Below are positions 1 to 64,000 of a DNA stretch of 64,000 bases, piece by piece. Where the stretch lies: contig NZ_JACHIW010000001.1 of the NCBI RefSeq assembly GCF_014203395.1, positions 682,001 through 746,000 of the forward strand. Direction: 5' to 3'. Made by a program: the position numbers and the translations under genes. The stretch is from Saccharopolyspora phatthalungensis (GTDB taxonomy: Bacteria > Actinomycetota > Actinomycetes > Mycobacteriales > Pseudonocardiaceae). The notes under the pieces are model-generated. The model worked only from the letters and a program-made list of their open reading frames with translations. It was not told where the DNA came from and searched no databases. Positions within the stretch are counted from its first letter, which is position 1, and each line of letters opens with the position of its first letter.

Positions 1-470
1 AGGCCCAGGAAGCCAAGGACGAACTAAGCGCCGCGCACAAGGATGTCACGAACACCGGGGAAGATTTCGGCGAAGCCGCGGCCGACGACATGCTCGCGCA
101 GCATTACGGTGTCAACCCCGATCAAATCCAGACATTCAACGGTTCCGGAGTCTTCGACAAGGTCGTCGAGCTTGACGACGGCCGAATCATCATCGTCGAA
201 GCCAAGGGCCCGAACGCCGACCTGGGGGCCAGGAGAGACCTGAACGGCGACCTCGTGCAGCAGGGAACGCGGGAGTACATGGAATCGATCCTCGACAACA
301 TGAGGCGAAATGGCCCGGACGAGGCGCTCGCCGCCCGCATCAAGGCGGCACTCGAGGACGGAGACGTCGAGTATCTCGAAGTCAAACCATCCGTTCGAGA
401 GGTTGTCGGCCCGGACGGCCAGAAACATCACGTCTACGCGGGCTACAATCGCAGGAAGTTCCACATTTGA
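1..470 (+). CDS. C-terminal end of a polymorphic toxin, nuclease-like domain (5' end outside window)
   Basis: The frame is open from the left edge (first full codon at base 3) to a stop at 468-470, so only about 155 C-terminal residues are visible. The end contains a hydrophobic strand with an acidic residue (VFDKVVELDDG) followed by IIVEAKG, the D...ExK pattern of PD-(D/E)xK nuclease folds, then a helix-rich stretch with Gln-Gly-Thr-Arg (QGTREYMESIL). That arrangement, and the immunity-type gene directly downstream, are typical of the toxic C-terminus of a contact-dependent or secreted polymorphic toxin. The delivery part lies outside the window. An internal ATG at 90 exists but nothing suggests it is the real start. 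Nuclease activity is inferred from the motif only. Confidence 0.6.
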   Translation, partial: AQEAKDELSAAHKDVTNTGEDFGEAAADDMLAQHYGVNPDQIQTFNGSGVFDKVVELDDGRIIIVEAKGPNADLGARRDLNGDLVQQGTREYMESILDNMRRNGPDEALAARIKAALEDGDVEYLEVKPSVREVVGPDGQKHHVYAGYNRRKFHI

Positions 471-490
471 CGCCGCGACCAGGGACAACA

Positions 491-1342
491 ATGACCTCGA
501 CCACCAGGCACGTGAGCGCCGACGCCAATACCGAAAACGAAATCGCGAAAAGCGCGGGCTTCGTGGACATGTTCTTGTCCCGCGCGGCCCGCAACACCCG
601 CCAACTCCGAAACGTTTCCGACGAATCGCTGATCACGACGAGCTATCGGGTGCTGCTGGATCCCACCGCGGCGAAAAGAGAAACCCACGCCGGGCTCCTG
701 CTGTCGGCCGAAGCGGGAGCGGGATTCTTCGCCGCGGCCAACCGGCCGGAAGAGGAATTCGAGTACACGGTCGGCGCCACCACCACATTGCACCGCCTAG
801 GCCCGACGAAGAGCCACGCCCCGAAAATCTGGCTGAATTCCCTGTGGGCATCGGTCATTTGCCGAGCACACCACCTCGCCGAAGACCTTTTCCAGACACC
901 GCTGGAGACCCTTCGCGAGGGCGGTGGCACGTTCGATGAATACATGTACTCATGGATCGACACCTTGCAGGGATACTTCCGCGGCGACGACGACGTGTAT
1001 GCGAAAGTCAACCGAAGCATCGAGCTCACCGACCCCGAAGGGCTTCAATTCGGCTCGCCAGAGATCGTGCTGCTTCGCTACTACCCGGCGATGAAGTTGC
1101 TCTACAACATCGCGGCAGGCGAGGCCGATCAGTTCAACCAGAACCTTGCCGAGGCAGTTGAACTCCATCGTCGCTTTTGGACCGCCGATGCCGAGCGATC
1201 CTCGAACCCGGACGGTTTCTTCGCCCTCGCACCAACGGCGCTCGCGGCCCTGGCGCATGACAACGGGATCGCGGTGCAGGTTGATTCGGAGTACCTGCCG
1301 AGGAACTTCGTCACCGGCACGTGGCCCGAGGTTGACGCGTAG
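491..1342 (+). CDS. Immunity 49 family protein, probable antitoxin of the preceding toxin
   Basis: A 283-residue, largely helical soluble protein without signal peptide or membrane segment. Length and the C-terminal pattern (a pair of helices with ...FNQNLAEAVELHRRFW and a late region with ...LAALAHDNGI) match my memory of the Imm49 family of polymorphic-toxin immunity proteins. The ATG at 491 is preferred because AGGGA lies five bases upstream; a TTG at 467 overlaps the toxin stop and would add eight residues. The gene starts 20 bases after the toxin gene, consistent with co-transcription, and should bind and neutralise that toxin in the cytoplasm. Family assignment is from sequence pattern, not a search. 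Confidence 0.6.
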   Translation: MTSTTRHVSADANTENEIAKSAGFVDMFLSRAARNTRQLRNVSDESLITTSYRVLLDPTAAKRETHAGLLLSAEAGAGFFAAANRPEEEFEYTVGATTTLHRLGPTKSHAPKIWLNSLWASVICRAHHLAEDLFQTPLETLREGGGTFDEYMYSWIDTLQGYFRGDDDVYAKVNRSIELTDPEGLQFGSPEIVLLRYYPAMKLLYNIAAGEADQFNQNLAEAVELHRRFWTADAERSSNPDGFFALAPTALAALAHDNGIAVQVDSEYLPRNFVTGTWPEVDA

Positions 1343-1376
1343 CGATTTCGCGAAACCGGCGGTCCTGCCGCGGGGT

Positions 1377-1404
1377 GGCGGCGATTTCGCGCGAAATCGC
1401 CGCC
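1377..1404. terminator. 28-base perfect palindrome between convergent genes
   Basis: GGCGGCGATTTCG is followed at once by its reverse complement after a two-base CG centre. It sits between the immunity gene and the convergent endonuclease V gene and can serve as a two-way terminator. A shorter related stretch (GCGATTTCGCGAAA) lies at 1343-1356. Confidence 0.5.
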
Positions 1405-1436
1405 AGCCCCAGGGCGGGCCGGACGGGCCGTTCGGC

Positions 1437-2120
1437 TCAAAGCGAGGACATCCGGACAAGATGATCGGCCGTTCGGGTCGTCTCCGGTAGGCGGTACTTC
1501 GGGGCGAGGCGGAGTACGAGCTCGCACGCATCGTCGAGGGTGAAGCGGTGGCCGACCGAGACGAACACCGGTTTCACCCCGCGCCGTGTTCGCAGCGCTC
1601 GGCCGACGACCTCGTCGTCGAGCCGAAGCGGAGACCATTCGCCGCGCTCCACGCCGCACGGCTCGTAGCGGCCGGCCGCGTTAAGCGTTGGGGCGGTCTT
1701 GCCGACGCCTATGCTGGGAAGGTCGGTCAACACCCCCAGGTGGCAGGCCAGGCCGAAGCGGCGCGGGTGGGCCAAGCCCTGCCCATCGCACACCAGGACA
1801 TCCGGTTGCACCGACAGCTCGGACAGCGCCCTGAGCAACGGGGGCGCCTCGCGAAAAGCGAAAAGACCTGGAATGTAAGGAAATTCCGCCTTACCATCGA
1901 CGACTACGCTGTCCACAACGGTCAGATTCGCCACGTCGAGGACCGTTACCGCGGCGACCAGTTCGGCCGAGTCTTCGCGGTACGCGACGTCCAAGCCCGC
2001 CGCCGTGCGCACCGCTGCCGGCCCGCCGTCGAAACGCACCAGCGGGCGCAGTCGTTCTTGGATCGCAACGGCTTCGGCCTCGGTCGAGGGCCACGGGTGC
2101 AGGTCGCGGACGCGGATCAC
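1437..2120 (-). CDS. nfi: Endonuclease V (deoxyinosine 3' endonuclease)
   Basis: A 227-residue protein with the family landmarks in order: AGLDVAY with the first catalytic Asp near residue 44, PYIPGLFAFREAP with the catalytic Glu, LVCDGQGLAHPRRFG with the second Asp and the helix that reads the deaminated base, and IGVGKT. The family cleaves the second phosphodiester bond 3' of deoxyinosine to start alternative excision repair of deaminated adenine; it acts on chromosomal DNA in the cytoplasm. Start is GTG at 2120; a poor GGATGA precedes it. It is transcribed alone, convergent with the immunity gene. All catalytic residues appear intact. Confidence 0.9.
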   Translation of the reverse strand: MIRVRDLHPWPSTEAEAVAIQERLRPLVRFDGGPAAVRTAAGLDVAYREDSAELVAAVTVLDVANLTVVDSVVVDGKAEFPYIPGLFAFREAPPLLRALSELSVQPDVLVCDGQGLAHPRRFGLACHLGVLTDLPSIGVGKTAPTLNAAGRYEPCGVERGEWSPLRLDDEVVGRALRTRRGVKPVFVSVGHRFTLDDACELVLRLAPKYRLPETTRTADHLVRMSSL

Positions 2121-2219
2121 TCATCCGATCGTAGGCCACGGCAGCGACGCCCCGGGGGCCTGCGATGAGCCGTCATTTGCGCGAACGCCGATCCGAGCGG
2201 GGAAGAGCTCGGCCGCAGC

Positions 2220-2262
2220 TCGTGCGTGCTTTGGGTGCCACGGCGCTCCGAAGCACGCACGA
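2220..2262 (-). terminator. Hairpin downstream of the CPFAW oxidoreductase gene
   Basis: TCGTGCGTGCTT at 2220-2231 is perfectly complementary to AAGCACGCACGA at 2251-2262, with a 19-base loop. It lies 33 bases beyond the stop of the minus-strand gene at 2295 and is probably its factor-independent terminator, although no T-run is obvious. Confidence 0.55.
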
Positions 2263-2294
2263 GGTCTGGCCAGTCGTCTGCGGGTGCCCGCTCC

Positions 2295-2909
2295 TCAGTC
2301 GAACTGCGGGGACTCGGTACGGGTGCGCTTGAGCTCGAAGAAGTACGGGTAGCTCGCCAGCGCCACCGCGCCGTCGAACAACTTCGCCGCCTCCTCGCCG
2401 CGCGGGATGCGGGTGATCACCGGCCCGAAGAACGCGACCCCGTCGACGTGGATGGTCGGGGTGCCCACCTCTTCGCCCACCGGATCCATGCCCGCGTGGT
2501 GGCTGGCGCGCAGCTCCTCGTCGTACTCGGTGCTGCCGGCCGCCTCGGCCAGCGACGCGGGCAACCCCACCTCGGCCAGCGACTCGCTGATCACCTGCTC
2601 GAAGTCCTTATTGCCCTGGTTGTGCAGGCGGGTGCCCATCGCGGTGTACAGCGGGTCCAGGACCTCCTCGCCGTGGTGCTTGGCGGCGGCGATGGCCACC
2701 CGCACCGGGCCCCACGCCCTGTCCAGCAGTTCCAGATATTCCGCCGGCAGGTCGCGGCCCTCGTTGAGCACCGACAGGCTCATCACGCGGAAATGCAGAT
2801 CGATGTCACGGACCTCGGCGACCTCCAAGATCCAGCGCGAGGACACCCACGCGAACGGGCACGCCGGGTCGAAGTAGAAGTCGACCCGGGGGCGGGTAGC
2901 GGCACTCAT
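2295..2909 (-). CDS. DsbA-like thioredoxin-fold oxidoreductase, mycothiol-dependent nitroreductase Rv2466c type
   Basis: A 204-residue cytoplasmic protein starting with a short strand and DPACPFAW, the CPFAW active site (one catalytic Cys near residue 16 and no resolving CxxC partner) that characterises the Rv2466c group, which uses mycothiol to reduce substrates. The helical insertion and the late GTPTIHV cis-proline loop fit the DsbA fold. ATG at 2909 has GGGAGG just upstream; an in-frame ATG twelve bases earlier and a longer frame to 3179 lack that support. It is divergent from pepN, as in mycobacteria. The physiological substrate cannot be told from sequence. No signal peptide is present. 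Confidence 0.85.
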
Positions 2910-3190
2910 CAGTCCTCCCATGTTCTGCGGTACACCGGCCGACGGGCACGAGCGGGAAACCACCGTCCGTATCGCCTCCGATGTCCGTTCGATCGCGGAT
3001 GCGTTCCGGCACGCCCCGTCATGGGTACCAACCCCGGTAGGGTCGGTTGTCTTCCCGCCCGACCCGACACGCCGACGACAAAGCCGGACCCGCCCGGCGA
3101 CACGCCCGAACGCGGACGTGATTTGATGCCTGCGCCAGGTGCGCCGCACGCCCCTGGCATGACGAGTCCCGACGAGCAACGAGGTGATCC

Positions 3191-5764
3191 GTGGCCCCGC
3201 CGAACCTCACCCGCGAACAGGCCGAGCAGCGCGCGGCCTTGCTGGAGATCCAGTCCTACGCGATCGAACTGGATCTCGCTGCCGGCGCGGGTGGGCCGGA
3301 CGTGGAGACGTTCGGTTCCACCACCACGGTGCGGTTCCGCAGCAACCAAGCGGGCGCCGACAGCTGGATCGACCTGGTGGCCGAACGGGTGTATGGTGCC
3401 GTGCTCAACGGAGTTGAGCTCGACGTCTCCGACTACGACGAGTCCACCGGCATCCGGCTGCCGAACCTGGCCACCGACAACGAACTAGTGGTGCGCGCCG
3501 ACTGCGCCTACACCAACACCGGTGAGGGCCTGCACCGCTTCATCGACCCGGTCGACGGCGGCGTGTACCTCTACAGCCAGTTCGAAACGGCCGACGCCAA
3601 GCGGATGTTCGCCTGCTTCGACCAGCCCGACCTGAAGGCCACCTACCAGATCACGGTGGACGCGCCGGCCGACTGGAAGGTCATTTCCAACGCCGCCGCC
3701 GAGGTCACCGCCTCGACGAACGGCAACCGGCACGAGTTCGCCACCACCAAACCGATGTCGACCTACCTGGTGGCACTCGTGGCCGGTCCGTACGCGGAGT
3801 GGCGCGATGTCTTTCCCGGCGCGGACGGTCAGGACGAGATCCCGCTGGGCATCTACTGCCGCGCCTCCCTGGCCGAGCACCTCGACGCCGAGCGACTGTT
3901 CACCGAGACCAAGCAGGGTTTCGGCTTCTACCACAAGGCGTTCGGGGTCCCGTACCCGTTCGGCAAGTACGACCAATGCTTCGTGCCGGAGTTCAACGCG
4001 GGCGCGATGGAGAACGCCGGCTGCGTCACGTTCCTGGAGGACTACGTTTTCCGGTCGAAGGTCACCAGCTACCTCTACGAGCGGCGCTCCGAGACTGTGC
4101 TGCACGAGATGGCGCACATGTGGTTCGGCGACCTGGTGACGATGCGCTGGTGGGATGACCTCTGGCTCAACGAGTCGTTCGCCACCTGGGCCAGCGTGCT
4201 CGCGCAGGTCAGCGCCACGCAGTACCACCACGCCTGGACGACGTTCGCGAGCGTGGAGAAGTCGTGGGCCTACCGGCAGGACCAGTTGCCCTCCACCCAC
4301 CCGGTGGCCGCCGACATCCCGGACCTGCAGGCCGTGGAGGTCAACTTCGACGGCATCACCTACGCCAAGGGCGCCTCGGTGCTCAAGCAGCTCGTCGCCT
4401 ACGTGGGCCTGGACAACTTCCTGGCCGGGCTGCGGATCTACTTCAACCGGCACGCCTGGGCCAACGCCACCCTCAACGACCTGCTGCGGGCATTGGAGGA
4501 GGCATCCGGCCGCGACCTGTCGTGGTGGAGCGCCCAGTGGCTGGAGACCACCGGTCTGAACATGCTGCGGCCCCGGTTCGCCACCGACGACAAGGGGCGG
4601 ATCACCTCGTTCGAGGTGGTGCAGAACGGTGCCCGGCCCGGCGCGGGTGAGCTACGCACGCACCGGCTGGCGATCGGCATCTACGACGACGAGGGCGGCA
4701 AACTGGTGCGCAAGCACCGCGTCGAACTCGACGTCAGCGGCGAGCGCACCGAGGTACCCGATCTGGTCGGCGTGCACCGGGGCAAGCTCGTGCTGGTCAA
4801 CGACGACGATCTGACCTACTGCTCGCTGCGCTTCGACCCCGAGTCGCTGACCACGCTGATCGACCGGATCGGCGACATCGAGGAATCGCTGCCGCGCGCA
4901 CTGTGCTGGTCCACGGCCTGGGAAATGACCCGCGAGGCGGAGCTCAAGGCGCGCGATTTCGTGACCCTGGTGCTCGGCGCCTCCGCCGCCGGGGGCATCG
5001 GCGCCGAGAGCGAGATCGGCGTGGTGCAGCGGGTGCTGTTGCAGACACAGACCGCACTTGGGTCCTATGTGGACACTTCATGGCAGGCCGAGGGCTGGCG
5101 GCGGTTCACGGCTCGGCTCTTCGAGCTCGCCCGCACGGCCGCGCCCGGCTCGGACCACCAGCTCGCCTTCGTCAACTCGCTTGCCGGATCGGTGCTTTCC
5201 GATGGGCAGGTCGCCGAGCTGCGCGGCTGGCTGGACGGCTCCGCACCCCTGCCCGGGCTGACCGTCGACACCGACCTGCGTTGGCAGCTGCTTCAGGCGC
5301 TGGTCGCGCACGGCGCGGCCGACGAGTCCGAGATCGACGTCGAGCTGGACAAGGACCAGACTGCGACCGGCCGGCGACGTGCGGAGCGGGCGCGGGCGCT
5401 GATCCCGACCCCGGAGTCCAAGGAGAAGGCCTGGCAGCGGGCGGTGCATGACGACCAGTTGCCGAACGCGGTCAGCGACGCGATCATCGCGGGCTTCCAG
5501 CACCCGGCCCAGCGCGAGCTGCTCGTGCCGTACGTGCGGCGCTACTTCGAGGAGATCGACGAGGTCTGGCAGCGCCGCTCCAGCGAGCGGGCCCAGCCGA
5601 CGGTGATCGGGCTGTTCCCGTCGTGGGCCGTCGCCGACGAGACCGTCGCGGCCGCGGACGCCTGGCTGGACGGCGAACACCCCTCGGCGCTGCGCCGCCT
5701 GGTGTCGGAGGGACGCGCGGGCATCGTGCGCGCCCTCGCGGCTCGCGAGTTCGACCGCTCCTGA
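3191..5764 (+). CDS. pepN: Aminopeptidase N (M1 family zinc metallopeptidase)
   Basis: An 857-residue M1 peptidase that removes N-terminal residues from peptides in the cytoplasm. Visible are the exopeptidase signature GAMEN near residue 270, the zinc site HEMAH near residue 304 with the third ligand in WLNES 18 residues later, and the long C-terminal ERAP1-like helical region that ends with normal family length. GTG at 3191 follows GAGGTGAT and gives MAPPNLT. It is divergent from the CPFAW oxidoreductase across about 280 bases that should hold both promoters, the same pairing as Rv2466c/pepN in M. tuberculosis. Nothing looks damaged. Confidence 0.95.
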
Positions 5765-5778
5765 CACCAACGGGTGAT

Positions 5779-5824
5779 AAGTGCGGGCCCCCTGGACCGA
5801 GCCTCTCTGGTCTAGGGGGCACTT
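5779..5824 (+). terminator. Terminator hairpin after pepN
   Basis: AAGTGC...CCCCCTGGACC (5779-5798) pairs with GGTCTAGGGGG...GCACTT (5809-5824) with a three-base bulge, followed by a short mixed tract. It starts 15 bases after the pepN stop. Confidence 0.7.
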
Positions 5825-5920
5825 GCTTGGTTCGAAACGCGGTCGAGCACGGTTCGTGTTCGACCGGGCACGGCGCGTAAGCTGCTTTTGATCTGCCCGG
5901 CGTGAGGGGTAGGAGCGTCG

Positions 5921-6667
5921 ATGCCCGAGTTGATCTCTGCGTTCGCCCAACTGCTCTGGCCGTTGATCGCGCTGATGGCGATCGTCGTGTTTCGGCGCGC
6001 GATCGGGCGGGTCTTGCGCACCGCCGAGAAGCGTGAGCTGGAGTTCGAGATCGGCGGACAGCGGCTCACCATGCACGAGCTCAACGACCAGCAGAACGAG
6101 ATGATCCAGGACCTCCAGCGGCAGCTGAGCATGCTCAGCAAGCAGTTGGAGGACCGCGATCGGGTCGACGCCGCGTTGGAAGTCCCCAAACCGATCGCCG
6201 TTCCGGCGCTGCCCGAGGTAGCCGACCTCCCCGGCAACGGCGAGGGAGAACACCAGGGCGAGCTACCACCGGTGCAGGCGCCGACAGGCCCCGAGCCGTT
6301 CGCCGTGCTGTGGATCGCCGAGAGACCGGAGGCGCACGCGATACTGGCCGAGCAGCTCCGGGAGAACGGCGTGCGGGTAACGATGGCGACGACCACCGAT
6401 GCAGCGCTCGCTGAACTCTCGCAGCGCCCGTACCGGCTGATCGTGGAGGACATGGGGCGTAAGGAGAACGGCCGGTGGCGGCCCGACGCCGGGCTCGCAC
6501 TGCTGAGCGAACTCCGCGACCTGGGCGTCGACACCCCGGTGATCGTTTACAGCAGCGCACGGGCCCAGCAGCAGTACGGCGAGCACGCGCGGCAGTTGGG
6601 CGCGGTCGGCACGACATCGTCGGCCTACGAGATGTTCCAGAACTTCCAGAGCTTCGACCTGCTCTGA
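5921..6667 (+). CDS. Membrane-anchored coiled-coil protein with a receiver-like C-terminal domain
   Basis: A 248-residue protein of unrecognised family. Residues 5-25 form one hydrophobic segment, followed by basic residues, then a Gln/Glu-rich coiled coil (about 45-85), a Pro/acidic linker (about 85-125) and an alpha/beta domain of about 115 residues. That domain starts FAVLWIAERPEAHAILAEQL and contains LIVEDMGRKENG and TPVIVYSSA, in the positions of the phosphoacceptor loop and the Ser/Thr strand of response-regulator receivers. An Asp is present but the acidic pair at the start of strand 1 is replaced (Ile-Ala-Glu), so phosphorylation is doubtful. No histidine kinase or output gene adjoins it. 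ATG at 5921 follows TAGGAGC. Confidence 0.65.
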   Translation: MPELISAFAQLLWPLIALMAIVVFRRAIGRVLRTAEKRELEFEIGGQRLTMHELNDQQNEMIQDLQRQLSMLSKQLEDRDRVDAALEVPKPIAVPALPEVADLPGNGEGEHQGELPPVQAPTGPEPFAVLWIAERPEAHAILAEQLRENGVRVTMATTTDAALAELSQRPYRLIVEDMGRKENGRWRPDAGLALLSELRDLGVDTPVIVYSSARAQQQYGEHARQLGAVGTTSSAYEMFQNFQSFDLL

Positions 6668-6763
6668 CCGAACCCGCGCACTAAGTCCGGCACGGCGCGG
6701 AACCCGCCCGAAACTCAAGCACCCGTGGCACCGAGGGCGTCACAGGTGCTCTGCTGACCTTGC

Positions 6764-7267
6764 TCAGTGGTGGGCGCGGGATTCCGGGTAGCTGGTGCCC
6801 GCCGCGTCGGCGAGCATGCGCAGGGCGCCGATGATGCCGTCGATCAGCTCGCCCTCCTTGAAGGAGGCCACCATGCTCATCGCGGCGAGCTGGCAGCTGC
6901 GGTCCGGGATCCGCCGGTGCGCCTCTTCACCGGTGACGATCTCGAACTTCCGCTGGCCGGGCGAAACGGCGATCAGCACGCCCTCTGGCGCCTTGGGACC
7001 GAGGCCGGCATGCAGATCCTCGGCCTGCTTGCGGGTGTCCTCGCCGAGGTCGCCGAGGTAGATCGCAAACTCCAGCCCGGTGCTGCGGGTGGACAGGGTC
7101 AGTGCCTCGTCCAGTCGCGCGAGCTGGCCGGGGCTGAATGGCAGCCGGGGCCGGTCGGGTTCGACGTGGCGAGCGACGGACAGCCGACCGGTGGCCATCA
7201 TCGCTTCGCCAATGGCGAGCTCGCCCGGGTCCGCGGCGGGCCGCCCCGCGATCTCACCAGTTGCCAC
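6764..7267 (-). CDS. DUF5130 (TPM-like) protein, syntenic with Rv2468c
   Basis: A 167-residue protein with a domain pattern of TPM-like proteins: SPGQLARLDEAL, then LEFAIYLGDLGED, then PEGVLIAVSPGQRKFEIVTG and a C-terminal helical part. This matches the actinobacterial DUF5130 family, which lies beside ctaJ and near pepN in mycobacteria. No clear signal peptide or membrane span is present. GTG at 7267 overlaps the ctaJ stop by 14 bases, so the pair is translationally coupled, suggesting a role connected with the aa3 oxidase complex. The biochemical activity is unknown. Confidence 0.75.
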   Translation of the reverse strand: MATGEIAGRPAADPGELAIGEAMMATGRLSVARHVEPDRPRLPFSPGQLARLDEALTLSTRSTGLEFAIYLGDLGEDTRKQAEDLHAGLGPKAPEGVLIAVSPGQRKFEIVTGEEAHRRIPDRSCQLAAMSMVASFKEGELIDGIIGALRMLADAAGTSYPESRAHH

Positions 7268-7514
7268 GTGCGCCTCCCCGAGCGGTGCTGGGCCGCGCGT
7301 CTTCCGGCGCGCTCTCCGAATCCACGTCTGCCGCTGGTGCGGCGGTGTTCACGCCCGCTGGGTTGGCCACCCAGAACACCGGCGCGAAATCCCAGTCCTG
7401 CCCCGAGCGGTAACGCGGGCGGGTGAGCCTGGGCCACATCGCGATGAGCACGATCAGGCCGTAGATGGCCGCTGGGATCACCGCCAAGGCGAGCACAGTC
7501 TCCAAGACAGTCAC
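7254..7514 (-). CDS. ctaJ: aa3-type cytochrome oxidase accessory subunit CtaJ
   Basis: An 86-residue protein with one N-terminal membrane helix (residues 4-26), followed by PRYRSGQDWDFAPVFWVANP, close to the tyrosine/proline-rich motif of CtaJ, a small accessory subunit seen with the actinobacterial bc1-aa3 supercomplex, and a disordered Ala/Asp tail. GTG at 7514 gives VTVLETVLALAV; the frame runs on to 7679 but the extension is not hydrophobic and looks non-coding. It is the first gene of a two-gene operon with the DUF5130 gene. Start codon is inferred because no strong ribosome site is visible. Confidence 0.75.
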   Translation of the reverse strand: MTVLETVLALAVIPAAIYGLIVLIAMWPRLTRPRYRSGQDWDFAPVFWVANPAGVNTAAPAADVDSESAPEDARPSTARGGARGNW

Positions 7515-7904
7515 GCGAGTACGGTATCGGATGGCCTCCGCTCCGTGCGCCCGACCTGTGCCGCGCAGGATCGACGCCAGCGGCCAGGCGCCGCGACCTC
7601 GCGCCGACACGTTCGAGTTGACCCGACGACCGGGATTCGCCCCAACCAAGGTTTCCGCAGGTGAAAAGCGAATTGACAATTCCGGAAACTACGTACGGTT
7701 ACTAGTCAAGCGTGTTGTACATCACTTAAGGTAACTCTTTCAGAGTAACTACTGCCACCGAATGGAGTCCAACCGGACGGTTGCAATGCGCGGCGACTTG
7801 GCGGCTTGTTCCCGAGGTTTTCGGCTCCTAGTTTTTCACCTGTATGGGTCTTGCATATTTGATCACATGCGTTCAAAGCAAATTTTGAATGCGGGAGGCA
7901 CACT
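7515..7904 (+). promoter_or_regulatory. AT-richer intergenic region upstream of the GVRIS-repeat gene
   Basis: This 390-base region separates ctaJ from the repeat gene and its second half is clearly richer in A/T than its surroundings. It contains a TTGACA at 7673-7678 with possible -10 elements TACGGT (7694) or TACTAG (7700), a partial inverted repeat around GTAACTCTTTCAGAGTAAC (7731-7749), and a perfect CAACCG-GA-CGGTTG at 7770-7783. Just before the gene, GGGAGG ends six bases from the ATG at 7905. Together these make a regulated promoter and a strong ribosome site plausible; none is proven. Confidence 0.45.
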
Positions 7905-8240
7905 ATGTTGATCATCAAAACCGCCACTCAGAGCAACGCCCTCACTCTTCCGATGCCCAACCGGCCACTGCTTGAACACGGTGTTCGGATCAGCGGCCGG
8001 GGCCCCGGCGTGCGCATCAGCGGCGAGCGCGGTGTGCGGATCAGCGGCAAGTGCGGCGTCCGGATCAGCGGCGAGCGCGGTGTGCGGATCTCCAACGGTG
8101 TGCGAATCAGCCGTGGCGTACGGATCAGCGGACAACAGGGCGTACGGATCAGCGGACAGCAAGGCGTGCGGATTTCCAACGGCGTGCGGATCCGCCGTGG
8201 CGTCCGGATCAGCGCGCAGCACGGCGTGCGGATCAGCTAA
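7905..8240 (+). CDS. GVRIS-repeat protein (111 residues, novel)
   Basis: I do not recognise this family. After a 25-residue leader-like start (MLIIKTATQSNALTLP...) the whole protein consists of twelve GVRI units, eleven of them GVRIS, separated by short variable spacers: GRGP, GER, GKC, GER, N, R, GQQ, GQQ, N, RR, AQH. Unit lengths are 9, 8, then twice the series 8-8-6-6, then 8 and 5, so there is a 28-residue higher-order repeat. It is very basic, has one Cys and no signal peptide. The frame is supported by GGGAGG six bases before ATG 7905 and by an AT-rich upstream region. The regular alternation could form a beta-solenoid, a nucleic-acid or membrane binding polycation, or a multi-core RiPP precursor; no modifying enzyme adjoins it. 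Confidence 0.75.
   Translation: MLIIKTATQSNALTLPMPNRPLLEHGVRISGRGPGVRISGERGVRISGKCGVRISGERGVRISNGVRISRGVRISGQQGVRISGQQGVRISNGVRIRRGVRISAQHGVRIS
7980..8237 (+). repeat. In-frame tandem repeat array, units of 18 and 24 bases
   Basis: Each unit starts with a version of GGTGTGCGGATCAGC. Units of 24 and 18 bases alternate in the order 27-24-(24-24-18-18)-(24-24-18-18)-24-15, so the array contains two 84-base superunits. Every length is a multiple of three and the stop codon follows directly. Confidence 0.9.
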
Positions 8241-8307
8241 TCGACTGGGCAGCAGAGGAGCCGTCCGCCGACGCGTCACGCGGTTCTCGTTCGGCACCTA
8301 CGACAAG

Positions 8308-8985
8308 TCAGGCCGCGGGCTCACCGAGGTACGGCAACCACAACGGGTCCGTCTCGGAAAGTCCCGCCAGCAGTCGCCAGTGCCGCCCGCGCGGCGCGTG
8401 CGGCACCACCGGCAGGCGCCAACCCAGCTCGCTCAGCGTCTTGTCCGCCTTGCGGTGGTTGCACTTGGTGCAGCAAGCGACGCAGTTTTCCCAGGTGTGC
8501 GGCCCGCCCCGACTGCGCGGCACGACATGATCTATCGTTTCGGCGCGAGCACCGCAGTACGCGCACCTGTGGTTGTCCCGCAGCATCAGCGCCGCCCTGG
8601 TCAGCGGCACCCGGCCGCGGTAGGGCACTCGCACAAAGTTGCTCAACCGAATCACGGACGGGACTTCAACGCTGTCCGTGGCGGAATGCAGCACCATCCC
8701 GGCCGAATCACCGTGCACCACCTCAGCCTTACCGCAGACGAGCAGCACAATCGCCCGGCGCAGCGGGAGCGCGGTCAGCGGCTCGAACGTCGTGTTGAGC
8801 AGCAGCACCCGCCGCTTGCGCCAGGACGGGGCGTGACCGGGAGGGCGGTCGGCCTGCGGTGGCGACGTTCCGGCGCGGCTCGGCGGGCACAGCGTGGCCC
8901 GCGACGCGAGGCCAGTGGCCTTCAGCGCCGGTTGTCGGGTCGGTTGTCGGTCGGGCACGCGACCACCTCCACCGGTGTCGGGCAT
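8308..8985 (-). CDS. HNH endonuclease family protein, syntenic with Rv2469c
   Basis: A 225-residue protein. A Pro/Arg-rich, poorly conserved N-terminus is followed by VLLLNTTFEPL and, toward the C-terminus, a complete HNH/zinc module: CAYCG, IDHVVPRSRGG, WENCV and CxxCNHRK, giving two CxxC pairs for zinc and the catalytic His in DHV. The family occurs in single copy in the same neighbourhood in mycobacteria; its substrate is not established. ATG at 8985 gives MPDTGG; a longer frame to 9066 is possible and no good ribosome site decides between them. Transcribed toward the GVRIS gene, whose stop is 67 bases away. Confidence 0.8.
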   Translation of the reverse strand: MPDTGGGGRVPDRQPTRQPALKATGLASRATLCPPSRAGTSPPQADRPPGHAPSWRKRRVLLLNTTFEPLTALPLRRAIVLLVCGKAEVVHGDSAGMVLHSATDSVEVPSVIRLSNFVRVPYRGRVPLTRAALMLRDNHRCAYCGARAETIDHVVPRSRGGPHTWENCVACCTKCNHRKADKTLSELGWRLPVVPHAPRGRHWRLLAGLSETDPLWLPYLGEPAA

Positions 8986-9186
8986 AGTCGAACACAGAAC
9001 CCCGCCCGAACGCACGTGTGATTCGACACGCCACGCTGAACTACCGCCGAACGCGGCATCAATCATTCTCGATCATGCGTCCTGGAATCAATAATGATCA
9101 TTCCGGGGCGAATGCGAATCGAAATTCGGGCAGTTGATCACTCATAGAACACCGAACGACTGCGGAACGAACGTATCGTCGCGTGG

Positions 9187-11304
9187 GTGACCGACGTGCA
9201 GACAGCGCATCTGCGCTACCCCAACGCCGACCGCGACGACATCGTCGAAAACCTGCACGGCCACCAGGTGGCCGATCCGTATCGGTGGTTAGAGGACCCG
9301 ACCGGGCCACGCACCGAGGCCTGGTCGGCCGCTCAGGACGAACTCGCCCGGAGCTGGCTAGACGCGTTGCCCGGCCGGGAGGCGGTCGAAGAGCGGATGC
9401 GATCACTGCTGTCGGCCGGCTCGGTTTCGGCCCCGGCGTGGCGGGCCGGACGGTCGTTCTTCACCCGCCGGGAGCCCGGGCAGGAGTTCCCGGTGCTCTA
9501 CGTGCGCGAGCCCGACGGCACCGAGCGGGTGCTGCTGGACGTCACGGAGCTGGACCCGTCCGGGTTGACCACGCTGGACAGCTGGAGCCCGAGCCTGGAG
9601 GGCAACCGGCTGGCGTACCAGATCTCCGCTGGCGGCGACGAGGAGTCGTTGCTGCACGTGCTGGACGTAGCCACCGGGGAGATCATCGAGGGCCCGATCG
9701 ACCGCTGCCGCTATTCGACGATCTCCTGGTTACCGGGCGGCGAGGAGTACTTCTACATCCGGCGACTCGCCCCGGAGCTGGTGCCCGACGGCGAGGAGCA
9801 GTTCCACCGCCGGGTGTGGCGACACCGGGTGGGCGCCGACCCCGACCAGGACCTCCTGGTGCACGGCGAGGGCCTGGACCACACCTACTACTACGGCACC
9901 CAAGTGTCGCGGGACGGCCGCTGGCTGGTGATCGAAGGCAGCCCGGGCACCGCCCGGCGCGACTCGGTGTGGATCGCCGATCTCGCCGAAGGCGGTGAGG
10001 TACCGAACCTCCGGCAGATCGTCGACACCTCCGACGGACACCGGGTCGACGCCTGGGTGGAGCGCGATGGTCGCCTGTACGTCATGACGACCTCGGACGC
10101 CCCGCGCTGGCGGCTATGCGTGGCCGACCCGACTCGGCCCGAGCCGGCGAACTGGACGGAGCTGATCGCCGAGGAGCCCGACTCGGTCCTGGAGGCGGTG
10201 CGCTGGTTCGACACCGGCGACGGTGACCCGCAACTTGTCGTGCTGCGCACCCGGCACGCGGTCTCCGAGGTGACGCTGCACGATCCGGCCACCGGGCGGC
10301 AGATCGCGGAGGTCCCGCTGCCGAGCACCGGCCAGGTCACCGCACTCACCACCGTGGATGAGACCACCGACGGCGACCGGGACCGGCTGTGGATCGGGTG
10401 GACGGACTTCGCCACCCCGCCCTGCGTGCACGCCTTCTCCCGCCGGACCGGGCAGACCGCGCTGGACCAGCAGGCCCCCGGCGTCATCGAGCTGCCCGCG
10501 GTGCACACCCAGCAGGTCACCTACCGGTCGTTGGACGGCACCCCGGTGCGGATGTTCCTGCTGAGCCCGACGGCCGAGCCGGACCGCCCGCGCCCGGTGT
10601 TCCTGACCGGCTACGGCGGTTTCTCGCTGTCCCGCGAGCCCGGCTACACGCCATCCGCCCTGGCGTGGGTCGCCGCTGGCGGCGTCTGGGCGCTGCCGTC
10701 GCTGCGCGGTGGCGGCGAGGAAGGCGAGGAATGGCATCTCGCGGGCATGCGCGAGCACAAGCAGCACACCTTCGACGACTTCCACGCGGCCGCGCAGCAC
10801 CTGATCGACGAGGGCTGGACCACGTCCGACCAGTTGGCGATCTCCGGTGGCTCCAATGGCGGTTTGCTGGTCGGGGCGGCGCTGACGCAGCGCCCGGAGC
10901 TCTACCGGGCGGCGGTGTGCTCGGCACCGCTGTTGGACATGGTCCGCTATGAGCAGTTCCTGCTGGGCCGCACCTGGAACGACGAGTACGGCACCGCCGA
11001 TGACCCGGCGGAACTGGGCTGGCTGCTGTCCTACTCGCCGTACCACAACGTGGCCGACCAGACCGACTATCCGTCGGTGCTGTTCACCGTCTTCGAGTCG
11101 GACTCCCGGGTTGACCCGAATCACGCGCGCAAGATGTGCGCGGCGTTGCAGCACGCCACCAGCGCGGCCCCGGCCAAGCGGCCGGTTCTGCTGCGCCGGG
11201 AGACCGAGGTCGGCCATGCCGCGCGCTCCGTGTCCCGTACTGTGGGGCTGGCGACCGACCAGCTCGCCTTCCTCGCGGAGGCCACCGGACTCGCCCTGGA
11301 CTGA
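9187..11304 (+). CDS. Prolyl oligopeptidase family serine peptidase (S9A)
   Basis: A 705-residue cytoplasmic peptidase. The first 400 residues form the beta-propeller gate (starting YPNADRDDIVENLHGHQVADPYRWLED, typical of the family), and the C-terminal alpha/beta hydrolase has the nucleophile in SGGSNGG near residue 556, the acid in DSRVDPNH near 640 and the catalytic His in EVGHAAR near 676. The family cuts short peptides after proline; some members are specialised for oligopeptide macrocyclisation, but nothing here indicates that. GTG at 9187 is the only sensible start. It lies between core genes, transcribed alone. Confidence 0.9.
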   Translation: MTDVQTAHLRYPNADRDDIVENLHGHQVADPYRWLEDPTGPRTEAWSAAQDELARSWLDALPGREAVEERMRSLLSAGSVSAPAWRAGRSFFTRREPGQEFPVLYVREPDGTERVLLDVTELDPSGLTTLDSWSPSLEGNRLAYQISAGGDEESLLHVLDVATGEIIEGPIDRCRYSTISWLPGGEEYFYIRRLAPELVPDGEEQFHRRVWRHRVGADPDQDLLVHGEGLDHTYYYGTQVSRDGRWLVIEGSPGTARRDSVWIADLAEGGEVPNLRQIVDTSDGHRVDAWVERDGRLYVMTTSDAPRWRLCVADPTRPEPANWTELIAEEPDSVLEAVRWFDTGDGDPQLVVLRTRHAVSEVTLHDPATGRQIAEVPLPSTGQVTALTTVDETTDGDRDRLWIGWTDFATPPCVHAFSRRTGQTALDQQAPGVIELPAVHTQQVTYRSLDGTPVRMFLLSPTAEPDRPRPVFLTGYGGFSLSREPGYTPSALAWVAAGGVWALPSLRGGGEEGEEWHLAGMREHKQHTFDDFHAAAQHLIDEGWTTSDQLAISGGSNGGLLVGAALTQRPELYRAAVCSAPLLDMVRYEQFLLGRTWNDEYGTADDPAELGWLLSYSPYHNVADQTDYPSVLFTVFESDSRVDPNHARKMCAALQHATSAAPAKRPVLLRRETEVGHAARSVSRTVGLATDQLAFLAEATGLALD

Positions 11305-11455
11305 GCCCCGAACTCGGTCCCGGCGGTCAGCTGTTCGAGTCTCGTGCGCGGCGGGGCGCGCACGATGCTCAGGTTGGCGGTTGCGCTACCCGGTGATGTA
11401 GCCCCAATGCACCGGCACTTCGTGCCGGCCACCACCGTGGGCACTGAACGACAGC

Positions 11456-12451
11456 ATGGAGAACCCCCGACCCATGAATCTGCCGCTGCTGACCCAACCG
11501 ACCTGCACGTCAGAACCAGGCTGGTGCCAGACGATCTTCCGGTGGACCGGCAATGAGTGGCTGGCGTCCTACTCCGACCTGCTCATCGCCAAGCCGCTGA
11601 ACATCCTGCTCATCCTGATCGTCTCGTTCCTCCTGCGCTGGCTGGTGCACCGCACCATCACCCGCCTTACGCGCGGCAATGGCAGGCCCCCGAAGCTGTT
11701 GCAGCCGTTACGGGAGCGCCGGGCTGACACACTGACCGCCGAACTGCTTTCGGAGCGCCGCGTCCAGCGGGCCCGCACGATCGGCTCGGTGCTCAAGTCG
11801 CTGGCCTCGTTCGTGGTCTTCGGCCTGGCCGCGATCTACATGCTGCAGGTCCTGGACATTCAGGTGGCGCCGGTGCTGGCCTCCGCCGGGGTGCTCGGTG
11901 TGGCCGTCGCCTTCGGTGCGCAGAACCTGGTCCGGGACTTCCTGTCCGGCATGTTCATGCTCGTCGAGGACCAGTACGGGGTCGGCGACGTGGTCGACCT
12001 CGGCGAGGCCAGCGGCACCGTCGAGGCGGTGGGCCTGCGGGTCACGACGCTGCGCGACATCAACGGCACCGTCTGGTACGTCCGCAACGGCGAGATCCTG
12101 CGGGTCGGCAACTCCAGCCAGGGCTTCGCGGTCGCCGTGGTGGACTTCCCCATCTCGCACAACAGTGACGTGCAGAAGGCGATCGAGGTGGCCACCCAGG
12201 TCGCCACCGAGGCGACCTCGCGGGAGCCGCTGTCCAAGGACGTGCTCGAACCGCCGGACATGCTGGGCGTGGACCAGATCACAGCGGACACCATCACCCT
12301 GCGGCTGACCACCAAGGTCCGGCCCGGTCGGCAGTGGTCGGTGCAGCGGCGGCTTCGCGTGGAGATCAAACGCGCCTACAGCAACGAGGACATCGAGCCG
12401 CCGTACCCGTACGGCCGGCCTGGGTTGCCCGCCAGCCCGGCGAAGCGCTAG
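11456..12451 (+). CDS. MscS-family mechanosensitive channel
   Basis: A 331-residue inner-membrane protein. Hydrophobic helices lie at about 45-65, 105-125 and 130-155; the last is the pore helix with alternating small residues (AGVLGVAVAFGAQNLVRDF), directly followed by SGMFMLVEDQYGVGDVV, the start of the cytoplasmic beta domain. The C-terminal alpha/beta domain and a Pro-rich tail complete the family. It should release solutes on hypo-osmotic shock. Two starts are possible, ATG 11456 or ATG 11474; the nearby GGAG favours neither clearly. It ends before a long hairpin. Confidence 0.88.
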   Translation: MENPRPMNLPLLTQPTCTSEPGWCQTIFRWTGNEWLASYSDLLIAKPLNILLILIVSFLLRWLVHRTITRLTRGNGRPPKLLQPLRERRADTLTAELLSERRVQRARTIGSVLKSLASFVVFGLAAIYMLQVLDIQVAPVLASAGVLGVAVAFGAQNLVRDFLSGMFMLVEDQYGVGDVVDLGEASGTVEAVGLRVTTLRDINGTVWYVRNGEILRVGNSSQGFAVAVVDFPISHNSDVQKAIEVATQVATEATSREPLSKDVLEPPDMLGVDQITADTITLRLTTKVRPGRQWSVQRRLRVEIKRAYSNEDIEPPYPYGRPGLPASPAKR

Positions 12452-12459
12452 CCGACCCC

Positions 12460-12514
12460 GAGTGCGATTTCAAATGGAAATCAACGCGCCGATCTCCATT
12501 TGAAATCGCCACTC
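12460..12514 (+). terminator. Long hairpin between mscS and glbO
   Basis: GAGTG-C-GATTTCAAATGGA (12460-12478) pairs with TCCATTTGAAATC-GC-CACTC (12495-12514); fourteen contiguous pairs plus a further five after a small mismatch, with a 16-base loop. It lies eight bases after the mscS stop and probably ends its transcript. Confidence 0.65.
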
Positions 12515-12568
12515 TCCACGGCGCGGGCACGTCGTCCACATGGCAACCTGCCCTGAGAGGATGGAGAC

Positions 12569-12952
12569 GTGACTTCCGTGGAGACCTTCTACCAGCAGGT
12601 CGGCGGCGAGGCGACCTTCCACCGGATCGTGGCGCGGTTCTACGAGGAGGTGGCCAAGGACGAGCTGCTGCGGCCGCTCTATCCGGAGGAAGACCTCGGG
12701 CCCGCCGAGGAACGCCTGCGGCTGTTCCTGATGCAGTACTGGGGCGGCCCGCACACCTACTCCGACCGGCGCGGCCACCCGCGGCTGCGGATGCGGCATG
12801 CCCCGTTCAAGATCGGCCCGGCGGAACGGGATGCGTGGCTGCGCTGCATGCAGATCGCGGTCGACGAGGTCGATCTCCAGCCCGAGCACCGCGAGCAGCT
12901 GTGGCAATACCTGGAGATGGCCGCCAACAGCATGATGAATTCGTGGTTCTGA
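12569..12952 (+). CDS. glbO: Group II truncated haemoglobin (trHbO)
   Basis: A 127-residue 2-on-2 globin. [35 protein letters not shown] matches the B-E region, [14 protein letters not shown] contains the proximal His near residue 77, and AWLRCM supplies the Trp at G8 that marks the trHbO group and shapes the distal pocket. Such proteins bind O2 tightly and are linked to oxygen or peroxide chemistry near the respiratory chain. ATG/GTG start at 12569 is GTG ([13 protein letters not shown]) after GAGAGGATGGAGA. It is followed after 16 bases by the glucosidase-like gene, the same order as glbO-aglA in mycobacteria. Confidence 0.93.
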
Positions 12953-12968
12953 GACAAAGGACCTGGTG

Positions 12969-14030
12969 ATGCGGCGGGCGGACGCGCTGGCCGACCACGG
13001 TGAACGGCCGTGGTGGTGGGACGCGGTGTGCTACCAAGTTGACGTCGGTTCGTTCGCCGATGGCGACGGCGACGGCGTCGGCGACCTGGACGGGCTACGC
13101 GACCGGCTCGGCTACCTGGAACTGCTCGGGGTCGACGCGGTCGTGCTGGCCGGAACCGCCGGGCTGGATCCGGCGGCGGAGAACTTCGCGGACCTGCTCG
13201 TTGAGGCGCACGAGGCCGGGATGCGGGTGATGCTCGCGCTGGATGTCGATCCGGCGCGCACCGACCCTGGATCGGTGCTCCTGCCTTGGCTGGAGCGCGG
13301 GGTGGACGGGTTCCACCTCGCGCCGCGCCCCGATCCGGCCGATGCGATCGGCGCCGTGCTGGCCGATTACCCGGACCGCGTGGTGATCGGCAGCGGCCCT
13401 GGCGACTGGCATTTGGCGTTCAACCTCGACCTGGCCGTGGCCGGGTTCGCCGCCGAACCGGTCCGCGAGGCGATCAAGGACGTGCTCGCCGCCCCGGCAC
13501 CGCGGCCGGCGTGGGCGATGGCCAGCCGCGACACCGAGCGGAGCCGAGACGAAGCCGCGCTGACCCCGGTCCGTGCGATGGCCCTGGTGCAGCTGGCGCT
13601 GCCCGGCGCGGTGTGCCTCCGGCACGGTGAAGAACTCGGGTTGCCGGGCGCACATCGGGTGCGGATGCCCTGGGAAGGCGATCGGCCGCCATTCGGTTTC
13701 TCCACCGCCGAAGCGGACTGGTCGTCGATCCCGGCGGACTGGGTCGCCTTCACCGTGGAGGCGCAGCTGGAGGACGCGGCGTCGACGCTGTCGCTGTACC
13801 GGCAGGCGCTGGAGACCCGGAGCACGCATCCGGCGTTCACCAGCGATCAGGTCGAATGGTTCGGGGCGCCGGAGGAATGCTTCGCGTTCCGGCGCACCGG
13901 CACCAGCCTGATCTGCGCGTTGAACACCTCACCGTCGGCGGTGCCGGTGCCGCCGGGCGAGTTGCTGCTGAGCTCCCGGCCGCTGGAGTCCGGCGAGTTG
14001 CCGCCGGGCACGGCGGCCTGGCTGGTGTGA
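12969..14030 (+). CDS. Degenerate GH13 (alpha-glucosidase-like) protein, probably catalytically dead
   Basis: The start (WWWDAVCYQVDVGSFADGDG followed by GVGDLDGLRDRLGYLELLGVDAVVL) is unmistakably a GH13 alpha-glucosidase, and it occupies the position of aglA after glbO. But it has 353 residues against about 540, and the catalytic elements are lost: the nucleophile motif GxRxDxxxx reads GVDGFHLAPRP with no Asp, the general-acid strand reads VVIGSGPGDW with no Glu, and the transition-state NHD motif reads SRDTER. The reading frame is intact and ends normally, so it is a maintained pseudoenzyme rather than a fresh pseudogene. ATG 12969 has AAGGA upstream. A binding or regulatory role for glycans is a guess. 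Confidence 0.8.
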   Translation: MRRADALADHGERPWWWDAVCYQVDVGSFADGDGDGVGDLDGLRDRLGYLELLGVDAVVLAGTAGLDPAAENFADLLVEAHEAGMRVMLALDVDPARTDPGSVLLPWLERGVDGFHLAPRPDPADAIGAVLADYPDRVVIGSGPGDWHLAFNLDLAVAGFAAEPVREAIKDVLAAPAPRPAWAMASRDTERSRDEAALTPVRAMALVQLALPGAVCLRHGEELGLPGAHRVRMPWEGDRPPFGFSTAEADWSSIPADWVAFTVEAQLEDAASTLSLYRQALETRSTHPAFTSDQVEWFGAPEECFAFRRTGTSLICALNTSPSAVPVPPGELLLSSRPLESGELPPGTAAWLV

Positions 14031-14090
14031 GCCGGGCCTCCCGAAACTGACCTTCCGCGAGTGGACCGTAACGGCTATCGGTAAATTCTG

Positions 14091-15416
14091 GTGGATCCGC
14101 CCACCGAACTCCCGATGGATGCTATGACTGCCTGCGCGCCCGAGCTGAACTCGTCTCGGACGGAGCGCACCCGTCGGCTGGTCGGCATCGACATCGCCCG
14201 GTTCTTCGCGGTGTTCGGCATGTTCTGCATCCACTTCGGCGTGCCGTTCACGCACGGCGCGCCGGAGGTGTGGGTCGCGCAGTTCTGCAGCGGCCGGTCG
14301 ACCGCGCTGTTCATCCTGCTGGCCGGGGTGTCGCTGGCGATGCTGTCCGGGCGCGGCGAACCACCGACCGGCAGTGCCTTGCGCGAGGCCCGCACCCGCA
14401 TCGCGGTGCGCGCGGTGTTGTTGCTGGTGGTCGGCATCGCTTTGGCCAGGGCAACCAATGCGACGGGCTTCCTGCTGACCGTGATCATCCCGTTCTACGG
14501 GTTGTATTTCCTGCTGGCGGTGCCGTTCGTCCGGTTGCGGGCCCGCGGGCTGCTGATCGCCGCGGTGGTCGCGGCCGCGGTGGGGCCTCAGCTGTCGTTC
14601 CTGCTGCGGACCTGGATCGCCTGGGACACGTCGTTGGGCACGGTCATCTCCGTGGTCAACTCGGTCGATCCGGGGCATCTGATCGCCGACGCCGGCGTTT
14701 TCGACCTGCTGCTGCTCGGCTTCTACCCGGCGGCGTCGGCCCTGCCGCTGGTGCTGGCCGGGATGGCGGTCGGGCGACTGGACCTGCAGTCGACCAAGGT
14801 GCGGTGCTGGCTCGGCCTGACCGGGCTGGTCCTGTCGATCGTGGGTTGCCGGGTATCGAGCCTGCTGGTGGAATCCGTCGGCGGACTGCCGCCGGGCCCC
14901 ACCCAAGGCACCGTGCCGATCGAGCACTCGGAGTGGCTGCTGGCCACCACCGCGCACAGCGGCACCACGTTTGAACTGCTCGACTCCGGCGGCATCGCGC
15001 TGGTGATCCTCGCCGTGTGCCTGGAACTGGCGGACCGGACGGGCCGCGCGTTGAAGCCGCTGGCCACGGCCGGGTCGATGGCGTTGACGCTATACGCGAT
15101 CCATGCGCTGGTGCTGTCGTGGCAAATCGTCGTCGGCGGCTGGCCGCTGAGCGGCGTGCCGGACTTTCTGGCCAAGCTGGCCAGCATGGGTCCGGCGCTG
15201 CCCACGGACATCCCGAACATGCCCGCGTTCCCGCGCGATGGCCACCACCCCGAGGGCGTGGTGGCGTTCGTGAACACCTACATGCCGGAGGTGTTCCTGA
15301 TCTTCTCCATCGGTTTCCCGCTGATCTGGCGCCGGTTCTTCCACCGCGGGCCGCTGGAGGCGGCCGTCAGCGAAACCGTCCGGTGGCTCACCGAACACCT
15401 GGCCCGAAGCCGCTGA
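14091..15416 (+). CDS. Polytopic membrane protein, DUF418/acyltransferase-like
   Basis: A 441-residue protein with about ten hydrophobic segments. It opens with RRLVGIDIARFFAVFGMFCIH, the Gly-Ile-Asp-x-x-Arg start shared by heparan-glucosaminide acetyltransferase-like and DUF418 families, and ends with a region containing the ALTLYAIHALVL helix typical of DUF418-like C-termini. Members are thought to acylate surface polysaccharides or transport small molecules; the substrate is unknown. Start is GTG 14091 or ATG 14115, undecided. It stands alone after the GH13-like gene. Confidence 0.7.
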   Translation: MDPPTELPMDAMTACAPELNSSRTERTRRLVGIDIARFFAVFGMFCIHFGVPFTHGAPEVWVAQFCSGRSTALFILLAGVSLAMLSGRGEPPTGSALREARTRIAVRAVLLLVVGIALARATNATGFLLTVIIPFYGLYFLLAVPFVRLRARGLLIAAVVAAAVGPQLSFLLRTWIAWDTSLGTVISVVNSVDPGHLIADAGVFDLLLLGFYPAASALPLVLAGMAVGRLDLQSTKVRCWLGLTGLVLSIVGCRVSSLLVESVGGLPPGPTQGTVPIEHSEWLLATTAHSGTTFELLDSGGIALVILAVCLELADRTGRALKPLATAGSMALTLYAIHALVLSWQIVVGGWPLSGVPDFLAKLASMGPALPTDIPNMPAFPRDGHHPEGVVAFVNTYMPEVFLIFSIGFPLIWRRFFHRGPLEAAVSETVRWLTEHLARSR

Positions 15417-15525
15417 CCTGGGAGAAGCCCGGTCGCGCAACGTGTGGGACTTTCGCCTCTTAACAGTCTCGCCGTGCGGGTCGTTGCGTTGACGAATGAC
15501 CGTCGCGCACCCGGAGGTGGTTTCC

Positions 15526-15792
15526 ATGAATTTCCGGCACCAGCCCGACGACGCAACGGAAGCGGTCGAAATCCCGCCCGCCCTCGGCAGGGCCATGGCG
15601 AGCTACCGGACCCTGCTCGACGAGTTGGAAGCGGGCCGCATCGATGATGCGACCTTTCGCCGCCGCGCCCTGCGCATCGGGCTGATCGTGCGCGAGCACG
15701 ACGCCTGGATTCTGGACCTCTCAACCGAACGGTGGTGGCGCTACGACGGCGTCGCGCTGTCGAGCCTCCGGTTCGACGAAAACGAGGGCTGA
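15526..15792 (+). CDS. Small conserved-looking protein of unknown function
   Basis: An 88-residue acidic soluble protein with a helical centre (ALGRAMASYRTLLDELEAGR) and an end rich in Trp (AWILDLSTERWWRYDG). I do not recognise it. ATG 15526 has GGAGG nine bases upstream; the longer GTG-type frame from 15496 lacks this. It is separated by three bases from the membrane-anchored Pro/Thr-rich gene, so the two are one operon and probably act together. Confidence 0.6.
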   Translation: MNFRHQPDDATEAVEIPPALGRAMASYRTLLDELEAGRIDDATFRRRALRIGLIVREHDAWILDLSTERWWRYDGVALSSLRFDENEG

Positions 15793-15795
15793 GTC

Positions 15796-17028
15796 ATGTC
15801 CGCCCTCACCGACCCGGCGATCGTCCGGGAACGCCTCGACAGCCTCGACAGCCGGATCCACGAGACCGGCGAGACGAACCTGGTTCACTTGGGCGGGCCC
15901 CTCTCGATCAGCCCGCTCCCGGTCGCCGCGCTGCAGGACCACCTGGGCAACGCGACAACCTGGCTCGGCCGGGTTTGGATCTCGCATACGCGCAACGGCA
16001 CGGCGGTGCGGCGGTGGCTGGTGAGCGAACCGCTCGTATCGCCGGTCCTGGTCCCGGAGCCGCGCGTACTGCCGTTTCGGAAGCAGTTCCGCCTCTCACT
16101 CGCGACGGCCGCGCTCGGTGCCGCGGTGGCGGCGAGCAGCTACACGCTGACGGCGCCTTTTTCAGACCCGTTCCTCGGCCTGATTCCGCCGGACATCTTC
16201 AACCGGATCCCGCCGTTCGCCGAGAACACAGCGCCCCCAGCCGCGGACGGCCAAGCGCCGCTCCTGTTCACACCCAACGGGGCGGCGCTTCCCGAGACGC
16301 CACTCGTTGCGGCTGCTCCGGGCCCGCCGCCCCCGCAGGGTACGGCTCCCCCAGGTGCGCCCGCTCCCCCAGGAGCACCCGGTCCCTCAGGCGCATCCGG
16401 TCCCTCAAGCGCATCCGGTCCCTCAAGCGCATCCGGTCCCTCAGCCGCACCGACACCGCAGTCACCGCTTCCGCCCGGGACATCGCGTCCATCGGCCGGG
16501 CAGCAGGGGGCACCGGAGACGCCGCGAACAGCTGAGCGCAGCGCCACTCCGTACCAGGCGTCGGCACAGGTCCAGACTCCGCAACCGACCGGCGACGCCA
16601 CGCCGCAGCAAGGCGTTACTGGCACCACTCCGGCAGCGCCCGTGGCACCCACGCCACAGCCCACCGCCACTCAGCCGCAAGTGCCCGACGAGCCAACCAC
16701 CACCAATCCTCCGCAGACGACCACGACGGCCCCCTACCCGCCGCACACAACGACTTCAAGGCCCGAGCCGACCACCAAGCCCCCGACGCAACCGGCCACA
16801 ACGGCCACCGAGCGCCCGACGCAACCAACGACAGCGGCCACCGAACCGACGACGACGCCGACGCATCCCACGGGCACGCCGGCCAATCCCACGAACACAC
16901 CGACAAATTCCGCGAACACACCGACAAATTCCACGAGCACACCCACAAATTCGACGAACACACCCACACATCCCACGAACACACCGACCTACACCACGCC
17001 GAGCGACACCAATAACGGAACGTCCTGA
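15796..17028 (+). CDS. Single-pass membrane protein with a long Pro/Thr/Ser-rich repetitive tail
   Basis: 410 residues. An N-terminal soluble region of about 95 residues (with LSISPLPVAALQDHLG) precedes a membrane helix at about 98-115 (LATAALGAAVAASSYTL). The remaining 290 residues are low-complexity: first a Pro/Ala/Gly part with GPSSAS repeats, then a Thr/Pro/Asn part with NTPTNS repeats. Such tails span or associate with the cell wall and are often O-mannosylated in actinomycetes. No sorting signal follows the tail. The orientation, short domain inside and tail outside, is inferred. Starts three bases after the previous gene. No family recognised. Confidence 0.6.
   Translation: MSALTDPAIVRERLDSLDSRIHETGETNLVHLGGPLSISPLPVAALQDHLGNATTWLGRVWISHTRNGTAVRRWLVSEPLVSPVLVPEPRVLPFRKQFRLSLATAALGAAVAASSYTLTAPFSDPFLGLIPPDIFNRIPPFAENTAPPAADGQAPLLFTPNGAALPETPLVAAAPGPPPPQGTAPPGAPAPPGAPGPSGASGPSSASGPSSASGPSAAPTPQSPLPPGTSRPSAGQQGAPETPRTAERSATPYQASAQVQTPQPTGDATPQQGVTGTTPAAPVAPTPQPTATQPQVPDEPTTTNPPQTTTTAPYPPHTTTSRPEPTTKPPTQPATTATERPTQPTTAATEPTTTPTHPTGTPANPTNTPTNSANTPTNSTSTPTNSTNTPTHPTNTPTYTTPSDTNNGTS
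16381..16449 (+). repeat. 18-base tandem repeat, about 3.8 copies
   Basis: Units begin GGTCCCTCAAGCGCATCC and encode GPSSAS; the second and third are identical, the first and last differ by one or two bases. A variable-copy coding minisatellite. Confidence 0.85.
16894..16998 (+). repeat. 21-base tandem repeat, five copies
   Basis: Units begin AACACACCGACAAATTCC and encode NTPTNST-like heptads; copies diverge at several third positions, showing that the array is older than the 18-base one. Confidence 0.85.
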
Positions 17029-17228
17029 ATACGTCTGTGGCTCCCGGCACCGTGATCGTCTTCAGTCCCTACTTGTCGGGAGCGCCGCGTGGGGGGGCAC
17101 AGATGTGTCGGCGGGACTCGTACGCAACGACGGTGTGATCGCGTTGTTGCCAGCACGCAAGAGAAAGCGGCCCGAATCGACGTAGCCGATCGAAGGCCGG
17201 GCAAGGGTTTGATCGGTACTGTGCACCC

Positions 17229-17388
17229 GTGACCGATGCCCCGACGCACCTCGAAAGGGCCGACCTGCTCGATGTCGCCCGAGCCGCATTCGAAGGGCGC
17301 GAGCTGGTCGCGGTCGAACGGTTGCGCGGCGGGACCAAGAAGGGCGTCTATCGGCTGTTTTTGGACGATGGCGCGACAAGCATTGCCG
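17229..17388 (+). pseudogene. N-terminal remnant of an aminoglycoside-phosphotransferase-like kinase
   Basis: The frame begins MTDAPTHLERADLLDVARAA and contains LRGGTKKGVYRLFLDDGATS, the glycine-rich ATP loop and the next strand of APH-type kinases. After about 53 residues the similarity stops; the same frame continues through unrelated sequence to 17615. The kinase was therefore cut off, exactly where the reverse-strand regulator fragment begins. Confidence 0.5.
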
Positions 17389-17520
17389 AGCAGCTTCACG
17401 GAGTCTCTCGGATCCAGGGCAGTCGCTCGCAGGTGGTCGAAGTTCAGCGTATACCGCGCGTTTTCCTCGGGTTCCGCCAAATAGAGGCTGCCGGTGGGGA
17501 ACTCCAGGAGGAAGGAGTCG
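17370..17520 (-). pseudogene. C-terminal remnant of an XRE/DUF5753 regulator
   Basis: Reading the minus strand, about 50 residues (FLLEFPTGSLYLAEPEENAR followed by YTLNFDHLRATALDPRDSVKLL) match the end of DUF5753-containing helix-turn-helix regulators, where a strand with Thr-Gly-x-Leu-Tyr-Leu precedes FxxLRxxALxPxxS. No HTH or upstream part remains. It abuts the kinase remnant, so this site is a recombination scar. The surrounding 17029-17936 contains no other gene I can support. Confidence 0.45.
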
Positions 17521-17936
17521 AGATATTGCCTGGCGGCGCGAAAATCTGGCGTTGGCAGCCAGTTACCGGCGGTCGGCACGCCTTCGATTCGCGCGCAACG
17601 CTAAGCCGGGACTGACGGTCAACACCAGGGCCGCCGATTCGCGCGAGATCGCCACGTGCGCTCGATTACCCGGCCAACATTCCCGGGACACGGCACGGGA
17701 AGTGGGCGTTCGCGTCGCGGCGAACACCTACAACCTTAAAAAGCCAGCCGCGCGTTTCCCGAGGGAAGGGAGCACCAGGAACACGACGCGATGGAAGGCG
17801 CACTTGACCGAACGGGCGCGAAAATTAGGCGGGATTCGATCTGCGAGGACGGAATTGGCTGTGCTTTGAGGGCTGTGGTTGAGCGGCGGACGAGGCGACG
17901 AGCGCGTGCGGCCGGGAGACTTGGCCGGATGAGGTG

Positions 17937-18578
17937 TCAGATGAGCAGTGGTAGCAGGGCGTGGCGGCGGCGGACCACTGCGCCGTAGCGGGAGTCGAGG
18001 CGCAGCCACGCGTCCGTCGCGCTTACCCGGACGATCTCGGATTCCGCTGGTTTGGCAACCAGGAAACCCATGCCGGACAGCACGAACAGGCAGCGGAGCG
18101 GGATCTTCACCTCGTAGCCGGCACCGCTGACCGTGAAGACCTCCTGGTCCAGCAACGACGCCGGCGGTGTTCCCTTCGGACCCACATTGTCCTTGGCGAC
18201 GTCGATACCGCGTTCGGCGACCTCGCCGACAAGCTTCGCCGGCAGGTCGTCCACCCGGTGCCAGCCCTCGACCGGGGGCAACTCCGATCGCCACATCAGG
18301 TCCCGCGGCGGCCCCGGGTCCATCACCGGGGCACCCGCCACGGTCAGCGTGGCCAGCAGCTCGTTGCCGGACACCGTGAGGTCCGCCGGTTCCACCTCGC
18401 CTTCGACCGACCGCGTGCACAGCGCGTCGAACGGCGTCGCCGCCCAGACGTCGATCCGGTCCCCGCCAGGGCGGTTGCGCAGGCGCACCACCGCTTGACC
18501 GTCCAGCCGCACCGCGCGGGCGACGAAGGCGCCGAGGTCTTCGCGCTCGACCCGGTCGGGCATCCGCAGCTCAGGCAC
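17937..18578 (-). CDS. Conserved hypothetical protein, position of Rv2474c
   Basis: A 213-residue soluble protein without recognised motif. It is Val/Arg/Asp rich with alternating strands (e.g. VRLDGQAVVRLRNRPGG, a Trp-containing PPRDLMWRSELPPVEGWHRV segment, and a C-terminal VRVSATDAWLRLDSRYGAVV). Its start overlaps the thioesterase stop by eight bases, so it is co-transcribed and translationally coupled with the thioesterase, as the corresponding pair is in mycobacteria. Function unknown; a role as partner of the hotdog thioesterase is only suggested by linkage. Confidence 0.7.
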   Translation of the reverse strand: MPELRMPDRVEREDLGAFVARAVRLDGQAVVRLRNRPGGDRIDVWAATPFDALCTRSVEGEVEPADLTVSGNELLATLTVAGAPVMDPGPPRDLMWRSELPPVEGWHRVDDLPAKLVGEVAERGIDVAKDNVGPKGTPPASLLDQEVFTVSGAGYEVKIPLRCLFVLSGMGFLVAKPAESEIVRVSATDAWLRLDSRYGAVVRRRHALLPLLI

Positions 18579-19005
18579 GACCCAGCTCCGTCTTCTCCGA
18601 GTCGACCAGCTGCCACTCCGCGAGGAAGTCGCGCTCGTCGGCGGACAGCCGCCGCGGTCGCCCGGCCCGCAGGTCGTAGGGCACCATCAGGGTTTCCGCG
18701 GTGGCCACGGCCTCCTGCGCATAGGCGGTGTAATCGATGATGAACGACGCCGCCTTGAGCTCGCGCACCGACATCCGCACCTGAAGCGACCTCGCCCGGT
18801 ACAGCAGCGGGCTGTGGTAGTCGATCACGACCCGAGCCACCACCATGCCTTCGGCCATGCCGAACAGGCCCTGCCGTTCCGCCTCGGTGAACAGCAGGTC
18901 GGCCCGCGCCTCCTCCAGCAGCGTGATCGTCCTGGCATGGTTGACGTGGCCGAACGCGTCCATGTCGGACCAACGCAGCGCCACCTCGGCTACGAACGCG
19001 CCCAC
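18571..19005 (-). CDS. Acyl-CoA thioesterase, hotdog fold (4HBT type)
   Basis: A 144-residue single hotdog domain: VALRWSDMDAFGHVNHARTI carries the catalytic Asp of the 4-hydroxybenzoyl-CoA thioesterase group, followed by the long central helix (LLEEARADLLF) and the strands YHSPLLYRARSLQVRMSV and ASFIIDYTAY. It should hydrolyse an acyl-CoA; the chain specificity is not readable. GTG at 19005 is chosen because AGGAAG lies eight bases upstream; the frame extends to 19056 without a better site. It lies 80 bases downstream of gdh on the same strand. Confidence 0.82.
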   Translation of the reverse strand: MGAFVAEVALRWSDMDAFGHVNHARTITLLEEARADLLFTEAERQGLFGMAEGMVVARVVIDYHSPLLYRARSLQVRMSVRELKAASFIIDYTAYAQEAVATAETLMVPYDLRAGRPRRLSADERDFLAEWQLVDSEKTELGRA

Positions 19006-19085
19006 TCGCGAGCTTCCTTTCTGCCGTTCGGGTGGCTTGCGGTCACCCTGCCGCAAGCCACCCGCCCATCCACCCGATCATGCTG

Positions 19086-22000
19086 TCACCGGACCATGCT
19101 GCGCAGCTGCCGGGCCGCCACCGACAGCGTGGCCAGATCCAGTCGACCGGAGTTCTTGATCTGCTCCAGCGACGAGTTGGCCCGCGCCAGTCTCGACTCG
19201 TTGGTCGATTCCCAACGAGCGATCTTCTGCTCCGCGTCGTCCTCCGGTTCGCTGGTCCGCAGGACGTCGATGGTGATCGCTCGCAGCGACGCGTAGAAAT
19301 CATCCCGCAACGCCAACCGGGCCAGTGAGTGCCACCGGTTTTCCCGCTCCAGCTTGTTGACCGCGAGCAGCATCCGTTCGACGTCGAGGTGCTCGGCCAG
19401 CGTGTAGTACAGCTCCGCGCTCTCCCGCGGGCTGCGCTCCGCCGCGACGCCGGCGTCGCGTTCCGCGAGCTCGGCGACCTCCCGGATGTCCAGCAGCGCG
19501 AAGGAATCCAGCAGCACGCCGACGCGTTCCGCCAGTTCCGCCGGGACTCCGGCCGCCGTCCAGCGGTCGATCATCTCGGTGGCGCCCTCGGCGGCCCGGC
19601 CGCGCAACAGGCCCCGGACCCCGGCGGACAGTTCCGCCACCACCGGGCGGAACCGGCTGATCTCGGCGCCGATCGCCAACGGCTGCGGCCGGTTCGTCAG
19701 CATCCAGCGCGCCGCCCGGTCGAGCAGCCGACGGCTCTCCAGCACCAGCTCGTCGGCCACCGAACTCGGCACCGAACCGCCCAGCGCGTCGATCTGCTCC
19801 CACAGCTCGGCCAGCTCGTAGACGTCGGTGACCACCGCAAACGCCCGCACCGCATCGGTCGTCGAAGCGCTGATCTCCTCGGCCAGCCGATAGGCGTAGG
19901 AGATGCCCGCACCGTCGACCATCTCGTTGACCAGCAGCGTCGTGATGATTTCGCGGCGCAGCGGGTGCGCCGCGATCGCGTCGCCGTAGCGTTCCCGAAG
20001 CGGCTTCGGAAAGTACTCGGGAAGCCGGCTGCTGAACGCCTCGGTGTCCGGCAGACTGCTGTCCAGCACATCGTGCTTCAGCGACAGCTTGACGTGCGCC
20101 AGCAGCGTCGCCAGCTCCGGCGAGGTCAGCCCCTCCCCGGCCTTCTCGCGGTCACGGAACTCCTTCGGCGTCGGCAGCGCCTCCAGCTCGCGATCCAGGC
20201 CCGCGCTCTTTTCCAGCGCCGCCACCTGTCGGGCGTGCACCGACACCATCGGCGCGGCGTGCGCCCGCGAGATGCCGAGCACGGCGTTCTGCGCGTGGTT
20301 GTCGGCCAGCACCAGCTCGCCGACCTCGTCGGTCATGTCCGCGAGCAGCTCGTTGCGCTGCGGACCGGTCAACTTGCCGTCGGTCACCAGGTGATCGAGC
20401 AGAATCTTGATGTTGACCTCGTGGTCGGAGCAGTCCACCCCGGCGGAGTTGTCCAACGCGTCGGTGTTGACCTTGCCGCCGACGCGGGCGAACTCGATAC
20501 GGCCCAGCGACGTCAAGCCGAGGTTGCCGCCCTCGCCGACGACCTTCACGCGCAGGTCGGCGCCGTTGACGCGAACCGCGTCGTTGGCCTTGTCACCGAC
20601 GTCGGCGTGCGTCTCGGTCGAGGACTTGACGTAGGTGCCGATACCGCCGTTCCACAGCAGGTCCGCGGGGGCCAGCAAGATCTTCTTGATCAGCTCGGCC
20701 GGGGCCAGCTGGCGCACCGACTCGTCGATGCCCAATGCCTGCCTGATCTCCGGGTTCAGCGGTATGGACTTCAACGACCTCGACCACACGCCGCCGCCCG
20801 CGCTGATCTTGTTGCGGTCGTAATCGTCCCAGGTCGACCGCGGCAGTTCGAACAGCCTGCGGCGTTCGGCGAAGGACACCGCCGGGTCCGGATCCGGGTC
20901 GATGAACACGTGCATGTGGTTGAACGCGGCCAACAGCTTGATGTGCTCGGACAGCAGCATGCCGTTGCCGAAGACGTCGCCGGCCATGTCGCCGATGCCG
21001 ACCACCGTGAAGTCCTGGGTCTGGGTGTCCACGTCGAGCTCGCGGAAGTGCCGCTTCACGCTCTCCCAGGCACCCTTGGCGGTGATGCCCATCGCCTTGT
21101 GGTCGTAGCCCACCGAGCCGCCGGAGGCGAACGCGTCGCCCAGCCAGAACCCGTAGGACTTGGCCACGTCGTTGGCGATGTCGGAGAACGTCGCGGTGCC
21201 CTTGTCCGCGGCCACCACCAGGTAGGTGTCGTCGCCGTCGTGGCGCACCACATCGCGCGGCGGGGCCACCTCGCCGCCGATCAGGTTGTCGGTCAGGTCG
21301 AGCAGGCCGGAGATGAACATCCGGTAGCAGGCGATGCCCTCGTCGAGGGTGGCCTTGCGGTCCACCGCCGGGTCGCCGGTCGGTGTCGGCGGCCGCTTCA
21401 CCACGAAGCCGCCCTTCGCGCCGACCGGCACGATCACCGCGTTCTTCACCGCCTGCGCCTTGACCAGGCCCAGGATCTCGGTGCGGAAGTCCTCCCGCCG
21501 GTCCGACCAGCGCAGGCCGCCGCGGGCCACCGAACCGAACCGCAGGTGCACGCCCTCCACCCACGGCGAGTACACGAAGATCTCGAACTGCGGGCGCGGC
21601 TCGGGCAGCCCCGGGATCTCCCTGGGCTCCAGCTTCAACGCCAGGTAGGAGCGCTTGCGGCTGTCGTCGGCGACGAAGTAGTTGGTCCGCAGGGTGGCCC
21701 GGATCAGGCTCAGGTAGCTGCGCAGGATCCGGTCCGCGTCCAGGCTGGTGACCTCGTCGATCAGCTTGGTGACCTCGTCGGTCAGGTCAGCCTCGCGGGA
21801 TTCGCGGTCGTCCTCGGACAGCGCCGGGTCGAAGCGCGTCTCGAACAGCTTGACCAGTGTCGTCGTGGTGGTGCGGTGCGCCAGGATCGCGTCCTCGATG
21901 TAGTCCTGGCTGTAGGCGATGCCGACCTGCCGCAGATACTTGGCGTAGGCGCGCAGCACCGTGGCCTGCCGCCAGGTCAGCCCCGCGCGCAGCACCAGCG

Positions 22001-24056
22001 CATTGAACCGGTCGACCTCGGCTTCGCCGAGCCAGGCTGCCCGGAAGGCGCCCTCGAAACGCTCCCGCAGGGTGTCCAGCACTCCCGCGCCCTCGCTGTC
22101 CAGCAGCCCCGGCTCCAGCCGCAGCCCGAAGTCGTAGATCCAGTACTGCTGTTCGGTGTCGTCGATGACGATCTCGTACGGGCGCTCGTCGACGACCTCG
22201 ACACCCATGCTCTGCAGTACCGGCAGCACCCGGGACAGGATGACCCGGCCGCCGACGTAGAGCTTGAAACGGCGCTGGCCCGCGCTGGCGTCGCGCGGCG
22301 CGTAGAACGACATCCGCAGGTCCCTGGGACCCGACAGCGACTCCAGGCGCCGGAGGTCCACCAGGCCCTCGCTGGCGGTGAAGTCCTCCTTGTATGCCTC
22401 TGGGAAGCCCGCCGCGTAGCGCTGGCCGATCTGGCTGATCGCCTCCGACAGGCTGCGCGTCACGTGCCCGTCGTGGCCGCCACCGGACTGCTCGGCGTCG
22501 ACCTCCTCGATCATCTGGTCGTCCCAGGTGTGGATGGCCTCGCTAAGCCGCTGCTGGATGCGCACCAGGTCCGGCTCCAGCCGGTTCTCCGGGTCGGTGT
22601 GGACCACGAAGTGCACCCGCGCCAGGGTGGATTCGCCGACCCTGGTGCTGTACTCCAGGCCGGTGCCGCCGAGTTCTTCCAGCAGCACCTCCTGCATCGC
22701 CAGCCGCGAGCTGGTGGTGTAGCGGTCCCGCGGCAGGTACACCAGGCAGGAGTAGAAGCGGCCGTAGGGGTCGCGGCGCAGGAACGGCTTGAGCTTGCGC
22801 CGTTCGGCCAGCGCCAGCACACCGGTGATGGTTTCCTGCAGCGTGCCCAGGTCGGTGGAGAACAGCTCGGTGCGCGGATAGTTCTGGATCTCCTCCAGCA
22901 TCCGCTGTCCGGAGTAGGACTCCATCGGGAACCCGGCGCGGTGGATGACTTCGCGCACCCGGCGATCGATGAACGGAATGTCGAGCACGTCTTCGTGCAA
23001 CGCGGTGGTGGTGAACAGCCCGAGGAAGCGGTGCTCGCCGTTGACCTGCCCGGACTCGTCGAAAGTCTTGACACCGACGTAGAACGGGTGCACCGGACGG
23101 TGCACTGTGGACGGTGCGCTGGCCTGGGTCAGCACCAGCAGGTCCTTGGACAACGCGCTGCCGCGGGCGCCCGGCCCGGCGGTCAGGCTGCGCGCCGCGA
23201 CACTGTCGCTGCGCAGCACCCCCAGCCCGGAGGCCAGCACGGCCTGCAGCGCGGGTTCGGCACCGTCGCCGACCAGTTCGTAGTGCCGGTAGCCGAGGAA
23301 CGTGAAGTGACCGGCGGCCAGCCAGCGCAGCAACTCGGCCCCGTCGTGAACCGCCTCGCCCGGCAGCGGCGGCGGATTCTGCTCCAGCTCGTCGGCCAGC
23401 GACCGAGCCGTGGCGTGCATCCGCTCGGTGTCCTCGACGACCTCGCGCACGTCGTTGAGCACGTCGGTCAGGCCCTGCTTGAGGACGGTCAGCCGCTCGG
23501 CGTCGACTACCCGGTCCACCTCGATGAACATCCAGCTCTCGGCCATCGCGTCGGCCGGCGGGGTGGTCGGGTCCGCGCCCGGCAGCACCTCCAGCAGCTG
23601 GCCGGCCACGTCGCGGCGTACCACGAAGATGGGGTGGATGATGCGCTGCACCTCGGCGCCGTCGCGGCCGAGTTCGGCGATCACCGAATCCACCAGGTAG
23701 GGCATGTCGTCGGTGACGATCTGCACCACCGTCGCCTGGCTCTGCCAGCCGTCATCGGTCCGATTCGGGTTGAAGATCTGCACCAGCGGGCGCCCCGCCA
23801 CCCGGGCCGAAGCCAATAGGTGGTGCGACCGCAGCGCCCCGACGAGGTCGGTGGGCTCGTCGTCGACGAGCTCCTCGGCGGGCACGTGCCGGTAGTAGGC
23901 GCGCAAGAGGTCGGCGAGGTCCGGGGCGAACTCGACCGCTCTGTCCAGCAGGCGGCGCTTGGCCAGTTCGGGGTTCTCGGACCACTCGCCGACCGCGCCG
24001 TCCCCACCGGCTTGCGGGTGTTGTCCGGTCTTCAACTGTCCGGGATTCCAGGTCAT
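19086..24056 (-). CDS. gdh: Large NAD-specific glutamate dehydrogenase (GDH180 class)
   Basis: A 1656-residue enzyme, matching the 1600-1700 residues of the class, which oxidises glutamate to 2-oxoglutarate and ammonia with NAD. The long N-terminal third contains regulatory ACT-like segments (TDDMPYLVDSVIAELG), the middle holds the substrate Lys region GAKGGFVVKRPP near residue 880 and the nucleotide-binding GIGDMAGDVFGNGM near 1024, and the C-terminal 500 residues are helical. ATG 24056 gives MTWNPGQ; frames extend to 24308 without support and only a weak GAAG precedes the ATG. In mycobacteria this enzyme is restrained by GarA; the orthologue is not in the window. Reading frame complete. Confidence 0.93.
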   Translation of the reverse strand: MTWNPGQLKTGQHPQAGGDGAVGEWSENPELAKRRLLDRAVEFAPDLADLLRAYYRHVPAEELVDDEPTDLVGALRSHHLLASARVAGRPLVQIFNPNRTDDGWQSQATVVQIVTDDMPYLVDSVIAELGRDGAEVQRIIHPIFVVRRDVAGQLLEVLPGADPTTPPADAMAESWMFIEVDRVVDAERLTVLKQGLTDVLNDVREVVEDTERMHATARSLADELEQNPPPLPGEAVHDGAELLRWLAAGHFTFLGYRHYELVGDGAEPALQAVLASGLGVLRSDSVAARSLTAGPGARGSALSKDLLVLTQASAPSTVHRPVHPFYVGVKTFDESGQVNGEHRFLGLFTTTALHEDVLDIPFIDRRVREVIHRAGFPMESYSGQRMLEEIQNYPRTELFSTDLGTLQETITGVLALAERRKLKPFLRRDPYGRFYSCLVYLPRDRYTTSSRLAMQEVLLEELGGTGLEYSTRVGESTLARVHFVVHTDPENRLEPDLVRIQQRLSEAIHTWDDQMIEEVDAEQSGGGHDGHVTRSLSEAISQIGQRYAAGFPEAYKEDFTASEGLVDLRRLESLSGPRDLRMSFYAPRDASAGQRRFKLYVGGRVILSRVLPVLQSMGVEVVDERPYEIVIDDTEQQYWIYDFGLRLEPGLLDSEGAGVLDTLRERFEGAFRAAWLGEAEVDRFNALVLRAGLTWRQATVLRAYAKYLRQVGIAYSQDYIEDAILAHRTTTTTLVKLFETRFDPALSEDDRESREADLTDEVTKLIDEVTSLDADRILRSYLSLIRATLRTNYFVADDSRKRSYLALKLEPREIPGLPEPRPQFEIFVYSPWVEGVHLRFGSVARGGLRWSDRREDFRTEILGLVKAQAVKNAVIVPVGAKGGFVVKRPPTPTGDPAVDRKATLDEGIACYRMFISGLLDLTDNLIGGEVAPPRDVVRHDGDDTYLVVAADKGTATFSDIANDVAKSYGFWLGDAFASGGSVGYDHKAMGITAKGAWESVKRHFRELDVDTQTQDFTVVGIGDMAGDVFGNGMLLSEHIKLLAAFNHMHVFIDPDPDPAVSFAERRRLFELPRSTWDDYDRNKISAGGGVWSRSLKSIPLNPEIRQALGIDESVRQLAPAELIKKILLAPADLLWNGGIGTYVKSSTETHADVGDKANDAVRVNGADLRVKVVGEGGNLGLTSLGRIEFARVGGKVNTDALDNSAGVDCSDHEVNIKILLDHLVTDGKLTGPQRNELLADMTDEVGELVLADNHAQNAVLGISRAHAAPMVSVHARQVAALEKSAGLDRELEALPTPKEFRDREKAGEGLTSPELATLLAHVKLSLKHDVLDSSLPDTEAFSSRLPEYFPKPLRERYGDAIAAHPLRREIITTLLVNEMVDGAGISYAYRLAEEISASTTDAVRAFAVVTDVYELAELWEQIDALGGSVPSSVADELVLESRRLLDRAARWMLTNRPQPLAIGAEISRFRPVVAELSAGVRGLLRGRAAEGATEMIDRWTAAGVPAELAERVGVLLDSFALLDIREVAELAERDAGVAAERSPRESAELYYTLAEHLDVERMLLAVNKLERENRWHSLARLALRDDFYASLRAITIDVLRTSEPEDDAEQKIARWESTNESRLARANSSLEQIKNSGRLDLATLSVAARQLRSMVR

Positions 24057-24371
24057 CTTCAGGCAGCTCCACGCTTGACGGCACCTCGTTGTGCCAACAG
24101 GTTCCACCTTAAGACTGCCAGCTCCGGCGGTTCGCTGCGGGCGGTAACGCGGTCGAACGCGTGAAAAGCGGCACAATGATCGATGTCGGGTTCGTTTCAG
24201 AACCTGTTCCTCGATCCCAGCTTCGCTCGACGACCGTCTTCGGGATCGCTGTGGGATCCCCGACCAAAGCTGCGCTAACACGCCGCTGCCGGGGACGCCG
24301 GACCGCAACGCAGCCGGAAAAATGCGCTGCGGTGCGAGCTACGGATGACTGCGCCGCCGCCGAAAAGTCTT
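24057..24371 (-). other. Intergenic region between the TPR gene and gdh
   Basis: 315 bases upstream of gdh without a supportable gene. It contains an imperfect inverted repeat, GATCCCAGC at 24215-24223 against GCTGTGGGATC near 24249-24259, interrupted by a second GGGATC. It probably holds the gdh promoter and the end of the upstream transcript. Confidence 0.4.
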
Positions 24372-26966
24372 TCAGAACAGGGGATCCGTCGCCGTGGCGT
24401 CGATCCCTGGACGGCGGTGCCGGGCGGCCGTGCCCGGTTCCCGATCGTCCGATGTGGACGAATAGCCGTTGTGGGAGACCTGAGAACGGCTGGTGATTCC
24501 GGCCACACGCGCTTCGCTGTGCCGACCGGGCGACGCGGCCTGCTCGGCTTCGGGCTGCCCTCGTCGACCGCTCTCGTAAGCCATCAACGCCTCGGTGAGC
24601 AGCTCGGCGAGCCCGATCTTCTCGGCCGGTCCGGCACCCTCCGGGGGTGAGCCCGCAGCTGCCTGGTCACCGGCCGGTTCCAACCGTTCTGACCCCGAAG
24701 GGGGCTGCTCCGCCTCCGCCACCGGGAGGTTCGGCTCGGTCGCCCAGTCCTGGCGGTGACGGCCGAGCAGCTCTGCGGCCGGAGTGGGCAGCACGGGGGC
24801 AATTTCGGATGATTCGACCGACTCGGCCATTTCAGACACTTCGAGCGTTTCGGACGGTTCGGCGTGCCGGGCTCGACGACGACTCGGCCGCGGCTCACCG
24901 GACAACTGCAGGCTCGCGCGGATCTCGGCCAGCGATCTACCGCGCGATCGGCGACCGCCCTCCTGCTCCTCGATCCCGTCTGCCAGGGCCTCGACCGCTT
25001 CGGGTTCGCGTTCGCCGTAGGCCGGCTCGTTCCGCAGCCCGCCTACGACCGGGTAGGCATCCGGCCGGTCGATGCCGGGAAGTTCGGCCGCCCGGTCCTG
25101 GTCGTGCCGCTGGCGCTGCGAATCTTCCAGCTGTTGATCGGCAGCCGACCCTGATTCCGGTCGGTCGGCCAGTTCGGCCGAACCCCCGATCACCGGAAGG
25201 ATCGCGGTTACGTCCACCGCGCTAGGGCCGGGAGCGGCCGTCGACCAGCCAAGGTGGTCCGCTGTCGCGGCCAACGCCTCCGCGCTGGACTGCGCCCCGG
25301 CGGACCGGGGCTGCGCCGACGGGGAACTCGTCGGCTCGGGTTCCGACAGCTGGGATTCTGGTAACTCGGGCGGCTGGGGCTCGTATGCGGCAGACCCCTT
25401 GCCGAAGGTGCGCTCGGCGTTGGACGGCTGACCCCACGACTCCGACGGCCACCAGTCCGCCTGCGAGGTAGCCGCCGCGGTTGGCTCCACGTAGCCGTCG
25501 GACACCGATTCGCGCCCGGCAAGCCCACCGTCGTCGGGTGGCGCGAAGGCGGCTGTCTCAACCTGAAGGTCCACTGGTTCGGCGATCGCCTGGCGACTCG
25601 GTTGCCCGGTCTCAGACTGCGACTCGAATACCGTGGGCTCGAATACGACCGTCGGGGACGCGGGCTCATCGGAGGAAGTCCTAGGCTCGGGCATCACTCG
25701 CCGACGGTGCTCCTCATCGCGCTGTTCGGCGGCCCGGTTGGTGAGGGTCTCCATCAGTCGACGCGCAGCATCGTGCGCGTCCTCGTACTCCGACCGGCCC
25801 TTGGACCGCGCCCGTTCGGCGTCGGGCTGCCCGGGGGTGGGCGGTCCCGGTTCGCACGGCGCCGGATCGGATGGCCAGCTTGGCTGCCGCGGCACCTCGA
25901 TGTCGCTGGTGAGCACCGGGAATTCCGCGAGCAGTCGAGCCCTTGCGGTGTGCAAGGCTGCACGCCAGCGACGATCAGCGGAATATGCGCCCCGCAAAGC
26001 CCGAAGCGCTTCGGCGAACTCCGCTCCCCGCTCAAGTATGTGGGACAGCGTGTTCAACGTTTCGGCGAGCAAACCGTCCAGCTTGTGCCGCTCCGAGATT
26101 GCCGCAGTGTCGTTGAGCGTCCGCACCGCTGCCCCGTCGTTGCCATCCGGAAGGTGCACGCGCGTGGCCAAGGCGAGACCTAACCAGCCGACCGGCCCCG
26201 CCGCCGCGGCGCGAACCGGCTTCGCCAGCACGGATTCCGCTGCTTGGACGGCCTCCGGACGCCGCCCCAACTCCAGCAGCGACTGCACCTGCTCCAGCAC
26301 CAGCCGGGTGTGCATCTCCCCGCTGTCGGCGGCCGGATCACCGAGTTGCCCGAGCAGCGCCAGCCCGCCGTCGGCTGCCGCGATGGCCTCGTCAAACTCG
26401 CCCAGCCTGCGGTGATGTCCCGCGCGGGCAGCGCAAACCCGGGCTTTGAGCAACCGAACTGTGTCCCGGTTGAGCCCGCAGCCCGCGTACAGCCGGTCGG
26501 CCTCGTCGAGCGCTTCGGAGCGTTCCCCGTCCTGCCGGTGCGCAGGCAACGACGCGGCAAAGGCCAGCAAGGCGTGTGCCCGCACCGTCGGCTCGATCCG
26601 CTCCTGCTCCAGCACCGGGTCCAGCACCCGGACCGCGACCTCGCTGGTGCCAGCGCTACGGGCGCACCACGCCAGCTCGACCCTCAGCTCCGCGGCGACT
26701 TCGGCGTCGCCCGCCACCTCCGCGTCGCGGACCGCGGCGAGCGCCCGGCCGGTGGCCGGGACACCGCGTCCCAAGCGGTTCGAGGCGAACAGGGCAAGAG
26801 CCTCGGCGCGCAACCGCGCCGCTTGGTCGCCGGTGCGCCTGGCGAGCGCAACCGCATGATCACTGAGCACCAACGCCAACTCGGGGACTCGCCACCGCAT
26901 TTGCCGTGCGGGTTCGAGAAGTCCCTGTGCCGAGCCAGTGTTCGGTGAACCGGGCACGCTCGCCAA
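24372..26966 (-). CDS. TPR-repeat protein with long disordered acidic C-terminus
   Basis: About 864 residues. The N-terminal 400 are helical hairpins of the TPR type with Ala/Leu/Arg-rich repeats (ALARRTGDQAARLRAEALAL, LRRVELAWCARSAG-like and EALDEADRLYAGCGL units). From about residue 420 the sequence becomes Pro/Glu/Ser-rich and unstructured to the end. TTG at 26966 is proposed because GGAGG lies four bases upstream; GTG 26957 and ATG 26900 are alternatives. It starts 12 bases after the ettA stop, so it belongs to the ssb-ettA operon. A scaffold role in the cytoplasm is a guess; I recognise no family. Confidence 0.65.
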   Translation of the reverse strand: MASVPGSPNTGSAQGLLEPARQMRWRVPELALVLSDHAVALARRTGDQAARLRAEALALFASNRLGRGVPATGRALAAVRDAEVAGDAEVAAELRVELAWCARSAGTSEVAVRVLDPVLEQERIEPTVRAHALLAFAASLPAHRQDGERSEALDEADRLYAGCGLNRDTVRLLKARVCAARAGHHRRLGEFDEAIAAADGGLALLGQLGDPAADSGEMHTRLVLEQVQSLLELGRRPEAVQAAESVLAKPVRAAAAGPVGWLGLALATRVHLPDGNDGAAVRTLNDTAAISERHKLDGLLAETLNTLSHILERGAEFAEALRALRGAYSADRRWRAALHTARARLLAEFPVLTSDIEVPRQPSWPSDPAPCEPGPPTPGQPDAERARSKGRSEYEDAHDAARRLMETLTNRAAEQRDEEHRRRVMPEPRTSSDEPASPTVVFEPTVFESQSETGQPSRQAIAEPVDLQVETAAFAPPDDGGLAGRESVSDGYVEPTAAATSQADWWPSESWGQPSNAERTFGKGSAAYEPQPPELPESQLSEPEPTSSPSAQPRSAGAQSSAEALAATADHLGWSTAAPGPSAVDVTAILPVIGGSAELADRPESGSAADQQLEDSQRQRHDQDRAAELPGIDRPDAYPVVGGLRNEPAYGEREPEAVEALADGIEEQEGGRRSRGRSLAEIRASLQLSGEPRPSRRRARHAEPSETLEVSEMAESVESSEIAPVLPTPAAELLGRHRQDWATEPNLPVAEAEQPPSGSERLEPAGDQAAAGSPPEGAGPAEKIGLAELLTEALMAYESGRRGQPEAEQAASPGRHSEARVAGITSRSQVSHNGYSSTSDDREPGTAARHRRPGIDATATDPLF

Positions 26967-26977
26967 GGCGCCTCCGT

Positions 26978-28654
<1,677 letters not shown>

Positions 28655-28795
28655 GCCATGAATCGTAGTTGCGTCCCGTGTTGGACCGCGCACGCGGTCC
28701 CCCAGCGCCCCGCCCACGGCGCCTACCCGCCGAATCTCGACGTCTCTCACCTCCTTCGAACCGGAAATCTGGCTGGTCGGCAGCGAAGATCGCGA

Positions 28796-29203
28796 TCAGC
28801 CGCTAGGTAGCGAAACCAGCCCGCGGTCGCTGACCGAGCGCTGCCGTAACACGTCCTCCGCCGGCGGCGCACCACGCGCCAAGTCCAGCCCCACCGCGTT
28901 GGCCTCCAACTCGACGACGGTGCTCCACTGCCCGCCCCGCTCGTACTCACGCGTGCGCAATCGCCCGGTCGCCACCACCGGATCACCCTTGCCCAATGCG
29001 GTTGCCACCCCGTCGGCGAGCCGTTTCCAGCAGTTCACCGTGGCGTAGAACCGAGCGCCGTCAACCCATTCCTCGGCATCCCGGTCGAACCGGCGGGAGG
29101 TGGCGGCCACCCGGAAACTGGCCACCCGATTTCCATTCGGCGTATCCCGCACGACGGGTTCGGTGATGACGTAGCCCACCACCGTCACCAGGGTCTCGAA
29201 CAT
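28796..29203 (-). CDS. ssb: Single-stranded DNA-binding protein, second (SsbB-type) copy
   Basis: A 135-residue OB-fold protein: VTVVGYVITEPVVRDTPNGN, VASFRVAATSRRFDRD, ARFYATVNCWKRLADGV and GDPVVATGRLRTREYE follow the SSB pattern. The short C-terminus ends SLPSG and lacks the acidic DDIPF-type tip of the main SSB, so it probably does not recruit the usual replication partners; this fits the shorter paralogue (Rv2478c position) rather than the replicative SSB next to rpsF/rpsR. ATG 29203 has AAGGAGCGG upstream. Heads the ssb-ettA-TPR group. Confidence 0.87.
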   Translation of the reverse strand: MFETLVTVVGYVITEPVVRDTPNGNRVASFRVAATSRRFDRDAEEWVDGARFYATVNCWKRLADGVATALGKGDPVVATGRLRTREYERGGQWSTVVELEANAVGLDLARGAPPAEDVLRQRSVSDRGLVSLPSG

Positions 29204-29290
29204 CGCTGCCGCTCCTTTCGGTGTTGCGCGGCCGACCTCCGGCCACCACCCAAGGTTGCCTGAAGATCGCCACGCAGCGCGACAGATTTA

Positions 29291-29303
29291 CTACGTTACG
29301 TAG
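29291..29303 (-). promoter_or_regulatory. Small inverted repeat upstream of ssb
   Basis: CTACG-TTA-CGTAG, in an A/T-rich patch (29281-29310) of the 122-base gap before ssb. Likely part of the ssb promoter or an operator. Confidence 0.35.
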
Positions 29304-29325
29304 ATATTCCGGCCGATCGGCCAGG

Positions 29326-31353
29326 TCAACTGCTCCGAGGAGTGTCCTTCTCGGCTAGTTGCCTCAGCATTTCGTTGTACGCGGCCAGATCCGCGTCGCC
29401 GTCCGCATCGGCCTTCCGGTCAATTCTCCGGGCCGCGCGGGAATCCGCGCGGGACCATTGGACCAGCAGCGCCAGCATCACCACGACCAGCGGCACCTCG
29501 CCCGACGCCCACGCCAGCCCCCCGCCGAGCCGCTGGTCGGCGAGCAGGTCGGTCATCCAGGGCAGGTCGATGCTGCGGTAGAAGTTCGCCCCGATCACCG
29601 TCTGCGACATCATCAGCGCGATGCCGAAGAACGCGTGGAACGGCATTGAGGCGAAGACCAGACCGACCTTGCCCATCGGCGGCAGCGGGCGCGGCGCAGG
29701 ATCGATGCCGATCACCGGCCAGTAGAAGACATAGCCCACCAGCAGGAAGTGCGCGTTCATCGCCAGGTGCGCCCAGTGCTGCGTCAGCGCCACGTCGAAC
29801 AGCCCGGAGAAGTACAGCGCGTAGAAGGAGCCGACGAACAGGGCCAACGCGACGATCGGGTTGGTCAGCACCCGTGTCACCGGCGAGTGCACGAACGCCA
29901 GCAACCATTCGCGCGGTCCCGGCGGCTGCTCCTTCCCGGCGGGCTTGAACACGCGCAGCGCCAGCGAAGTCGGGCCGGCCAGCACCAGCAAAACCGGCGC
30001 CAGCATCGACAGCAGCATGTGCTGGCCCATGTGCACGCTGAACACCGCGGGCGCGTATTTGCCGATGCCCGACGAGGTGGCCGCCAAGATCGTCGCGCAG
30101 CCGCACAACCAGGCGATGGTCCGCCCGACCGGCCAGCTGTCGCCCCGCTGGCGCAAGCGGTAAACGCCGCACAGGTAAAGCGCGGCCAGGGCCAGCGCCA
30201 GCGTGCCGTAGACCAGGTCGAACCGGACGTCGAACAGCAGCCGGAGCGGGGTCGGCGGGACGTCCAGCGGGTAGCCGATCAGCAGCTCGGTCCGGCCCGG
30301 CACGGTCGCGCTCCCGGCGGGCGGCGGCGTGCGTCCGAGGGCTACGGCGACGCCGATCGTGGCGAACATGACCAGCACCTCGACCGCGCCGAGTCGCAGC
30401 AGGGCGGACCCGCCCGCCCCGCCGTCCAACCGCCGGACCACACTGCGGCGCTGGAGGTACCCGAACCCGCCGAGCACCACCAAGCCGACGATCTTGAGCA
30501 CCAGCAGTAGGCCGTAGGTCGAGGTGAAAAGCTGCCCCGGCGACACCCGCACCAGCGCGTTGATCATCCCGGACAGCGCCATCGCCGCCCAGCACACCAA
30601 CGCGACTCGCGAGAACCGCCGGGCGACCAGTGGGAGATATGCGCCGCGGCGAGCCGCGTGCGCCAGCAGCGCGACCAGGCCGCCCACCCAGAGAACCGCC
30701 CCGAACAGGTGAAAGAGCAGGCTGTTGGTCGCGATGTCGTGCGCGCCACCGCTGGCGGAGTGGCCGGTGGCGATCACCGGGAAAAGCCCGAGCAGCCCCA
30801 GCCCGAAGGCCACGACGGTCCAGCCCCAGGACAGCGCCACCCGGCAAGCCAGCGCGACCACGAACGCGATGAATGCGGTCAGGGCCCACGCCTTGGCTTC
30901 CTCCAGAGCGTCGACCAGGCCGAAAAGCACTTCGGTGTTGAGCACGTCGGACACCGGGCGACCGGTGGCATCGGCGGCGATGAACGGCACCATCAGCGCC
31001 GCGCCCACGCACCAGACCGCGGCCGCCCAACCGGCGGTCCGCACGGCGGCGTATCCGTCAGCGGCCAGCGCACCCGACCGCTTCGCCGGGATCCCGAACG
31101 CGGCCAGCAGCAGCGAGCCGATGCACACGACGGCACCGGATTCCGCAGTTACCCGAACGACCGGCAACCCGTAGTGCGTGATCGGCCCGGGATCCGGCAA
31201 GCCGAGCAGGGCGTACGAGGAACCGGCGGAAAGCGCGGTCAAGGCGGCGGCGATCAGCGCCGCCAGAACCCCGGCGGTAACGACCAACACGCCCACGGTG
31301 CTCGACGTGCTGCGCCGTTCCGGTGGTGGTGCGGGGACGGTCTCGGAGGGCAC
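29326..31353 (-). CDS. Fused CopD / CtaG copper-related membrane protein
   Basis: 675 residues with about fifteen membrane helices in two blocks. The first half carries the CopD copper-resistance pattern (His/Ser-rich loop GHSASGGAHDIATN, then LLFHLFGAVLWVGGL and LVARRFSRVALVCW). From about residue 390 the second half is a CtaG-type cytochrome c oxidase assembly domain with conserved His: VHMGQHMLLSMLAPVLLVLAG, TQHWAHLAMNAHFLLVGY and SMPFHAFFGIALM. The fusion is common in actinomycetes and links copper uptake to CuB/CuA delivery to the oxidase. GTG/ATG at 31353 gives MPSETV. Convergent with nothing; it lies upstream of ssb on the same strand. Confidence 0.88.
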   Translation of the reverse strand: MPSETVPAPPPERRSTSSTVGVLVVTAGVLAALIAAALTALSAGSSYALLGLPDPGPITHYGLPVVRVTAESGAVVCIGSLLLAAFGIPAKRSGALAADGYAAVRTAGWAAAVWCVGAALMVPFIAADATGRPVSDVLNTEVLFGLVDALEEAKAWALTAFIAFVVALACRVALSWGWTVVAFGLGLLGLFPVIATGHSASGGAHDIATNSLLFHLFGAVLWVGGLVALLAHAARRGAYLPLVARRFSRVALVCWAAMALSGMINALVRVSPGQLFTSTYGLLLVLKIVGLVVLGGFGYLQRRSVVRRLDGGAGGSALLRLGAVEVLVMFATIGVAVALGRTPPPAGSATVPGRTELLIGYPLDVPPTPLRLLFDVRFDLVYGTLALALAALYLCGVYRLRQRGDSWPVGRTIAWLCGCATILAATSSGIGKYAPAVFSVHMGQHMLLSMLAPVLLVLAGPTSLALRVFKPAGKEQPPGPREWLLAFVHSPVTRVLTNPIVALALFVGSFYALYFSGLFDVALTQHWAHLAMNAHFLLVGYVFYWPVIGIDPAPRPLPPMGKVGLVFASMPFHAFFGIALMMSQTVIGANFYRSIDLPWMTDLLADQRLGGGLAWASGEVPLVVVMLALLVQWSRADSRAARRIDRKADADGDADLAAYNEMLRQLAEKDTPRSS

Positions 31354-31542
31354 GTTCTGAGCGTAACCGCCGCGTACGCACGGCTGGGGAGCCTGGCCAC
31401 GTTAGCGCCGCGTCCGAAACGTTCAGCGAACACCGGGCACCCTGCTTGCGTGCGGAACCGCCGTCGCACGTACTCCGCACCGCGGCCTTCACACCGTTGG
31501 GGAACGTGTTCTCCCGTGCGCGTGGGCCGCTACGGTTGCACA

Positions 31543-32118
31543 GTGACAATCGTCCGTCGCTGTGTACTTGTGTTGCCGGTGTTGTTCTTGTCCGCAGTGA
31601 CCGGGTGCGCCGCGCAGGTGCCCGGCGAACCGATTCCGGCGGCAGGATTCCACGACAATTACCCGGGGCAGCCGCGGTCGTCCATCGCCACGCACGCGAA
31701 CATCGCGACGCCGCGCAACCCCGACGGGATCGCCCCCTGCGCCCTGCTGACACCCGCCGACCTGGCGGTGGTCGGCGGTGCGGTCGGGTCGCCGCATCCG
31801 GACAACCCGATCGCCGGTGCCTGCGCCCAGCTGCTGGCCAGCGGCCCGGAGAACACCGCGGCGGCCGGTTTTTACGACCCTTACGAGATCGCGGTCAGCC
31901 GCCAACCGCGGGGCGTCCCGGTCGACGTCGAGGGACATTCGGTCTGGTTGTACTGCGAGCTCGTCAATACCCACCAGACCTGCACCGCAGCCACCGCGAT
32001 CCGGTCCGACCGCACGCTGCTGACCATGCTGTCGATGCAGGGTGCGTCCGCGGCCGACACCTCTGACCAGCTCTTCCAGCTCACTACCGCCGCCCTGCAC
32101 AAGTTGCCCCCGGCCTGA
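31543..32118 (+). CDS. DUF3558-type lipoprotein
   Basis: A 191-residue secreted lipoprotein: basic start, hydrophobic core and the lipobox LSAVTGC with the acylated Cys near residue 22. The mature part contains PCALLTPADLAVVGG, the hallmark of DUF3558, and four further Cys that probably form disulphides (CAQLL, YCELV, TCTAA). GTG at 31543 gives the signal peptide directly; the open frame back to 30658 is antisense to the CopD-CtaG gene and is not coding. Function of the family is unknown; it is anchored on the outer face of the membrane. Last protein gene before the tRNA. Confidence 0.8.
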   Translation: MTIVRRCVLVLPVLFLSAVTGCAAQVPGEPIPAAGFHDNYPGQPRSSIATHANIATPRNPDGIAPCALLTPADLAVVGGAVGSPHPDNPIAGACAQLLASGPENTAAAGFYDPYEIAVSRQPRGVPVDVEGHSVWLYCELVNTHQTCTAATAIRSDRTLLTMLSMQGASAADTSDQLFQLTTAALHKLPPA

Positions 32119-32251
32119 CCGGGGCGAACCCAGGTTGTCGATCAGCTTGCCGTTAGGTACCGGCTCGGCAACGGTGTGGCGTCAGTCCCGCACCTGATGA
32201 CGCCTCCGGTTACCCTGCTTGCTGCGGCTCAGACGAGCTGTCGCCCGAACG

Positions 32252-32328
32252 GCCCCCATAGCTCAGCTGGATAGAGCAAAGGACTTCTAATCCTTAGGTC
32301 GCAGGTTCGAGTCCTGCTGGGGGCGCCA
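32252..32328 (+). tRNA. tRNA-Arg (anticodon TCT)
   Basis: The acceptor stem GCCCCCA / TGGGGGC, D-arm GCTCAGCTGGATAGAGC, anticodon arm with loop CTTCTAA (anticodon TCT), and T-arm with GGTTCGAGTCC are all present; an encoded CCA ends at 32328. Single tRNA, upstream of a decayed integrase. Confidence 0.95.
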
Positions 32329-32401
32329 CCAGCCAAAACAACGGGACTTAGTCCTGCACAGCGTATAGCGAGCACAGGATTCGGCGACCTACTCTCGGGT
32401 T

Positions 32402-32627
32402 ATGCCGAAGACCACGCCATTAGCCTCCCAGGCTGCCGCGCTCGACGACCTCGGCGAGCTGCTGACAGACTGACGTAGGCACCTGCGCGCCACGAACACG
32501 GCGCCGCGCACGATCCTCTCCTACCTCAACGTCGGCGAGGAGTTCGTGAAGTTCCTCAGCGACCGAGGGATGCCGACCGCAGCCAGCGCGATCACCCGCG
32601 AGCACGTCGAGCGTAGTACTGACCCAC
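32402..32627 (+). pseudogene. Tyrosine integrase remnant (N-terminal SAM-like domain only)
   Basis: From ATG 32402 the frame reads MPKTTPLASQAAALDDLGEL and hits TGA at codon 24. In the same frame it continues RRHLRATNTAPRTILSYLN and FLSDRGMPTAASAITREHVE, the core-binding domain of tyrosine recombinases, in which a Trp normally stands where the TGA is (TGG to TGA). Similarity ends near 32627; the catalytic domain is missing. Located 74 bases past tRNA-Arg, as expected for an element that integrated at that tRNA. Confidence 0.7.
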
Positions 32628-32677
32628 GCCCTCGCTCCGTCCGTTCGACATCTTTTGGAGAGACGGGGTGTCTTTGC

Positions 32678-33157
32678 TTACTCGCGTCCTGCGCCGTCTG
32701 GCCAGATGACGGTTACCGGCACATCGTGCTCGCGGGCCGCCTTTACGACGTCACCCGTACCGCTGTGTCCGGCCGATGGCTGGCCATCCCATACGGCCAG
32801 CATCGCGTCGACGGTGTCGAGGATGTGCTCACTTGCGCCCATGTAGGCGTCGCGACCGGACTCGGCGAACGGCATCGTTCGAACCTTCGATGCTGCGCCG
32901 ATCAGTTCGTCGAACTCGGCGGCGTTGTCCGGCTTCACCTTGCGGTCGCGGTAGTCGGCGGCGGGAAGAACGACTTCGAGTGAGCCGCCAACGTTGAGTA
33001 CTGCACGGGCGAAGATCTGATCAGCACCGCGGGCAAGGCAGCTCACCCCGATGAGTCCTTCACGGTGAGGCAGCAACTCAGCCTCTAGTGCTTGCTGTAC
33101 GAGTGGGACGCTCGCGGCTGTGAGGTTCGAGTGCCCAGTGATTCCGATACGCGGCAA
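32678..33157 (-). CDS. SLOG-fold protein (predicted nucleotide sensor/processing domain)
   Basis: A 159-residue Rossmann-like domain: MPRIGITGHSNL at the start, GVSCLARGADQIFARAVL, then LEVVLPAADYRD and at the end DVVKAAREHDVPVTVIWPDG. The Gly-x-Thr-Gly-His start and the Gly-Ala-Asp motif are those of the SLOG superfamily (LOG, DprA, TIR-like sensor relatives), which bind nucleotides or cleave nucleotide bases. TTG at 33157 is the only start, with AAAGGG upstream. It follows the XRE regulator by 25 bases in one operon, so it may supply or destroy the ligand of that regulator. Confidence 0.65.
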   Translation of the reverse strand: MPRIGITGHSNLTAASVPLVQQALEAELLPHREGLIGVSCLARGADQIFARAVLNVGGSLEVVLPAADYRDRKVKPDNAAEFDELIGAASKVRTMPFAESGRDAYMGASEHILDTVDAMLAVWDGQPSAGHSGTGDVVKAAREHDVPVTVIWPDGAGRE

Positions 33158-33182
33158 GTCCGGCCCTTTCCTTCACTGCTGA

Positions 33183-34592
33183 TCAGGCTTCGATCAAGGC
33201 GCGAACCGCGTCGCGTGTGCTGCGCACCGCCGCTGACGACGCGAACGGCTGCGATTCGCGGTGGAAGTCTCGCAGCTTCTCGCCGACGCGCCCGTTCGCC
33301 CAGTGCTTGGCGATGGGCAATGCCTCGTCGACCAGTTCGCACGCGCGGTCGGGCTCCGCGGTGATGAGGTGAGTGCGTGCAAGGCCGATGAGGTCGAATG
33401 CGCGGTTTCGGGCGCGGGACGGGTCGCGCAGGGCAAGCGCGCGACCGATGTATGCCTGTGCGTGTCGGGCTTCCGTCGGTTCCTGCCTTGTGGCGGCGAG
33501 ATCGCGCCACCGGGCGCCGAGCACGCCGTACAGCTCGGCCTCATCGAGTCCCCGTACTCGGCTATCAGGCTCTTCGGCGCCGGATTCCGCGAAGTGGTCT
33601 TCGGCGAGGCCGACCGCCCGGCGGAACGGCTGTACTGCCCCGGTCTGGGCGTAAGACCACGCTTCGCGTGTGGCCAGCAGGGAGCGCAGTATCGGGCGCG
33701 CCGACTTCCGGGTGCCGTACTGGGCAAGCTGGACGAGTTCAAGACCATCGTCGGGCTGGCCGAGGTCGAAGCATTGTCGTGCGAACGCCGCGAGGGTGAC
33801 CGCGGCGAAGTTGTCGTCGCCGCCGACTTTGGCGAACTGGACCGAAAGCGTGTAGTAGCGCTGGGCGGCTCGGTGTAGGCCGGAGTCCCACGACATCGAC
33901 GCGGCGATCTCAGCGATCTCGGCGCCTGCGAGAAATCCCTCGCGCGTTGTGACGGTGTCGGCAGCGTTCTTCAGCCGGTCGCTGACGTCGTTGAGTTGCG
34001 CGATCACGGCTTTGCGGACGAGTTGCCCAGTGGGTGTGTTGTTCCACCCCTGGAGACCTCCTGCGATCTCCCGCCAGCCGTCCAGTTCGGCCCGGCTGAT
34101 CACAGAGGTACCCGAGAACCGACTGTGCTGGGGCATCAACCAGCGCTGTAGGGGGTCGGTCAGTGCTGCACCGGCGATGGCCGACGCGGATGCCAGCGCT
34201 TTTCGTCGCGAGAGGGTCACGTCCTGACTCGTCATTTCCTCGGCAGTGGCTACGACGTCCGAAGGATGCCAGCCCGTGGACTGCGCGTCTGCCCCTGAAG
34301 ATCGAGACTGTGTCGGCGTCTGCCTACGCGGAGTGAACCCCAGTTCGCTGTCGAATTGCGCGTCCAGCACTGCGCGCAGTCCTGACCGGTAGGCCGCGCC
34401 GGGCCACCTGACTTCGCCACGCTCGTATCGAGCAATTTGGTGTCGATCGAGATCGTACCGATCGCCAGTCGCGGCGAACAGGTAACGATTGACCTCCTCG
34501 GCCAGCTCGGACCGCGACATGGACTCGCCCGGAACGCGGCGGGATGGAGTGGCCTCACGTGCTGCACGAAGAGATGTGTTCGGCGTTGGCAC
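33183..34592 (-). CDS. XRE-type regulator with TPR-like sensor region
   Basis: 469 residues. An atypical N-terminal helix-turn-helix (MSRSELAEEVNRYLF then YDLDRHQIARYERGEVRWPG, residues 25-75) is followed by a linker and, at about residue 135, SRRKALASASAIAGAAL, a Tat-like or helical segment common in this actinomycete family; the rest is helical repeats of TPR type. GTG 34592 has AAGGAG upstream, giving VPTPNTSL. The frame runs to 35039 without coding support. It is divergent from a small-gene chain, and the shared intergenic region has repeated TGACCCG boxes that are its likely operators. First gene of an operon with the SLOG gene. Confidence 0.75.
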   Translation of the reverse strand: MPTPNTSLRAAREATPSRRVPGESMSRSELAEEVNRYLFAATGDRYDLDRHQIARYERGEVRWPGAAYRSGLRAVLDAQFDSELGFTPRRQTPTQSRSSGADAQSTGWHPSDVVATAEEMTSQDVTLSRRKALASASAIAGAALTDPLQRWLMPQHSRFSGTSVISRAELDGWREIAGGLQGWNNTPTGQLVRKAVIAQLNDVSDRLKNAADTVTTREGFLAGAEIAEIAASMSWDSGLHRAAQRYYTLSVQFAKVGGDDNFAAVTLAAFARQCFDLGQPDDGLELVQLAQYGTRKSARPILRSLLATREAWSYAQTGAVQPFRRAVGLAEDHFAESGAEEPDSRVRGLDEAELYGVLGARWRDLAATRQEPTEARHAQAYIGRALALRDPSRARNRAFDLIGLARTHLITAEPDRACELVDEALPIAKHWANGRVGEKLRDFHRESQPFASSAAVRSTRDAVRALIEA

Positions 34593-34640
34593 GATCTCTC
34601 CTTTCACGATCAACCACAGAGTGTATCTACATGGACGCAG

Positions 34641-34724
34641 CGGGTCATATAGCAACCTGACCCGAGATGACCCGGAAACTGTGTCGGATGACCCGCGTTT
34701 TCTGACGAGAGTCAGGTCATGACC
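34641..34724. promoter_or_regulatory. Cluster of TGACCCG half-sites between the XRE gene and the small-gene chain
   Basis: CGGGTCA at 34641-34647, TGACCCG at 34658-34664, 34668-34674 and 34689-34695, and the palindrome GGTCATGACC at 34715-34724. Spacings of 10 and 21 bases put the sites on one face of the helix. The last palindrome straddles the proposed ATG at 34719. Confidence 0.5.
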
Positions 34725-34925
34725 AATTCGGGGAGCACCAGCGGGTTCCTGGGACACGTGTTCTCGGCGGCGAAAGCCTGGTGCAGAGCGAGACGCGTGA
34801 GCGCGCACACGAGGCGTGAACGACGAGTGATTGTTCGACATCGGGTGCGCGTCCATCTTCCCGCACCGGGCCAGCCGACTTCGCCCTTGGCGCGGCGGCG
34901 TCCTGGCGGAGGCGACCGACCGTGA
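34719..34925 (+). CDS. Small basic protein, first gene of a small-gene chain
   Basis: 68 residues, very Arg-rich (HTRRERRVIVRHRVRVHLPA). Unrecognised. Support comes from position: its TGA overlaps the GTG of the next gene in GTGA, a translational coupling, and it starts within the operator-like region. No strong ribosome site is visible, so the start is uncertain. Confidence 0.45.
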   Translation: MTNSGSTSGFLGHVFSAAKAWCRARRVSAHTRRERRVIVRHRVRVHLPAPGQPTSPLARRRPGGGDRP

Positions 34926-35347
34926 GTACCCAGATCGACGCCCTGTTCGCCGAGCTGCGCCGCCAGTCGTGGGGAACGTGGGTGTTCGGCCCGAAGGATG
35001 GTCCCGACATCGTCGCTTCGGTGCGTCGGTGGCCGACATGCTCGGATGTGGTGATCCTCCGTGGCGAGGATGGCGAAAACGACGCGACCGCCTACCGCAC
35101 AGCCACCTTGCCCGGCGCCGACCCGCTCATGCCCGAACTGGTGTCCTGGCAATACCACTCGTCGGCGGTGTGGACCCTGCGCGCAGTGCTCGCACTGCCC
35201 GAACCGGGGCACGTTGAGGCGCCGATCGCGATGCTGCGGCCCGACCCGCTGTGCTTCCTACCCCCGGACCTAGGCCGCCCCATCAGTTATCGGCCGCCGT
35301 CGATCTCCGGCGATCCTCCGCACCCAACGCGGCCGATTCCCCGCTGA
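34922..35347 (+). CDS. Hypothetical protein of the accessory element
   Basis: A 141-residue soluble protein, beginning MSTQIDALFAELRRQSWGTW, with WTLRAVLALPEPG and a Pro-rich end. Trp/Pro distribution suggests a small alpha/beta domain; no known motif. GTG 34922 overlaps the preceding stop by four bases. It is followed after 43 bases by a membrane protein gene. Such proteins accompany XRE regulators in actinomycete elements; function unknown. Confidence 0.55.
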   Translation: MSTQIDALFAELRRQSWGTWVFGPKDGPDIVASVRRWPTCSDVVILRGEDGENDATAYRTATLPGADPLMPELVSWQYHSSAVWTLRAVLALPEPGHVEAPIAMLRPDPLCFLPPDLGRPISYRPPSISGDPPHPTRPIPR

Positions 35348-35390
35348 TTTCCCGCAACCACCAACCATCACGAGCAGAAGGGCCGCCGCA

Positions 35391-35717
35391 GTGGTCGTCC
35401 TAGGCGTTGTAATCGGCGTTGCCGCAGTCGTCCTCACGGCGGTGTGGGCCAGTCGCTACTACCCGGCGCGGAATCCTCGCAACGGCGCGGTGTCCGTGCG
35501 GGAACTGGTCGACCGTGTCGAGTCCGAGGCGAGCAGCGGCGGCTGGCACCAGCGGCGCGGGCCGGTCACGATCCGCGGTGACCTCGCCGACGACCTCGCC
35601 GACACGCAGACCCGAATCCTGACGCTGCCACCCGAAATTCGGTCGCTCGACCGCGACGACCAGGCGCGCAACCTGCTGGTGCTGCAACGCCTGCTCGCGA
35701 GTGTGAAGCGGCTTTAG
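35391..35717 (+). CDS. Small membrane-anchored protein
   Basis: 108 residues with one N-terminal membrane helix (residues 2-20, VVLGVVIGVAAVVLTAVWA) and a soluble helical rest with ADDLADTQTRILTLPPEIRS. The GTG at 35391 is immediately before the hydrophobic segment. Unrecognised. Third gene of the chain that leads to the putative peptide precursor. Confidence 0.55.
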   Translation: MVVLGVVIGVAAVVLTAVWASRYYPARNPRNGAVSVRELVDRVESEASSGGWHQRRGPVTIRGDLADDLADTQTRILTLPPEIRSLDRDDQARNLLVLQRLLASVKRL

Positions 35718-35875
35718 ACCCGGCCCGGTGTCGTAAACGCCCCCCGACCGGCACCGGGTCGCCCGGCTAACGGTGCACTTCCCCCGGGCGCACCGTCCAG
35801 CCGGTTCTAACTTCCCGCACCAACGACGTTGCGGGCCGAAATGGCCACTGTGGACAAAGAGAGGGGGTGAGACCG

Positions 35876-35998
35876 ATGCCCGACAATCCCGAGCTCGAAG
35901 ACGAATCCACCACCGAGCAGAACGACAGCGGCGAGGGCACGCCGTACTACGACTCGTGGGGCGTAGCGCACTGGCCGGGAGTTGGCCCGCAACTGTGA
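35876..35998 (+). CDS. RiPP-precursor-like peptide, 40 residues
   Basis: An acidic leader-like part (MPDNPELEDESTTEQNDSGE) is followed by an uncharged aromatic end, GTPYYDSWGVAHWPGVGPQL, with two Tyr, two Trp and several Gly. GGGGGTGA lies five bases before the ATG, a strong ribosome site. The next gene, 212 bases downstream, is the start of a radical-SAM enzyme, the usual maturase of such peptides, so the peptide is probably a substrate for Trp/Tyr cross-linking. The family is not one I can name. Since the maturase is truncated, the system is likely broken here. Confidence 0.6.
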   Translation: MPDNPELEDESTTEQNDSGEGTPYYDSWGVAHWPGVGPQL

Positions 35999-36210
35999 CC
36001 GCCGGCCGAGCAGCGTCGAGTGACGTTCCAACTGCTCGGCCAGCTTTCCCGGCCCCGGCGCGTCGCAGCCGCAGCACGGCCGCTGCGACCGGGTCGACGA
36101 GCGGCACAACGCCGCAACCGACCCCACCGCGCCGGGGCCTACCCGCGGGTGTCTGAGCGGGGCACCAGGGAACGAGCGATCAATGCAAGCGGCGAATTCG
36201 GAGGTTCACT

Positions 36211-36369
36211 GTGGACGCAGGGATATCGTTCGTATGGCTAGAGATCACCGGAAAATGTCAGCTGGAATGCACCCACTGCTACGCCGAGTCCGGCCCGACC
36301 GGCGACCACGGCCAGATGCAAGAGAATGACTTTTCCCGTTTACTGCGGTGGCCAAACGTGGCCTGCTAG
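36211..36369 (+). pseudogene. Truncated radical-SAM maturase
   Basis: GTG 36211, with GGAGG six bases upstream, opens VDAGISFVWLEITGKCQLEC and continues THCYAESGPTGDHG: a complete CxxxCxxC site (GKCQLECTHC) for the [4Fe-4S] cluster and the following Gly-rich strand. The frame then stops with TAG after 52 residues, whereas active enzymes have 300-450. No continuation is readable in the other frames downstream. The perfect start signals show it was expressed before truncation. Confidence 0.7.
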
Positions 36370-36512
36370 CTCAGGGCTCTTGGGGATACTGGTGGTCGCC
36401 ACCTGGTCGTGTTGTCGATACGCTCAAGGTCACTGTTCGCCGAGGCTGAAGCCCCGGGGGGGGTAGCTCACAAGGCGCGGCGAAGGGAACACACGGCGAA
36501 GTAGGTGGCCTC

Positions 36513-37672
36513 ATGGAAACGTTCGGCCAGACGCTCCGGAAAATCCGCAAAGCTCGTGGAAGGTCGCTGGCAGTGGTCGCCGGTTTGGCGGGCATTTCTC
36601 CTTCGTATTTGTCACGGCTGGAGTCCGGTGACCGCTCGCTCGACCGGCGTTGGCTAATCGTGGCATTGGCGCACGCGTTGGACGTCGCTCCAAGCGAGAT
36701 CACTGGTTCCGCACTGGCGATACCTCGTGATCCGGGTGACGATCTGGCGCTGAACGAAGTTCGTCTTGCGCTGCTGGCTGTAAGCCTCGACGAGCCGCGA
36801 GGTGAGGTTCGGCCCGTCACGCGGATGTCCAGCGCATGCTGGCGGCACAGAACAACGCCGAAAGCGCCGCTGTAGGGAAATCGTTGCCCTCGCGGGATCT
36901 GCACACGACATTGAAAGCACACTGCGATGAGCCCGAAGTGTTGCGGCTGCTGACGTTGGCCCACATGCAGGGCACGCAGGCGTGGCTGACAACGATCGGT
37001 GCTCCGCTGGATCTATCGTGGCAGGCAGCAATTCTGGCGCGGCAGGCTGCCGAGCGGCTTGACGATCCGATTTCGCTGGCCGTAAGTGCGTATGGCACCG
37101 CGCTCGGGCTTCTGTCCGCCGGAGCGTTGAAACTCGCATCCCAGACCGTCGCCGCAGTCGAGCTGCCGCCGACCAACACCGAGGACAAGCAGATGGCCGG
37201 GTCGCTGGCGTTGGCGTCGGCGCTGATCTCCGCGGCACGGAAAGATCACGCCGACCGGTCTGCCGCTTTGGAGCACGCTGCGGAACTGGCAGAACAGACA
37301 GGCGAAACCAACATGCTTGGTTACGGCTTCGGCCCATCGAATGTGGCAGTTTGGCGAATGCAGGGCGCGCTCGAAGCCGGCGACTACGCCGAGGCTGCCG
37401 AAATCGCCGAGACCGTCAACCCAGATGCGCTAACCGTTCGCGCCAGACAAGCCGTTTACTGGCGGGAGACCGGCCGGGCGCTGGCGCGTTTGCCGAAGAG
37501 GCGCGATGGCGCTGTGATCATGCTGCGGCGAGCTGAGCACATTTCTCCAGAGCACGTACACAGGCACCCATTCACACGGTCAACGCTCGTCGAGCTGCTA
37601 GCGCTGGCGAAGCGTGATGCTGTGGGCCGCGAGTTGCGTGGTATGGCCTACAGGGCTGGGCTCCACGTGTAG
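36513..37672 (+). pseudogene. Frameshifted XRE regulator with TPR-like C-terminus
   Basis: ATG 36513 encodes a good helix-turn-helix (METFGQTLRKIRKARGRSLA, then AGISPSYLSRLESGDRSL) that runs on to about 36800 and stops at 36875 after nonsense. A second frame continues the protein: ...ARHADVQRMLAAQNNAES, from about 36805 to the stop at 37672, giving roughly 280 helical residues. The join lies between 36790 and 36811, so one base has been gained or lost there. With the shift repaired the protein has about 385 residues. It is the likely regulator of the precursor/radical-SAM pair just upstream. A sequencing error is the alternative to a true mutation. Confidence 0.7.
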
Positions 37673-37733
37673 CCCATCTGGGTGTTTGCCACGAGGGCAA
37701 CAACTTCCTTAGCATCGGGGCGAAGGTCGTCAC

Positions 37734-38258
37734 ATGTCGCAATGGCTGTTGATCCTCGCCGCTGTCCTTCTGTGGCTGCCATGTATGGCATCAGGCTATA
37801 GCGCAACCCTGCTGACGAACGAACTAGCCCGACGAACCTGGGAATCCCCACCGACGGGGCACCGCGAACGAATGATCAATACGAAGCCCCTTTCCCCGCA
37901 ACACTTGTCAGTGTCGGCAGCGAACTCGTCTGCCCAGCGAGGGCGAGCGAAAGGAAGTCATCAGGTTAGTCCGGAAAAGACGTACGGCGTGATCGTGCTG
38001 AACAATACGGTCTGCAACATGGACACAGGATGCGGCGCGGCCGTGCCGGAGCGCGGCCGACGTGCGTGCAGTGGCAACCCGGCCGCGCCCACGTCACGCC
38101 GTACGCGGCCAGCACCGCCGGTCCCCGTGCTTGACAATGTCGAGCTGCTGCAACCGGGGAACCCTTCCCCGCGAGGGCAAAGACCGTTATTTGCCAGGAA
38201 GCCATACATACACGGCCGCGTCATCTCGCTCAGCCACGTCACTTCCCAGCTGCCGTAG
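37734..38258 (+). CDS. Doubtful open frame with signal-peptide-like start
   Basis: The frame starts with a hydrophobic segment (MSQWLLILAAVLLWLPCMAS) and GAAGG lies seven bases upstream, but from about residue 50 composition becomes random, with runs of Arg/Pro and clusters of Cys, and codon use unlike the neighbours. Possibly a small membrane protein of about 50 residues whose true end has been lost. The rest of 37673-38374 shows no gene I can support. Confidence 0.25.
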   Translation: MSQWLLILAAVLLWLPCMASGYSATLLTNELARRTWESPPTGHRERMINTKPLSPQHLSVSAANSSAQRGRAKGSHQVSPEKTYGVIVLNNTVCNMDTGCGAAVPERGRRACSGNPAAPTSRRTRPAPPVPVLDNVELLQPGNPSPRGQRPLFARKPYIHGRVISLSHVTSQLP

Positions 38259-38294
38259 TACATATGACGTACCGGTGCGTCCTCAGTGGTCTGC

Positions 38295-38337
38295 TCCCTT
38301 TGCGTCCGCTGAGCCGACACATGGACGCAAAGGGAGT
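38295..38337 (-). terminator. Terminator hairpin after the I36-type inhibitor gene
   Basis: CTCCCTTTGCGTCC at 38295-38308 is perfectly complementary to GGACGCAAAGGGAG at 38324-38337; fourteen pairs, 15-base loop. It lies 38 bases downstream of the stop of the minus-strand gene. Confidence 0.65.
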
Positions 38338-38374
38338 GGACGTGACCGGCGCCTTGTGTCGATGGCGCGGGGGA

Positions 38375-38746
38375 TCATCTCCAACTGCTTGAGCTCGGAA
38401 CGTCTCGCGCCTGGCCCTTCTTCACCACGACCGTCGGGGCTCCGCACTCGAGGTCCGAATAGAGCGTGGCGTCGATACCGGTGGCGTTGATGACGGATCG
38501 AGCTGGGTACCTGGGGAGCGGACTGCATGTGTGCTGGAGGGGATTCTTGTAGTAAACCAGTGTGCCGAAGAACTCTGCCTGGGTGTAGAAACAGACGGAG
38601 TTTTCCGGGCAATCGTTCGCCGAGGCGCTCTCGACCACGGCTGGCTCCGGGTCCCCGGTGAAGCCCGGTTGCGCGTTGGCGACACTCGCGGGCAACGCGA
38701 GCGTCAGAAACATCACCGCGGCAGCACACAGGTTTCGCTTGGACAT
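38375..38746 (-). CDS. Secreted peptidase inhibitor family I36-like protein
   Basis: 123 residues with a clear signal peptide (MSKRNLCAAAVMFLTLALPA, cleavage near ANA-QP at residue 25). The mature protein has DCPENSVCFYTQAEFFGTLVYY, then C..LPRYPARSVINATG and TLYSDLECGAP, the crystallin-like Greek-key pattern with four Cys of the I36 family of metallopeptidase inhibitors (SMPI of Streptomyces). Exported by Sec and folded outside with two disulphides. ATG 38746 has GGAGAA upstream. It stands between the accessory region and the NRPS cluster. Confidence 0.75.
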   Translation of the reverse strand: MSKRNLCAAAVMFLTLALPASVANAQPGFTGDPEPAVVESASANDCPENSVCFYTQAEFFGTLVYYKNPLQHTCSPLPRYPARSVINATGIDATLYSDLECGAPTVVVKKGQARDVPSSSSWR

Positions 38747-38927
38747 CGTTCTCCTCTGCGGATTGTTTGACCGGGAAAATGCACCCGTGCACAGTTCGCC
38801 AGCAGGTGCGTGGCCAGATTATGTGCTGATCAACTTGCGGGAAACCCGAGTTGCCGCTCGCCACTCGGACGTTGAACTCGATCATTCTTCTGAGTTGTCC
38901 GGCGCGACAACGCGTAGTGGATCTCGT

Positions 38928-40562
38928 TCAGAGAGCCGCGGTTTCCCCCGTGCAAGCACTGCTCCACACACCAGTGGCGATTGCTTCCGTCACGCGGCGG
39001 ACATCCGCTGCCAATGGGCGGTCTGCGTGTACGAAAGGCGACAGTTTCCGGACGGCTGCGTGGACCGCGGTCGTCTCCGGGCTCAGCCTTTCCAGCCCAC
39101 GCAGGTCGGCGGCTTGGCACAGCGCGATCAAGTGGATGGCGGCGACCTCTTGGATTAGCTCCACGACGGAGCGCGCATCACGGGCGGCGATCGTTCCCAT
39201 GCTGACTTTGTCCTGGTTGTGCGCCTCGGTCGAGCGGGAGAAGGCGGTCGCCGGATTCGTCCACCGCAAGGCCTCGGCGACCAGAGCCGACGCGGTGAGC
39301 TGCATTCCCTTGAAGCCGTGGTGCAGGCCGGCGTTCCAGCTCTCCGGGTCGAAACGCGGAACGAGGTTCGGCGTCAACCCGTTGTTGAACTTCTCGTCGA
39401 CGACCAGTTGCAGCTGCCGGTCGAGAAGGTCACCGACGCTCGCCACCGCGATTTTCAACGAGTCCATTGTCTGGCCGACGTGCCCACCGTAGAAGTTGCC
39501 GCCGTTGAGCACCGTGCCGTCGGGCGCGAACAGCGGGTTGTCGTTGGACGAGTTGACCTCGGTCTCCAGCATCCTCTCGGTCCAGGTGAGCGTGTCGCGC
39601 AAAACCCCGATGACGTGCGGTGCGCAGCGGATCGAGTAGCGGTCCTGGATTGGCTGGTCGAGTTGCCGGTAGCCGAGCCCGGACCAGTCGGTGTCGAAAT
39701 CACCCGTGAGGCCAGGGGATGTCACGCCGTTGAATAGCTGCCGGATGTGCCGGGCACTCCTCCGCACACCGTCGTGGGGTTTCTGCTCGAACAGGAAATC
39801 GTCGAAATGGGCGGGATTGCCGCAGAGGACTTGGCTGGCCAGCGCCGTGCACATCTCGGCCGTGTTCGCGATCTCTGCCGCCGCGTGCGCGGCGAGGACG
39901 GCGAACGCCGCCATGAAGGACGTGCCGTTGACGAGCGCCAGCCCTTCCTTGGCTTCGAGCGCGACCGGCTTAAGCCCGGCGGCGGCGAGTGCGTCGGCCG
40001 CCGGAAGAACTTCTCCGCCGTACCGCACCTCCCCTTCTCCGATCAGCATTCGCGCCACGTAGCTGAGCGGTACCAGATCCCCGCTGGCGCCGACCGATCC
40101 GCGCTCTGGGATGACCGGGAGGATATCGTGGTTGAGGCACTCCACCAGCAGTTCCACGACGTTCGGCCGGATCCCCGAATAGCCACGGGCCAGGCAGTTG
40201 GCGCGAATGAGCATGGTCGCTCGCGTGACCTCGGGCGAGGCGGGCGAACCGGTGCCACAGTTGAGGAAGCGCAACAGGTTTTCCTGGAGCGCGGCACTCT
40301 TGTCGCCGTGGATCTGCCTGGTGTTGCTGTCACCGAATCCGGCGGTGACGCCGTAGATCGGGACGCCCGCGTCCATCAGCTTGAGCTTGACCTGGACGGC
40401 GGCTTCCATCCGCCCGACCGCATCGGTCGCAATGCCGACGTGACGTCGATGCGGGCCACGTGCGACGGCGACCACATCGGGCAGGGCAAGCCCGTGGCCG
40501 TCGAGAAGCAGGTCTGACTCGACGCGCTTGGTCGAATACGGTTCGGTGAGCGAGTGCGCCAT
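38928..40562 (-). CDS. MIO aromatic ammonia-lyase / aminomutase, phenylalanine type
   Basis: 544 residues, the normal size of bacterial PAL and phenylalanine aminomutases. The prosthetic MIO group forms from Ala-Ser-Gly in GSVGASGDLVPLSYVA near residue 157; the catalytic Tyr lies in IYGVTAGFGDS near 69. The selectivity position reads LLRFLNCGTG (Phe-Leu), the pair found in phenylalanine-specific enzymes, whereas Tyr enzymes have His-Leu and His enzymes Ser-His. Thus trans-cinnamate or beta-phenylalanine is the likely product, probably feeding the adjacent NRPS; lyase and mutase cannot be separated by eye. ATG 40562 has TGGAGC upstream; a TTG 81 bases earlier is unlikely. Downstream of MbtH on the same strand. 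Confidence 0.85.
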   Translation of the reverse strand: MAHSLTEPYSTKRVESDLLLDGHGLALPDVVAVARGPHRRHVGIATDAVGRMEAAVQVKLKLMDAGVPIYGVTAGFGDSNTRQIHGDKSAALQENLLRFLNCGTGSPASPEVTRATMLIRANCLARGYSGIRPNVVELLVECLNHDILPVIPERGSVGASGDLVPLSYVARMLIGEGEVRYGGEVLPAADALAAAGLKPVALEAKEGLALVNGTSFMAAFAVLAAHAAAEIANTAEMCTALASQVLCGNPAHFDDFLFEQKPHDGVRRSARHIRQLFNGVTSPGLTGDFDTDWSGLGYRQLDQPIQDRYSIRCAPHVIGVLRDTLTWTERMLETEVNSSNDNPLFAPDGTVLNGGNFYGGHVGQTMDSLKIAVASVGDLLDRQLQLVVDEKFNNGLTPNLVPRFDPESWNAGLHHGFKGMQLTASALVAEALRWTNPATAFSRSTEAHNQDKVSMGTIAARDARSVVELIQEVAAIHLIALCQAADLRGLERLSPETTAVHAAVRKLSPFVHADRPLAADVRRVTEAIATGVWSSACTGETAAL

Positions 40563-40955
40563 GTGTTGCTCCAGATCTCGGGGGGCGTGGACGCTGCTAT
40601 CGGCATCGCCATTCCGCGATTCGATTGAGGACTCTGTCGACAACTCGCGCGGAGGTCGGGTGGAAGCGGTTCGGCACAGCGGCGATCCATGAGTCCACGA
40701 TCACTTACCGCAGGTGGTACGTCGCCCGCTCGTACGCACGCGTCGACAGCCGTCCCGCCGCGCGAGAGCACTATGCGGGTTCCTCGGCTTGAGCCGCCAG
40801 GACACCTTTCGATCGACGTTGCACGACCGTTCCTCGGCAGCGGCGAAGAGCATGTCGACTGTGGACCCTGGGCTCTCCGAAATCGGTTCCACCGCTGACG
40901 TGAGCCACGTTCCGGCATGACGCGACAAGGCGAGCTTTCGCCGGGAAACACACTG
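40563..40955 (-). other. Intergenic region between the MIO enzyme and MbtH genes
   Basis: 393 bases upstream of the MIO gene. No frame here has codon bias, a ribosome site or similarity that I can support, and I see no strong inverted repeat. Confidence 0.4.
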
Positions 40956-41150
40956 TCAAGTGAGGGACCTTGGACGGAGATCGGTCCAGTGCTCCTCGAT
41001 GTAGTCCACACAGGTCTGTCGGCTGCTTTCCGAGCGCGCGACGGTCCAACCCGGCGGCACCTCGATCGTGGCAGGCCACAACGAGTGCTGACCTTCGGCG
41101 TTGACCAAGACGAGGTATCGGGCATCCTCGTCCTCGAACGGGTTGGTCAT
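40956..41150 (-). CDS. MbtH-like protein, NRPS adenylation partner
   Basis: 64 residues with the family signature: [20 protein letters not shown] then QHSLWP (NxExxSxWP), PPGWTV, and [17 protein letters not shown]. MbtH proteins bind adenylation domains and make them soluble and active, so this one should serve the two A domains of the NRPS at 43769-52486. AGGAGG lies seven bases before ATG 41150, a very strong site. Transcribed away from the O-methyltransferase across about 350 bases. Confidence 0.93.
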
Positions 41151-41439
41151 GACGGTCCTCCTGGTTCTGGTCGAATGGCCGCCGGCGGGCAGCGTCGCGT
41201 GTCCCGCACGAGGCCGCGTTGTCGCACGGACAGGATGCAGATGGGAGGGTGCTGATCCGTTGATTCCGTTGCCCTGGAAGGCATCGGGGGCGCCAAGCCA
41301 CGCTAGCGAGGCCGCGCGGAGATCGGCAAGCGGTTGTGCCCGAGAGGGGTAACGTCCGCGACCCGAACGACCGCAGACCACGAAACACCCGGCCACGCAT
41401 CGATTTTTCACTAGGAACGGTGGCTCCTCGGCGAGATTG

Positions 41440-41471
41440 ACCCATACCTGGGTAAGATCACGAACGGTGAT
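41440..41471. promoter_or_regulatory. Two inverted repeats in the mbtH / O-methyltransferase divergent promoter
   Basis: ACCCA-TACC-TGGGT at 41440-41453 and ATCAC-GAACG-GTGAT at 41457-41471, next to each other in the only A/T-rich patch of the 353-base gap (41151-41503). Position about 35-65 bases before the methyltransferase start suggests operators overlapping a promoter. Confidence 0.4.
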
Positions 41472-41503
41472 TATTCGACTCCGGAGTGTACTAGAGAGCG
41501 GCG

Positions 41504-42544
41504 GTGGCCGATATGCGACGAGAAGACGAAGCGGCGGTGCGCGTCGGCGCATTGGCCTCGTTGACCGCCCCGTGGGTGATCCGGGTCGCGGTCACCCTGC
41601 GGCTACCCGACCTGATCTCCGATGGCACCACCGAGATCAGCGCCCTAGCGTCTCGCGCTGGGGCCGACCCGGACGCGCTGGCTCGCGTTGTTCGTCACCT
41701 CACTCACCTCGGCCTCGTTCGCCAGCCCCGACCAGGGCACGTCGAACTCACCGAGCTCGGGCAACCATTGCGCACCGAGCACCCTGCCCGACTCACCAAC
41801 GCCCTGGACCAAGAAAACGCCTTCAACCGCCGGGAAGCCGCCACGATCACCGGCCTGCTGGAGGCGGTCCGCACCGGACAACCCGTGTGGACCGCGTTGT
41901 GGGGCCGTGACTTCTGGACCGACCAGGACCAGGATCAGGAGCTGTCGGACGGGTTCGACCGCGCCATGTCGGGTTTCCCCGAGCTCCTCGCCACCTGGAT
42001 CTCGCAGGGATACGACTGGGCGTCCGCACAACACGTGGTCGATGTCGGTGGCGGCACCGGACGCATCCTCGCCGAGTTGTTGACCAGCCACCCTCGGCTG
42101 CGCGGAACGCTGGTGGATCTGCCCCGTCCGGCGGCGGAGGCAGCGGACCGGTTCGACCAGCTCGGTATCGCCGGGCGCGCAACGGCGCTCGGTCAGAGCT
42201 TCTTCGACCCGTTGCCCACCGACGGGGACGTGTACCTGCTCGCCAACGTCCTGCACTGCTGGAACGACGAGGACAGCCGGAAGATCCTCGGCCAGTGCGC
42301 CTCGGCCGCCGCCCCCGGGTCCCGGATCGTCATGGTCGACCAGGTCGTTCCCGCCGAGACGTCCGGCCTCGATCAGGACATCGTCGAGACCGATCTGGGT
42401 CTCCTGCTGCTCTTCGGTGCGAAGATCCGCAGCGAACGTGAATTCCGAGCGCTCGGTGAATCGGCCGGCCTGACCCTGTCCGAAACGACACCGCTGGTGT
42501 CCCGCGGCGGGTGGTCCCTGCTGACCTACCGCATCGACGACTGA
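41504..42544 (+). CDS. SAM-dependent O-methyltransferase (acetylserotonin-OMT family)
   Basis: 346 residues. A helical N-terminal dimerisation domain ([20 protein letters not shown], winged-helix with [19 protein letters not shown]) is followed by the SAM fold: [15 protein letters not shown] near residue 185, then [18 protein letters not shown] with the catalytic His and the adjacent acidic loop. The family methylates phenolic or enolic oxygens of aromatic products. GTG 41504 or ATG 41513 may start it. The P450 at 42566 follows after 21 bases, so the two act in one transcript, presumably hydroxylation then O-methylation or the reverse. Second enzyme of this family in the cluster. Confidence 0.85.
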
Positions 42545-42565
42545 CGAGCAGGAGCTGCTGGAACC

Positions 42566-43741
42566 ATGTCCGACCACCCGCAGGTCCCTACCTTCCCGTT
42601 CCCACAACCCGCACCGGCGGTCCCGTCCGCGGAATTCGCGCGGTACCGCTCCAGCACGCCGGTGCTGCGGGTGTCGCTGGCCGACGGTCAGGTGGCGTGG
42701 TTGGTGACACGCCACGAGGACATCCGCGCGGTGTTGACATCCCCGAACTTCGAGCTGCACGCCCCCGAAAAGGCCGGGGACACCCGGGCCGAGTTCATGC
42801 TGTTTGACGACGGGGCCCGGCATACCCGGTTGCGACGGCTGGTGGCCGCAGCGTTCTCCACACACCGCGCGGAGAAGTGGCGGCCGAGGGTGCGCGAGCT
42901 GGTGGCCGGAATCCTGGCCGACATGACCGCCGACCGCGCCTCGGCGGACCTGATGGCCGACTTCGCGCTTCCGGTGCCGCTGACGGTGCTGTGCGACGTG
43001 ATCGGACTGCCCGTGCCGGACCGGGACCGCATGGCCCGGTGGGCGGCCATCCCGATGGATCCCGCGACCGGCGACGAGCGGGCGCGGGCGGCGATCCAGG
43101 ACGTCGAGGAGCACATCGGCGAACTGGTCGCCCGTCACCGCGGCGACGGCGTCGGATTGCTCGGCCAGCTCGCCGAGGTGAGCACCGAGGACGGTGGTCG
43201 GCTCAGCGACGACGAGCTGCACAGCATGGTGGTCTGGGTGCTGCTGGCTGGGTATCTGACCACAGCCAGCACCATCGGCGGCGGGATGCTGGCGCTGCTT
43301 CGCCGTCCTGAGCGGCTGGAGCAGGCGCACCGCGCTCCCGAGGCGCTGGAACCGCTGGTGGAGGAGATTCTGCGGTACAAGTTGACCGGTGCGGAGATCA
43401 GCTCACAGCGCAGGGCGTTGGTCGACGTCGAGGTGGGCGAGGTGCTGGTCCGCCGCGGCGAGATCGTGATCCCCCCGCTGGTGGCGGCCAACCGGGATCC
43501 GGAGCGGTTCTGCGACCCGGACAGGTTCGACCCGGACCGAGACGGGAATCCGCATCTCACCTTCGGCGCCGGGCTGCACCACTGCCTCGGTGCCTCGCTG
43601 GCCCGAGTCGTGTTGCAGGAAGCCATCGGCGCGCTGGTCCGTACGCTGCCGAATGTGCGGCTGGCGGTCCCGGTCGACGAGATTTCGTGGAATCCGCCGG
43701 GCACCGAGATCGATCTTCGGGCACTGCCGGTGGCCTGGTAA
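42566..43741 (+). CDS. Cytochrome P450, NRPS cluster (1)
   Basis: 391 residues, soluble class I bacterial type. Haem loop FGAGLHHCLGASLAR with the axial Cys near residue 340, ExxR in VEEILRYK, and the I-helix sequence LLAGYLTTAS. In that helix the usual acidic residue before the Thr is Leu (AGYLTT instead of AG[HD][ED]TT), while the Thr is kept. This may alter proton delivery and hints at chemistry other than simple hydroxylation. Tandem with the O-methyltransferase; its stop is only 27 bases from the convergent NRPS stop. ATG 42566 follows CAGGAGC. Needs external ferredoxin; none is encoded in the window. Confidence 0.92.
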   Translation: MSDHPQVPTFPFPQPAPAVPSAEFARYRSSTPVLRVSLADGQVAWLVTRHEDIRAVLTSPNFELHAPEKAGDTRAEFMLFDDGARHTRLRRLVAAAFSTHRAEKWRPRVRELVAGILADMTADRASADLMADFALPVPLTVLCDVIGLPVPDRDRMARWAAIPMDPATGDERARAAIQDVEEHIGELVARHRGDGVGLLGQLAEVSTEDGGRLSDDELHSMVVWVLLAGYLTTASTIGGGMLALLRRPERLEQAHRAPEALEPLVEEILRYKLTGAEISSQRRALVDVEVGEVLVRRGEIVIPPLVAANRDPERFCDPDRFDPDRDGNPHLTFGAGLHHCLGASLARVVLQEAIGALVRTLPNVRLAVPVDEISWNPPGTEIDLRALPVAW

Positions 43742-43768
43742 TCCACCAGAGACCGACCGGAACGGGAT

Positions 43769-46700
43769 TTACCCCATGGGCTTAGGGAAAAACCCGGTGT
43801 GGAGGAAGTAGTCGACGTACCGTCCCAGCACGTCGTCGTCGACGTCCGGGCAGTGGATGGCCGTGTCCGCCAGAGCGCGGTCGGTGTGGTCGGCGTCGAA
43901 CCGCAGCGCCGAAGCCGCCCGCAGCATCGGGACCAGCCGACCGAACATCGCGGCCACCCGGAACGGGTCCGAGCCCTGGGCGGCCTGGGTGTCCAGTCGG
44001 GTGGACCAGTCCTCGGGCGAGACGACGTCCAATCGATAACCGGCTTCGCGCAGGGCGTGCACCACCGCGTCCAGCGACACCAGGTGCGGATTGCGAATGT
44101 GGTAGGTCGTGCCGACCGACTCGGGCCGCCCGGCCAGCTCGGCCACGGCCCGCGCCACGTAGTCGACCGGCACCAGGTCGACCTCGATCCCGGTGTGGTC
44201 CCCGGCGAAGTGTGGAACCGCGCCGAGTTCGAGCATGGTGCGCACGATGAGCCAGAAGGAGTCGGTGGTGCCGCCGATTCCGGTGCCGCTGTGCCCGCTG
44301 ACCCGACCGGGGCGGAAGACGGTGGTGGGGATGCCGCGGTCGCGGGCGGCGTGCACCAGTTGCTCGGCGACCCACTTGCTGCTGACGTAGCCGTTGGGAT
44401 TGACCGACTCCGCCGATAGCCGGCAGTCCTCTCGCACTGTCGTCGTGCTGCCATCGGCCTGCACGGCGGCACCGATGGTCGACATGTAGTGCACCGGCGT
44501 CCCCGGTGCGGCCGCCGCCAGCCGCAGCACCTCCCGGGTGCCGCCCACGTTGGCCGACCGGAGCTGCCGGTACGGGTGCATGGTGTGCACCCACGCGCCG
44601 GTGTGATGGATGACGTCGACCTGCTCGGCGAGCCGGCCGTGCAGCTCGGGGCTCAGGCCCAGCAGTGGCTGCGCCAAGTCCCCGACGACCGGGATAACCC
44701 GACCGTCCGGCACCGCATCCGCCAGCCGATAACGCCGCAGCACGTCCCGCAACCGCCGACCGGCGTCCGCCTCGTCGGAACCACGCACCAGACAGAACAC
44801 CGTGGCGCGGGTGCTCCGCACCAGTTCGGCGAGCAGGAAGGAGCCGACGAAACCGGTTGCTCCGGTCAGCAGCACGTGCTCAGGGTCGGCCATGCGGGCT
44901 GCCGGCTGCGAGCTACTGGGCTCGGTGTCGATCGCCGGATCCAGGGTCGCGTCCGCCAGCAGTTCCCGGACGGTCGGAGCTTCCCGCCCTGGCGAGTCGA
45001 CGCGTTCCAGCGCCTCGGACAGGCCCGCGACGGTCGGGGCGTCGAATACCGCCGCGACCGGCAGATCGCTTCCGAATTCTTGGTTGATCCTGCTGATCAG
45101 TCGCGCCGCGAGCAACGAGTGGCCGCCGAGATCGAAGAAGTTGAGGTCGATTCCGACCTCGGGGCGGCCGAGCATTTCGGCGAACAGTCGGCAGAGCGCG
45201 CGTTCCTGCGGGTTGCGGGCCGGGCGTCCGCGCGGCTGTTCCTCGAAATCCGGTGTCGGAAGCGCCGCGTAATCGAGTTTTCCGTTGGCGGTGAACGGAA
45301 ACCGCTCCAGACCGACGATGACGGCCGGCACCATGTGCTCGGGTAGCCGATCCCGAAGGTAGTCCCGCAAGGTGGCGGCGATCCGCCGCGCGCGCTGGGC
45401 AGCGCCCGGATCGTTGGCGAGCCGCGCCGATCCTATCCCGCGCTGTGCCGGGCGGTAGAGCCCGCCCGGGGGCTTCTGGTGCCCCGACCGGCTGAACACC
45501 ACATCGACAGCGCCGTCGGCGGAGGCACCGTTCCAGGTCACCTCGACCTGATAGCCGAGCCGGGCACCCAGGTCGTACCAGGTCTCCGGGTCGACGCCAG
45601 GCTGCGGCGGCTGCGTCAGCCGGTGCAGCACGTCCGCGCGGACCTCGTCGGCGGACAGCGCGTGGCTGGCGGCTGCCTCACCGGCGAGCCGGGCATTGGG
45701 CACTGCGGCGACTCGCAGGCGGGCCGGCCGCTGGGCGCGAAGCACGTCGGCCACCCGCTCCGGATGGCCCGCCGTGTCGTTGCACACCAGCTCTGAGTCC
45801 TGCTCGGCACCATCATGCACCGGGAGGCGCTGCAGGATGACGTCGTAGCGGTGGCGGGTCAGCTCGGTGTGCTGGAGGCCGCGTTTGAGTCGGATGTCCA
45901 CGCCGCCGATTCCGTCGAGCTTCGCGGGCAGCGCGGCGAAGTAGTCCGGGTCCAGCAACAGTTCCCGCTCGTCGGCGCTCCGGCGCTGCACGGCCTCGCG
46001 GATCGCGCTCGGCTCCACGACCCCGTCTGCGCGGTGCAGTTCTACCGCCGTGTGCAGTAGGTGCAGTGTGCGCAAGTTCCGCACGTCGCCGAGGAAAATC
46101 CGGCCCCCGGGGGCGAGCAGGTCGACCGCATGCCGCAGCACCTGCTCCAGGTACTCGGTATCGGGGAAGTACTGGACGGTCGAGTTGAGCACGACGAGAT
46201 CGAAGAAGCCGTTGGGCAACCCGTTGACGTCATCCGCGGGCGCGGTCCGCAGCCGCGTCCGGTCGGCCAGTTCCGGGCGCTGGGCGATCTGCTCGCGGAG
46301 CTTGGCGATTGCGGCGGCCGAGATGTCGCTGCCCCAGTACTCTTCGCACTCCGGGGCGAGCTTGGCCAACACCAGCCCGCTGCCGACACCGATCTCCAGC
46401 ACGCGCCGTGGGGCGAGGGCGCGCAGCCGCTCGACCGTGGCGGCACGCCACTCCCGCATCGCCGACAACGGAATCGGGTGCCCGTCATAACTACTCACCC
46501 AGCCGGCGAAGTCCTCGCCCCAGGCTGTCTGCGCGCTGCTGGAGTACAGCGCGTCGTTGAACGTCCGCCATTCCTCGACCTCGTCGGGTTCGCTGGCCGC
46601 GAGCCCAGCGGATCGCGGGGTCGGCACGACGTAGGCGACCAACTGCGGCCCGACGACGGGGTGGTCCTGCCGGACGACGGCGGCATGGGCGACCTCGGCG

Positions 46701-49700
46701 TGCCCGGCGAGGGTCGCCTCCACCTCGGCTGGCTCGACCCGCAGGCCCCGGACCTTGACCTGATCGTCCGCCCGGCCGACGTAGTCGAGCTGGCCGTCCC
46801 GGCGCCACCGCGCCAAGTCTCCGGTGCGGTACATCCGTTCTCCGTTGGCGGCGAACGGATCGGCGACGAACCGCTGCGCGGTGAGCCCCGGCTTGTCGGC
46901 ATAGCCTCGCGCGAGCCCTGCCCCACTGACGTAGAGCTCGCCGGGGACGCCGGTCGGGCACGGCCGGAGGCGTGCGTCCAGCACGTAGGAGCGCAGACCG
47001 GTACTGGGTCGGCCGATCGGCGCGTCCGGCCCGGTCAGCGGATCGGACAGGGCCGCGCACACCGTGGTTTCGGTCGGCCCGTAGCCGTTGATCAGCCGAC
47101 GATCGCAGGCCCATGCGGCGGCGGTGGGTGGCGGGCACGCCTCCCCCACCACGACCAGCGTGCGCACGGTGGGCAGTTGGTCCGGTCGCAGCGTGGCCAG
47201 TGCGCTGGGCTGCAGGATGAGATGCGTGACACGGTGGCGCTCGGCCGCCTCGGCCAGTTCCGGGCCGAGCGGGGGGCGGGTGCCCGATGGCACCACCAGC
47301 GTGGCGCCGTTGAGCAGAGTGCTGAACAACTCGGCGACGATTCCGTCGAAGCCGAGCGCGGCGAACTGCAGCATCCGAGAGCCCGGTCCTAGGGCGAACC
47401 GGTCGGCGTGCGCCGCGACCAGGCTGGCGATGCCGCGATGTGAAACGACGACGCACTTGGGGACTCCAGTCGAGCCCGAGGTGAGGATCATGTAAGCCGC
47501 ATGGTCCACCGACAATGCATGGGACGTCGGCAGTGCAGTGGGCTCCGGGCGCTCGTCCCGCGACGACGGTTGGTCGATCAGTACAGGGTCGGACGAGGCG
47601 AATCCGGCCACGCGGGCCGCCAGGTCGGTGTCGGTGAGCACCGTTCGGGCCCGCACGTCCGCGAGCAGCGCATTGATCCGACGGTCGGGGGTGGTCGGGT
47701 CGATGGGCAGGAACGCCCCACCGGCTCGGAGCACCGCCAACACCGCGACTACCCAGTCGACCGAGCGCGGCAGCAGGACCGCCACGACCTGCTCCGGCCG
47801 CACGCCGCGGACCCGCAGCCGATGGGCGAGCTCGTCAACCCGGCGATCCAGTTCGGCGTAGGACACGGATTCGCCGTCCGAGCACACCGCCACGGCGTGC
47901 GGATCGCGGTCGACTGAGGCGGCAAACAGTTCGGGCACGGTCGCGGGCTCGACCCGGTCGGGCGAGGCCGCCCACCGGCGGAGCAGGCGATCCCGCTCAT
48001 CGGGCAACAGCACGTCCAACTCGGAGATTCGCGTTTCCGGGTCGGCCACCGCGGCGGCCAGCACCCGGACCAGCCGGTCGGCGAACTGCTGGACGGTCTC
48101 CCGGTCGAACAGATCGCTGCTGTACTCGACCGTGGCGGAAAGCCCGGCACCGCCGCCATCTTCGGTGTAGCGCTCGATGAACGACCAGCCGAGGTCGACC
48201 TTGGCGACATCCAAGTACCGCGGTTCCAGGCTCGCCTTCAGCTCGGGCAGGTCGAGGCGGATCTCCGGAACGTTCTGCAGCACCAACATGTTCTGGAACA
48301 GCGGTTGCCGATTCGCCGACCGGGTCGGGTTGACGGCCTCGACCACCAGGTTCAGCGGCAGGTCCTGGTGCGCGTACGCGCCGAGGTCGACCCGGCGTGC
48401 CTGTTCGAGCAGGTCGGTGAACCGAGGGTCGCCGCTGGTGTCGGTGCGCAGCACCAGGGTGTTGACGAAGAAGCCGACCAGGTCGTCCAGCGCGGCGTCC
48501 GTGCGCCCGGCGATCGCGGTGCCGATCGGGACATCCGTGCCCGCACCCAGCCGGGTGAGCAGCGTCGCCAACGCGGCGTGCAACACCATGAACAGGGTGA
48601 CGTCGTGCGTGCGGGCGAGCGTCAGCAGGGCCCGGTGCAGCCGGGCGTCCACTTCGAACGAGACGACCCCGCCGTGGTACGAGGACACCGCCGGGCGCGG
48701 ACGGTCGGTGGGCAGCGCGAGTTCTTCCGGCAGGTCCGCCAGCGTGCGCGTCCAGTAGTCGAGTTGTCGGCGGTGCCGGCTGTCCGGATCGTCCGCGCTG
48801 CCCAGCAGCCGCCGGTGCCACAGCGTGTAGTCGATGTACTGCACCGGCAGCGGCGACCAGCTCGGCTCGGTGCCGTCGCGCCGGGCCCGGTAGGCGGCGG
48901 CCAGGTCGCGGCACAACGGCCCCATCGACCAGCCGTCGCCCGCGATGTGGTGGATCAGCAGCAACAGCACCCGTTCCTCGGTGTCCATAGTGAACAGTTC
49001 GGCGTGGACCGGGGCATTCTTGGTGAGGTCGAAGGTGAACCGGGCCCCGGCGTCGAGGCGTTCGGACAGCTCGGTGGCGTCGATGCGGTGCACGAGCAGT
49101 GCGGGCGAGGCGTCCTCCGGGTCCAGCACCACCTGCCGCGGTTGATCGTCCACTTCGGGGTAGATGGTGCGCAGGCTCTCGTGCCGGGCGATGACGTCGT
49201 GCAGGGCCTGCCGCAGGGTCGGTACGTCGAGTTCTCCGGAAAACCGGACGACGGCCGCCATGGTGTAGGTGGAACTCGGTCCCTCCATCCGGTGCAGGAA
49301 CCACAACCTGCGCTGGGCGTAGGACAGCGGGGCCGGGTCCGGTCGGCTTTCCGGGCGCAGCGCCGGCAGGCCCACCGGAGCGTCGATGCGTTCGTTGAGC
49401 TGGGCGGGGGTGGGAGCCTCGAAGACGTCGTGGATCGACAGTGCGGCGCCGAAGGTGGCCCGAATGCGGTTGACCAACCGGGTCGCGAGCAGGGAATGCC
49501 CGCCGAGAGCGAAGAAGTCGTCGTGGACCGACACCGAGGTGACGTCCAGCAGGTCCGCGAAAAGGCCGCACAGGATCTGTTCCTGCGGCGCCCCACCCGC
49601 CGGCTCGGTGCCGGCCGCCGGTGACGTCGGCAGCGCCCGGCGATCGAGCTTGCCGCTCGCGGTCAGCGGGAGCCGGTCCAGGGTGATGAACGCCGACGGC

Positions 49701-52486
49701 ACCATATGCCGGGGCAGCCGCGCCGCGGCGTGGCGGCGCATCTCGCCCGCATCGAGGTCGGTGTCGTCGGCACCGACCAGGTATGCGATCAACCGAGGCG
49801 GACCGGAACCCTCGGACTGCGGGAGCACGGCGGCGGCAGCGACGGCCGGGTGGTTGGTGAGGACCGCCTCGACCTCGGTCGGTTCGATGCGGAAACCGTG
49901 GACGTTGACCTGGCCGTCGGCGCGGCCGAGGTACTCCAGGTTTCCGTCGGGCCGTCGGCGTACCCGGTCCCCGGTGCGGTACATCCGGCTGCCGACCGGA
50001 CCGAAAGGGTTGGCGACGAAGCGGCCCGCGGTCAGCGCGGGGCTCCGCAGATAGCCCCGGGCAAGCGACGGGCCGGCGACGTAGAGCTCTCCGGCGATGC
50101 CGTCCGGGCAGGGCTGGAGGCAGGAGTCCAGGACGTAGGCGCTGCCCCCGAGAATGGGACGACCGATGGTCGGCGTGCCGCCCTCGGGGGTCAACGGGTC
50201 GGACATGGTCGCGCAGACGGTGGTCTCGGTCGGGCCGTAGGCGTTGAGCATCCGACGGCCGGGCGCCCAGGCCGCGACCACGTTCGGTGGGCAGGTTTCC
50301 CCGGCGACGATCACCGTGACCAGGTTCGGGTAGTCGGCCGGGTTCATGCCGGCCAGCACGCTCGGCGGGACGGTCGCGTGGCTGACGCGCCGGTCCGCGA
50401 CGAACTCGGCCAGTCCGGCGCCGGGCAGGTGCTCCGTCGATCGGGGAATCACGACCGTGCCTCCGGCCACCAGCGTGGTGACGACCTCCGCGACCGCCGA
50501 ATCACAGCCGAGGGCCGCGAAGAACAGCACCCGGCTGCCGGGGCACAGCGTGAACCGCTCGGCCTGCGCGGCGGCCAGTCCGGCCAGTCCCCGGTGGGAC
50601 ACCACCACGCCTTTGGGCGTCCCGGTCGACCCGGAGGTGTAGATCACGTACGCGGCGTGATCCAGCGCGGGTGACGCGGGCGCGACATCGTGGTCGGGGG
50701 TGTGATCGGCGTCGGAGGCGGGCCTCAGCTCGTGGTGGTCGAGCACCAGCCGGACGACTCCGCCGTCGGCGGGTATCCGCTCAATCAGCTCGTCCGAGCA
50801 GATGACCGCGTGCGGCTGAGCGTCGTCGAGCACGGCGGCGATGCGGTCGACCGGTTGGTCCGGGTCGATCGGCAGCGCAGCGCCGCCGGCGTGGCTGATC
50901 GCGAACACCGCGGTGACCCACTCCGGGCAGCGGGGAAGCAGGACGGCCACGATCCGCTCCGGCCCGACACCGTGCGCGCGCAGCAGGGTGCCCCAGCTCC
51001 GCATTTGTTTCGCGACCTCGCGGAAAGACATTGCACGGGCACCGGACTCCAGGGCGGTCGTGTCCGGATTCCGCGCGGCTCGGTCGGCGAACAGCTCCGA
51101 CAGCGTCGCCGGCTGAACCTGAGCCGGTGGCGCGGTGCTCTTGCCCAGCAGGACTTCCCGCTCACCGGCGCCGAGCACGGTCAACCGCGCGACTGCCGTT
51201 CGGGCGTCCGAGACGAAGGAGGCTAGGAACCGCACGAGCCGCCGCAGATGGTCCGCGACCGTGTCGGCGTCGTAGATATCGGCGTTGCCGACCAGGTCGA
51301 TCCGCACGCCGGCCTCGGTCGGCCGGTCGTAGATGTTGACGGTGAGGTCGTCGACCGGGCCGTTGGCCAGGATCTCCGCCGTGCCCGCGGTGCCCGCCAG
51401 GTCGAGGTCGTAGTCGAAGGGCATGAAGTTGATCACCGGGCAGAACAGCGGGGCGTCCGGGGCGTGGAGGCCGAGGTCACGCCGGATGTGTTCGAAGCGG
51501 TACCTTTCATGCCGTTTGGCAACCCGGACTTGCTCCGCCACCTGCCTGATCAGCATCTCCGGGCTCTGCTCGGGCGAAACCGCCACGCGCACCGGAAGAT
51601 TGTTCGCCAGCATGCCCGGGATCTGCTGGAGGGCCGCTGTGGGGCGGCACATCCGGGGCAGGCCGACGACCATGTCGCGTGCTCCCGTGAGCCGGGAGAC
51701 GTAGGTCGCGATCCCGGCCGTCAGCACGTGCGTCCAACCGGCCCCGACGGTCCGCCCCAGGCCGCGGATGTCGGTCTCCAGCTCGGGTGACAACCGCGCG
51801 GTGCTGGACACCTTGCCCGTCCTGCGCTTCGCCCACCGACCGGCGAGATTGACCGGCTCCGGGCGGTCGGCGAGCCGATCACGCCAGAATGCGGCGTCCA
51901 ATTCGGACTGTTCGGACTCGCAATAGGCGGCATCCTCGGCGCAAAGCAGCCGGTACTCACCGAACCCGGGACGGTCAGGCCGAGCGCCGCGGACCAGGCT
52001 GGTGTAGACGGCGGCGATCCGCCGGTCGATCATCGCCAGGCTGAAACCGTCCATCATGATGTGGTGCAGATGGTTGAACCAGACGTGCCGATCGTGCGCG
52101 AGACGCAGCAATGCCGGGGCGAACAGCGGTCCGCCGAGCAGGTTCAGTCCCCGGTCCAGGTCATCGCGCATCCACTCGTCGGCCGCGGTCCGGGGGTCCG
52201 GCTCGTCCGCGAGATCGACGAACCGCAGCGCGTGCGCGGGCTCCCGGGCGATCCGCTGCGTCGGAACCCCATCGCGTTCCACCAGTTCCAGCCGAAGAAT
52301 GTCGACCTCGGCCTGGACCCGGTGCACGGCCGCGGCGAAGACGTCCCGGTCGACCGGACCGGCGATGTCGATGCGCTCGCCGACGTCGAACGCGGTGCTG
52401 GAGGGGTCAAGGAGTTGAGCGGTCCAGATCTCCCGCTGCCCGGACAGCAGCGGAAATTCGACCCCTTGATGGCCGTTCTCTGACAT
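43769..52486 (-). CDS. Dimodular NRPS: C-A-T-C-A(N-MT)-T-reductase
   Basis: 2905 residues. C1 starts at the N-terminus with an EntF-like HHIMMDGFS near residue 142; A1 with [11 protein letters not shown] near 612; T1 GGHSLLATR near 995; C2 HHIAGDGWS near 1182; A2 [11 protein letters not shown] near 1669; an N-methyltransferase inserted after A8 with VLEIGVGSG near 2030; T2 GGHSLLAAR near 2457; a thioester reductase with [10 protein letters not shown] near 2540 and YVSSK near 2703. An initial C domain implies an acyl donor from outside. The peptide leaves as aldehyde or alcohol. By hand, pocket residues read D-S-A-T-I-A-A-V-C (A1, aromatic-like) and D-G-A-I-V-V-G-V-C (A2, large pocket). ATG 52486 follows TAGGGA. 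All catalytic motifs look intact. Confidence 0.95.
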
Positions 52487-52558
52487 GCGCGATCCCTACC
52501 GAAACGACGCGCTCCACGGAGCTGAACCAGGTTTGCCCGACGAAGGTTGCGGGCGGCC

Positions 52559-53098
52559 TCAGATGAACCCGGCGATCCCGTTGCAGGGCGCGTCCGGGTC
52601 CGTCGTGCAGTAGAACTCGATGTAGTCCGCCACCAGGTCCTCGACATCCGCATAGCCGTCGCCGTCCCGGTCCATCCGGGCGAACGCGGCATTGCGCTCC
52701 TCGTCGGTGAGCCCGTCTTCCCGGGTGACCCGGGCGAAGTCGGCCTGGCTGATCCGGCCGTCCCCGTCGGAGTCCATGAACGACAGCAGGCAGCGGACGC
52801 CGTCCTCGAAGACGTACCGGACCGCCTCGCGATCGGTGGACAGTTCCAGCAGTGCGGCGACGAACTGGCCGCGATCCACCTGCGCCCGGCCGGACGGGTC
52901 GACGGTCTGCCACCACCGTTGCACCGTGGTGCGCAACGGAAGCAGTTCCGGTGCGTCGTAGTCCCGGCCGGTGTGTTCGGCCTCGGCCCGGATCACCGCG
53001 AGCAGGTCGGCGAACCGGAGCACCCCGTCGTCGTCGCGGTCGAGCAGGGTGAATCCCTTGCCGAACTTCCGGATCTTGTGGTCGTCGAGCGTGGTCAC
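52559..53098 (-). CDS. Calerythrin-like EF-hand calcium-binding protein
   Basis: 179 residues. Loops with full ligand sets: DRDDDGVLRFAD near residue 20, DSDGDGRISQAD near 109, DRDGDGYADVED near 143; a fourth, DPSGRAQVDRGQF near 67, is incomplete. The length and 4-hand layout resemble calerythrin, the 177-residue EF-hand protein of Saccharopolyspora erythraea. It is the third gene of a four-gene operon: 16 bases after the aminotransferase and 72 before the NRPS. GTG 53098 has GGAGG upstream. A calcium sensor or buffer inside an NRPS operon is unusual; whether it binds an enzyme of the pathway is unknown. Confidence 0.88.
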   Translation of the reverse strand: MTTLDDHKIRKFGKGFTLLDRDDDGVLRFADLLAVIRAEAEHTGRDYDAPELLPLRTTVQRWWQTVDPSGRAQVDRGQFVAALLELSTDREAVRYVFEDGVRCLLSFMDSDGDGRISQADFARVTREDGLTDEERNAAFARMDRDGDGYADVEDLVADYIEFYCTTDPDAPCNGIAGFI

Positions 53099-53114
53099 GT
53101 GCCCTCCCGGGCGG

Positions 53115-54599
53115 TCAGTTCGGCAGGAGTCGCTGCTCGGCCATCGCCTGCAGGCTCTCGGTGATGGCCATCGTTATCTGGTCGATGTCGGCCTCGGTGT
53201 GTGCGGCGGAGATGTTCATGGTGGGAATTCCGGGGGTGAACACTCCGCGAAGCCGCAGGTGCAGGCTCAGGAACTGGAGGGCGCGCAGGGACGTCGGCGA
53301 CGCCATGTCCCGCATCCAATCGGCGTAGCCGACCGTGTCGGCCGGGGGCTCGCCGAGCGCGAGAAGCGTGACGTGGCGCGGATTTCCCCTCAGGTGCACG
53401 GGAATGCCGCTGCGTTGCGCGAACTCGGCCAACCGGGCCCGCAGCGCGTCGTGATGCCGATCGATACGGTCGAAAAGCTCGTCGTAGTTGTCCCGGAGGT
53501 ATCGCAACTGCGCCAGGGCCGCCACCACCGCCACGTGGTTGCCCTGATTGGTGCTGGACAACCAGGTCTTGCCGGACTCGGCGTCGGCGAGCAGGCCGTC
53601 GGTGCGGGCGGCGTCGAGGTAGCCGGAGCGCCCGGCGACCGCGGTCAGGGGCACGCCGAGGCCGCTGGTGAGCTTGCCGAAGCACGCCATATCGGCGGTG
53701 ACGGACAGCGCCTGCTGCGCACCACCGCGAGACAGCCGAAAGCCGGTGATCACCTCGTCGAAGATCAGCGGTACATCGTGCTCGGCGGTGACGGTCCGCA
53801 GCGCGGCTAGGAAGTCTCGGGCGGCGTACGGCGCGTGGGTCCGGAACCGGGGCACCGGGTCGACGAGCACGCAGGCCAGCTCGGACGAGCGCTCGATGAC
53901 TAGCTTCAACGCGGCCTCGTGGTCGAACGGCAGCACCAGCAGCTCACCGCCGGTCAGCGAACGCAGGCCGCCACCGCTGGGTTGCGGGCTGATCCCGTAC
54001 CGCGAATCGGCGTCCCACTGCCCGGCCGCCCCGAGACTGTTGTAGAGGCCGATCTCGTGGGCCCCGTGGTAGGCGCCCTCGAACTTGGCCACCAACTGGC
54101 GCCCGGTGACCGCGCGCGCCATCCGCACGCTCGCCGCGGTCGCCTCGGCGCCGGTGTGGAACAGCCCGACCCGGTCGGCGCCCGGAACGAGCTCGGCGAT
54201 CAGCTCGGCCAATTCCACCTGCGCCGCGGCGAAGTAGCCGACCCCCACGCCGCCGGACAACTTCTCCCGCACCGCCGCGACCACCGGCGGCGGATTGTGC
54301 CCGAGGGTCGCGGCCGAGTAGCTCAGGTGGCAGTCGACGTAGTCGTTGCCGTCGACATCCCGCAGCCGGGAACCGTTCGCGTGCTCGATGCAGATTGGCA
54401 ACAACGGCGCGGAAAACGGCAGGTTCGCCGGTAGCGACGTGGAGACTCGGTAGGCGCGCTGGGCAAGTCGCAGCGAACGGGGCTGGCGCCCCGCCACCGC
54501 CGTGACTGTCTCCCACAGCGCGGGATCGGCCCCGCACAGCGCCGACAAACTGGCCTCGTCCGGTGGTGTCATCGTCGAGGTATCGGGACTCAAGTCCAC
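53115..54599 (-). CDS. Class III aminotransferase, glutamate-1-semialdehyde aminomutase-like
   Basis: About 494 residues. PLP-fold landmarks: YVDCHLSYSAATLGHNPP, LFHTGAEATAASVRMARA, FEGAYHGAHE, then FDEVITGFRLSRGG and the Lys in CFGKLTSGLGVPL near residue 306. The fold is that of glutamate-1-semialdehyde 2,1-aminomutase. In myxochelin B synthesis the homologue MxcL aminates the aldehyde released by a reductase-terminated NRPS, and this operon has the same pair, so terminal amination is the favoured role; producing a beta-amino acid is an alternative. GTG 54599 has GGAGA upstream and overlaps the P450 stop by ten bases; ATG 54572 is the other choice. Confidence 0.85.
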   Translation of the reverse strand: MDLSPDTSTMTPPDEASLSALCGADPALWETVTAVAGRQPRSLRLAQRAYRVSTSLPANLPFSAPLLPICIEHANGSRLRDVDGNDYVDCHLSYSAATLGHNPPPVVAAVREKLSGGVGVGYFAAAQVELAELIAELVPGADRVGLFHTGAEATAASVRMARAVTGRQLVAKFEGAYHGAHEIGLYNSLGAAGQWDADSRYGISPQPSGGGLRSLTGGELLVLPFDHEAALKLVIERSSELACVLVDPVPRFRTHAPYAARDFLAALRTVTAEHDVPLIFDEVITGFRLSRGGAQQALSVTADMACFGKLTSGLGVPLTAVAGRSGYLDAARTDGLLADAESGKTWLSSTNQGNHVAVVAALAQLRYLRDNYDELFDRIDRHHDALRARLAEFAQRSGIPVHLRGNPRHVTLLALGEPPADTVGYADWMRDMASPTSLRALQFLSLHLRLRGVFTPGIPTMNISAAHTEADIDQITMAITESLQAMAEQRLLPN

Positions 54600-55852
54600 T
54601 GGGGTCTCCACATGTCGTTGTAGGTGCGGTCCTGCGTCGACGCCTCGCGTTCGGTCGCCCGGCTCGCGGGCTCCTGGTCGACGGCGATGGGCATGAAAAG
54701 CGGCCGCACGCTGTACGGTTGGCCGATCGTTTGCGGCGGCGCCGTGTGGCGCATCGCCGTCCACCGCGCCCGGATCGCCCGCAGCACCTCCTCCATGATC
54801 ACCACCGAGGGCACCCGCCCGACGCAGAAGTGCCGACCGACGCTCCAGGTCAGCGGCGGATGACCGATCGGCCGGGTGATGTCGAGCCGGTCGGGTTCCC
54901 GGTACACCTCCGGATCCCGGTTCGCCGCGATGATGTGGACGAAGACGAACTCGCCGCGCTGGACCGGGACACCGCAGAGTTCGGCGTCCTCGCGGGTGAT
55001 CCGTTCCGTGGCGAACACGGTCGGCCGCAGCCGGGCACATTCCTGCACCGCGCCGGAGACCAGGTCGGCCCGCTCGCGCAACAGAGTCCACTGCTCGGGG
55101 TGTTCGATCAGGGTGTCGATCAGCAGCGCGATCTGCCCGGCCACCATCTCGGTGCTGGCACCCAGGACCGTGATCGCGAGCCGAAGCGATTCGGCCCGGC
55201 TGCGTCGGCCATCCTGCTCGGTGCATAGCAGGTGGGAGAGGAAGTCGTCGCCCGGTTCGGCGCGGCGGTGGTCGAAGAGGTCGAGCAGGTAGGCGTCGAT
55301 TCCGTCCCGGAACTCCCGGTATTCCGACTGGTTCTCGCCGCGCAAGATCGCCGAGAAGGCCACCGAGTGGCGGTGCACCTCCTCGGCGTCGGACTCGGGC
55401 GCACCGAGCAGGCGGCAGAAGAAGCGTGCGGCGGCGGGTATGCCGACCTCGCCGACGGCGTCGCACCGGCGGGCCCGGCCCGCCGAGGAGACCACATCGG
55501 TGGCGATCTCCGCGGCGTGCTCGCGCATCCGCCGCAGCCGCGTGGCCGTGAAAAAACCGGACACCGCGGAGCGCAGCCGCCGGTGCTCGGCTCCCTCGTG
55601 GCTGTTGAGCTCCTCGCCGACGAAGCTCAGCACGTCCCGGTTGGTGACGCCGACCACGGCGCCGAGTTCCGGCATGCACGGGGTGAAACTCTTGCTGGAG
55701 AAGACTTCCTGGCAGGCGTGGTAGCTAAGCACTTCTAGGCCGCGGGAGCTCCGGGCGAGGGCGGTGCCTGCGGGCAGGGTGGCGAGCACGCGGTGCGGGT
55801 CGGCGGCGAAATCCTCGGACGCGACGTCGAGAGTCGGCAAATCGCGTTTCAC
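54590..55852 (-). CDS. Divergent cytochrome P450, first gene of the NRPS operon (2)
   Basis: 420 residues. ExxR is present (QECARLRP), and the haem loop is TWSVGRHFCVGRVPSVV with the Cys near 341: Trp replaces the usual first Phe and the expected LAR after the loop is absent. In the I-helix the segment aligned with AGxDTT reads ASTEMV, so the conserved Thr is lost although an acidic residue remains. Such changes are seen in P450s that do not use standard O2 activation. A 25-residue disordered tail ends the protein. Heads the operon P450-aminotransferase-EF-hand-NRPS. ATG 55852 gives MKRDLPTLDVASEDFA. Confidence 0.88.
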   Translation of the reverse strand: MKRDLPTLDVASEDFAADPHRVLATLPAGTALARSSRGLEVLSYHACQEVFSSKSFTPCMPELGAVVGVTNRDVLSFVGEELNSHEGAEHRRLRSAVSGFFTATRLRRMREHAAEIATDVVSSAGRARRCDAVGEVGIPAAARFFCRLLGAPESDAEEVHRHSVAFSAILRGENQSEYREFRDGIDAYLLDLFDHRRAEPGDDFLSHLLCTEQDGRRSRAESLRLAITVLGASTEMVAGQIALLIDTLIEHPEQWTLLRERADLVSGAVQECARLRPTVFATERITREDAELCGVPVQRGEFVFVHIIAANRDPEVYREPDRLDITRPIGHPPLTWSVGRHFCVGRVPSVVIMEEVLRAIRARWTAMRHTAPPQTIGQPYSVRPLFMPIAVDQEPASRATEREASTQDRTYNDMWRPQWT

Positions 55853-57694
<1,842 letters not shown>

Positions 57695-57781
57695 CGGTCC
57701 CGGCCCGGCTCTCCAGATCGTGGGCGGAGACCGGGACGCCGCCCGCGGCTTCCGCACGCCCGCCCGGAAGGCGACACCATC

Positions 57782-58339
57782 ATGGTCGACGTACCGATCC
57801 AGCCATCCGCGCCCACGGTGCGGAGTCTTCCGCCCCACCCCGCGGCCGTGGCGGTGGACGACTACCGCAGCTTAATGAGCGCCTTTCCCACCGGCGTCGC
57901 GGTGATCACGACGGTCGACGACGAAGGGAAACCGCACGGCCTGACGTGTACCTCGCTGTCGAGCGTGACCCTGGCCCCGCCGACCTTGCTCGTCTGCCTG
58001 CACCAGCACAGCGGCACACTCGGCGCGCTTGGTGCCCGGGGTGGTTTCGCGGTGAACCTGCTGCACGCCCGGGCTCGGCACGTCGCCGAGATCTTCTCCT
58101 CGGGAGTGGACGACCGCTTTGGGAAGGTGGCGTGGTGCGCGGCTCCCCGGACCGGGGCTCCGAAGCTCGTCACGGACGCCTTCGCGATCGCCGAGTGCAC
58201 GGTGACCGGAACCCACATGGTCGGTGATCACGCCGTCGTGCTCGGCGTGGTGGTCGGGGTCGCGCACGTGGCCGACGTTCCGCTGCTCTACGGCATGCGC
58301 CGGTTTGACTCGTGGAGCCACCCGTCTTCGCACGGCTGA
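57782..58339 (+). CDS. Flavin reductase, partner of the halogenase
   Basis: 185 residues with one flavin-reductase-like split-barrel domain: RSLMSAFPTGVAVITTVDDE, HGLTCTSLSSVTLAPPTLLV, HSGTLGALGARGGFAVNLLH, then LLYGMRRFDSW. It should make free FADH2 (or FMNH2) from NAD(P)H for the preceding halogenase; both lie on one strand. ATG 57782 follows GAAGG. No FAD-binding Rossmann motif is expected in this family and none is seen. Confidence 0.9.
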   Translation: MVDVPIQPSAPTVRSLPPHPAAVAVDDYRSLMSAFPTGVAVITTVDDEGKPHGLTCTSLSSVTLAPPTLLVCLHQHSGTLGALGARGGFAVNLLHARARHVAEIFSSGVDDRFGKVAWCAAPRTGAPKLVTDAFAIAECTVTGTHMVGDHAVVLGVVVGVAHVADVPLLYGMRRFDSWSHPSSHG

Positions 58340-58487
58340 TCGGGAGCGGTTCGATCTCGTCGTCTTTCCGGGCGATCATTTCTCCTAGTTCGACCGGGAT
58401 CTTCCCATCGTGGACACAATTGCCTGCAAGCCCGTCAGCTGGCGACTTCATTGCGGGCGGGCATCGGGCGACACCGAAGGGCTTGTG

Positions 58488-59528
58488 ATGGAGCCGAAGC
58501 AAGACGACGTGGCGGACCGCGGAAAGCTGGTTCAGCTCGCGTGCGGACACATGGCGGCGCAGGCGGTCGCGGCCGGTGTGCGCTTGGGCCTGGTGGACTT
58601 GATCGGTGACAGCCAGCGAAGGGCGGCCGACCTGGCCCGGGAGTGCGGTGCGGACCCGCAGGCGACGACCCGGCTGCTGCGGGCCCTTGCCGCGCTGGAA
58701 CTGCTCGTCGAGAACCGGCCTGGCAGCTTCTCATTGACGCCGGCCGGGGCGTTGCTGCGCACCGATCGGCCAGATTCCCTGCACTCCCTCGTCCGCATGG
58801 TCACGTGTCCGGCAACGATGCGATCGTGGGACGGTCTGGCAGACAGCGTGCGCACCGGTAAGACGTCCTTCGATGCGGTTTTCGGCACTGATTTCTTCAG
58901 CTATCTCAAGGAAAACCCGGAGTTGTCCGCGGAGTTCAACGCGGCGATGGGTCAGGGCACGCACGCGACCATCGCCGACATCCTGTCGCACTACGATTTC
59001 GGCGGGTTCGCGACGGTCGTGGACGTTGGCGGCGGCGACGGTACGCTGCTCGCCGCGATCCTGCGGAAACACTCGTCTCTGCGTGGGATCCTCTTCGACA
59101 CTCCCGAAGGACTCGGCCGAGCTGGCGAATCCTTGGGGAGGGAAGGAGTCGAGGACCGCTGTGCGCTCGACGCCGGCGACTTCTTCGACTCCGTCCCCGA
59201 CGGCGGAGACCTGTACCTGCTCAAGAACGTCGTTCACGACTGGGACGACGGCCGGGCGACGGTCATCCTGCGGAACTGCCGGAGGGCCGTGCCCGAGAGC
59301 GGCCGCGTGCTGCTCGTCGAAGTCGTGCTTCCGGCCACCGTGGCCTCCTCGACAGGGCCGATCAATTACCTGAGCGATCTGGACATGCTGGTGAACCTCG
59401 GCGGCCGGGAACGAACCCGCGCCGACTTCGAGGACCTGTGCCGGTTGGCCGGTCTCACCCTCACCCGGATCCTTCCGCTCCCGCCGCCCAGCCCGTTTTC
59501 CCTGATCGAAGCGGCACCGGCCGGGTAA
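58488..59528 (+). CDS. SAM-dependent O-methyltransferase (2)
   Basis: 346 residues in the same family as the enzyme at 41504: helical dimerisation domain with GLVDLIGDSQRRAADLARE, SAM-binding VVDVGGGDGTLLAAIL near residue 185, and GDLYLLKNVVHDWDDGRATV with the His-Asp pair of the O-methyltransferase active site. The sequence differs clearly from the first copy, so the two probably methylate different positions. ATG 58488 with GAAGG upstream; GTG 58485 and an N-terminal extension to 58410 are less likely. Third gene of the halogenase transcript, 148 bases after the reductase. Confidence 0.88.
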   Translation: MEPKQDDVADRGKLVQLACGHMAAQAVAAGVRLGLVDLIGDSQRRAADLARECGADPQATTRLLRALAALELLVENRPGSFSLTPAGALLRTDRPDSLHSLVRMVTCPATMRSWDGLADSVRTGKTSFDAVFGTDFFSYLKENPELSAEFNAAMGQGTHATIADILSHYDFGGFATVVDVGGGDGTLLAAILRKHSSLRGILFDTPEGLGRAGESLGREGVEDRCALDAGDFFDSVPDGGDLYLLKNVVHDWDDGRATVILRNCRRAVPESGRVLLVEVVLPATVASSTGPINYLSDLDMLVNLGGRERTRADFEDLCRLAGLTLTRILPLPPPSPFSLIEAAPAG

Positions 59529-59584
59529 TCGAGGGGCCCGCGCCGCCGGGGTGGGCGTCCCGTCGCATCGCTGGCTGCCCCTCC

Positions 59585-59634
59585 GGTGAGGGCGCCGGAA
59601 GTACGTACTACTCCGCCCGGCGGCGCCGCTCACC
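59585..59634. terminator. Inverted repeat between convergent O-methyltransferase and P450 genes
   Basis: GGTGAG-GGCGCCGG (59585-59598) against CCGG-CGGCGCC-GCTCACC (59617-59634), with a small bulge and GTACGTAC in the loop. It overlaps the P450 stop at 59630. Plausible shared terminator. Confidence 0.4.
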
Positions 59635-60835
59635 AGGTCACGGGGAGTTCGTGGACGCCGTAGACGGTGCCGTCCTGTTTGAACGGGAGGTCCTCCACCG
59701 CCGTGGCCAGCCGCAGTCCGGGAACGCGCCGGAACAGGGTGTCGAAGACGATCTGCAGTTCCAGGCGCGCCAGGTTCTGCCCGATGCACTGGTGGGGGCC
59801 GAACCCGAAGGCGACGTGCTGCCGCGCGCTTCGGGTCAGATCGAGCTCATCGGGCCGATCGAAGACCTCCGGGTCATGGTTGGCGGCGAGCGCGAGCGCG
59901 ACCACACCCTCGCCCGCGCGGATGCGCACACCGCCGATTTCGATGTCGGCCAGTGCGGTGCGCGATGTCGCGGCCTGGGCGATCGTGAAGTAGCGCAGCA
60001 GCTCCTCGACCGCCGCGGGCGTGCGGGACGGGTCGGCCACGATCTGAGCGCGCTGGTCGGGGTTCTCCAGCAGCGCAAGGGTGCCCAGCGCGATCATGTT
60101 CCCGGTGCTGTCGTGCCCGGCGATCAACAACAGAAGCGCCAGGCTGACCAGGCTGTCGTGGTCGGGCTCGCCGGTCTCGCGCTGCTTGCGGATCTGCCGT
60201 CCCAACAGGTCATCCGGTTCGTCTCGCTCCTTGGCGGTGACCAGCTCGTCCAGGTAGGACCGGATCTCGGTGAACGCGTGCTGCACGTCCGAACCACTGC
60301 GCTGGATGATCATCGCGGTGTGGCGCTGGAAGAAGTCGTGGTCGGCGTAGGGCACGCCGAGCAGTTCGCAGATCACCAGCGACGGCACCGGCAGCGACAC
60401 CGTGTGCACCAGATCAGCCGGCCGCGACGTGGCGAGCAGATCGTCCACGCACGAGTCCACGATGTCCTGGATGCGTGGGCGCATGGCCTCGATGCGGCGG
60501 ACCGTGAACTCGCCGAGCACCGCGCGGCGCGCGGCGGTGTGCGCGGGCGGGTCCATCCCGATCAGCGAAGGCGCGATGATCGCGTCCGGCGGTTGCCGCC
60601 CCGCGGCCAGGCGGGGAAAACCGGGACGCGTGCGGTCGGAGCTCATCCTCGGATCCGCAAGCAGTTTGCGCACGTCTTCGTGCCGTGTCACGAGCCACGC
60701 GGTGCCGCCGCCGACCATGCGCACCTTGGTGACGGGGCGCTCGGCGCGGAGCCGGACGTATTCCGGCGGCGGAGAAAACGGGCAGGTGCGCGGCAACGGG
60801 TGCGCGGTGTCGGTGGCGGCAAGCTGGTCCGTCAT
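59630..60835 (-). CDS. Cytochrome P450, CYP105-like (3)
   Basis: 401 residues with all standard motifs: I-helix LLIAGHDSTGNM with the acid and Ser/Thr pair, ExxR in VEELLRYF, haem loop FGFGPHQCIGQNLARLE with the Cys near 348, and the N-terminal CPFSPPPEY of CYP105-type enzymes. It looks like a normal hydroxylating P450, unlike the other two in the cluster. ATG 60835 has CGGGAG upstream; the longer frame to 60958 lacks support. Transcribed alone, convergent with the second O-methyltransferase. Cluster membership is likely because of its position but is not certain. Confidence 0.92.
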   Translation of the reverse strand: MTDQLAATDTAHPLPRTCPFSPPPEYVRLRAERPVTKVRMVGGGTAWLVTRHEDVRKLLADPRMSSDRTRPGFPRLAAGRQPPDAIIAPSLIGMDPPAHTAARRAVLGEFTVRRIEAMRPRIQDIVDSCVDDLLATSRPADLVHTVSLPVPSLVICELLGVPYADHDFFQRHTAMIIQRSGSDVQHAFTEIRSYLDELVTAKERDEPDDLLGRQIRKQRETGEPDHDSLVSLALLLLIAGHDSTGNMIALGTLALLENPDQRAQIVADPSRTPAAVEELLRYFTIAQAATSRTALADIEIGGVRIRAGEGVVALALAANHDPEVFDRPDELDLTRSARQHVAFGFGPHQCIGQNLARLELQIVFDTLFRRVPGLRLATAVEDLPFKQDGTVYGVHELPVTW

Positions 60836-61077
60836 GGTTACTCCCGGATCGCTGCGGATGAACAGCGGGATGAACGGGTTCGAACCTAAATGATCTTTGC
60901 CAATCCCGGCACCCGGACGTGCGACAATCACCCACTTGATCAGCCCGGGCGAGGCCATTACGGCCGCCGATGGCTGTTACCCCTGGCCGCCGCGATCCGG
61001 ATCAGATTGGGAGCCTGCCAATCGGGAAACGCCTACAGGCGTCGAAAGAACTCCGAACCGGAAGGGGGGCAGGGCGA

Positions 61078-61515
61078 ATGGCTCAGGATTCCTGGGATCG
61101 GCTGGGCGGGATCGCACTGTCCGCGGTGCGGATCGTCGTGTCGTTCATGTTCATTCTGCATGGCATTTCGGCGCTTTTCGGGGTGCTGGGCGCCCCGTAC
61201 CCCGCGCCCTTGTTCGCGTGGCCGTCCTGGTGGGCCGGACTGATCCAGTTCGTCGGCGGCGTCCTGGTCCTGCTTGGGCTGTTCACCAGGCCCGCTGCGC
61301 TGGTGTGCTCGGGCGCGATGGCGTTCGCGTACTTCAGCGTGCACCAGCCCAAAGGACTTCTACCCCTCCAGAACGGCGGGGTTTCGGCCGCGCTGTACGC
61401 CTGGTTCTTCTTGCTGATCGCGATACTGGGGGGCGGCCCGTACGCACTCGATACGCTGCTCCGACAAATCCGGCAGGCTCCACCGCGCACTCGGGCGCAC
61501 ACTGGCGCACAGTGA
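61078..61515 (+). CDS. DoxX family membrane protein
   Basis: 145 residues with four membrane helices (about 12-32, 50-70, 75-95, 105-125) and the DoxX pattern: RIVVSFMFILHGISALFG, then GLIQFVGGVLVLLGLFTRPAAL and AFAYFSVHQPKGLLPLQNGG with the conserved His. Members act in thiol/redox stress complexes or quinone metabolism; here no partner adjoins. ATG 61078 has GGAAGGGGGG upstream; the frame back to 60970 is not coding. Its 242-base gap from the P450 holds both promoters. Confidence 0.85.
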   Translation: MAQDSWDRLGGIALSAVRIVVSFMFILHGISALFGVLGAPYPAPLFAWPSWWAGLIQFVGGVLVLLGLFTRPAALVCSGAMAFAYFSVHQPKGLLPLQNGGVSAALYAWFFLLIAILGGGPYALDTLLRQIRQAPPRTRAHTGAQ

Positions 61516-61580
61516 ATGCCCACGCTCGCGTTGCCGGGAAACGCAAGATGCTCTCGGCTTCAGCGGCGTGCGGTATGCCG

Positions 61581-62177
61581 TTAGGCGTTGACGCCGGTGA
61601 GGGCGAAGAACTCCTGACGGGACCGCGCATCCTGCCGCAGGGTGCCCAGCAGGGTCGAGGTCACGGTGTTGGAGCCGGTCGCCTGGACACCGCGCAGGGT
61701 CATGCAGGTGTGCTCGGCTTCGATCACGACGCCGACGCCCTTCGGCTGCAGCTGTTCGCATAACCAGTCGGCGACCTGCTTGGTCAGCCGCTCCTGGACC
61801 TGCGGGCGGCAGGCGAAGTGCTCGACGACCCGGGCCAGCTTGGACAGCCCGAGGATCCGCTCGCCGGGCAGGTACCCCACGTGCGCGGTGCCGACGAAGG
61901 GCAGCAGGTGGTGCTCGCAGACCGAGCGAACCGGGATCGCCCGCGCGAGGACCAGCTCGTCGTACTCCTCATCGTTCGGGAAGGTCGTCAGCTCGAACGG
62001 CCGCGGTGAGAACAGTTCGGCGTAGGCGCGGGCCATTCGCCCCGGCGTACCGCGCAGGCTCTCGGAATCGGTGGAGATCCCCAAGGCCCGCAGCAGATCT
62101 CCCGCCGCTTTCTCGGCGGCGGCGAGGTCGATCTGGCCGTCGGGCTGGTGGACGACGTGCAGGGCGGGAGCGGGCAT
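61581..62177 (-). CDS. folE: GTP cyclohydrolase I
   Basis: 198 residues. The zinc site is CEHHLLPF (Cys and His) with the second Cys in HTCMTLRGVQ, and the substrate pocket GERILGLSKLARVVEHFACR, QVQERLTKQVADWL. The enzyme opens GTP to 7,8-dihydroneopterin triphosphate. Folate copies normally lie with ftsH, folP, folB and folK in actinomycetes; none of those is nearby, so this is probably a second copy for another pterin product. ATG 62177 has GAGGAA upstream. Convergent with doxX, divergent from the regulator. Confidence 0.93.
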   Translation of the reverse strand: MPAPALHVVHQPDGQIDLAAAEKAAGDLLRALGISTDSESLRGTPGRMARAYAELFSPRPFELTTFPNDEEYDELVLARAIPVRSVCEHHLLPFVGTAHVGYLPGERILGLSKLARVVEHFACRPQVQERLTKQVADWLCEQLQPKGVGVVIEAEHTCMTLRGVQATGSNTVTSTLLGTLRQDARSRQEFFALTGVNA

Positions 62178-62378
62178 CAGCGTTCCTCGGGTCGGTTGCG
62201 CCGGCCCAGGTGGCGCGCCCGCCCGTGCGAACCGACCGGAACCGTGCTCACCCACCCGGGACTATTTCACCAAGTGACATTAGTCTTTTTGATGCCAACG
62301 GGTCAATGTTGCAGCACTGAGCGATCCGCATCCGATTTCGGACACTACATTGGGCGCGACAGGGCGTATCCTGGGGAA

Positions 62379-63083
62379 ATGGTGTCCAGCAACGTGCCGA
62401 CCAGCAACTCGATGGCGGCGGTGGCCGCGTTGACCGACGAACTGCGGCGCGGGATGTACGAGTTCATCCGGCGCGCCCGGCGCCCGGTCGGCCGGGATGA
62501 GGCCGCCGCGGCGGTCGGCATCTCCCGCAAGCTCGCCGCGTTCCACCTGGACAAGCTCGTCGACGCCGGACTGCTGTGCGCGCGGTTCGAACCGGTGGGC
62601 GGCATTCGCAAGGTCGGCCGCACGCCGAAGGTCTACGAACCCACCGACGCCCACATCGGGGTGAGCATCCCGCCCCGCCGCCCCGACCTGCTGGCCGAAG
62701 TACTGCTTGACGCCGTGCTCACCGAAGGCGACCAGGAGACCGCGATCGAGGCCGCGCTGCGCACCGCGCGAGAGCACGGGCACCGCCTCGGTACCGAGGA
62801 ACGGATCCGCAGCCGCCCCGGCCGCCTCGGCCCCGAACGCGCGCTGACCAAGACCGAAGACGTGCTCACCGGCTACGGCTTCGAGCCCGACCGGGAGACG
62901 CCGACCTGCGTACGGCTGCGCAACTGCCCGTTCCACCCGTTGACCGCCCAATCACCGGAGCTGGTGTGCGGACTCAACCGGGCCTTCCTGCAAGGGTTCC
63001 TCGCGGGACTGCAGGCCCGCTCAGTCGAAGCGGTCCTTGACCCGCGTGTAGGCGAATGCTGCGTGGCCGTGCGCAGCAGATGA
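62379..63083 (+). CDS. Winged-helix regulator with C-terminal cysteine cluster (SufR-like)
   Basis: 234 residues. An ArsR/SufR-type winged helix occupies residues 10-85 (LTDELRRGMYEFIRRARRPV, then AAAAVGISRKLAAFHLDKLV and GGIRKVGRTPKVYEP). The C-terminus has Cys in RLRNCPFHPLTA, LVCGLNRAFLQG and VGECCVAV, the spacing of Fe-S-binding regulators such as SufR. It should therefore respond to iron-sulphur or redox state. ATG 62379 follows GGGGAA. Divergent from folE across about 200 bases (62178-62378), where it may bind. No suf operon is in the window. Confidence 0.8.
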   Translation: MVSSNVPTSNSMAAVAALTDELRRGMYEFIRRARRPVGRDEAAAAVGISRKLAAFHLDKLVDAGLLCARFEPVGGIRKVGRTPKVYEPTDAHIGVSIPPRRPDLLAEVLLDAVLTEGDQETAIEAALRTAREHGHRLGTEERIRSRPGRLGPERALTKTEDVLTGYGFEPDRETPTCVRLRNCPFHPLTAQSPELVCGLNRAFLQGFLAGLQARSVEAVLDPRVGECCVAVRSR

Positions 63084-63144
63084 CTGCTCACCAGCGGGCA
63101 CGTGACTGGGGGTGCGCCCGCTGATGGACAGTCATCGGACGTGA

Positions 63145-64000
63145 TCAGCGTGCCGAGCTCGCGGGTGCCGGATCGGGCGTGGCCTGGCTGTCGGCGACCT
63201 GGTTCCGGAACGGCGCGGCGAGGGTGGACCGGATGTGGCGGCGGTTGCGGATAAGCGCGGCGACCGCGATGACCGCGTAGATGCCGCACAGGACGTAGCG
63301 CGCGGTTTGGCCGGGCAGCGCGAACTGGATCGCGAACAACCCGAGCAGCGTCCATGCCGCCCAGCGCGGGAACCGCAACGCGAGCAACGCGGCCACGCCG
63401 AGCACCGTCTGCGTCGCGGTCAGCAGGAACTCCTCCACCTGGCGGGCGTCGAGGTGCAGGGCCGTTCCACCGCCACCAAGCAGGTAGGCCAGCGGCAGGC
63501 TGCCCACCAACAGCGTCCACTGGTTGACCTTGCTGGAGATCAGCGTGCCGATCGCGGCGGCGCCGTTGCCCCGGACGGCGAACAGGATCGCCACGATGAA
63601 CTCCGGCGCTTCCGACGCCAGCGGCGCAAGCCACTGCACGAGCAGGAACTGGTCGATGCCAAGCTGGGTGCCGGTGGCGATCAGCGAGTGCGCGAAGGGC
63701 TCGGCACAGGCAAGGATCACCACGGCGGCGAAGACGAACAACGCGATCACCAGCGGTCGGCGGAGGTGCTTGGGGAGGTCGCCGATGGTCGCGGCGGTGC
63801 CGACCAGGTCGGGTTCCGCTGCCTCGGCGCGCGAGACCTTCCACAGGTAGAACACGAAGAACGCGAGCAATGCGAACCCGAGCAGCAGCGAGATCTGGCC
63901 GGTCGTCGGCACCACGAAGGCGACCAGCGAGCCGATCGCCAGGAAACCGAGCTCCACCCGGTAACCGGACTCCAGGGTCAGCTCCCGCACCGACTTCCCG
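63145..64000 (-). CDS. Sodium/calcium exchanger-type membrane protein (5' end outside window)
   Basis: The minus-strand frame is open to the right edge; 285 residues are visible, with about nine membrane helices. The alpha-repeat motif LASEAPEFIVAILFAVRGNG with SSKVNQWTLLVGSLPLAYLL is the C-terminal cation-binding repeat of CaCA exchangers; the first repeat lies outside. It swaps Na+ or H+ for Ca2+. The GTG at 63990 is probably internal, because the frame continues beyond it. Stop at 63145, 61 bases from the convergent regulator. Confidence 0.8.
   Translation of the reverse strand, partial: GKSVRELTLESGYRVELGFLAIGSLVAFVVPTTGQISLLLGFALLAFFVFYLWKVSRAEAAEPDLVGTAATIGDLPKHLRRPLVIALFVFAAVVILACAEPFAHSLIATGTQLGIDQFLLVQWLAPLASEAPEFIVAILFAVRGNGAAAIGTLISSKVNQWTLLVGSLPLAYLLGGGGTALHLDARQVEEFLLTATQTVLGVAALLALRFPRWAAWTLLGLFAIQFALPGQTARYVLCGIYAVIAVAALIRNRRHIRSTLAAPFRNQVADSQATPDPAPASSAR

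Follow-up and report, generated by a model that had tools for sequence, protein, structure and literature searches.

The window, as we call the whole 64,000-nucleotide stretch of Saccharopolyspora phatthalungensis DNA that was analysed, contains a small open reading frame (ORF) filled largely with copies of one five-residue motif, and the gene order around it is pepN, DUF5130, ctaJ, repeat gene and HNH. The features are listed below with the evidence for each and, for three of the neighbours, their occurrence among 80 related loci that were compared.

3191..5764, plus strand: M1 aminopeptidase, pepN-like (Pfam; 74 of 80 loci)
6764..7267, minus strand: DUF5130/TPM-domain protein (Pfam; 78 of 80 loci)
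7254..7526, minus strand: ctaJ, aa3-type cytochrome oxidase subunit, divergent neighbour (NF050118, 1.8e-24; 78 of 80 loci)
7806..7834, plus strand: proposed promoter TTGTTC-17 nt-TAGTTT (conservation in relatives)
7837..7854, plus strand: conserved element CACCTGTATGGGTCTTGC, close to where transcription is predicted to start (conservation in relatives)
7893..7898, plus strand: Shine-Dalgarno sequence GGGAGG (sequence; similar sites in relatives)
7905..8240, plus strand: repeat-protein ORF, 111 amino acids, ATG start (ORF listing, same-frame relatives, purifying selection)
7905..7979, plus strand: leader, residues 1-25 (within-genus alignment and majority pattern across genera)
7980..8237, plus strand: array of twelve GVRI[SR] units, residues 26-111 (sequence, repeat finding)
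8031..8198, plus strand: two 28-residue superunits (8-8-6-6 twice), residues 43-98 (84-base period)
8308..9066, minus strand: convergent HNH endonuclease gene, anchor of the synteny search (Pfam HNH_5, 1.2e-11)

The GVRI units begin at residues 26, 35, 43, 51, 59, 65, 71, 79, 87, 93, 99 and 107, and this recount confirmed the original prediction of twelve units within residues 26-111 with lengths of 9, 8, (8-8-6-6) twice, 8 and 5. GVRIS accounts for eleven of the twelve and GVRIR for the remaining one, and the protein ends in HGVRIS, without LAA. For the ORF, Tandem Repeats Finder gave a period of 84 bases, equal to 28 residues, with 83% matches and a score of 263, and also 24-base periods. 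The 28-residue superunit described earlier was seen in S. phatthalungensis, while only the five-residue motif and the short spacers are common to the genera. The GGGAGG that had been noted before the ATG lies six bases ahead of the start codon, and the upstream region is AT-richer, as had been claimed (GC content of 0.43-0.57 for the 100-base segments between 7650 and 7949, compared with 0.64-0.74 for most other segments). It contains three short palindromes or inverted repeats (7712-7725, 7857-7868 and 7869-7892). Two long frames overlap the gene, one antisense (7863-8297, 144 amino acids) and one on the plus strand (7972-9021, 349 amino acids). Elsewhere in the window, at 16345-16989, further tandem repeats have periods of 18, 21, 33 and 36 bases, all multiples of three.

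The neighbours pepN, DUF5130, ctaJ and HNH look like housekeeping genes, and a prolyl oligopeptidase gene follows the HNH gene in 54 of the 80 loci; contig ends truncate some of the loci in these neighbour counts, and in L139, L143 and L154 CtaJ is placed roughly 4 kb further away. We take the Mycobacterium tuberculosis genes Rv2467-Rv2469c to have the same order, without the array. A response-regulator receiver domain protein is encoded at 5921-6667 on the plus strand (Pfam, 9.4e-8) and recurs in 22 of the 80 loci, some of which are perhaps too short to reach it. The HNH neighbour also matches the HNH region of the IscB and Cas9d models, below cut-off, and within the order 234 of 249 genomes contain relatives of it.

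The earlier remark that no described family of this kind is known was borne out in the libraries searched. In Pfam the window protein had nothing above cut-off and only a sub-threshold match to STT3_PglB_C; in NCBIfam four members of the family had nothing above cut-off, the best match being a collagen-like model with the member at L115 (E 9.4e-5, 21.5 bits where the cut-off is 325); for window positions 7500-8400 Rfam gave no match, and PDB sequences gave nothing better than E 0.07. The literature searched contained no description of the repeat gene, GVRIS and longer motif strings appearing only in papers unrelated by title, and the gene is not shown in those portions of the main text of two S. 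erythraea papers (PMC4008361 and PMC3878487) that were consulted. Judged by these libraries, the family and its pattern are apparently undescribed. A mobile origin was considered and rejected, with no phage record and no relative among viral contigs; a weak match on a Halocatena plasmid lies on the strand opposite to an annotated gene and was taken as chance.

Relatives were sought within the genus and, through the HNH gene, beyond it. All 22 genomes of the genus matched at E<=0.001, including one weak match (G020, E 8.5e-5) with no array at its locus (L232), and 20 genus loci carry relatives with the leader pattern and 8-30 GVR[IVL] units, L016 being cut by the contig end. The HNH endonuclease query returned 446 relatives, of which the 80 closest named loci were kept for the synteny count; they include Saccharopolyspora, Actinokineospora, Actinophytocola, Kibdelosporangium, Saccharothrix, Lentzea, Umezawaea, Kutzneria, Streptoalloteichus, Actinopolyspora and others. 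An array of 2 to 60 copies adjoins the convergent HNH gene in 79 of these 80 loci, the sole exception being L105 (S. rectivirgula), where no array was seen beside the HNH gene. In 76 of them a convergent ORF lies past the 3' end of HNH and contains at least four copies of a single 5-mer (L111 is cut by the contig end), and three further loci (L106, L131 and L151) hold two or three copies. Among twelve further loci of the family (L193-L204, with L200 and L201 being the same records as L156 and L151), ten have five or more copies, L201 has two and L199 none. One record, L115, is titled Rhodococcus rhodnii NRRL B-16535, and in the tree and the alignment its HNH gene and array group with Kibdelosporangium, so the record is probably misnamed.

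Outside these lineages, short genes occur at the same place in five of the eight genomes examined from one other family of the order (f4), with the motifs RGTRVG (seven copies), RGSRIG (five copies, in two genes), RGARIG (six), RGVRVG (three) and one partly masked RGTRIG; at one f4 locus (L235:3283-3860) two short repeat genes stand in tandem, each with five RGSRIG copies and with different leaders. The HNH flanks carried an array in 0 of 18 cases from family f8, 0 of 31 from other families of the order and 0 of 40 across the class (89 in total), with three of these flanks (L223, L307 and L318) extending less than 600 bases past HNH, two-copy forms perhaps having escaped some of the flank scans, and more distant HNH relatives perhaps not being orthologues. 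In one flank from the order (L244), a 151-residue frame some 2 kb away from HNH contains four GVRV-like units; this was taken as chance. A search with a GVRIS query matched 107 of 297; since it used that query and its weak matches are partly non-relatives, the figure gives neither a maximum nor a minimum. The loci around three weak matches (L230, L231 and L232) showed no array of this kind. With a hand-made query across the class, 8 of 296 genomes matched: the match in G081, from the same family, is a true array, that in G608 (L254) consists of twelve GTRV units within a 542-residue frame of unlikely composition, and in the other loci no frame containing at least three of these units was seen. 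Taken together, these comparisons show a protein family of Pseudonocardiaceae and Actinopolysporaceae that occupies a single chromosomal place and has short members in one further family. The search for relatives proposed with the original prediction thus found same-frame homologues in related genomes, with a fixed neighbour and a variable copy number, where a lack of such homologues would have spoken against a gene.

The copies within each gene share one motif, and the set differs among genera (GVRIS, GTRVT, SVRIT, GIRVN, GVRIH, GVRIE and GTRIT), so that the family motif can be summarised as [GS][VTI]R[IV][STHEN]. The 76 loci divide into GVRIS (25), GTRVT (25), SVRIT (20), GVRIH (3), GIRVN (2) and GTRIT (1), and other genomes of the family add GVRIE (L073), GVRVT (L076) and GIRVT (L197). 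Copy number ranges from 5 to 60 in 75 proteins, and the spacing from motif to motif takes few values: 6, 8 or 9 residues in 352 of 386 GVRIS intervals, 6, 9 or 10 in 510 of 587 GTRVT intervals (6 being the commonest, 348 of 587), and 8 or 9 in 263 of 293 SVRIT intervals. The majority leader pattern across genera is M.T.....Q....T, and some genera lack it. In GTRVT arrays (L112, L115, L142 and others) the antisense frame translates into a long VTRVP repeat, from which misannotated genes may arise.

That the repeat is a gene under selection, as had been proposed, was borne out by the substitution pattern. In 18 chosen pairs of related species dN/dS was 0.08-0.53 in frame (0.08-0.12 in six Kibdelosporangium/Actinocrispum pairs), compared with about 0.9 to well above 1 in the two shifted same-strand frames; alignment at the protein level lowers dN somewhat, and the test covered the coding frame and these two. 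Ratios equal in all three frames had been named as grounds for rejecting the gene, and they were low only in the repeat frame. Since leader, frame and motif recur in relatives and dN/dS is low in frame but not in the two shifted frames, the array is more than a chance pattern. It is hardly credible, on this evidence, that the stretch is instead a DNA repeat, a protein-binding or recombination site open by chance: tandem repeats do exist at the DNA level and the antisense and plus-strand frames are open, but the in-frame ratios stand against it, Arg is encoded in the array by both CGN and AGR and Ser by both AGY and TCN, and the upstream promoter-like pair, the Shine-Dalgarno-like site and the leader are conserved. 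Thus, the substitution pattern shows that the repeat gene codes for protein.

Selection also acts on the individual copies. Between copies within 77 genes, the median piS was 0.479, piN 0.018 and piN/piS 0.038 (highest 0.268; 0.195 in the window gene), under a unit rule of at least three of five residues matching that biases piN downward, and the spacers of 56 genes gave a piN/piS of 0.64. As the copies are synonymously divergent while their residues are nearly constant, the motif is under copy-by-copy purifying selection with its number left free, and this divergence suggests that recent gene conversion alone, which would erase synonymous differences too, is not the cause. Mapped on the HNH tree, the motif classes require six changes for seven classes, the least possible, with 64 rows (15 of 79 being left out), and seven changes with all 79 rows, which include L134, taken from the wrong ORF and with a very long branch. 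These comparisons of aligned sequences show that selection keeps the copies alike in sequence, not in number.

The repeat gene has conserved upstream elements of its own. The pattern TTG[TC]NN-17-TA[GAC]N[TA]T was found in 74 of 78 scored upstream regions (two of the 80 were unscored) and sits immediately 5' of CACCTGTAYGGNYCTTGC across relatives, in which start codons were chosen partly by the presence of a Shine-Dalgarno-like site. A strict sigma-70 consensus scan found no promoter upstream of the repeat gene, and the promoter is proposed from the conserved spacing in relatives, not from that scan. Given its position after the -10 box, the 18-nt element should overlap the transcription start, and any transcripts would begin near CACCTGTA. 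A 22-nt pattern containing the element has one match in its own genome at up to three mismatches, and a regulon sharing the element was rejected on this ground.

The proteins differ in charge and in their C-termini. Net charge across 75 proteins runs from -10 to +80, so the polycation suggested earlier is not supported as a general reading. A basic binder of nucleic acid or another polyanion is very improbable: Arg is nearly constant in the motif and the GTRVT and GVRIS classes are basic (net +8 to +80), yet 14 of 20 SVRIT proteins have a net charge of 0 or below, down to -10, and this range disfavours a simple polycation. Some copies lack Arg, as seen in the within-genus and Kibdelosporangium alignments. 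An [LVI]AA C-terminus is present in 21 of the 75 proteins, namely in SVRIT 18 of 20, GTRIT 1 of 1, GVRIH 1 of 3, GVRIS 1 of 25, GTRVT 0 of 24 and GIRVN 0 of 2; among 19 named Saccharopolyspora proteins, 17 stop at the motif and lack LAA. The tmRNA tags of eight family genomes end in FALAA (seven) or YSLAA (one), and in G022, where the tag is ANKSRADFALAA, the genome's own repeat protein ends in GARGDFALAA. This resemblance suggests an ssrA-like degron in the LAA-bearing lineages.

AlphaFold2 modelled the window protein (11 sequences) with a pLDDT of 65.7, a pTM of 0.61 and a strand on each motif; in ten-residue blocks the repeat region reached 63-84, and the leader was below 50 and disordered. 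For a near-perfect GTRVT relative from Kibdelosporangium (6 sequences) the pLDDT was 43.6, with no predicted fold. A Foldseek search of the PDB with the medium-confidence window model gave 41 matches at E<=10 and none at E<=0.001, the best being ice-binding proteins at E 0.7 or worse. AlphaFold2 is reported to predict unrealistic beta-solenoids for repeats (PMC11795689), and the strand-per-motif model is accordingly weak evidence.

The explanation that we put forward, with confidence a little short of even, is that the proteins are made of identical short beta-strands that pair with one another and that are kept scarce by Clp proteolysis in some lineages. Each motif would form a short strand with V, T or I and I or V on one face and Arg on the other, the strands being joined mostly by turns of one, three or four residues. 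Pairing within and between chains would let the array grow into an assembly of cross-beta or solenoid-like type. There a mismatched strand would do harm, while the length of the array would be free; where the C-terminus is of the LAA type, ClpXP would keep the protein scarce through the ssrA-like degron. If identical strands pair with one another, the identity of the motif but not its number would be kept, and the motif would change only as a set. Consistent with self-pairing are the alternating V-R-I or T-R-V pattern of the motif classes, the uniformity within genes despite large synonymous divergence, the set-wise changes along the HNH tree with varying copy number, and the few spacing values together with the predicted strand on each window-protein motif; the tag-like ends support the Clp part. 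Against self-pairing stand the unfolded prediction for the GTRVT relative, the lack of a significant fold match, the reported overprediction of solenoids, the members with two or three motifs, which are not long enough to form a solenoid by themselves, the lowering of piN by the unit rule and the copies that lose Arg. The Clp part is opposed by the LAA-less ends of the window protein and of most named Saccharopolyspora proteins.

A single partner or enzyme that reads the motifs would make their uniformity just as expected. We regard as unlikely a docking array in which each motif would bind one copy of a conserved partner protein, with the motif switching in step with the partner's binding groove. 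Constrained and similar copies, freer spacers, variable number and whole-array switches that track phylogeny would all fit it, as would the missing fold of the GTRVT relative, but no partner gene is found among the housekeeping-like neighbours in the window, and HNH relatives in other families lack the array.

A precursor from which many GVRIS-type peptides are cut after recognition of the leader, similar to a multi-core RiPP or a pheromone, is distinctly unlikely. The short leader with a shared pattern, the repeated core, the absence of a fold match and the Clp-type tail of many relatives favour it. No RiPP maturation gene lies beside the window gene, however, the neighbours being pepN, the response-regulator-like gene, DUF5130, ctaJ, HNH and prolyl oligopeptidase (other loci were scanned for these six only); the spacers lack cleavage-site conservation, Cys and aromatic residues are absent from the motif, and in all 24 GTRVT and 17 of 25 GVRIS proteins the chain stops at most two residues past a motif, leaving no follower.

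The self-pairing that we propose would resemble known beta-repeat assemblies. The left-handed beta-helix of the LpxA type has the hexapeptide consensus [LIV]-[GAED]-X2-[STAV]-X, and the prevalent six-residue spacing of GTRVT arrays, with T and V at alternate positions, is similar; in contrast, the window protein has no Pfam match, GVRIS and SVRIT spacings are 8-9 residues, there are 2-60 copies and no enzyme domain was seen. Functional amyloids such as curli CsgA and FapC likewise consist of near-identical strand-forming repeats tolerant in number, and FapC was among the insignificant Foldseek matches of the window model, but the repeat step here is 6-9 residues and no secretion signal is evident by eye. 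Multi-core RiPP precursors share a short leader followed by repeated cores, and differ in that the window has no adjacent maturation gene, the spacers vary and no typical modified residues occur except Ser and Thr. ClpXP substrates tagged by ssrA end in LAA, as do many relatives, whose tails resemble the eight tmRNA tags; here the tail is gene-encoded, and the window protein lacks it, as do most of the named proteins from the genus.

The family may possibly, though we think this doubtful, represent a new class of bacterial self-pairing repeat protein, in which identity between five-residue strands would be selected and their number would not, each lineage having a private motif that is changeable only as a whole set. 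A conserved place in a family of soil bacteria with antibiotic producers among its members (for example S. spinosa), an upstream element of its own and no described relative in the libraries searched form a rare combination. Strong selection on the sequence of the individual copies, combined with a free copy number and replacement of the motif across whole arrays, raises the questions of how the arrays change together and whether the copies recognise one another, which can be tested directly because natural variants with 2 to 60 copies and eight or more motifs exist in many species.
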